NCBI GenBank assembly: GCA_031290175.1
Contig: JAITOC010000059.1
Location: 1 to 37,160 of the forward strand
DNA from: Coriobacteriales bacterium
GTDB taxonomy: Bacteria > Actinomycetota > Coriobacteriia > Coriobacteriales > UBA8131
Reading direction: 5' to 3'
Length of the DNA: 37,160 nucleotides
Notes under the pieces: model-generated
Told to the model about the DNA's origin: nothing
Databases searched by the model: none
The model's input: the letters and a program-made list of their open reading frames with translations, nothing else
Made by a program: the position numbers and the translations under genes
Shown here: in pieces, positions 1-37,160 of the stretch
How the letters are laid out: each line of letters starts with the position of its first letter
How positions within the stretch are numbered: the first letter of the stretch is position 1

Positions 1-57
1 GAGCTTGCCGCCCGCATCCAGACCATGCTTGAGGAGGGGAGGAGCTATGCCATCTAG
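1..57 (+). CDS. C-terminal end of upstream ORF, probably oligopeptide ABC transporter ATP-binding protein (OppD-like), partial
   Basis: Frame 1 reads ELAARIQTMLEEGRSYAI* and stops at 55-57, overlapping the start of the next ABC ATPase at 47; identity inferred from operon position only. Confidence 0.5.
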   Translation, partial: ELAARIQTMLEEGRSYAI

Positions 58-985
58 TGCCAGCGATGCCGTGCTCAAGGTAAGCAACCTGCATAAGAGC
101 TTCAAGGCAAAGGGGCGCACCGTCCATGCTGTCAATAACGTCTCGTTCGAGATCAGGCGCGGCGAGAACTTTGGACTGGTGGGGGAGTCGGGCAGCGGCA
201 AGTCCACCGTGGCGCGCACGGTCATACGGCTGTATGCCCCCAGCTCGGGGCGCATCGAGTTCGATGGCGAGGATGTGTCGGGCAGGATGGGCAAGGGCGA
301 GCTCGCACTTCTGCGCACCAGGATGCAGATGATCTTTCAGGACCCGTCGTCGTCGCTTAACCCGCGGCGCAAGGTGGGGGACCTGGTGGCGGCCGGGCTT
401 GACATCAACAAGCGCTGTGCCAATGCAAAGGAGCGCAGCCGCAGGGTCATCGAGATGCTGGAGCAGGTGGGGCTCTCGGCCGAGCAGTCCGAGCGCTACC
501 CCCAGCAGTTCTCGGGCGGGCAGAAGCAGCGTATCGGCATCGCGCGCGCGCTCATCATGAGTCCCAGCCTCGTGATAGCCGATGAGCCGATAAGTGCACT
601 TGACGTGTCGATTCAGGCGCAAATTGTGAATCTCATGCGCAGCACGCAGGACAGGCTGGGGACCTCGTACCTGTTTATCTCACACGACCTCTCCATCGTG
701 CGCTACATCAGCGACCGCATAGGGGTGTTGCACGAAGGCTATCTGGTCGAATCCGGACTCACCAGCGAGATATTCACCACGCCCGTGCACCCGTATACCC
801 GCGCACTGCTCTCAGCGATACCACGCCCCAACCCCTTGGTGGAGCGGCATAGACAGAGCCTTGCCTACGACCCCGCCCGCGCAGGCATCGATTACGCCCA
901 GGGCGACTACCACTACGTCTCACCAACACATCGGGTGTTGGCAACAGAAAAGGAGCTACCACAATGGACACAGAAAAGAACGTGA
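47..985 (+). CDS. oppF: Oligopeptide/dipeptide ABC transporter ATP-binding protein (OppF/DppF-like)
   Basis: Walker A GESGSGKST, signature FSGGQKQRIGIARAL, Walker B LVIADEPISALD, C-terminal oligopeptide-type HPYTRALLSAIP; start at 47 preferred over 5 because of GGGGAGGAG upstream. Confidence 0.9.
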   Translation: MPSSASDAVLKVSNLHKSFKAKGRTVHAVNNVSFEIRRGENFGLVGESGSGKSTVARTVIRLYAPSSGRIEFDGEDVSGRMGKGELALLRTRMQMIFQDPSSSLNPRRKVGDLVAAGLDINKRCANAKERSRRVIEMLEQVGLSAEQSERYPQQFSGGQKQRIGIARALIMSPSLVIADEPISALDVSIQAQIVNLMRSTQDRLGTSYLFISHDLSIVRYISDRIGVLHEGYLVESGLTSEIFTTPVHPYTRALLSAIPRPNPLVERHRQSLAYDPARAGIDYAQGDYHYVSPTHRVLATEKELPQWTQKRT

Positions 986-2664
986 ACAGTACGCACAAGG
1001 TCAACCTCTCGCGACGCGGCTTTGTCAAAACGGCCGCTACCGGCATCGCTCTTGCGGCTGCGGGCGGCAGTGGGGTCTTGCTCGGTGCCTGCAGCGACTC
1101 CGCAGGCATCGAAGGCGGCGGTGCCACGGCAACAGGCACACAGCGCATCCTCAAGCTCCAAATCGATGGAGAACCGGGGAGCCTCGACACCAACTACGCC
1201 TTTGACGGCACCTCCAACATCATCGTCAATGCCACTACCGCATCGCTGTTTCGCATCGACGAGAACAACGAGGCGGTGCCGGATCTGGTGGACACCTACA
1301 CCATAAGCGACGATGGCCTCACCTACACCTTCGTACTCAAAGAGACCACCTGGACAAGTGGCACCCCGCTCACGGCACACGACTTTGTCTATTCCTGGAA
1401 GCGTCTCGTCGACCCCGAGGGCGGCTTTGGTAACGCGCAGCAGCTCTCGGCTGCCGGCATCCTCAACGCTGCCGCCATCATCGCGGGCGAGAAGCCGGCA
1501 AGCACATTGGGGGTTGAGGCGCTGGATGACACGACCCTCCAGATCACGCTTGACCGCCCCGTGCCTTACGTCGAGCGCATCCTGCGCAACACCAACGTGC
1601 GCCCCATCGAGCAAGGCTTTTTCGAGGCACAGGGCAGCAACTGGGGCACCTCGCCCGAGACGCACAACGCCTGTGGACCGTACCAGCTCTCGGCGTTCCA
1701 AGCGGCGACGCCCACCATCGAGTTGATCAAGAACCCAAACTATCATGCCGCAGACAAAATCCCCTTTGATGGCCTGCGTTTTCAGGTGATCACCGACGCA
1801 CAGCAGGCGCTGTTCTCATACCAAAACGGCGACCTCGATATCCTTGAGCTCAAGGGTGACCAGGTTGAGCTGTACGAGGACGACCCCACCTACCACTCCG
1901 AGCGCAGGGCACAGATCTTCTACATCGCCTTAAACACGCAACTGCCCGGTCTCGCGTCTCCCAAGCTGCGCAAGGCGCTCGGGCTGGCAATCGACAAGGA
2001 GTATCTCACCACCAACATTCTTAAGAACGGCTCTGTTCCCGCCTATTACTTCGTCCCTTATGACTTTGCCTTCGACTCAAAGGATGAGGACTTTCGCACG
2101 GGGGCACCCCTGTATCAACAGGTAGACAAAGGCGAGGCGCTCCGGCTTTGGAACGAGGTGCAGGCAGAGACAGGCGTAGATGCCTTCACCTTCAGCGTCG
2201 TCTTGGGCGAGGATACCATTTCGCAAACGGTTGGCCAATACATCCAGGCGCAGATTCAAGACACCTTGCCCGGCGTCACGCTTGAGCTCAGTCCTGCCCC
2301 TGACAAGGTCTGGTACGAGGTGCTTGAGCAGCGCGAATGGGGTCTTGACAACGATTGGTGGTGGGGCGAGTACCCCGATGCCGTCGCCAACCTCATGCTG
2401 TTCACGGGCACCAGTGACTACAACTTCTCCGGCTACGATAACGAGGAATTCAACGCCATCATCCATGACGTCGACACGCTCCCCCTTGCAGCAAACGAGG
2501 CAGAACGGCTCAAGGCTCTGCACCGTGCTGAAGAGATCATCCTCGACGAGGATACTGCACTTCTCCCCCTGTACCAGGCCGCACAGGGCTACCTCAGCAA
2601 CCCGGAGCTCAACGTTCCGTACACAAGTGGCGCATATGTTTTGGAAGACATCAGTATCAGGTAA
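964..2664 (+). CDS. oppA: Peptide ABC transporter substrate-binding protein (SBP family 5), Tat-type lipoprotein
   Basis: LSRRGFVKTAATGIALAAAGGSGVLLGAC: twin-arginine and lipobox; SBP_bac_5 features (LVDTYTISDDGLTYTFVLKETTWTSGTPLTAHDFVYSWKRL). Confidence 0.9.
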   Translation: MDTEKNVNSTHKVNLSRRGFVKTAATGIALAAAGGSGVLLGACSDSAGIEGGGATATGTQRILKLQIDGEPGSLDTNYAFDGTSNIIVNATTASLFRIDENNEAVPDLVDTYTISDDGLTYTFVLKETTWTSGTPLTAHDFVYSWKRLVDPEGGFGNAQQLSAAGILNAAAIIAGEKPASTLGVEALDDTTLQITLDRPVPYVERILRNTNVRPIEQGFFEAQGSNWGTSPETHNACGPYQLSAFQAATPTIELIKNPNYHAADKIPFDGLRFQVITDAQQALFSYQNGDLDILELKGDQVELYEDDPTYHSERRAQIFYIALNTQLPGLASPKLRKALGLAIDKEYLTTNILKNGSVPAYYFVPYDFAFDSKDEDFRTGAPLYQQVDKGEALRLWNEVQAETGVDAFTFSVVLGEDTISQTVGQYIQAQIQDTLPGVTLELSPAPDKVWYEVLEQREWGLDNDWWWGEYPDAVANLMLFTGTSDYNFSGYDNEEFNAIIHDVDTLPLAANEAERLKALHRAEEIILDEDTALLPLYQAAQGYLSNPELNVPYTSGAYVLEDISIR

Positions 2665-2690
2665 CAAACCCCAACGAGAAAGGAACCATC

Positions 2691-3218
2691 ATGGGCAACA
2701 CAAACACCGTATTACAGGCAATCAGCGACCGCAGGAGCATCCGAGGCTATAAGCCGGAGCAGATAAGTGGGGGGGAACTCAGCGCCCTTCTCAAGGCGGC
2801 TCTCGAGTCGCCCAGCGCCAACAACGCACAGCCATGGCACTTCACTGTCGTGCAGAACCCCAAGCTCCTTGACGAGATCAATGCAGAAGTCGTGAAGAAC
2901 CTGGAGGGCGTCAGCGATATTTTCTATGGAGCGCCCACCGTGATTTTCATCAGCAGCGACCCCGAAAGCCGCTGGGGACGCATTGATTCCGGCATCGCCG
3001 TCCAGACCATCGCGCTCGCCGCGCAGGGGCTTGGTCTGGGTTCGGTCATCCTCGGTCTGCCCGATTTCGCTTTTGCTGGCGACAAGAGAGAGCATTTCAC
3101 CGTCGCACTCAAATTCCCACAGGGTCAGACTTTCGCGGTAGCCATTGCAGTGGGTTACCCCACAACCACCAAGGAGGCTCACCCCAACGAACCCGACCGC
3201 ATCGACCACGTGATCTGA
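2691..3218 (+). CDS. Nitroreductase family protein
   Basis: RRSIRGYKPEQISGGELSALLKAALESPSANNAQPWHFTVV...IDSGIAVQTIALAAQGLGLGSVILG typical nitroreductase FMN-binding motifs. Confidence 0.88.
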   Translation: MGNTNTVLQAISDRRSIRGYKPEQISGGELSALLKAALESPSANNAQPWHFTVVQNPKLLDEINAEVVKNLEGVSDIFYGAPTVIFISSDPESRWGRIDSGIAVQTIALAAQGLGLGSVILGLPDFAFAGDKREHFTVALKFPQGQTFAVAIAVGYPTTTKEAHPNEPDRIDHVI

Positions 3219-3238
3219 TTGCTGTTACTTGGTGCCCC

Positions 3239-5116
3239 TTATGCGCCCTCAAGTCTCTGGGTGAGGTTAAACCATAGGGTCTCAAGTTCGGCTATCTGTG
3301 CTTGAACCTGCTGTAGTTGCTGCTGGGAGTCGATGAGCGCCTGGTAGTCAGAGGGGTCGGCGTCTGCCATCTGCTGCTTGAGCGTTGCGACCTTCTGCTC
3401 CTGTGTGGCGATGCGTCGCTCGCATGCCGCGCGTTCCTTTTTCAGGAGACGAAGCTCCGCGCTGCTGAGCTGCTGTTTCTCAGCAAGGTTGTTGACAGTC
3501 TGCCCCGGCTCTTGCCCGTCTTCCTGCCCCTGTGTACGGGCTCGGGTGTCTTGTCGCCCCTGCTCCGGCGCCCGCCCCTGCGCGCCTGCCCCCACCCGCT
3601 CCCGCGCTCTTGCTCGCTCGCCGAGCAAGCTCAGGTACTCGTCCACGCCGCCGGGCATATGGGTGAGGTTTCCGTCCATGAGGGCAAACTGATCATCGGT
3701 CACACGCTCCATCAAAAAGCGATCGTGACTGACCAGCAGCAGCGTGCCCGGCCAGGAGTCGAGCAGATCCTCCATAAGCGCGAGCATATCGACATCCATG
3801 TCATTGCCGGGCTCATCGAGGATGAGCACGTTGGGCTCGTCTGCCAGCACGAGAAGCAGTTGCAGGCGCCGCTTCTGTCCACCGGATAGGTCGCGCACAA
3901 AGGAGGAAAGGTGCGCGCGCTCAAAGCCTAACCGCTCCAACAGCTGCGAGGTCGTTACCTCCTTGCCGTCGATGACGAGGTGGGTCTTGTGCTGTTTGAG
4001 CACGTCGCGCACCCGCTCGTTGGCAACAAGCTCCAGCTCGTCAAGCAACTGCGAGAGGGTCGCCTGCTTCACGGTCTGTCCGGTCTTGAGCGTGCCAGAA
4101 GTGGGGGAGTAGATGCCCCGGATAAGCTTCAGAAGGGTGGTCTTGCCGCTGCCGTTCTCCCCCAGGATGCCAAGGCGGTCGCCCGGGCCGATGAGCCAAC
4201 TGAGCCTGTTCAGCACGGTCGAATCCCCGAAGCGCATGGTCACGTCCTTGAGCTCGAAAACCTGCTTGCCCAGGCGTGTCATGGCAGCGCGTTTGAGCTC
4301 CAGGGCGTTGCGCAGCGGGGGGTCTGAGGCGATAAGCTCCTGCGCGAGTTTGACGTGGAACTTGGGCTTGGTCGCGCGGGCGCGAGCCCCACGCGCGAGC
4401 CAGGCAAGCTCCTTGCGCAGCTCGTTTTGGCGCTTCTGCTCCGCCACCGCCAAGCTGCGCTCGCGCTCAACGCGTTGCAGGATGTAGGCTGAGTACCCGC
4501 CCTCAAACGGCTCGACCCGCCCTCCGTGAACCTCCCACATCGCCTGCGCGACTTCGTCGAGGAACCAGCGGTCGTGAGTGACAACGAGCAGAGCCCCTAA
4601 GCCCTGTGGCCAGCGGTTTGTGAGGTGACCCGCCAGCCAGGATATCGCCTGCATATCGAGGTGGTTGGTCGGCTCATCGAGCATCAAAACGTCCCATTGG
4701 CCGATAAGGAGACGGGCGAGGTCAACGCGTCTGCGCTGCCCGCCCGAGAGCTCGCTTATCCTGCCCTCCCAGGGGATGCCAGCAAGGAGGGCGTCGATGA
4801 TCTCACGCGTGCGGCGATCCGCCGCCCAGGTGAACGCAGGCGTGTCGCCAACAACCTCCTGCGCAACGGTCGCATCTCTGTCCAGCGCGTCACTTTGCGC
4901 AAGCAGACCGACCGACACGTTGCCCCTGCGGATGACCTCACCCGCGTCGGGCTCAAGCGCGCCGCCCAGCACCTTGAGCAGGGTGGATTTGCCGTCTCCA
5001 TTGCGCCCGACGATACCGATGCGGTCGCCCTCGTCGATCCCGAGCGTCACTCTGTCGAGCACGCGCTTGACCCCGTATTCGACCGCTATGTCCTTTGCGT
5101 TGAGCAAGACTGCCAT
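3239..5116 (-). CDS. ABC-F family ATP-binding cassette protein (Uup/EttA-like) with C-terminal coiled coil
   Basis: Two ABC domains (GRNGDGKST/ELSGGQRRRVDLARLL and GENGSGKTT/DLSGGQKRRLQLLLVL), no TM, C-terminal coiled coil; start MAVLLNAKDIAVEYG at 5116 rather than the tracked GTG at 5299. Confidence 0.9.
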   Translation of the reverse strand: MAVLLNAKDIAVEYGVKRVLDRVTLGIDEGDRIGIVGRNGDGKSTLLKVLGGALEPDAGEVIRRGNVSVGLLAQSDALDRDATVAQEVVGDTPAFTWAADRRTREIIDALLAGIPWEGRISELSGGQRRRVDLARLLIGQWDVLMLDEPTNHLDMQAISWLAGHLTNRWPQGLGALLVVTHDRWFLDEVAQAMWEVHGGRVEPFEGGYSAYILQRVERERSLAVAEQKRQNELRKELAWLARGARARATKPKFHVKLAQELIASDPPLRNALELKRAAMTRLGKQVFELKDVTMRFGDSTVLNRLSWLIGPGDRLGILGENGSGKTTLLKLIRGIYSPTSGTLKTGQTVKQATLSQLLDELELVANERVRDVLKQHKTHLVIDGKEVTTSQLLERLGFERAHLSSFVRDLSGGQKRRLQLLLVLADEPNVLILDEPGNDMDVDMLALMEDLLDSWPGTLLLVSHDRFLMERVTDDQFALMDGNLTHMPGGVDEYLSLLGERARARERVGAGAQGRAPEQGRQDTRARTQGQEDGQEPGQTVNNLAEKQQLSSAELRLLKKERAACERRIATQEQKVATLKQQMADADPSDYQALIDSQQQLQQVQAQIAELETLWFNLTQRLEGA

Positions 5117-5274
5117 GTAAAACTCCTTGCACAGGTCAGCGTATGACCGCGCATCTTTGCGTTGTAAAGAAACAGAAGTATACCGCATACGTCCTATACA
5201 ACCGCACCCCAACGCCGTCTTCTGTGTCATACTAACAGCTGAAGAAGAATCGGCACAGTGAAAGGATAAGCAGC

Positions 5275-6213
5275 ATGACCACGACCATGAAAGATGCACT
5301 CAGCGGTATCGTGCAGGCATTGCAGGAGGGGAGTACGCCCCGTTTGGATCCTGTAGTGTTTACCTGCTTCAACAAGGAGTCCCTGGCGGATCAGCCGGAA
5401 ATCGACACAGTCTCGATTCAGGGGCTTGCCGCGAGCTTGAGTGCTGCCGATATCCCCACATTTGAACGAGCGCTCGAACTGCTTGAGGCGGGCGTCGCTG
5501 CCTGGGTCGGCTTCAAGTTCGTCATATATGCTACCGTGGCTCTCTCTTCTATAGGGGGGGAGGGAGCGAGCGCCGACGCTTCCCCGGGTGTCTTTGTGGT
5601 GACGGAGGATAAGGAGATTACGTTCAGCCGCCCCTATACGAAGCGCGACGAGAAGCAGATGCTCGACATAACGCGCGGCCCACACATGCATAATGAGCAG
5701 TTCCCCGGCGTTGCCTGGCTCTCCCAGCCACTGCTGGTGCCCGGGCGCGTGTTTGTCTTCGGGGCAGGGGAGGTGCCGCTCTGGGTCGAGCGCATGGCCG
5801 CTGCCGTCGCCTTCAAGACAACGGTTATCGATGACGACGAGCTCTATCTTACAGAAGAACGATTCCCGCTTTCAGAGCGCGTACACATCGATTCCTTTGA
5901 CGCTGTTCCTGACCTTGGAATCAGTGAGAGGGATTACGTCTGTGTGCTGACCCGTGGGCACGTGAATGACCCTGAAGCCCTGGTCTGCGCGCTTACAACA
6001 GATGCGCATTACATCGGCATGATGGGTTGTGCCGTAAAGAACGAGCGCGTTTTTGCAAAGGTACAGGAGGCAGGATTCACGCGCGAGCAGCTTGAGGCAA
6101 CGCATTCACCCATCGGACTCAAATTTGGCGCCAAGACTCCGCCCGAACTGGCGATGTGCATTGTTGCAGAGCTCATCCAAGACCGCTATAATCGCCGGAC
6201 GAACCACGGCTGA
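5275..6213 (+). CDS. XdhC/CoxI family protein (molybdoenzyme maturation-like), orphan
   Basis: C-terminal Rossmann domain: VFVFGAGEVPLWVERMAAAVAFKTTVIDDDE...VCVLTRGHVNDPEALVCAL...HYIGMMGCAVKNERVFAKVQEAGFTREQLEATHSPIGLKFGAKTPPELAMCIVAELI. Confidence 0.8.
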   Translation: MTTTMKDALSGIVQALQEGSTPRLDPVVFTCFNKESLADQPEIDTVSIQGLAASLSAADIPTFERALELLEAGVAAWVGFKFVIYATVALSSIGGEGASADASPGVFVVTEDKEITFSRPYTKRDEKQMLDITRGPHMHNEQFPGVAWLSQPLLVPGRVFVFGAGEVPLWVERMAAAVAFKTTVIDDDELYLTEERFPLSERVHIDSFDAVPDLGISERDYVCVLTRGHVNDPEALVCALTTDAHYIGMMGCAVKNERVFAKVQEAGFTREQLEATHSPIGLKFGAKTPPELAMCIVAELIQDRYNRRTNHG

Positions 6214-6298
6214 CAGGGGTTCCACAACGGCTTTGCTCGGAGCAACCGTCAGCACTGTAGTTGTCTGAAGGAAGAGGGGGAGAAGGAGAGTAGGTCTT

Positions 6299-6571
6299 AT
6301 GTATTATTGGTTGTTGCCGCCTGTTGCGCGTATCAGGATTCCGGTAAATAATCCCATCGGAGCGATAATAGTCCAGGTAATTGTCTCAGCCGCCATTATC
6401 GGCATCGTCTATTCGGCTCTCGATTTCGTCGTCAACAAGATTATCCTCAGAAAGCTTGAAAAAGCGGAACAAGACAAGCACGTCCTCAACAAGATTATCA
6501 ATTGGCTTGCAGCCTTGCTGGCGATAGCAGCTGTTATCCTGCTTATCCCAACGGTTATGAAACTGTTCTGA
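6299..6571 (+). CDS. Small membrane protein with two predicted TM helices
   Basis: AIIVQVIVSAAIIGIVYSALDFVV and IINWLAALLAIAAVILLIPTVM hydrophobic segments; GGAGAG upstream of ATG. Confidence 0.6.
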   Translation: MYYWLLPPVARIRIPVNNPIGAIIVQVIVSAAIIGIVYSALDFVVNKIILRKLEKAEQDKHVLNKIINWLAALLAIAAVILLIPTVMKLF

Positions 6572-6795
6572 TTGGGGTTTCATTGAGAGACGCTCATGCC
6601 TCACCCGCAGCACCTCTCTTGTCTGTGACTTGCCACAAGCCGTAAGCTTTGTGGTATAGTGTCTCAGTTGTCTTCTGCGGGCTATCTCGCAAAGACACAT
6701 AAGCGGGAGCAGGCTCCCCACCTTATGGCGCTTTTGGCTGCTGTCTGGTCTTACAGATGGATAATCGGTGTACCATTGCCGTTCCCTTTGTTGTG

Positions 6796-6823
6796 ACCCG
6801 CAGCCCTGTGCTAGCGGGTTTTT
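6796..6823 (+). terminator. Candidate attenuator/terminator in infC leader
   Basis: ACCCGC-agccctgtgcta-GCGGGT followed by TTTTGG, 27 nt before the IF3 start. Confidence 0.5.
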
Positions 6824-6849
6824 GGTTTTCGGCATATGGAGGTGACACT

Positions 6850-7404
6850 ATAAGCACACAGGGGCCTAGGCTCAACGAGGATATTACAGCTCGTGAGGTT
6901 CGTCTGATCGGTGTAGACGGCTCGCAATTGGGTATCTTCTCTATCGACGGCGCTCAACGCATTGCGGATGAGCAGGGGATGGATCTCGTGGAGATCGCTC
7001 CCGAAGCCCAGCCGCCGGTCTGCAGGGTCATGGACTATGGCAAGTTCAAGTACGAGCAAGCCATCAAGGCAAAGCAGAGTCGCAAGAACCAGACTCGGGT
7101 CGATATCAAGGAGATGAAGTTCCGTCCGAAGATTGACACGGGTGATTACGAGACCAAGAAGAAGCACATCATGCGCTTTCTGGGCGGGGGAGCCAAGGTC
7201 AAGGTGACCATCATGTTTCGTGGACGTGAGATGGCACATCCAGAGCTCGGTCTCAACATCTTGGAAAAACTCGCTGGAGATCTCAAGGGCGAGGCAATTA
7301 TTGACAGTCAACCAAAGCTTGAGGGGCGCAATATGTTCATGCTTATCTCCCCTCTCAAAAAGAAGGAAAAGGAGGCAAAAGATGCCAAAGATGAAGACGC
7401 ATAG
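6850..7404 (+). CDS. infC: Translation initiation factor IF-3, probable ATA start codon
   Basis: (M)[29 protein letters not shown]...[20 protein letters not shown] at 6838-6843 with 6-nt spacing to ATA at 6850; no in-frame ATG/GTG/TTG with a comparable SD. Confidence 0.9.
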
Positions 7405-7579
7405 AGGCTCCGCAAAGCGGTTCAGGGTAACGGGCACCGGCAAGATCATACGCTCAAAGGCGTATAAGAGCCACATCCTGGAGAAGAAGTCACAGAAGCG
7501 TAAGCGTAACTTCCGCCACGAGACGGAAGTCGCGAAAAGTGATTACAAAGTCATCGCACGCAGCCTTGGTCTGCGTTAG
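7382..7579 (+). CDS. rpmI: 50S ribosomal protein L35
   Basis: [54 protein letters not shown] inside the infC 3' end; overlaps infC by 23 bp. Confidence 0.95.
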
Positions 7580-7611
7580 GTCATAGTGGGATTTTAAAGG
7601 AGTGAGCAGCA

Positions 7612-7971
7612 ATGGCACGCATTAAGCGTTCGGTTTCAGCACGAAAGAAGCGTCGGGTAGTTCTCGCACGCGCAAAGGGTTACTACGGAGCAAAATCGCG
7701 TCAGTACAAGACGGCAAAGGAGCAGGTTCACCATTCACTGCAATATGCCTACCGTGACCGCCGCAACAAGAAGCGCGTCATCCGACGCCTGTGGATCACA
7801 CGCATCAACGCAGCCGCGCGCCTGAGCGGCCTGTCGTACTCGGTGTTCATGAATGGCCTAAAGAGAGCCGGCGTGCAACTCGACCGTAAGGTCCTCGCCG
7901 ACCTCGCCGTCAACGACGCAGCCGCCTTCGCCGACCTCGCTGAGGTTGCCAAGAAGGCTGTGGCGGCATAG
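7612..7971 (+). CDS. rplT: 50S ribosomal protein L20
   Basis: [70 protein letters not shown]. Confidence 0.97.
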
Positions 7972-8005
7972 GTTCTCGGCGGCAGAAGCAAAGCAGTGTC
8001 CGTGC

Positions 8006-8033
8006 AAAAGGTGCTCCATGGAGCACCTTTTTT
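8006..8033 (+). terminator. Rho-independent terminator of infC-rpmI-rplT
   Basis: AAAAGGTGCTCCATGGAGCACCTTTTTT perfect stem with T6. Confidence 0.88.
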
Positions 8034-8203
8034 GCGCCAGGGGAGCGCTGACCAAAGCATCCTGTGCCTACGGTGGCGTGCAGGAGGAGAGCCGCTGGGC
8101 TGTAGCTTGATTGACTCGCTGCTGGATGAGCCTCATAATCAGGTGACCCGAACGAGGATATTCTTGATCGGGGGAATGCCCAGAGGAAGAGAGGAAGAAA
8201 GAA

Positions 8204-9082
8204 ATGAGAAAATTGCGTCAACCAATAAGGCTGGTCCTTGCGAGCTTGATGGCGTTTAGCCTCGTGTTCGCGATGGCGGCGTGCGGGTCAACGCCGAAAC
8301 CAGAGGAGCCGACTGTTCCTGAGGTAGTCGATCAGCCGGAGACCCCGGCCCCCGATCCGGTCGAGCTTCAGATCTTTGCGGCAAACTCGCTGGAGAAGGG
8401 GCTGCCTGAGGTTCAGGAGCTCTACACCGCCCAGCACCCCGAGGTCACGTTCATCGAGACCCAGTTCAAGGGTTCTGGCGATCTCGTTGAGGAGATGAAG
8501 GCCGGCGGTAGTGCTGACATCTTCATCTCAGCGTCCAAGAGCACCATGGATACCGCCGTTGAGAACGGCAACATCGACGAGGCAACGCGCGTTGATCTGT
8601 TTGCAAACGACCTTGTCATCGTGAAGGCTGTGGGTGCAGACATCACCATCAACTCACTTGAGGATGTGAAGAACTTCGACCGTATCGCCATCGGTGAGGC
8701 AGGTGCCGTACCGGCTGGTGCCTACGCCAACCAGTCGCTGTTCAGCATCGGTCTGTACACGAGCGACACTGGCAAAGACGGCGAATATGACGCCGCCATC
8801 GCCAGCAAGGTTGTGCAGGCAGACAAAGTTGGCACCGCTGCCAACTGGGTTGCCACGGGCGACTGCCAGATTGGTTTTGTCTACTCCAGCGACATCTATC
8901 GTTATGATGGCGTCGAGGTTGCCTTTGTCATCCCCGCCGACAGCCATAAGGATATCGTCTACCCGGGTGCTGTGACCGCTGACACCAAGAACGCTGAAGT
9001 TGCGGCTGACTTCCTCAAATTCTGCCAGACCGATCCTGATGCGCAGAAGATCTGGTCTCAGTATGGTTTTGAGGTGCTGTAA
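8204..9082 (+). CDS. modA: Molybdate ABC transporter substrate-binding lipoprotein
   Basis: Lipobox AMAACGS; ELQIFAANSLEKGLPEVQELYTAQHPEVTF...GGSADIFISASKSTMDTAVENGNI typical of ModA. Confidence 0.9.
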   Translation: MRKLRQPIRLVLASLMAFSLVFAMAACGSTPKPEEPTVPEVVDQPETPAPDPVELQIFAANSLEKGLPEVQELYTAQHPEVTFIETQFKGSGDLVEEMKAGGSADIFISASKSTMDTAVENGNIDEATRVDLFANDLVIVKAVGADITINSLEDVKNFDRIAIGEAGAVPAGAYANQSLFSIGLYTSDTGKDGEYDAAIASKVVQADKVGTAANWVATGDCQIGFVYSSDIYRYDGVEVAFVIPADSHKDIVYPGAVTADTKNAEVAADFLKFCQTDPDAQKIWSQYGFEVL

Positions 9083-9091
9083 AATAGGGAC

Positions 9092-10597
9092 ATGCTGAAA
9101 AGCCCCCGCTACAGATTATCTGTGCTCACCGCGCTCATGCTTTGCATGGGCGCGGTGTTTTTCTCTGTACCCGCACAGGTTGTGGCGGCGGCTCCTGACG
9201 CATCTGCATCCACGCAGGCTTTGGCTACAGCTCCCCGCTCGGGCGCAGCAACAGGCTCGGTGTTGGTCGCAGCAGCAACCACCGAGCCAGCCGCCCCCGC
9301 TATCGAGATTGCTCCGGATGGCACCACTGGAACCATCGAGGGCGAGCGCTTTGCGATAACTGATTTCACGCGTCTCAATAAGGGAACGAACAAGTTTTAC
9401 GAGGACAGCTACTATGGCTATCGCTATCCGATGGCATCAGAAGATGGCTTCGTCGTCGTCGTGATCGACGCTACCCACGCCCTTGTTTACATCAAGGCAG
9501 GCGAGGCAACCCTGCTGCAAGCTGATGCGGTAGCACGCCAGAAGGATCCCGCATTTCTCACCTTGCTGAGCGCCCTCGATAGCAAGCAGAGCAACGGTGG
9601 GCAAACCATCGCAAGCCTTGCGCTCAACTTTGAATACACTTCAGAAACCGAGGTTAGCCGGGGCAGTTACACCTATCGTTTTGGTGTAGAGGTGGAGCCG
9701 GGGCGTTACTATGCCACCGTGACGGAAAAGGGGAGTGAAGACGGGAGCGCAGGTGCCCTCTTCTGCGTGACAGGGCGCGTCGTGCCTGCCGATGGAGTTA
9801 CTATCGAGAAGGCGCCTGAAGGCTTTGCTGCTGTGGTAGCCTTCTTCAATTCGATGGACTACCGTCCGTTCTGGGTGTCGCTGCGCACCTCATTTGTGGC
9901 GCTCGTCTTTGTCTTTGTGCTGGGGTTGCTCGCTGCACGCGCCTCGCTTAAGATCAATCGGCGCCTGCAGGGCATTCTTGACTCGTTGTTCACCATACCG
10001 ATGGTCCTGCCGCCGACCGTCTGCGGTTTCATCCTGCTCGTGTTGTTTGGTAACACAACTCCCTTTGGTCGCTGGCTCATCAACCACGGCATTGAGCTCG
10101 TCTTCAGCTGGCCCGCCGCCGTCATCGCGGCAACCGTTGTCTCCTTCCCCCTCATGTACCGCACGGCGCGCGGGGCGTTTGAGGGGCTTGACCCCGCACT
10201 GAGCGACGCTGCACGGACCCTCGGTTGGGGGGAGGGGCGCATCTTCATACGTCTAACGCTGCCGCTTGCCTGGCCCTCTATCGCCGCCGGTACGGTGCTC
10301 GCCTTTGCGCGTGCGATGGGCGAGTTTGGTGCGACACTGTTTGTCGCGGGCAACTATCCCGGCGTCACGCAGACCATGCCGGTCGCAATCTACTTCCAAT
10401 GGATGGGCGGTCACTCAGACGTGGCGACTTTCTGGGTCTTCGTCGTCATCCTTATCTCCTTTGTCGTCATCCTGTTCATCAACTGGTATGCCTCGCGCAC
10501 ACAGCGCTACCGCCGCATGAGCGCCGCCGAGCAGGGCGCCGCGCCAGCACCACCATTGGTTCCGCGCGTAAGCGCCAGCGAGAGTGAGCAACGATGA
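9092..10597 (+). CDS. modB: Molybdate ABC transporter permease with about 250-aa N-terminal extracytoplasmic extension
   Basis: Signal sequence, about 230-aa hydrophilic region, then ModB-type permease (FWVSLRTSFVALVFVFVLGLLAARAS...FTIPMVLPPTVCGFILLVLFG...GRIFIRLTLPLAWPSIAAGTVLAFARAMGEFGATLFVAGNYPGVTQTMPVAIY). Confidence 0.9.
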   Translation: MLKSPRYRLSVLTALMLCMGAVFFSVPAQVVAAAPDASASTQALATAPRSGAATGSVLVAAATTEPAAPAIEIAPDGTTGTIEGERFAITDFTRLNKGTNKFYEDSYYGYRYPMASEDGFVVVVIDATHALVYIKAGEATLLQADAVARQKDPAFLTLLSALDSKQSNGGQTIASLALNFEYTSETEVSRGSYTYRFGVEVEPGRYYATVTEKGSEDGSAGALFCVTGRVVPADGVTIEKAPEGFAAVVAFFNSMDYRPFWVSLRTSFVALVFVFVLGLLAARASLKINRRLQGILDSLFTIPMVLPPTVCGFILLVLFGNTTPFGRWLINHGIELVFSWPAAVIAATVVSFPLMYRTARGAFEGLDPALSDAARTLGWGEGRIFIRLTLPLAWPSIAAGTVLAFARAMGEFGATLFVAGNYPGVTQTMPVAIYFQWMGGHSDVATFWVFVVILISFVVILFINWYASRTQRYRRMSAAEQGAAPAPPLVPRVSASESEQR

Positions 10598-11655
10598 GCC
10601 TGTCCGTTGCTATCCGCAAGAGTTTTCCGGCTTTCAAGCTCGATGTCGCCTTCGAGGCGGAGAGCGAGACACTCGGCTTTCTCGGCGCATCTGGCTGCGG
10701 CAAGAGCTTGACTATGCGCTGCATCGCCGGGTTGGAGAAGCCGGACGAGGGGCGCATCGTCGTGGCTGGCACGGTGTTCTTCGATTCCGAGCAGGGTATC
10801 AATCTCACACCTCAACAGCGTAAGACGGCTCTGCTCTTTCAAAATTACATGCTCTTTCCTAATATGACGGTAGCTGAAAACATCGCAGCGGGAATCCCGA
10901 GGGGCACGCCCAAAGACGAGGTTCATCGTCTTGTGGATGCGCAGCTCAAACGCTTTGACCTGCTTGGTTTTGGCAAGCGGTACCCCCTGCGGCTTTCCGG
11001 TGGGCAGCAACAGCGCGTGGCGCTGGCTCGCATGCTTGCCGCACGCCCACAGATACTCATGCTCGATGAGCCCTTCTCTGCGCTCGACGCGCACCTGAAA
11101 TCGACTCTGGAGCTGGACCTCCTTGATTTGTTTGAGCAGTTTGACGGCACCATCCTCTATGTCTCGCACGACATCGACGAGGCGTTTCGCTTCTGCGATC
11201 GTATCGCCATCATTGAAAACGGCAGACTTGAGGATATCGCCTCGGCATCCGAGATTCTCGCTCGCCCAAAGACCTTTGCCACACTGAAGGTCTCCGGAGT
11301 CAAGAACATCTCCCCGGCGGTTCCCGTCACAGCCCATACTGTCAAAGCGTATGACTGGGGCATAGAGCTTGTCTGCAAAGACGAGGTGCCCGAGGGCTTG
11401 CAATACTGTGCCGTACGCGCTTCCTACCTGCGGATTGCTGCTGAGAACGAGACAATCAACGTCTTTGACTGTGAGGTGCGCCGCACGAGCGACTCCCGCT
11501 TTGAGCGCGAGGTGTTGCTTGCACTGACAGACACCGGTGCAGCGCTCCGATGGCGCATCGACAAACGCAGCGTCGCGCAGAGTATCTTGCCCGAGCGTGG
11601 CCAATGCCTGCGCATCCACATCCCCACCGAGTCAGTCAACCTCGTCTGCCACTAG
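10594..11655 (+). CDS. modC: Molybdate ABC transporter ATP-binding protein
   Basis: [63 protein letters not shown] overlap with modB. Confidence 0.9.
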   Translation: MSLSVAIRKSFPAFKLDVAFEAESETLGFLGASGCGKSLTMRCIAGLEKPDEGRIVVAGTVFFDSEQGINLTPQQRKTALLFQNYMLFPNMTVAENIAAGIPRGTPKDEVHRLVDAQLKRFDLLGFGKRYPLRLSGGQQQRVALARMLAARPQILMLDEPFSALDAHLKSTLELDLLDLFEQFDGTILYVSHDIDEAFRFCDRIAIIENGRLEDIASASEILARPKTFATLKVSGVKNISPAVPVTAHTVKAYDWGIELVCKDEVPEGLQYCAVRASYLRIAAENETINVFDCEVRRTSDSRFEREVLLALTDTGAALRWRIDKRSVAQSILPERGQCLRIHIPTESVNLVCH

Positions 11656-12028
11656 TGCTTCGTATGCGCCTTCGCGCAGGAGGTTGAGAAAAACGCCTCT
11701 GCAACTTCTCTTGCCAAAAAAAACAGCAAGTAACCCATACAAACTCACAAACCCGCGTTATTCTGCACGCAGATACAGAACCTAGTGGTAAACTGGTGAA
11801 CAGTAACGCATGGCTGAGTTCAACCCTATCTGCAAACAGTGGCGAACAGCGCGCTTTGCTCGATGTTTTCTGGTTTTTTGTGAAACACGGGCAGATATTG
11901 TGGATTTTTGCGATGGAATCGAATCACTCTATTGACCGAGCCAGCATGTCTGTTACTATTCTTAAGCAGGAGTTTCATGTTCTTTTTGTGCGACTTCATC
12001 CGGTCCATGGCGCAAGTGGAGGATACGT

Positions 12029-13174
12029 ATGCCTGACGTAACTGGCAGGGATCACCTGGCGGTGATAAAAGTTGTAGGTGTCGGCGGCGGCGGTACAAAC
12101 GCTGTTAATCGAATGATCGAGGCTGGCATAAAAGGAGTAGAGTTTATCGCGATCAATACTGATCGCCAGGCACTTCTCATGTCGGATGCCGATCAGACCG
12201 TGCACATCGGTGAAGACATAACGCGTGGCCTTGGGGCAGGTGCAAACCCAGCAATCGGAGCTCAGGCCGCCGAAGAAAGCCGTGCAGAGATCCGCAATGC
12301 CATCGGCGGTGCCGACATGGTATTCGTGACCGCAGGCGAGGGAGGAGGAACCGGCACCGGGGCTGCTCCCATAGTTGCTGAGATTGCCCGTGACGAGATT
12401 GGTGCTTTGACCGTCGGTGTCGTCACTAAGCCCTTCAGCTTTGAGGGGCGCAAACGCCGCGCTCAAGCTGACGACGGCATAGCGCTCCTGGCCAGCAAGG
12501 TCGATACGCTCATAGTCATCCCCAATGACCGCTTGCTCCAGATCGTCGAGAAGAAGACCTCGATGCTCGATGCCTTCCGTATTGCGGATGACATCCTGCG
12601 TCAGGGCACACAGGGCATCACCGACCTCATCACCATTCCTGGCCTCATCAACCTCGACTTTGCTGACGTGCGAACTGTCATGAAGGATGCTGGCACTGCC
12701 ATGATGGGCATAGGCATCTCTTCTGGAGAAAATCGCGCTGTCGAGTCTGCTACGGCTGCAATCTCAAGCAAGCTGCTTGAGGCTTCGATCTCCGGAGCGA
12801 GCCGTATCCTTGTGTCGGTGGCGGGCGCATCTGACATGAGTCTTATCGAGTTCTCGGAGGCCAATGAGACGGTCACAGAGGCAGCAGACCCCGATGCCAT
12901 CATCATCTCAGGTTCGGTCATTGACGACACCTTAGATGATCAGATTCGTGTCACCGTCATCGCAACGGGCTTCAACGACAGAAATACCCAGGAATCGCTC
13001 AACTTCGGTTTTGGTGGCGCCCAATCCACGCCTGCGAATAACCGGGCTTCTTATGAGGAAGAGTTTGAAGAGGCGCCCGTTTTCTCGTCGTCTGGCCGCC
13101 AGAACGCTCAACAGCAATCTCCGAATGTCCTTGATGACGACTACATTCCTGATTTTCTGAGAAAAGGCTTCTAG
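12029..13174 (+). CDS. ftsZ: Cell division protein FtsZ
   Basis: [51 protein letters not shown]-terminal [13 protein letters not shown]. Confidence 0.98.
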
Positions 13175-13179
13175 GACTC

Positions 13180-13929
13180 GTGGATATCTCCACCAATTAC
13201 GCCACTGTCCTCAAAGAGGTAGCGGCGGCTTGTGCGCGCGTTGGGCGTGACCCGTCTGAGGTACGCGTCGTCGCCGTAAGCAAAACGGTGGGGGTCGCAG
13301 AGGTCGCCGCAGCAATTGCAGCGGGCATCAGGGATTTTGGCGAGAACCGCACGGCGCTCTTCCAGGAGAAGCAGGCTGCATTTTCGCAGGTGAACTGGCA
13401 TTTTATCGGATCCATTCAAACCAATAAGGTAAAAGACTTCGTGGGCAAAGCCGCGCTCGTGCATTCCGTGGCCTCAGAGCGTGCCCTCATCGCCATCGCA
13501 CGGCGTGCCGAACTGCTTGCCGTGACCCAGCCCGTATTGCTTGAGGTGAATGTGTCGGGCGAGGTCAGCAAAGACGGTATCGCCCCCACAGAACTTCCTG
13601 ACCTGCTTTCTATTGCTCGGGGCCTTTCAGGCATCAGGGTACGAGGTCTTATGACTATGGCACCCCAGGGGGAGCCTGAAGCGACGCGTGCGGCCTTCAA
13701 GGGTCTGCGCCTGCTCCGTGATAAACTTGCCACAAGCGATGAGTCGCTCGTTTGCCTTCCTCCGGCTCCGGATGCGGCTCTAACAACAAGCGGTTCTCGC
13801 GGTTTCCAACCCCTCGTTGACAGTCGTGTAACACTTTATGAGCTTTCTATGGGGATGAGTGAAGACTACTCCATTGCAGTGGAAGAAGGTGCTACAATAG
13901 TGCGCATAGGCAGGAGCATCTGGATGTGA
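13180..13929 (+). CDS. YggS/PLPBP family pyridoxal-phosphate homeostasis protein (GTG start)
   Basis: VRVVAVSKTVGVAEVAAAIAAGIRDFGENRTALFQEK...WHFIGSIQTNKVKDF...VRGLMTMAP...LSMGMSEDYSIAVEEGATIVRIGRSIW. Confidence 0.93.
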   Translation: MDISTNYATVLKEVAAACARVGRDPSEVRVVAVSKTVGVAEVAAAIAAGIRDFGENRTALFQEKQAAFSQVNWHFIGSIQTNKVKDFVGKAALVHSVASERALIAIARRAELLAVTQPVLLEVNVSGEVSKDGIAPTELPDLLSIARGLSGIRVRGLMTMAPQGEPEATRAAFKGLRLLRDKLATSDESLVCLPPAPDAALTTSGSRGFQPLVDSRVTLYELSMGMSEDYSIAVEEGATIVRIGRSIWM

Positions 13930-14012
13930 TGAACTCGGGGGTGTTCCCGTCGTCGACGCATAAGACACCTTGATTGCAACTCGCGTCGTATACGTAATCG
14001 GTTTGGAGTGAT

Positions 14013-14936
14013 ATGGGCATACTGGACAACGTCAAGAGCCGCCTGGGCTTCGGTGAGGTGCGTGATGACCAAGATGATGGTTATTACGATGACTATGAGA
14101 ACGCCTCCTATGATCGCGGTGACTCGCGTAACGATTACGACGATCGCGAGGGAGGATATGCTGGGGATAGCGGCGGGTTTGCCACTGAAGACGGTTCCCG
14201 TGCACTTCATGAGAGTGCCACAACCCGCCGTGGCTTCGGTGTCAACCACACCACCTATCGCAGTGACGACCACGCACCGCTTGTCACCCAGTCTGATGTA
14301 CGCTCTACCCCAGCGCCGCTGTCGCAGGCACAGGATTACAACCCGGATCGTATCCCAAGGCCTCGTGCCTACACGCGGAGCACAAATAGCTATCAGCCTC
14401 AGGGACTCAACGAGGATGCGCTTGCGTTTCGCGATGGCTTGGCTCGCTCGGGCACCAACTCACTTTCACAGCTCCAGGAGTCGCGTCTGCGGCTTGAGGA
14501 TACCGGTCGGTTCAGAGCCGTCTCTTCCGATGTCGCGCAGACTGCCGCGCGGCCACCGAGCCTTAGAGCGGATTCGGCTCCCCGTGCCCGTGTTCAGGCT
14601 CCTGACCAAGCGCAGGCGCATAATGCGACCTACGGCAATGTCACACAATTCCCGAATGGTCGGGTTACTCAACGCACGCGCCGTCGCATCGAGTTCCTGC
14701 AGCCGGCAACCTATGCTGACGCCGAGCAAGTAACACATCATCTGAAGGGCAGTATCATAGTCGTGCTCGACCTGCGAGCGACACGGCCAGAGCTGGCCAA
14801 GCGTATACTGGACTTCTCCTTTGGCGTGGCGAGTGCCGTCGATGGGCAGGTTGACCGTTTTGCGGAACGTGTCTATGTCTTCACCAAAGGAGGCGTTCTG
14901 ACCGCAGAGGAACGCAGCGCCATCGCAGAGCGCTGA
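14013..14936 (+). CDS. sepF: SepF-like cell division protein with long acidic/disordered N-terminal region
   Basis: C-terminal SepF domain RRRIEFLQPATYADAEQVTHHLKGSIIVVLDLRATRPELAKRILDFSFGVASAVDGQVDRFAERVYVF. Confidence 0.92.
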   Translation: MGILDNVKSRLGFGEVRDDQDDGYYDDYENASYDRGDSRNDYDDREGGYAGDSGGFATEDGSRALHESATTRRGFGVNHTTYRSDDHAPLVTQSDVRSTPAPLSQAQDYNPDRIPRPRAYTRSTNSYQPQGLNEDALAFRDGLARSGTNSLSQLQESRLRLEDTGRFRAVSSDVAQTAARPPSLRADSAPRARVQAPDQAQAHNATYGNVTQFPNGRVTQRTRRRIEFLQPATYADAEQVTHHLKGSIIVVLDLRATRPELAKRILDFSFGVASAVDGQVDRFAERVYVFTKGGVLTAEERSAIAER

Positions 14937-14949
14937 GAGGAAAGAGGAC

Positions 14950-15768
14950 ATGGAGGATATCGCAGCAAGACTTGGCAAGATCGCGATGATCGGGGGCGGC
15001 AAGATGGGGGAGGCCATCGTCGCTGGGCTGGTCAACGGAGCCTTGTTCGATCCCAATTCAATCGTTGTGGCTGATCCGGGCGCAGATCGTCGCGCATACC
15101 TTTCACATACCTATGCCATCTCCTGTGTGGAGGATGGCAGACAGATCAGTAAGCCTACCACCGTTATCCTCGCGGTGAAGCCTCAGGTTCTGCGTGAGGT
15201 CATCGCGACGCTTGCCACCAACTCCGACTGCAAGCCCGAGCGCGTCATCTCCATTGCCGCAGGGATCACAACGGCTACGATTCGCTCGGTGTTTCCCGAT
15301 GCCGCAGTTATCCGCGTCATGCCGAATGCCCCACTCATGGTAGGTGCCGGCATGAGCTGCATCTCCGTTGCCGAGGGGACCCCTCGCTCAGAGGGTGAAC
15401 TGGTGCGCGAGCTCTTCTCGCTTATGGGTGAGGCGCTCCTCATTGACGAGGGGTTGCTTAATGTTACGACTGCGCTTTCCGGTTCAGGGCCAGCCTATTT
15501 TGCGCTTTTCGTTGAAAAGCTCAGTGAGGCGGGCGTTGCGGCAGGGCTCACGGAGTCAGAATCTCTGCTCCTGGCGCAGCAAACCCTCATTGGGACTGGT
15601 CGCTATCTCGCTTTGACGGGGCAAACGCCCTCCGAGCTCAGGGCTGCGGTTACCAGCCCGAACGGTACAACCCAGGCAGCTCTTGAGTGCATGGAGACGG
15701 GCGGATTTACTGCGCTGGTCAATGATCTCGTGCAAGCGGCTCTGCGTCGGGCGGAGGAGTTGGCATGA
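14950..15768 (+). CDS. proC: Pyrroline-5-carboxylate reductase
   Basis: KIAMIGGGKMGEAIVAGLVNGALF...ILAVKPQVLREV...RVMPNAPLMVGAGMSCIS...TALSGSGPAYFALFVEKLSEAGVAAGL...TSPNGTTQAAL. Confidence 0.95.
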   Translation: MEDIAARLGKIAMIGGGKMGEAIVAGLVNGALFDPNSIVVADPGADRRAYLSHTYAISCVEDGRQISKPTTVILAVKPQVLREVIATLATNSDCKPERVISIAAGITTATIRSVFPDAAVIRVMPNAPLMVGAGMSCISVAEGTPRSEGELVRELFSLMGEALLIDEGLLNVTTALSGSGPAYFALFVEKLSEAGVAAGLTESESLLLAQQTLIGTGRYLALTGQTPSELRAAVTSPNGTTQAALECMETGGFTALVNDLVQAALRRAEELA

Positions 15769-16076
15769 TTCTTGAGACCCTGGGGAATGCGGCAGCCAAC
15801 CAACTGGCAGTATCTCTGTTACCGTTTGCTCTTAAGCAAGTTATCCTGGTGGTCTTCAATTTCTATGTCATACTTATCATTGTCTGGGCCTTGTTTTCAT
15901 GGTTTGATCATAGTAAAGGCATCCTGAATGACATCTATAATATCATCGATGCTGTGGTTAGCCCTTATGTCGGCCTGTTTAAGCGGTTCATTCCCTCAAT
16001 GGGGGGGTTCGATATTTCGCCAATGATTGCCATTGTTGTGCTGTATGTGGTTCAACGGCTGCTACTTGGTTTATAA
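15765..16076 (+). CDS. YggT family membrane protein
   Basis: About 100 aa, two TM segments, ILIIVWALFSWF...DAVVSPYVGLFKRFIPSMGGFDISPMIAIVVLYVVQRLL; ATGA overlap with proC. Confidence 0.88.
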   Translation: MILETLGNAAANQLAVSLLPFALKQVILVVFNFYVILIIVWALFSWFDHSKGILNDIYNIIDAVVSPYVGLFKRFIPSMGGFDISPMIAIVVLYVVQRLLLGL

Positions 16077-16109
16077 TGGTCGGGCGACAAGACTACGAGA
16101 GGAATCGTT

Positions 16110-16901
16110 ATGAGTATAACAGCGTTGGAAATCCAGCAAGTGAGTTTTGGGACGGCCAAGCATGGCTATGACCCCCAGGAGGTTGATGATTTCCTTGAGC
16201 GCGTAGCCGAGGATGTCGATACGCTCAATCGAGCTATCGCTGAGGCTGCTGCGCGGGTCAAAGCCGCAGAAGAGCGCATATCTGCTGCTGAGGAGCGTGC
16301 ACACAAAGCCGAGGAGGCCGCCAAGGTTGCCCCGGCCGCAGAGGAGGAGCCTCCTGCTCACACCGCGGCACATGCTGCAGAGCTTGCAATCTCACAGGAG
16401 ACGATATCCAAGGCCTTCATTGCGGCACAGCGTTCTGCTGATGCCTTGCAGGAAGAGGCGCGCATTGATGCGGAGGAGCTTTATCGCGAAGCCGTGGAGA
16501 GCGCGAAGAACATCGTCAGGGATGCACATTCTGAGAAACAGCAGATTCTCGGTGACCTGGAGAATCTGCGAGGGCTCTCCGAGAAGTTCCGGACGGACTT
16601 TCTCTCGCTGCTTAACCATTATTCGACCGATGCCACCAAGCGTTTTGATGCCTTCAGCAAAGTAATCCCTGACACAGAGCTTCCTGCGTCGTTTGCGAAG
16701 GCCGTAGCCAGTGTCCCCGCTGAACCACCGGCAAGCACTCCGCGATCACGGAGAAAGGTTGAGGGTAAGACGGCCACAAAGGAACCAACACCTGACACGG
16801 GGCTCACGACAATCATCGATCGGCTGGCACCGCTCAAGGATGCAGGATCCACTGGTCTGCTTGAAGAAGACGATGACCTCGACATCGAGGAAATCGACTG
16901 A
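16110..16901 (+). CDS. DivIVA domain-containing protein
   Basis: MSITALEIQQVSFGTAKHGYDPQEVDDFLERVAEDVDTLN and coiled coil. Confidence 0.92.
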   Translation: MSITALEIQQVSFGTAKHGYDPQEVDDFLERVAEDVDTLNRAIAEAAARVKAAEERISAAEERAHKAEEAAKVAPAAEEEPPAHTAAHAAELAISQETISKAFIAAQRSADALQEEARIDAEELYREAVESAKNIVRDAHSEKQQILGDLENLRGLSEKFRTDFLSLLNHYSTDATKRFDAFSKVIPDTELPASFAKAVASVPAEPPASTPRSRRKVEGKTATKEPTPDTGLTTIIDRLAPLKDAGSTGLLEEDDDLDIEEID

Positions 16902-17200
16902 GCACGCTCAAAGTCAAAGTCACTCCCCGGTCGGGATCAGATGCCATAATCGGTTGGAGTGACGAGGGGCGCACTGAGCTTTGCGTGCGGGTGACTGCTC
17001 CTCCTGAAGGCGGCAAGGCAAATGATGCGGTCGTCAAGGTGCTCGCAAAGTCCCTAGGGCTGCCAAAAAGCGCCATCGAGGTCACACGTGGGCACAGTTC
17101 GCGCCATAAGTTGCTGATGTTTGATATGCCTGAAGAGCACTATGGGGTTTGGGTTCGTGGAGTGCCGTATTGTGGAGCCCGGGATTCTCAACGAGGGTAA
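16898..17200 (+). CDS. DUF167/YggU family protein, probable CTG start (CTGA overlap with divIVA stop)
   Basis: (M)STLKVKVTPRSGSDAIIGWSDEGRTELCVRVTAPPEGGKANDAVVKVLAKSLGLPKSAIEVTRGHSSRHKLL; upstream in-frame stop, no ATG/GTG/TTG before the conserved start; GAGG SD 7 nt upstream. Confidence 0.75.
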   Translation: MSTLKVKVTPRSGSDAIIGWSDEGRTELCVRVTAPPEGGKANDAVVKVLAKSLGLPKSAIEVTRGHSSRHKLLMFDMPEEHYGVWVRGVPYCGARDSQRG

Positions 17201-17276
17201 GGCGGCTCCTGATTTGCTATCGTTCGGTTCACTATCCTCAACACACGTGTGTGTTGGACGGCCGTAAGGAGTTCTC

Positions 17277-18155
17277 ATGGGCTTTGCCATCATCACCGAC
17301 TCATCAGCGAATCTCACTGATGAACAGATAAAGAACTACGATCTGCACATACTCTCGCTCGAGTTTCTTGTAGACGGAGCTTCATATCGCGGTTACACTG
17401 AAGGGGAGAAGACTGACAATAAACAGTTCTATGAGATGATGCGCAAGGGCAAAGTCGTCAAGACCTCGCTTGTGAGCCTCAATGAAGCGGACGTGACATT
17501 GCGGTCCAGCTTTGAAAAGGGCAACGATGTCCTTTACCTCGGATTCGACTCCGCAATCTCCGGCACCTATGATGCTGTGAGCATGTATATGGAAAAGGTA
17601 CAGCGTGATGAGTTCCCCGAACGCAAGCTCCGCTGTGTGGATACCCTTGCCGCCGCGCTCGGTCAGGGTCTTTTCGTCGTCGAGGCCGCAAAGAAGCGCG
17701 AGCAGGGTGCGGCGCTCGATGAGATTGCCGACTGGGCTTTGTTTAACCGTCTCAAATTCGCGCATTGGTTTACGGTTGATGATCTCAACTACCTGCAACG
17801 AGGTGGTCGTCTCTCCAAGGGTGTCGCCATAGCGGGCACCATCCTCAATATCAAGCCGATTCTGCAGGTTGATTTTGAGGGACGTCTCGTCCCGGTCGAA
17901 AAGGTCAGAGGACGCAAGAAGTCCATCCAGGCGTTGTACGAGAAGTTTGCTGCCACCGCAGCTGAGCCCAAGAACGCGCAGCCGGTTTTCATATCGCACG
18001 GGGATTGCCTTGAAGACGCCGAGGAGCTTGCCGGTCTCATCCGCGAGAACCACGGAGTCACAAACTTCGTTATCAACGATCTCGACCCCGTTATCGGAGC
18101 CCATGCTGGCCCCGGTACACTCGCTCTCTTCTTCATCTCAGCAGAAGATCGCTAG
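17277..18155 (+). CDS. DegV family fatty-acid-binding protein
   Basis: GFAIITDSSANLTDEQIKNYDLHILSLEFLVDG...KTSLVSLNEADV...FTVDDLNYLQRGGRLSKGVAIAGTILNIKPILQVDFEGRLVPVEKVRGRKKSI. Confidence 0.95.
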   Translation: MGFAIITDSSANLTDEQIKNYDLHILSLEFLVDGASYRGYTEGEKTDNKQFYEMMRKGKVVKTSLVSLNEADVTLRSSFEKGNDVLYLGFDSAISGTYDAVSMYMEKVQRDEFPERKLRCVDTLAAALGQGLFVVEAAKKREQGAALDEIADWALFNRLKFAHWFTVDDLNYLQRGGRLSKGVAIAGTILNIKPILQVDFEGRLVPVEKVRGRKKSIQALYEKFAATAAEPKNAQPVFISHGDCLEDAEELAGLIRENHGVTNFVINDLDPVIGAHAGPGTLALFFISAEDR

Positions 18156-18164
18156 AACCATACA

Positions 18165-18195
18165 CAGGAGCCGGTCAACACTCGACCGGCTCCTG
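18165..18195. terminator. Hairpin between convergent degV and glutamine synthetase genes
   Basis: CAGGAGCCGGTC-aacactc-GACCGGCTCCTG, 12-bp perfect stem; no strong T tract. Confidence 0.6.
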
Positions 18196-18258
18196 AACTT
18201 CCCCCTGTCATAAATCCCCTTGCAAATACCCCAGGAGCTCTATCGGGTTTAACCTGAA

Positions 18259-20343
18259 TCAGGTGTAGAAGAGTATGTGGTTGTAGCTTGGCACCGGCCA
18301 GTAATCGTGGCCAACCAGTATCTCTACGGCGTCTACCGCATTGCGCACGGTCTCCATGGCGGGGATGACCTTCGTCTGATACGCCTGAGCGTTCTCGAGG
18401 GAATCCTCGGTGGCAGCCGCCGCCTCGATGGCCTTCTCAAGCACGGCAGCACCCGCACTGATTGCGTTGATACCGTCCGTGAGCTTCTCGAGCAAGGCCT
18501 CTTCGGCAGAGGTGTCAAGCTTATCGCTGATATCCTTTTTGGATGCTATGCCCTCCGCGACAAGGGTTGAGTATTCGATAATCGCGGGAATGAAACGGGC
18601 GTGTGCCATGCGAGCGGTAACGAGACCCTCGATGTTGACCTTCTTGGAGTAGTGCTCGAGCTTGACCTCATAGCGGCTTTCGACCTCTGACTTAGAGAGG
18701 ACGGCAAAGCGGTCAAAGAGCTCAAAACTCTCCTGGGTGATAAACTGCGAGAGGGCATCAGGCGTGCTTTTGAGGTTGAGGAGTCCGCGCTTCTCGGCCT
18801 CGATAGGCCAGTCAGCGCTGTAGTTGTCACCGTTGAAGATGATGCGCTGATGATCGCTCAGGGTCTTCTTCAGCCAATCACGTGAGGCGCTCTCGAAGTC
18901 CTTACTCCCTTCGATGGTGTCCGCAAAATCACTGAGCGTTTTTGCGATGATGGTATTGAGCACCATATTCGCATCAGAAAGGTTGACCTCAGAGCCTGCC
19001 ATGCGGAACTCAAACTTATTGCCCGTGAACGCAAACGGTGAGGTTCGATTGCGATCCGTGCTGTCCTTCGGGAAGGTCGGGAGCACCTCAACGCCGAGGT
19101 TCATGAACACGTCACCAGCTGAAGTGTGTGCATGGCTGGAGATAATGGCCTCGACGACCGCCGCAAGCTCATCGCCCAGGAAGATGGATATGATTGCCGG
19201 CGGCGCTTCATTAGCGCCGAGCCGGTGGTCGTTGCCGGCGCTGGCAACACTCATTCTGAGCAGCCCCTGATACTCGTCGACAGCCTTAATGACCGCAGTC
19301 AGAAAGACGAGGAACTGCAGATTGTCATAGGGGGTCTTGCCGGGATCGAGCAGGTTCTGCCCGTCGGCGGAGATGCTCCAGTTGTTGTGCTTACCGCTGC
19401 CGTTGATGCCTTCAAAGGGCTTCTCATGGAGGAGGCAGACGAGTCCATGGTGTGATGCGAGCAGGCGCATCTTCTCCATCGTCAACAGGTTTGAGTCTAT
19501 GGCGGCATTGGTGGTGAGAAAGACGGGTGCAAGCTCATGCTGTGACGGTGCAACCTCGTTGTGCTTGGTCTTGGCGGGTATATCGAGTTTCCAGAGCTCG
19601 CGATCAAGTTCTTGCATGAAGCGTGAGACCGTGGGACGGATTGCGCCAAAGTAGTGCTCCTCAAGCTCCTGACCCTTGCAGGGTGCGGCACCAAAGAGCG
19701 TGCGTCCGGTCAGTATGAGATCGAGTCGGTCGGCGTAGTCCTTCTCCTTGATAAGGAAGTACTCCTGCTCGGCACCGACCGTCGTGGAGACCTGTACCGG
19801 CGTTTTGCCAAAGAGCTTCAAAACGCGCTTGGCCTGCTCGTTGATGGCAGCCATAGAGCGCAGGAGTGGGGTCTTTTTGTCGAGCGCCTCGCCGCCATAG
19901 GAGATGAAGGCCGTGGGGATGCAAAGCACGCTGTCCTTGATGAATGCAAAGCTTGTCGGATCCCAGGCGGTGTAACCACGAGCCTCAAAGGTGGCGCGGA
20001 GGCCTCCTGAGGGGAAGCTCGATGCGTCGGGTTCGCCCTGTATGAGCTCCTTGCCCGAGAAAGCAAGCAGGGTTGAGCCATCATCCTGTGGGTTGATGAA
20101 GCTGTCATGTTTTTCTGAAGTGATGCCGGTCAGGGGCTGGAACCAGTGCGTATAGTGCGTCGCACCCTTCTCGATCGCCCATTCTTTCATGGCATGTGCC
20201 ACGGCATTGGCAATCTCGATGTCCAGCGTCTTGCCTTCCTTGATTGTTTGAGCGAGCTGCTTGTACGTCACCTTGGGCAGCCGTTCCTGCATGATGCGGT
20301 CGTTGAAGACCAGCTCTCCATAGATCTCAGTGATAGATGACAT
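18259..20343 (-). CDS. glnN: Type III glutamine synthetase
   Basis: About 694 aa; [51 protein letters not shown] type III C-terminal region; start [15 protein letters not shown] with GGAGAG SD preferred over the tracked 20514. Confidence 0.93.
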
Positions 20344-20426
20344 CCCGGACTCTCCTTTTTCATAACGTATATGGCAGAATACACAGTACGGCATAATTGT
20401 TTCGACTTGATTAAATCGCAGGATGA

Positions 20427-21856
<1,430 letters not shown>

Positions 21857-21857
<1 letters not shown>

Positions 21858-23086
21858 TGTCTGAGGTCGGATCAGAGAAGGCGCTCCGCGCCCGCCTTGA
21901 GGAGTTGCCGCGTACCATCTGGTGGGAGGCCGCCTCTTCAGGAGACAGGCCTGCCGTCTGCCTTATCGACCAGACGCGCCTGCCGTTTCGAGAAGATGTG
22001 CGCAGGTGCCATACGCTTGAGGATGTTGAAGGAGCCATACAGTCGCTTGCGCTGCGTGGCGCGCCGGTTCTTGGCGTCGCGGCGGCTCTGGCACTCGCTT
22101 TATGGAGCGAGAATGAGTCGGGCGAGACCGATGTTGACGCCTGGTTAGTCGGCCTCGATATTGCCGCTGCACGTATCGCGCAGGTTCGGCCGACTGCGGT
22201 AAACCTCGCTTGGGGAGCAGAGCGGATGCGCGCCTTTGCCCATACGCTTGACGGTGTTCTGGATGAGCGCAAGGCCGCTATTCTTGACTTTGCCCTGCGC
22301 CTGGTCGATGAGGATGAGGCGGTCAACCGTGCCCTGGGCGCCAAGGGGGCGGAGCTTCTCAAGCCCCAGGCGCGTGTTTTGACGCACTGCAACACAGGAT
22401 CACTTGCGACCGTGTTTTTTGGGACGGCACTCGGAGTTGTCTATTCTGCCTACGACCAGGGGCGCGTCAGCCAGGTCTGGGTCTGCGAGACCCGACCGCT
22501 TAACCAGGGAGGGCGCCTGACGACCTGGGAGCTCATGCGGGCGGGCATCCCCTGCACCCTGATTGCCGACGATGCAGCAGCAAGCCTTATGGCTGCGGGC
22601 GAGGTCGATGCCGTGCTCGTTGGTGCGGATCGTATCTGCGCAAACGGTGACGCCGCCAATAAGATCGGAACTTTGGCACTGGCAATCGCCGCGAACCATT
22701 ATCATGTTCCCTTCTATGTGTGTGCACCGCTCTCAACCTTCGACGCAACGCTCAAGGACGGTTCTCAGATACCCATCGAGCGACGCGCTTCCTCTGAACT
22801 GCAGGGCTTTGGTGCCTCGGGAGTTGTTGTGCCGGATTCCCGGCTTATCGCAACGGTTCTGTCTGCTGTTACGGGTAAGGGCAAGCGCAGCTTCAAGCTC
22901 AAAGAAGGGCATCGAGCCAGCATCGAACGCGTCACAGGGGGCTATGCTTTCGACACCTGGCTCAGGACAACACCCCAGAAAACAAGGGTCTACAATCCTG
23001 CCTTTGACGTGACTCCGGCAAGCTTGATAAGTTCCTTTGTTACCGAGACCGGCGTCTACGCCCCTCATGAGCTTGAGTCAGTGTGA
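21857..23086 (+). CDS. mtnA: S-methyl-5-thioribose-1-phosphate isomerase
   Basis: DQTRLPFREDVRRCHTLEDVEGAIQSLALRGAPVLGVAAALALAL...LTHCNTGSLATVFFGTALGVVYSAYDQGRVSQVWVCETRPLNQGGRLTTWEL...VLVGADRICANGDAANKIGTLALAI; TGATG overlap with ahcY. Confidence 0.93.
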
Positions 23087-23116
23087 CGCGGAAAGACGAC
23101 AAAACGACGTGACTGA

Positions 23117-23803
23117 GTGAACCCGCTTGTAGAAGCCGCTCTTGAGTTCGTTTGGCCGACCCGTTGTGTTGGCTGTGATGAGCACGGCTCGTTGCTTTGT
23201 CCCTCCTGCCGAGAAGCGCTTCCTTTTATCGATCCTGCGCTTGCCTGTCCGCGCTGCGGTGCTCCTTTTGGTCAACGCGTCTGTACAGAGTGTTCGACCG
23301 CCGAGGGTCTACGTCCTCTGCCCTTTGATGGCGCAGTCAGTGCCTGTGAGTTCACGGGCACGGCGGCTCGTCTTGTCGTCGCCTACAAAGACCAATTTGA
23401 ACGGCGCTTGGCTCCGGTTATTGCAGGTCTTATCTTTGAGGTCATCCCGCGGGATTGGGTTCGTACAAGTGACAGTATCACCTGGATTCCCTCGGATGCC
23501 GAGGCGCTGCGCAGACGCGGATTCGATCATATGGAGGCGGTCGCAGAAGAGCTCGCTGCGATTATCGGTCGTCCGGCCAGCATGCTGCTCTCTAAGGCAA
23601 ACGCCACAGACCAACGCGTGCTCGACAAGCAGGAGCGAGCGGATAACATGCGTGGAGCCTTTGAGCTTATCGCCGAGCCTCCCCAGCGCATCCTTCTTAT
23701 CGACGATGTGCTTACTTCCGGAGCAACCCTTGAAGGGGCATCACAGATGCTTCTCACCGCCGCCAGAACCGTTCATGTAGCCACATTCGCACGCGTTTGG
23801 TGA
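23117..23803 (+). CDS. comF: ComF family protein / phosphoribosyltransferase
   Basis: Zn-finger CVGCDEHGSLLCPSCRE...CPRCGAPFGQRVCTEC; PRPP loop ILLIDDVLTSGATLEGASQML. Confidence 0.92.
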   Translation: MNPLVEAALEFVWPTRCVGCDEHGSLLCPSCREALPFIDPALACPRCGAPFGQRVCTECSTAEGLRPLPFDGAVSACEFTGTAARLVVAYKDQFERRLAPVIAGLIFEVIPRDWVRTSDSITWIPSDAEALRRRGFDHMEAVAEELAAIIGRPASMLLSKANATDQRVLDKQERADNMRGAFELIAEPPQRILLIDDVLTSGATLEGASQMLLTAARTVHVATFARVW

Positions 23804-23812
23804 GTGAGGGAA

Positions 23813-23877
23813 CCGGACATAGGTAACGTCCCCTTTTGCCCCCCTTTTGTCCCCCCTTTTGTCCCCCTTTTGTCCGG
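23813..23877. repeat. Four imperfect GTCCCCCTTTT tandem units framed by CCGGACA/TGTCCGG inverted repeat
   Basis: ccggacataggtaac GTCCCCTTTT GCCCCCCTTTT GTCCCCCCTTTT GTCCCCCTTTT GTCCGG. Confidence 0.8.
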
Positions 23878-23962
23878 TAACCCCAATTGAGGATTGGTAC
23901 CTACCTGATTACTCTTCTGCAACGAGCCGCCCTATTCTCTGCTGGTTCTGCTAAAATTGTTC

Positions 23963-24219
23963 GGTTCCCTCCAGGTCTGTGGTTGCGGAGACTTTCTGTA
24001 AAGAGAGCTCTCTTAGTCCAAGGTAGATGCGGCCTAAAGGATCCACGTAAACCAGCGGGTCTCTCTGCTGGCGAGCACGGCGCGTCTTAGGGGTAAGTCG
24101 TACCGCTCGGTGTAAGGGGCATCCGCCCCCCGGGCGAGAGGGTCAGTAGTGAGATCGTATCAAGCAAAAGCCCCCGTATGCGAGTGTGGGGTCAAAGACC
24201 AGGTCAGCTGGAGGGAACC
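23963..24219 (+). ncRNA. Structured ncRNA, probable raiA RNA
   Basis: Perfect 12-bp closing stem GGTTCCCTCCAG (23963-23974)/CTGGAGGGAACC (24208-24219); internal hairpins (GAGAGCTCTC, CCAGC..GCTGG, GGGGCatccGCCCC); extended -10 TGCTAAAAT just before the 5' end; lies 3' of comF, upstream of raiA on the same strand; no coding potential. Confidence 0.65.
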
Positions 24220-24281
24220 TTATCAAAAAGGACGCACAGTAGCGTCTGTGAGGGCATAAAGAGGATGGTGTCGAGCAAACG

Positions 24282-25256
24282 ATGAAGCGGATGCGTTCTA
24301 TTCTATCGGTGGTTTTGGTTTTTATGATGGTTGCCCTCTCATTCGGGCTTTCCGGCTGCTTTTTCAACCAGGAGCAGGGGACAGGTCTGACCTTGTCCGA
24401 TCCGGCGGTCACCACGCCGACGATAGCAACTCCCGGAGTGCTTCGGGTCGGGGTTGATTCGTCCCATGGTCCTTTTGCCGGTATCGTGGACGGAAAAATC
24501 GTCGGGATCGACAGGGATATAGCGGCCGCAGTTGCTGAGCGTCTCGGCTTGCGTCTTGAGTTGATCGATATCGCCAACCAGGATCCCACTCAGATGTTGG
24601 CGGAGGGTACGGTTGATATCGTAATGGGGGTCAAAAAGAGCAACGAGGTCTCTCCGCAAAACGGGCTGATAGGTCCCTATATCGTCGATGGGCCCGCAAT
24701 CTTCGTGATAAACCAGTCCGGCGTACCCCAGCCGCTCGATCCGGCGACACTCAACGGTCAGACCATCGTTACCAAGGCGGATACGCGCGCAGCCTGGCAG
24801 GCGCAGCAGGCCTACGGCTCAGAGAATGTCATCGAGCTTGAATTAGCCCCCAATGAGATAGCCCCGATTTTCGATCAGCTCAAGAGCGGTGAAGTAACCT
24901 ATGCGGCCGTGGACGCGGTCAGTGGATCGCATATCGCTGCGGTTAACTATGATGACATCGTCTGTGCGGCCTTTCTTGCAGACAAGGATGGCGTGTACCC
25001 TGAAGGCGTCTACATGGCAGTGCGACCAGATAATACCGAACTCGCCAACAAGGTTACCCAGGCTCTGCAGGGGATGCGTGATGGTGGGGAGCTGACGGTC
25101 ATAGTCAGCAAGTGGCTCGGCCCTGTCTCCACATCCGTACTGACGGGCAAACAGGCAATAGAGTCACATACGGTCACGCCAGAGCTCGGTGGGGCTACGA
25201 GTGGCGGGACAGATACAGGTGCCGACCCCAACGCTGCCCCGAACTCCCTACAATAG
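24282..25256 (+). CDS. Amino acid ABC transporter substrate-binding lipoprotein (SBP family 3), canonical domain order
   Basis: Lipobox LSGC; VLRVGVDSSHGPFAGIVDGKIVGIDRDIAAAVAERLGLRLELI...GTVDIVMGVKKS...ALQGMRDGGELTVIVSKWLG in native order. Confidence 0.88.
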   Translation: MKRMRSILSVVLVFMMVALSFGLSGCFFNQEQGTGLTLSDPAVTTPTIATPGVLRVGVDSSHGPFAGIVDGKIVGIDRDIAAAVAERLGLRLELIDIANQDPTQMLAEGTVDIVMGVKKSNEVSPQNGLIGPYIVDGPAIFVINQSGVPQPLDPATLNGQTIVTKADTRAAWQAQQAYGSENVIELELAPNEIAPIFDQLKSGEVTYAAVDAVSGSHIAAVNYDDIVCAAFLADKDGVYPEGVYMAVRPDNTELANKVTQALQGMRDGGELTVIVSKWLGPVSTSVLTGKQAIESHTVTPELGGATSGGTDTGADPNAAPNSLQ

Positions 25257-25344
25257 ACCTATACGTACCCTTTAACCATAAATTAACATATGATAGCGGT
25301 TTGCTGTCTCCAATCATCGATGTTTTGCGGTACCCTATACCCTG

Positions 25345-25358
25345 CTCACTTTAGTGAG
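25345..25358. promoter_or_regulatory. Candidate operator palindrome upstream of the permuted SBP gene
   Basis: CTCACT-TT-AGTGAG inverted repeat 41 bp upstream of ATG 25399, next to a TATACC-like -10 at 25336. Confidence 0.35.
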
Positions 25359-25398
25359 ACAAAGGGACATGGAAAAGTAAGCTAAGAGGAGGTTTACA

Positions 25399-26280
25399 AT
25401 GTTGAGAGTCAAGAAAGGCCTTGCGCTTCTGATGGTACTAGTGCTGGCGATGAGTCTGTCGTTGTTCGGCTGTGGGACCAGCGCCCCCAGCGGTTCCGAT
25501 GAACCGAGCACCACAGACGACCAGCCCGTGGCCGCAAAGACGGAACTCGTCGAGTTCCCTGCGACCAGCGAGGCGCTCGCTGCTCTTGAGGCAGGCAATG
25601 TGGAGGCGGTCGTATTCGACGAGCCCGTGGCGGTCGAGCAAGTTGCAAATACCTATACGGATGCTGAGATCATCGAGGTTATCCCGACGGGCGAGCAGTA
25701 CGGTTTTGCGGTCTCCAAGGATAACCCAGAGCTCACCGCAGCGGTTAACTGGGCACTGGGTGACATTGAGAAGGATGGTTCGTTCGCTCCTATCTTTGAG
25801 AAGTATTTCCCTGGAGTCTCGGTTCCCAAGCTGACGACTTCTGCCACACCTGCAAGCAAGCCGGATCTGACCGCTATCAAGACCGTCACCGCAGGCACGC
25901 TTACGGTTGGTTCCGATTGTGACTACCCGCCCTTCATCTACATGGAGGGGGAAACTCCTGCCGGCTTCGAGTATGAGATTTTGCAACTGGTCGGGGAGAA
26001 GCTTGGTTTGAAGATTGAGTATCTGGCACCACAGGCATTCGACTCCATCCTAGCTTCTGTTTCGGCAGGCACAAAGATGGATATCGGTGTCTCATCCTTT
26101 ACCATCAATGACGTACGCCTTGAAACCGTTGATTTCTGTGTGCCGTACTTCGATTCCAATCAGGCGGTAGTAGCGCTCAAGTCCAAGGGCTACACGAGTG
26201 TTGAGGATCTGAGGGGTAAGAAGGTTGCTGCCCAGTCCGGCACGACCGGCGCTGATTGGGTACGTGAGAACCTGATGTAA
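25399..26280 (+). CDS. Circularly permuted SBP family 3 amino acid-binding lipoprotein
   Basis: Lipobox LFGC; aa 47-139 match the C-terminal part of a GlnH-type SBP (KTELVEFPATSEALAALEAGNVEAVVFDEP...YGFAVSKDNPELTAAVNWALGDIEKDGSFAPIFEKYFPG); aa 161-292 match its N-terminal part (GTLTVGSDCDYPPFIYMEGETPAGFEYEILQLVGEKLGL...DIGVSSFTINDVRLETVDFCVPYFDSNQAVV...LRGKKVAAQSGTTGADWVRENL), then TAATAA. Confidence 0.88.
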   Translation: MLRVKKGLALLMVLVLAMSLSLFGCGTSAPSGSDEPSTTDDQPVAAKTELVEFPATSEALAALEAGNVEAVVFDEPVAVEQVANTYTDAEIIEVIPTGEQYGFAVSKDNPELTAAVNWALGDIEKDGSFAPIFEKYFPGVSVPKLTTSATPASKPDLTAIKTVTAGTLTVGSDCDYPPFIYMEGETPAGFEYEILQLVGEKLGLKIEYLAPQAFDSILASVSAGTKMDIGVSSFTINDVRLETVDFCVPYFDSNQAVVALKSKGYTSVEDLRGKKVAAQSGTTGADWVRENLM

Positions 26281-26291
26281 TAACCTGCGAC

Positions 26292-26323
26292 TCTGCTGGC
26301 TGCTCCTTTGAGCAGCCAGCAGA
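26292..26323 (+). other. Strong intercistronic hairpin between SBP and permease genes
   Basis: TCTGCTGGCTGCTC-cttt-GAGCAGCCAGCAGA, 14-bp perfect stem, no downstream T tract. Confidence 0.85.
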
Positions 26324-26337
26324 ATCCGGAATAGACT

Positions 26338-27771
26338 ATGCGGCTCTTTGAATCCTTCCCAGAAAGACGGTTGATGACGAAAAGCGCTACTGCAAGGATT
26401 GCGCAACTGCTACTCACCTTTGTGGTGGCGTTTGTTGTTGCGTCTTTTTTCGCCCTTGTCGCCTTGGCACCCCTTGAGGCTGACGCGCTAACGGTGAAAC
26501 GAACAACTGCCAGTTCGAATGAATCTGCTGGCAACAATATCATCGGTGGTGAACCTACTCGTGTGACTTGGGAGGCAGTGGTTGCCGATAACGAAGAGAT
26601 TGCCTCACTGAATCTCAAGTTTCCTGAAGGCTGCTCCCTTGCCGACGATGCCAGCGCCAGGGTAACGGTGATCGAGGGTACCAAGCGCGTCGACACCCTG
26701 ACCGAACTGCCCATAACCGCAGATGAGGCAGTCATCAACTTCTCTGACCCAGTGCCGAGTGGTATGATTTTGCGCGTTGAGGTATATCATATATGCCTGC
26801 CGGCCTTTGGAGGTACCTATAGCCTGACCGGATCCTATGTCGATGGCAAGGGTGTAGAGAGAGAGCTGGAGGCATCTCCGACCATAACGGTTATCGGCAT
26901 GCCTTTTAATCAGGCGCTCATCAAATGGCTCGGGGATCAATCCTGGGTTCAGTGGTGGAACTCATTCACCTTCTGCAAGATATTCCTGAATCCGCAGGTC
27001 GCCGCCGCCGCCATCCCTAATACCTTCATAGGCTGGTTGCGCTCGCTCGGCCTTGTGCTCGTCGGCTTTCCCCTGGCCATACCCATCGGTCTCGGTATTG
27101 CGTTTTTGAGGATGTCGACGCTGCCGCCCCTCCGCTTTGTTGCTTCGATCTACGTGAACGTCATCCGTGGTACGCCGCTATTCCTGCAGATATACATTGC
27201 CTTCTTCGGTCTACCGCTTCTTGGTCTGAAGGTGGACGAATATCTACTCGGTATTCTGGTACTTGCCATGAACTCGAGTGCCTATCTAGGTGAGATCTTC
27301 CGGGCGGGCATCCAGTCCATCCACAAGGGGCAGTTCGAGGCAGCGGCTTCGCTCGGGATGAATAAGCGCCAGACGATGTTCTCGGTCATCATTCCGCAGA
27401 CCATACGTCGCGTCATCCCAACGGCAACCTCCGAGTTCATCCTGCTCTACAAAGACACCTCGCTGCTCGCTGCCGTCGGTGTCATGGAGCAGATGATGTT
27501 CGCAAAGACTATGGTAGCCACAACGGGGAACATGACCCCCTATATGGTCGCCGCAGGCTACTACCTGATTGTGACCCTGCCCTTGACGCGGATCATCTCG
27601 ACCTTTGAGAAGAGGCTGGCCGCCGCAGAGGGGCAGGACGCGCCAGACGACAAGGCAAAGGGCAAGAAGAAGGCTCGGCGTGTAGGCTTATTCAAGACAA
27701 CAGTACCAACGAACACCATTGACACGGGTTTAACCGCAAAGAGCGATCCCGACCAGCATTCGAGCCAGTGA
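26338..27771 (+). CDS. Polar amino acid ABC transporter permease (HisM-type) with N-terminal extracytoplasmic domain
   Basis: N-terminal TM/signal anchor, about 150-aa beta-rich ectodomain, then HisM permease with YVNVIRGTPLFLQIYIAFFGLP and EAAASLGMNKRQTMFSVIIPQTIRRVIPTATSEFILLYKDTSLLAAVGVMEQM; start may be 26374. Confidence 0.9.
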   Translation: MRLFESFPERRLMTKSATARIAQLLLTFVVAFVVASFFALVALAPLEADALTVKRTTASSNESAGNNIIGGEPTRVTWEAVVADNEEIASLNLKFPEGCSLADDASARVTVIEGTKRVDTLTELPITADEAVINFSDPVPSGMILRVEVYHICLPAFGGTYSLTGSYVDGKGVERELEASPTITVIGMPFNQALIKWLGDQSWVQWWNSFTFCKIFLNPQVAAAAIPNTFIGWLRSLGLVLVGFPLAIPIGLGIAFLRMSTLPPLRFVASIYVNVIRGTPLFLQIYIAFFGLPLLGLKVDEYLLGILVLAMNSSAYLGEIFRAGIQSIHKGQFEAAASLGMNKRQTMFSVIIPQTIRRVIPTATSEFILLYKDTSLLAAVGVMEQMMFAKTMVATTGNMTPYMVAAGYYLIVTLPLTRIISTFEKRLAAAEGQDAPDDKAKGKKKARRVGLFKTTVPTNTIDTGLTAKSDPDQHSSQ

Positions 27772-27783
27772 GCGTGGTAGATC

Positions 27784-28533
27784 ATGTGTGCAGATAAATC
27801 CACAAGAACCATCGTCAGCATCAGGAACCTCTACAAGGCATTTGGCAACAACGAGGTGCTGAAGGGTGTCGATCTGAACGTCGCACGTGGTGAGGTTGTT
27901 GTCATTTTAGGACCTTCGGGCTCGGGGAAATCGACCCTGCTGCGCTGCGTGAACCTGCTTGAGAAGCCCACTTCGGGCGAGATCTGGCTTGAAGATACCG
28001 AGATTACCGCGCCTAAGACCGACGTGAATAAAGTGCGTGAACGCATCGGGATGGTGTTCCAGTCTTTCAACCTCTTTCCGCATCTGTCGGCCAAGCGCAA
28101 TGTCATGCTCGCCCAGCGCAAGGTGCTCAAGCGCTCCAAAGAGGATGCCGAGCGCATCGCGCTGGAACAATTGGAGAAGGTCGGGCTCGGAGACCGCGTC
28201 AACTATCTGCCCGCGCAACTCTCCGGTGGTCAGCAACAGCGCGTGGCCATTGCACGTGCACTGGCGACCGACCCGCACGTTATGCTCTTTGACGAGGCGA
28301 CCAGCGCGCTTGACCCCGAGCTTGTGCGCGGTGTCCTCGATGTCATGCGCTCGCTTGCCGAGGCCGGCATGACCATGATGGTCGTTACCCACGAGATGGG
28401 CTTTGCCCGCGAGGTAGCAGACCGTGTCATCTTTATGGACGAGGGTGTTATCGTCGAGCAAGGCTCGCCCCAGGAGGTCTTTGACCACCCCACATCCCCA
28501 CGCACACAGGATTTCTTAGGACACATCTCCTGA
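27784..28533 (+). CDS. Polar amino acid ABC transporter ATP-binding protein (GlnQ/HisP-like)
   Basis: [76 protein letters not shown]. Confidence 0.95.
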
Positions 28534-28635
28534 TACAGATGTGCCGTTTATCGCTTTTCGGTTACAAACGAGGAAAATCTCTCTGAAACGCGCTATCCTG
28601 AAATCTCAGGGAAACGCAACGGCAAGGGAGGGTAT

Positions 28636-29223
28636 ATGGATATCAGGGTAACCGGTCGCAAGATGACGATCAGCGAGCCTCTGCGCGCCTACGTTGAAGA
28701 GAAGATCGGGAACTCCGTCAAGGTATTCAATATCACGCCCATGGCCGCTGAAGTCGTGTTGCGCAAAGAGCGCAATCCCGCCAACCCACGTCCGGCTATC
28801 GCCGAGGTCACCCTTCTCACCAAGGGGCATGTCATCCGCACTGAAGAGCGCGAAGAGGACATGTACGCGGCAATCGATGTTGCCGCGGCAAAGGTGGAGC
28901 GTCAGCTCCGCAAGTATAAGACCCGCGTCGTTGATAGGCGCAACCACGGACAACGCATCAACGATGTCCTCGTGCCTGAGATAGACGTAGCCCTTGCAGC
29001 TGAGCATATCGCAGCTGTTGAGGATGATGAGAAGGTTGTTCGTATTAAGGAGATCGAGCTGGAAGCACTGACTGAAGAAGAAGCGCTTATCAAGCTTGAC
29101 CTGCTCGGCCATGACTTTTACGTCTATACCGACACCATAAATGGACTCACAAACGTACTCTATCGGAGGAAAGACGGAAGCTATGGCATCCTCAAACCGC
29201 GCGTCGAGGCCATCGACGGTTAA
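28636..29223 (+). CDS. raiA: Ribosome hibernation-promoting factor, long form (RaiA/HPF)
   Basis: MDIRVTGRKMTISEPLRAYVEEKIGN...NPANPRPAIAEVTLLTKGHVIRTEEREEDMYAAIDVAAAKVERQLRKYKTRVVDR; C-terminal RIKEIELEALTEEEALIKLDLLGHDFYVYTDTINGLTNVLYRRKDGSYGILKP. Confidence 0.95.
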   Translation: MDIRVTGRKMTISEPLRAYVEEKIGNSVKVFNITPMAAEVVLRKERNPANPRPAIAEVTLLTKGHVIRTEEREEDMYAAIDVAAAKVERQLRKYKTRVVDRRNHGQRINDVLVPEIDVALAAEHIAAVEDDEKVVRIKEIELEALTEEEALIKLDLLGHDFYVYTDTINGLTNVLYRRKDGSYGILKPRVEAIDG

Positions 29224-29821
29224 AACAAAAGCTCAGAGCCCCGCTCGAAAGCCGATAAGTAAACGCACCGCTCCGTCGACGAAGCCTTCGGTTCGGTCGT
29301 CCGTGCAGCCAAAAGCGGCATCGAAGGCAGCCCCTGACGCGCAAGGCGTTCAGCACAAGAAGGCATCCAAGCGCAAGCATCACTCCAAGGGCGCTCGCTA
29401 CACCCCGGCTTTCATAGTGACAATAGCAGTCGTTGTCTGCTTTGTTGCAGCAGCGTTCATCCTCTATCCCGTTGCGCACGATTACTATGTGGCACAGCGG
29501 CAAAACGACCGCCTGAAAGCCGAAAGACAGGCACTGCTTGAGCGCAATGAGAAGATACAGGAAGACATCGATCAGCTTGATACGCCTGAAGGGGTTGCGG
29601 ATCGGGCTCGTGAGAAGTTCGGCTGGGTGCGAGAAGGGGAGCAGGCGGTCAACATCACCGGATTGCCCATAGTGGACTCGACAACGGAGTTGCCGGGCGC
29701 GGTGTTGCCTGGCTCCGTGGAGAGTGAAGGCGACTGGACAACGCTGTTTCTTGACGAATTCTTTGGTGTTGCGCCAGCAGAGACCCCCGCACTTGCAGAA
29801 GATCCCATCCCCGGACTCTGA
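29183..29821 (+). CDS. Septum formation initiator (FtsB/DivIC-like) with basic N-terminal tail
   Basis: Basic low-complexity N-tail, one TM (AFIVTIAVVVCFVAAAFILYPV), coiled coil RQNDRLKAERQALLERNEKIQEDIDQLDTPEGVADRAREKFGWVREGE; GGAGG SD before ATG 29183. Confidence 0.85.
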   Translation: MASSNRASRPSTVKTKAQSPARKPISKRTAPSTKPSVRSSVQPKAASKAAPDAQGVQHKKASKRKHHSKGARYTPAFIVTIAVVVCFVAAAFILYPVAHDYYVAQRQNDRLKAERQALLERNEKIQEDIDQLDTPEGVADRAREKFGWVREGEQAVNITGLPIVDSTTELPGAVLPGSVESEGDWTTLFLDEFFGVAPAETPALAEDPIPGL

Positions 29822-29823
29822 GT

Positions 29824-30834
29824 ATGCGCGTAGCAGCTATCGATCTTGGAACCGTCACCTCTCGTCTTTTGGTTGCCGACGTGGATGCTCAGGGGTTTCA
29901 TGAGCTTGAGCGTGTCACGATCATCACGCATCTTGGAGAAGGGCTTGTCCAGAGCGGATGCATCAATTATGAGGCCTTGGCGCGCGAAAAAGCGGCCTGC
30001 AGTTCTTTCTTGGAGCACATCGAACAGTATGCGGCAGAGGGCTGTCCGGTCGAGCGCTTAAAGGCGGTCACAACCTCTGCTATGCGCGATGCCGCAAATC
30101 GCGATGAGGTGCTTGACGCCTTGCGCAGCATCGGTTTGCCGGTCGAGATTATCGCCGGGTCGCGAGAGGCCGAGCTCTCATTTCTCGGAGCCCTCAGTGG
30201 CTTCACCCCACAGGAACTAGGAGATGGAGCAGTCATGCTGGCTGATGTTGGTGGCGGCTCAACCGAGCTTATCCTTGGGCGTCGGCAGCCCTCTGCCTGG
30301 GTGCCCGAACCGAGTGCCCCCGGCAGTCAGAACTGTGGGCAGGAAGGCTCTGGGGGCTTCAGGGAGCACATTCTCTGCGCTCATTCCTTTGACATCGGGA
30401 GTCGGCGGATAACCGAGCGCTTCCTTAAGGATGACCCACCGTCTTCTGCGGAGCTCGCCGCAGCGCGAAAACACGCACGCGCCACACTCGACACCTTCAT
30501 CTCCGCATTCCCCGAGCGCCCTGGCATCCTTCTAGCCGTTGCGGGTGCGGCCACATCGGTCGTATCGATGCGCGACAAATGCGCGCTCTACGATCCTGAG
30601 CGCGTGCATAAGGCCCGCGTTACTGCAGGGGAGTTACAGGATGTTCTCGATGAGCTTGCGGCGCTGCCTCTTGAGAAGAGAAAAATGCGTATCGGCCTGG
30701 AGCCCGCTCGTGCCTCAGTTATCGTTGGCGGACTGGTAATCCTCGAGCAAATCCTTGCGCTCTCTGAGCTCGATTCATTTGTAGGCTCTGAGACCGACAT
30801 CCTTCACGGCATAGCGCTTTCACAGCTTGCCTGA
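29824..30834 (+). CDS. Ppx/GppA phosphatase family protein (exopolyphosphatase)
   Basis: RVAAIDLGTVTSRLLVADV...RLKAVTTSAMRDAANRDEVL...VEIIAGSREAELSFLGAL...VMLADVGGGSTELILG. Confidence 0.92.
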   Translation: MRVAAIDLGTVTSRLLVADVDAQGFHELERVTIITHLGEGLVQSGCINYEALAREKAACSSFLEHIEQYAAEGCPVERLKAVTTSAMRDAANRDEVLDALRSIGLPVEIIAGSREAELSFLGALSGFTPQELGDGAVMLADVGGGSTELILGRRQPSAWVPEPSAPGSQNCGQEGSGGFREHILCAHSFDIGSRRITERFLKDDPPSSAELAAARKHARATLDTFISAFPERPGILLAVAGAATSVVSMRDKCALYDPERVHKARVTAGELQDVLDELAALPLEKRKMRIGLEPARASVIVGGLVILEQILALSELDSFVGSETDILHGIALSQLA

Positions 30835-30856
30835 CACGGACTAATCTTGTCGTTGC

Positions 30857-30939
30857 TGGTAGGGGCGGTGAGACTCGAACTCACAAGGTTTCCCGGCGGA
30901 TTTTAAGTCCGCTGCGTATGCCAATTCCGCCACGCCCCC
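30857..30939 (-). tRNA. tRNA-Leu(UAA), 3' CCA encoded
   Basis: Minus strand GGGGGCGTGGCGGAATTGGCATACGCAGCGGACTTAAAATCCGCCGGGAAACCTTGTGAGTTCGAGTCTCACCGCCCCTACCA: acceptor, anticodon loop CTTAAAA (TAA), class II variable arm, T arm. Confidence 0.95.
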
Positions 30940-31065
30940 ATGAGCGCGTTGTGAACTCTGTAATTGCCACTGCACATGATAACAAGTAAACCGCTCCCAA
31001 CACAAATACAATTGACGCAACGGTTGGGTTAACGACTCAGCCTTCTGCCTGGAAAAAGATGGATA

Positions 31066-31104
31066 AACAAGAAACCCGGTCGGGGAAAGACCGGGTTTCT
31101 TGTT
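31066..31104. terminator. Bidirectional-type terminator hairpin
   Basis: AACAAGAAACCCGGTC-ggggaaa-GACCGGGTTTCTTGTT, 16-bp stem. Confidence 0.8.
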
Positions 31105-31198
31105 GTCGGCCCCTCAGCCGGCGGGAGGAAGAGAGGAAGAGGGGAGGATGAGGCGCGTTTGGTGGTGCGGGGTGACGAGGATGATCCGCACCTCTCTT

Positions 31199-33088
31199 CT
31201 AGAGCTTTGCAAGATCCCGCCCGAGCAGGTAGGACAACGTACAGCACACACCGCCCAGGTTCTGCCCGAATACGACGAAGTTATAGGTGGTCGAGTAGAA
31301 GTCACCCGTCATGATGCCGGTGTTGTACAGCCCGGGGATCGGGGTGTCGTCATCTTCGCAGACCTGCATGTTTGAGTTAGTGCGTAGGCCGCCGCACACG
31401 GTAAGGAAGGTGCTCGCTCCGCCCGGCGAGACGCAGGAGGCGTAGAAGGGCGGGGTATTGATGGGGTGCAGCACGGACGCATTGACGTGAAACTCCTCGT
31501 CGTTGCCCTGCAGGGCATAACGGGTGTAGTCTTCGATGGACTGCTTGGCGGCGGCTACGTCGATGGGATGCAAGGCGGTTACCTGCGCGAGCAGATCGTC
31601 GATGCTGTCGGCCTTGAAGAAGGTCTTAGGAGCGTTCGGGTCGCCGCCAAAGGGACCCGGCTCCGCATTCGGGTCTACGGGTGCTGCCTGTGCTTCCCAG
31701 CTCGCAATGAGCTGTTCGGGGGTCTGCGGCAGGATGCCGTTTTCGCGTCCGACGTTGACACCAAAGGCCTCCCATTCATCCTTCAGATGCGCATAGTCCT
31801 CCTGCCACACCGAGAAGGCCCAACCGCCCGGGCGGTTGAGGAGACCGACGCCGCCGTGTCCGAAGTTGACGGTCTCGCGCTGGAAGCGCTTGCCGCTCTC
31901 ATCGAGGTTGATACTCCAGCAGTTATCGATGGCATTCCAACCGGGGCCAGGCACGCCGACATTGATCATCGGGGAGATGTTGTTCTTCTGCCAGCCAGCA
32001 CCAATCCACAGACCCATCTTGTGGCCATCACCTGGGAGCAGGCCGGTGAAGTTGAGCTCGATGTCATAGTTGGGGTTGTCATACCAATCCCAGTTGATGG
32101 TGTCCTTGTAGAACTTGTAGGTCCAGGGCGCATATTTGGCCATCATATCGCGGTTGATGGAGAAGTCACCCGTGGCAAGCACGACAGCTTTGTTGGCGAC
32201 GAACTTCACATAGGTACCATCCTCCCGCTGGGCGACAACGGCACTGACGCGACCCTTGTTATTGTCATCGCGGATGAGCTGTCGAGCGATGGTGCTGTAC
32301 TCGATGGAGCCGCCATGCTCGATGAAGGTGTCCGCATACGCCTGTGCCTGTAGCGGAGCACCAAAGAGTGCGCCAAAGGGCTGCTCGTCGGTAAAGAAGT
32401 TATGTGAGGCTGGAGGTGAATCGAGGATCCCGTCCGGATCCCAATAGCCGGGTTCCATCGAAACCTTGAGCCCCTTTTTGGTCATGATGTCGATCATCCA
32501 GTCCATCGACTCACCACTGTTGTTGCGCCACTTTGCCCAGAGTTGCTGGTTCTGTTGATAAGCGCCGGAGATGTTCTCAACCTTGAAAAGATGGTTGCAC
32601 TCCAGAGCATCCTTGTCAAAGGTTACGCCCAGTGACTTCTGGTAGCTTGAGCCGATAGCCGAGTTCGAGCCCCCGCGCCCGACCGGGCGGGAGCTTGCAG
32701 AGAACAGGAATACGTCAACTCCCTGTTCCTGCGCAGACACCGCAGTGCAGAGCCCCGAGAGTCCGGCACCGACAACGACGATATCGTGAGTGATAGTCTC
32801 GGCAATTTCTGCCTCGGGGATGGGATCCGGTGGTATCTCGAAACTCCACTTGAGATCGAGCGAGTTGGCATCGAGCACTGTTCCGGCTCCGACGTTACCT
32901 GTCGGCTGGTCGCTGGCTCCTCCACTTGCGGGAGAATCGCTCGTCGGCGTGCAGGCCGCAAGGGCACCGGCTGCCGCAACGGCGGCTCCAGTTACTGCGG
33001 CTCCCTTGAGAAAGTCGCGCCGAGAGACACGTATCCTCTGGTTGCGATACAGGATCTCCTCCGTTGGTTCCAGATTTTCTTCTTTCAT
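31199..33088 (-). CDS. Tat-exported FAD-dependent fumarate/urocanate reductase-like flavoprotein
   Basis: SRRDFLKGAAVTGAAVAAAGALAAC; FAD motif DIVVVGAGLSGLCTAVSAQEQGVDVFLFSAS; KAVVLATGDFSINRDMMAKYAP; C-terminal FVVFGQNLGGVCCTLSYLL. Confidence 0.88.
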   Translation of the reverse strand: MKEENLEPTEEILYRNQRIRVSRRDFLKGAAVTGAAVAAAGALAACTPTSDSPASGGASDQPTGNVGAGTVLDANSLDLKWSFEIPPDPIPEAEIAETITHDIVVVGAGLSGLCTAVSAQEQGVDVFLFSASSRPVGRGGSNSAIGSSYQKSLGVTFDKDALECNHLFKVENISGAYQQNQQLWAKWRNNSGESMDWMIDIMTKKGLKVSMEPGYWDPDGILDSPPASHNFFTDEQPFGALFGAPLQAQAYADTFIEHGGSIEYSTIARQLIRDDNNKGRVSAVVAQREDGTYVKFVANKAVVLATGDFSINRDMMAKYAPWTYKFYKDTINWDWYDNPNYDIELNFTGLLPGDGHKMGLWIGAGWQKNNISPMINVGVPGPGWNAIDNCWSINLDESGKRFQRETVNFGHGGVGLLNRPGGWAFSVWQEDYAHLKDEWEAFGVNVGRENGILPQTPEQLIASWEAQAAPVDPNAEPGPFGGDPNAPKTFFKADSIDDLLAQVTALHPIDVAAAKQSIEDYTRYALQGNDEEFHVNASVLHPINTPPFYASCVSPGGASTFLTVCGGLRTNSNMQVCEDDDTPIPGLYNTGIMTGDFYSTTYNFVVFGQNLGGVCCTLSYLLGRDLAKL

Positions 33089-33260
33089 GGTGGTTCCTCC
33101 TTATGTCTGTCGTACAGAAAAGCCTCTGACCCTCATCAAAGGCTCAAGACGAGTCAATGATAGCATCCAGCCAAAAGTCGGTATTCACATAAAACGGGTG
33201 TTCTTGAGAATCAAGGTCTAACGGCCACAGCCCACTGACCCCGTGAACTGTAATGCCTCC

Positions 33261-34868
33261 CTAACGCTTCATGACCAGCTTGAGGTCAGGTTCAGGAGAT
33301 TCGGGCGTCTTGGGCACAAAAATCGCATCGACGAGGTTCATGAGCTCCTGTTGTGTGTGCACATCCAGCTTGCGATAGATGTGCCAGGTGTGCGTATGCA
33401 CAGTTCCCTCTGAGATGAAGAGCTGCTTTGCGATAAAGGAGGCGTTGCGCCCTTTTGCCAGCAGGAAGAACACGTCAGTCTCCCGGCTGGAGAGCAAATA
33501 GGTGTTTGCAACCTGTTCGCAACGCTCGATGAAGCGCTTGCGGATGCCTTCCTTGTCAAACCTCTCCACCTTGCCGTCGGTATTTGCCTCAGTTGGCAAG
33601 GCGATTGCCATGGAACGGATGTCCTTTTCACGCGGCATCAGGAGGTAGCCGATGAGGAGGCTTAGGATTAAGAAGGTGTTCAGCACGCTACCATCCACAG
33701 AGAAGAGTGAGACGATGTGCGCCCTGTCGAGGATGAAGACACTGATGATCTGCGCCGCCATGACTGATGAGCGCCCGAACCCGAAGATTAGTATGGGGGA
33801 GATGCGGTAGTGATGTGAGAGGGAGGAGAACTCGGTCCACATCATGAAGGAGAAGCAGATGTAGCCGATGCAGGTAAAGAGCAACAGCGAGAACCCCGTG
33901 CCTTGAAAGCTGATAAAGAAGATAGTGATGGCTACAATAGGGACGATGTGTCGATAGAAGGCATTGTGATCTTCACCACGGTTCATGGCAAGCATGAACA
34001 CCACAATGGCCGAAGCAACCAGACAGGCTGCAAGCATCGCTGGCAGTGGGTTGGTACCCGTCGCCGCTGTCTCGGAGAAGATTGCGAAGGTCTGTCGGCA
34101 GAGTGGTCCAAACGCCAGACCGAAGAGAAAGCAGGGGATACCGAGGCGGATGAGCAACATCCCACGACTGACGCGTAGTTTGCGAAACGTGGTAACTTCC
34201 TGGATTCCCAAAACCGGCATGCGATGCCCTTCTTCGTCAATCGTGAACTGTTGCTTATTGAAGAAGGCAGAGCTGCCATGCATAGCAATGAAAAGCGCCG
34301 TGATCTCAAAAAGTGGGATCGCACAAAGGATAGAACTGACGAGAGGGGCAGGGAGGTAGTAGGCGATGACACCGTAGCCAGCAAAGGCAACCACGATGCT
34401 CAGTATGGTGTTTATGACGATAGTGGGGGTCTCGCGGCGCCTGAAGGCCTCGCCCCAGATAAGGATGAGGAAGGCTGAGGAGGCTCCCGACAGGATGTTG
34501 CCGATTACGACGAGCGTTACCTCGGGGACAAATTCAGCGATAAACAGGCAAATTGTGCCAAAGGACATGACGCAGGCGATAGATATCTGAAGTATGTGAC
34601 GTCGTATGGTATGGGTGATGCGATCGATAAACCAGCCCATCGCGAGCATGGTGAGGATCGATGCTATCCATGTGATGACCCCAAGATCGAAAACCAGGCT
34701 TCGAGATGTCTCTTCAATGAGGTAAGGGGCGGGAAAACTCTGGTAGACAACAGCGTACATCCACAGCAGATGCAGCCCCAGACCCATAAACAAAGCAGGG
34801 TGGATGGACAGCGTACCATCCGACGTGAATCTTCCGAAGAACGGAACTTCAGAGAGCTTGCGGGTCAT
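33261..34868 (-). CDS. LuxR family transcriptional regulator with polytopic membrane N-terminal domain
   Basis: About 12 hydrophobic segments; C-terminal LuxR HTH: LSSRETDVFFLLAKGRNASFIAKQLFISEGTVHTHTWHIYRKLDVHTQQELMNLV. Confidence 0.92.
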   Translation of the reverse strand: MTRKLSEVPFFGRFTSDGTLSIHPALFMGLGLHLLWMYAVVYQSFPAPYLIEETSRSLVFDLGVITWIASILTMLAMGWFIDRITHTIRRHILQISIACVMSFGTICLFIAEFVPEVTLVVIGNILSGASSAFLILIWGEAFRRRETPTIVINTILSIVVAFAGYGVIAYYLPAPLVSSILCAIPLFEITALFIAMHGSSAFFNKQQFTIDEEGHRMPVLGIQEVTTFRKLRVSRGMLLIRLGIPCFLFGLAFGPLCRQTFAIFSETAATGTNPLPAMLAACLVASAIVVFMLAMNRGEDHNAFYRHIVPIVAITIFFISFQGTGFSLLLFTCIGYICFSFMMWTEFSSLSHHYRISPILIFGFGRSSVMAAQIISVFILDRAHIVSLFSVDGSVLNTFLILSLLIGYLLMPREKDIRSMAIALPTEANTDGKVERFDKEGIRKRFIERCEQVANTYLLSSRETDVFFLLAKGRNASFIAKQLFISEGTVHTHTWHIYRKLDVHTQQELMNLVDAIFVPKTPESPEPDLKLVMKR

Positions 34869-35240
34869 GGTCTAAACGACTCCTTTGTAGCTCCACTCCC
34901 AGCACAAAGTACTGAAACCCAATAAAGCACACTAAAATTGTACACTAGACTGAGCCTCTTAACGAGAGTACTACATCCTGCAAAGAACCAATCATACGGT
35001 CAATATGATGTTTTTTTCGCTTCGCATGAACGAAGCAACTTGGATTTTCTCTAAATCAACTGCTCCTTCTGATAAGGGAGAAGGCGGTTTGTACTGTCTC
35101 TTATGATGCCATTTTTTTTGGAGCATCCACAATTAAAGCACAACGTAACGAGGGCGGATGATGGTGTTGCCAGATGAGGAGGTGAATGTTGGCGGCTTGT
35201 AGCGTGTGCATGGGTTCTGCCATTCTATGAAGGAGGGATA

Positions 35241-36782
35241 ATGTCAGAGGTTTCTGGAGTAAGGAAATTCTCAGTATCTGAAGTCATTGACAGTCTTGGC
35301 ATCAACGGGTTTACGTGGGTTACGTTCTTTTTCCTTGGTTTTGCAATGATATTCGACGGCTATGACTTCATGGTCGCCAGCCAGACCACGGCAAATGTAG
35401 CCAATACTCTGCAGCATTTCGTGGTGCTCGGTGGCAACACCGCCGACACCTCCATTGTTGCAGTTGTCAATGGCAAGGCAGCACTACAGGCAATGGGAAG
35501 CTCAATATCTTCCTGGGGTCTGTTGGGCATGGTTATTGGTGGTGCTCTCGGAGGTATAATATCCGATAAAATCGGTCGCAAGAAGATGCTCGTGATAGCC
35601 ATCATCTTCTACGGCGCTTTCACGTTGCCGCAGGCCTATGCCACTGATTTTTGGTTCTATGCCGCCACGAGGCTCATCGCTGGCCTGGGTGTCGGATCTT
35701 GTATCCCCGTCGTGACAACCTACTTCTCGGAAACCATACCATCCAAGAATCGCGGTGTCTTTGTTACCTTTGGTATGGCTTTCATGGTGTTGGGTTGGGT
35801 TCTTGCCGGTTTGGTTGTTACGACCCTGAACGGCATTCACGATCCTATCGCCATTCCGTTTGCGACGGAGGCGATGAGTACAACCTACTCACTGACCGGT
35901 GCTGATGGCTCCGTGCTTGCGGATCAGACGCAGAACTGGCGCTTGGCGTATTTGATCGGTGTTCTACCGGTTCTCTATGGCGTCTTGTTAGCGTTCTTCA
36001 TGCGTGAAACTCCGCACTGGTATGCGAATGCCGGCTATGCGGATAAGGCCGTTGCAAGCCTCACCGCATTGGTGCAAAAGGCAGGCAGAACCGTTGAAGC
36101 TCTTAACCCGGCTGGGCTCACGGTGCCGCCAAAGCTCAAGAGCGCCAGCCCAAAGGTGCTGTTCTCCCGGCAGTTCATTGTGGCAACCGCAGCCATCTGG
36201 ACACTCTATTTCATAGGTCAGGTCTTTGTGTATGGTCTAAACCCGTGGATGGTGCCGATGATGACCGGCTTCGAATACACTTCTGCGGACGCGTCGGCAA
36301 TGCAGACATTCAATAACGTTGCCGCTATTTGCTCCAACATCACGGTCGGGTTCCTATCCGATAGATTCGGCCGAAAGAGAGTGCTTATATTCTCCTGGAT
36401 ATTCCTGATGGCAGCGGTTTTGCTCTTTGCTCTGACCGTCGGACCAGGTGCCTTTGCCTATTGTATGTTCTTGTTCTTCCTGATTGGTTTTGCTATGAAC
36501 TTCGCCATCACCGGCGTTCAGCCGTTGATGCCCGAGAGCTATCCAACTCTGGTCAGGAACACCGGCGTATCCTGGTGTCAGGCCTTCGCCCGTTTTGGTG
36601 GTGCCGCGGCTCCGATATGCTTCAGCGCAATCACGCCGATGATGGGTGGGAACTGGAACAACATCATGCTCTTGCTGTTGATTCCGGCCGCTATTGGTCT
36701 GCTCTGCACATTCGTCTTCGTGCGGCGCGAGACCAGCGGTAAAGACCTCGACACTATCGCTATTGAAGCCGTAGAAGGATAA
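35241..36782 (+). CDS. MFS transporter (aromatic acid:H+ symporter/metabolite:H+ symporter-like)
   Basis: FLGFAMIFDGYDFMVASQTTANVANTL; GGALGGIISDKIGRKKMLV; GFLSDRFGRKRVLIFSWIFL. Confidence 0.9.
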   Translation: MSEVSGVRKFSVSEVIDSLGINGFTWVTFFFLGFAMIFDGYDFMVASQTTANVANTLQHFVVLGGNTADTSIVAVVNGKAALQAMGSSISSWGLLGMVIGGALGGIISDKIGRKKMLVIAIIFYGAFTLPQAYATDFWFYAATRLIAGLGVGSCIPVVTTYFSETIPSKNRGVFVTFGMAFMVLGWVLAGLVVTTLNGIHDPIAIPFATEAMSTTYSLTGADGSVLADQTQNWRLAYLIGVLPVLYGVLLAFFMRETPHWYANAGYADKAVASLTALVQKAGRTVEALNPAGLTVPPKLKSASPKVLFSRQFIVATAAIWTLYFIGQVFVYGLNPWMVPMMTGFEYTSADASAMQTFNNVAAICSNITVGFLSDRFGRKRVLIFSWIFLMAAVLLFALTVGPGAFAYCMFLFFLIGFAMNFAITGVQPLMPESYPTLVRNTGVSWCQAFARFGGAAAPICFSAITPMMGGNWNNIMLLLLIPAAIGLLCTFVFVRRETSGKDLDTIAIEAVEG

Positions 36783-36791
36783 GGAGGAATC

Positions 36792-36995
36792 ATGGATAAA
36801 AAGGAAAACGATGTGGCTTTTTGGGTCATGATGGTAATCTTGGCCTATCTGTTAATCGCTTGCATCATCTGCCCCATCGCCATACCGGGCTTCTCCAAGC
36901 AGCCCTATGCAGTGCCGATGATGGGAGTCGGGCTGGCGTTGCCCTTCGTGCACTTCCTGATTTTTGCCGCTCCGCTGATCAGCAAGAAGAAGTAA
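36792..36995 (+). CDS. Small two-TM membrane protein
   Basis: MDKKENDVAFWVMMVILAYLLIACIICPIAIPGF...GVGLALPFVHFLIFAAPLISKKK; AAGGAGG SD, 10 bp after the MFS stop. Confidence 0.75.
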   Translation: MDKKENDVAFWVMMVILAYLLIACIICPIAIPGFSKQPYAVPMMGVGLALPFVHFLIFAAPLISKKK

Positions 36996-37005
36996 AGAGC
37001 TAATC

Positions 37006-37042
37006 GTAGTTGGCTCATTTGCATCTGAAGTGAGCCAACTAC
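37006..37042 (+). other. Intercistronic hairpin upstream of the molybdoenzyme-like CDS
   Basis: GTAGTTGGCTCA-tttgcatctgaag-TGAGCCAACTAC, 12-bp perfect stem, no T tract. Confidence 0.75.
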
Positions 37043-37081
37043 CCCTGTATGTCCAGAGAAGTTCTGAAGGAGGTTAACGTT

Positions 37082-37160
37082 ATGGCAATGAGTAGAGAGT
37101 GGAGACGCGAGAACCCAGATGGTTCCGTGAGCGTCCGATCCTGCTGCTGGTCACCCCCCG
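37082..37160 (+). CDS. N-terminus of probable molybdopterin-dependent oxidoreductase (acetylene hydratase/catechol dehydroxylase-like), truncated by window end
   Basis: MAMSREWRRENPDGSVSVRSCCWSPP...; AAGGAGG SD; SC(C/V)WSPPG-like start resembles N-termini of this molybdoenzyme group; only 26 codons visible. Confidence 0.5.
   Translation, partial: MAMSREWRRENPDGSVSVRSCCWSPP

Follow-up and report, generated by a model that had tools for sequence, protein, structure and literature searches.

Organization of the locus

The window, the whole stretch of 37,160 nucleotides that was analysed, carries an ABC transporter operon in which the second gene encodes a circularly permuted family-3 solute-binding protein (SBP). 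For its description, three segments are distinguished: A extends from the start of lobe I to the hinge strand, M comprises some 30 residues, as far as SGTTGADWVRENL, and C is the remainder. Canonical SBPs follow the order A-M-C, and the window protein follows C-linker-A-M. The features of the operon are as follows:

24282..25256, + strand: SBP1, upstream paralogue in canonical order, without the carboxylate-binding Arg75 (profiles, residue check)
25387..25392, + strand: Shine-Dalgarno sequence AGGAGG (sequence)
25399..26280, + strand: open reading frame of the permuted family-3 SBP lipoprotein, 293 aa, C-linker-A-M (profile searches, structure matches, segment HMMs, AlphaFold2)
25399..25473, + strand: lipoprotein signal peptide with lipobox LFGC, Cys25 (sequence)
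25474..25536, + strand: new N-terminal stalk, from Cys25 to the domain (sequence)
25537..25815, + strand: C segment, aa 47-139, C-terminal part of the canonical protein, corresponding to GlnH 132-221 (segment HMMs, GlnH comparison)
25816..25878, + strand: linker, aa 140-160, made up of the former C-tail and the former N-terminal stalk (relatives' sequences, dN/dS of 0.86, lowest pLDDT)
25879..26187, + strand: A segment, aa 161-263, N-terminal part of the canonical protein, as far as the hinge strand (segment HMMs, GlnH comparison)
26188..26277, + strand: M segment, aa 264-293, the first part of lobe II, as far as the cut at WVRENLM (segment HMMs, GlnH comparison)
26278..26283, + strand: double stop TAA TAA, after the last codon ATG (sequence)
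26338..27771, + strand: amino-acid ABC permease (BPD_transp_1, HEQRo_perm_3TM), carrying a large extension at its N terminus (profiles)
27784..28533, + strand: ABC transporter ATPase (profiles)

The sequence-only reading had assigned the frame at 25399-26280 a Shine-Dalgarno sequence, the lipobox LFGC and the stops TAATAA, all of which are present; its last residue, given as about 292, is corrected to 293, the protein ending in RENLM. The lipobox Cys is invariant in 7/7 aligned permutants, and the new N-terminal stalk of the window protein is variable and hydrophilic.

Several other elements flank the operon. A raiA RNA (RF03072, 155.6 bits) lies at 23966-24216 (+), between a comF-like gene and the operon, which raiA RNA likewise precedes in loci L029, L030, L034 and L083; an HPF/RaiA gene follows the ATPase gene at 28636-29223. 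Upstream of the locus, at 20448-23086, are genes for adenosylhomocysteinase and methylthioribose-1-phosphate isomerase; by eye, similar upstream frames occur in L029 and an enolase-like frame instead in L030.

Swapped order of a complete domain

The profile PF00497 matches the window protein with 99.7 bits (cut-off 26.4) in two stretches of swapped order, profile positions 1-95 corresponding to residues 168-264 and positions 76-131 to DNA 25609-25812. NCBIfam profiles likewise produce two swapped stretches in the window protein and one stretch in the canonical orthologue of G008, while the best-scoring chains among solved structures match query residues 165-292 first and residues 46-141 afterwards. 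The Pfam, NCBIfam and PDB matches therefore tile canonical SBPs in swapped order, as had been proposed for the halves of SBP_bac_3, and native-order matches were not found among them.

Finer detail was obtained by comparison with E. coli GlnH, with its sequence and ligand-contact residues as the reference. GlnH 5-128 corresponds to query residues 158-293 and GlnH 132-221 to residues 45-142, which places the cut between the equivalents of residues 128 and 132, where it had been predicted. GlnH residues 5-221 are represented with a gap of about 3 residues, and in a 37-sequence alignment restored to canonical order all blocks are present, except that about 4 residues, PGAT in relatives, are lost or replaced at the cut; the domain is thus complete, with no block missing, as first supposed. 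The ligand residues Asp10, Thr70, Arg75 and Asp157 of GlnH are kept as Asp173, Thr235, Arg240 and Asp74, and Lys115 and His156 are changed to Gln279 and Phe73.

On the evidence of the PF00497 score, the two-lobe domain and the amino-acid clamp residues, the window protein is a family-3 SBP that differs in N-to-C order. It is a natural circular permutant in that it is a cyclic rotation with no segment absent or doubled, kept in independent genomes under selection.

Predicted structure

AlphaFold2 modelled the window domain with a pLDDT of 90.7 and a pTM of 0.82, the minimum lying in the linker, and an M-C-A relative with a pLDDT of 93.7 and a pTM of 0.89. The window model agrees with the complete fold that had been expected, confidence being high across both lobes and lower in the linker only, and no model without a lobe was found. 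Because long strands occupy both expected lobe crossings (residues 43-55 and 205-214), both crossings of the hinge appear to be retained in the window protein; the assignment of these strands to lobes follows GlnH.

End-to-end alignment of permutants is impossible with sequential Foldseek; its matches to single family-3 SBPs cover one half, with 84-87 residues superposed at 0.8-1.5 Angstrom. For the M-C-A model, the top PDB match is the GlnPQ SBD1-SBD2 tandem (6h30), in which the segments occur in M-C-A order across the domain junction. An alignment of the window protein with canonical half-proteins (A2) misplaced the C halves and was left out of modelling.

Authenticity and selection

A protein from G004, a genome of another genus, shares 70% identity with the window protein and has the same order and the same cut. 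Since G004 was assembled independently, the order in the window is real and no artefact of assembly. That the permutation is one of appearance only, produced by collapse or mis-joining of a genuine tandem array of SBP2, the second binding-protein gene, is extremely unlikely: such an error would suit a draft genome in 128 contigs and a taxonomic order in which tandem SBP genes exist (G395), but it is opposed by G004, by M-C-A permutants in 24 genomes of another order, including the single-contig G520 with completeness 100, and by the lipobox, Shine-Dalgarno sequence and stops, which are all in register in the permutant genes. Conservation of the order in homologues, which the sequence-only reading had proposed as a check, was found in G004 with the same cut and in 26 more genomes with a shifted cut.

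Substitution rates between the window genome (G000) and G004 were calculated separately for the domain, with dN of 0.14, saturated dS and dN/dS of about 0.04, and for the 25 codons of the linker, with dN/dS of 0.66/0.77 = 0.86. M-C-A pairs with unsaturated dS gave dN/dS of 0.05-0.08. These rates indicate that the domain is under purifying selection and that the linker is relaxed. Another explanation, that the leftovers of two SBP genes were joined by deletion into a decaying, nonfunctional remnant, draws on the roughly 4 residues gone at the cut and on the second SBP gene upstream; it is nonetheless highly improbable in view of the strong purifying selection across the whole domain, the cross-genus conservation, the confident predicted fold and the fact that no canonical copy of the window SBP2 orthologue was found elsewhere in the draft window genome (78.5% complete). 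The same selection, conservation and fold uphold the original view of a permutant rather than a product of decay.

Distribution of permutants

In the taxonomic family of the window, 31 orthologues were ordered, 28 canonical and 3 permuted, and the third permutant, from G006, is cut about 30 residues earlier than the window protein, which gives M-C-A. Segment HMMs assigned 106 proteins to A-M-C (78), M-C-A (26) and C-A-M (2); the underlying searches were centred on permutants, and the counts should not be read as frequencies. All permutants (28/28) are cyclic rotations, and non-cyclic orders, which are equally possible, number 0. The M-C-A cut, near the lobe hinge, is commoner among the permutants examined than the C-A-M cut of the window.

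A phylum search with the three permutants brought up further proteins of the G006 type. A full-length M-C-A permutant is present in 24/69 genomes of another order of the same class, G520 among them, and in 1/24 genomes (G624) of a further Actinomycetota class, while two more Actinomycetota classes (66 and 40 genomes) yielded no permutant at strict cut-offs. Among the matches listed in a plasmid search with an M-C-A protein, only distant ones (<60% identity) were seen. In one genome, G781, a permuted SBP of the group coexists with a canonical one (L115, L153).

Number of origins

The best tree inferred from the rearranged sequences requires a minimum of 4 order changes, and 4 or more are required in 999/1000 bootstraps. 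Three independent origins of permutation are firm in these phylogenies because a single clade of all 28 permutants is rejected (p = 1.5e-7), as are clades of all 26 M-C-A proteins (p 1.7e-9), of the 24 M-C-A proteins with G624 (p 8e-12) and of the 24 with G006 (p 2e-60). Monophyly of the 24 themselves is weakly supported (61/80). A fourth origin, separating G000 and G004 from G006, probably also occurred, because the cut sites differ and because a clade of the window-family permutants is rejected by the permease tree (p 0.005) and the concatenated tree (p 0.017).

A single ancient permutation inherited by all, with later drift of the cut and reversion in some lineages, is very unlikely. By itself, the SBP tree is compatible with a clade uniting the three window-family permutants (p 0.25, 0.36), and the linker design is similar in all permutants; yet the four rejected groupings, together with the permease and concatenated trees, contradict such a history, and the segments of each permutant are closest to local canonical neighbours. 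Repeated permutation is thus well supported. It is a more tentative proposal, and one that we regard as rather doubtful, that the binding protein of this operon was permuted at least 4 times at two cuts in Actinomycetota because a lipid anchor on lobe II instead of lobe I confers an advantage in tethering, closure or docking, and not merely because duplication is easy.

Proposed mechanism

In each lineage, the linker consists of its own canonical C-tail and its own lipoprotein stalk, as exemplified by ...KYFPEQDLPDYASE, at the stop, plus DFTVVEEGTLTVGS in G428 compared with KYFPDQEVPDYSDIEGDVDADFETVKEGALTV in G624. Because the linker joins the old C-tail to the old post-lipobox stalk, permutation by duplication is the likely route. 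Tandem SBP copies would first have been fused in frame, with the second signal peptide absent, followed by loss of the N-part of the first copy and the C-part of the second. The linker would thereby make lobe I continuous, and the lipid anchor would be shifted from lobe I to lobe II, with Venus-flytrap closure and delivery to the permease presumably unchanged.

Possible precursors are present in the taxonomic order of the window, to which both G395 and G194 belong. SBP2 genes are adjacent in G395, and G194 (L031) has a 1016-aa frame with two closely similar SBP domains and a permease, resembling GlnPQ. This SBP-SBP-permease fusion looks like an internal duplication. No half-trimmed intermediate with overlapping ends was found among the relatives examined. 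A chimera of SBP1 and SBP2 was considered and ruled out: the permutants are not chimeras, because A, M and C are each nearest to local canonical SBP2 orthologues.

Comparison with known systems

The window protein shares its domain, ligand residues, lipoprotein export and operon with permease and ATPase with family-3 SBPs of type II, such as E. coli GlnH, T. maritima ArgBP and AncQR. These are canonical (A-M-C), whereas the window protein is C-A-M, with an internal linker and its N-terminal lipid anchor presumably on the other lobe. In many type II SBPs, most ligand residues are situated in the discontinuous lobe (PMC10601554), which would become continuous via the linker in the window protein.

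A natural permutant of an ABC-importer binding lipoprotein has been described in Treponema pallidum, namely Tp0684/TpMglB-2, with a crystal structure and calorimetric ligand binding (PMC4990184). The study put forward the label Type Ic and named tethering as a possible explanation (PMC4990184). Tp0684 has a type I sugar-binding fold (cluster B) and an unrelated cut, and its permuted part is about 13% identical to MglB; the window group, in contrast, comprises predicted type II amino-acid binders with two cuts and several origins, whose segments are 60-80% identical to unpermuted neighbours. The window protein does not fall into Type Ic, being family-3 and type II in both sequence and fold.

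Permutation by duplication, comprising tandem duplication, fusion and trimming, is an established model for saposin/swaposin and DNA methyltransferases (PMC3320104). In contrast to those cases, canonical, tandem, fused-tandem and two-cut permutant genes here coexist among the relatives of one gene. The GlnPQ tandem (6h30) and the G194 fusion display the order C-linker-A across a domain junction and may plausibly resemble an intermediate state, although they hold two complete domains and the window protein one permuted domain. The solved structures and open-access papers searched contained no permuted type II SBP, of family-3 or otherwise; the papers yielded Tp0684 only, and an unseen report may exist beyond them. 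Family-3 itself is known, and natural permutation of an SBP has one known precedent, Tp0684, of another fold class.

Implications of the permuted genes

As a rule, a natural circular permutation is inferred from a comparison of distant homologues. The coexistence of canonical, tandem, fused-tandem and permuted genes with readable linkers makes both the duplication model and the frequency with which permutation recurs directly testable, and the genes form a natural record of how proteins become circularly permuted; recurrence, two cut sites and visible precursors are more telling than one odd gene. As native, predicted amino-acid binders, the permutants can be used to ask whether anchor position affects SBP function, and they provide ready scaffolds for sensors. 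Order-sensitive annotation may split or misjudge permuted SBPs.

Function in the operon

In the window's family, permutants occupy the operon slot of the canonical orthologues examined, after SBP1 and before the permease. The window gene very probably encodes a lipoprotein, permuted in place, that works as the substrate binder of an ABC importer for polar amino acids, with folding, binding and transport all being predicted. Should SBP1, the canonical-order paralogue in the operon, supply binding, the permuted protein could fold and serve elsewhere, as a signalling or surface receptor instead of delivering substrate to the adjacent permease; this is improbable, however, as SBP1 lacks the carboxylate-binding Arg75 in 4/4 genomes checked, along with most other ligand residues, and the permutant sits exactly at the canonical position.

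SBP1 is nonetheless retained in the operon, possibly as a non-binding SBP-like partner. The N-terminal extension of the permease (aa ~45-200), to which no family was assigned, is common to the relatives and to the fused SBP-SBP-permease of G194.
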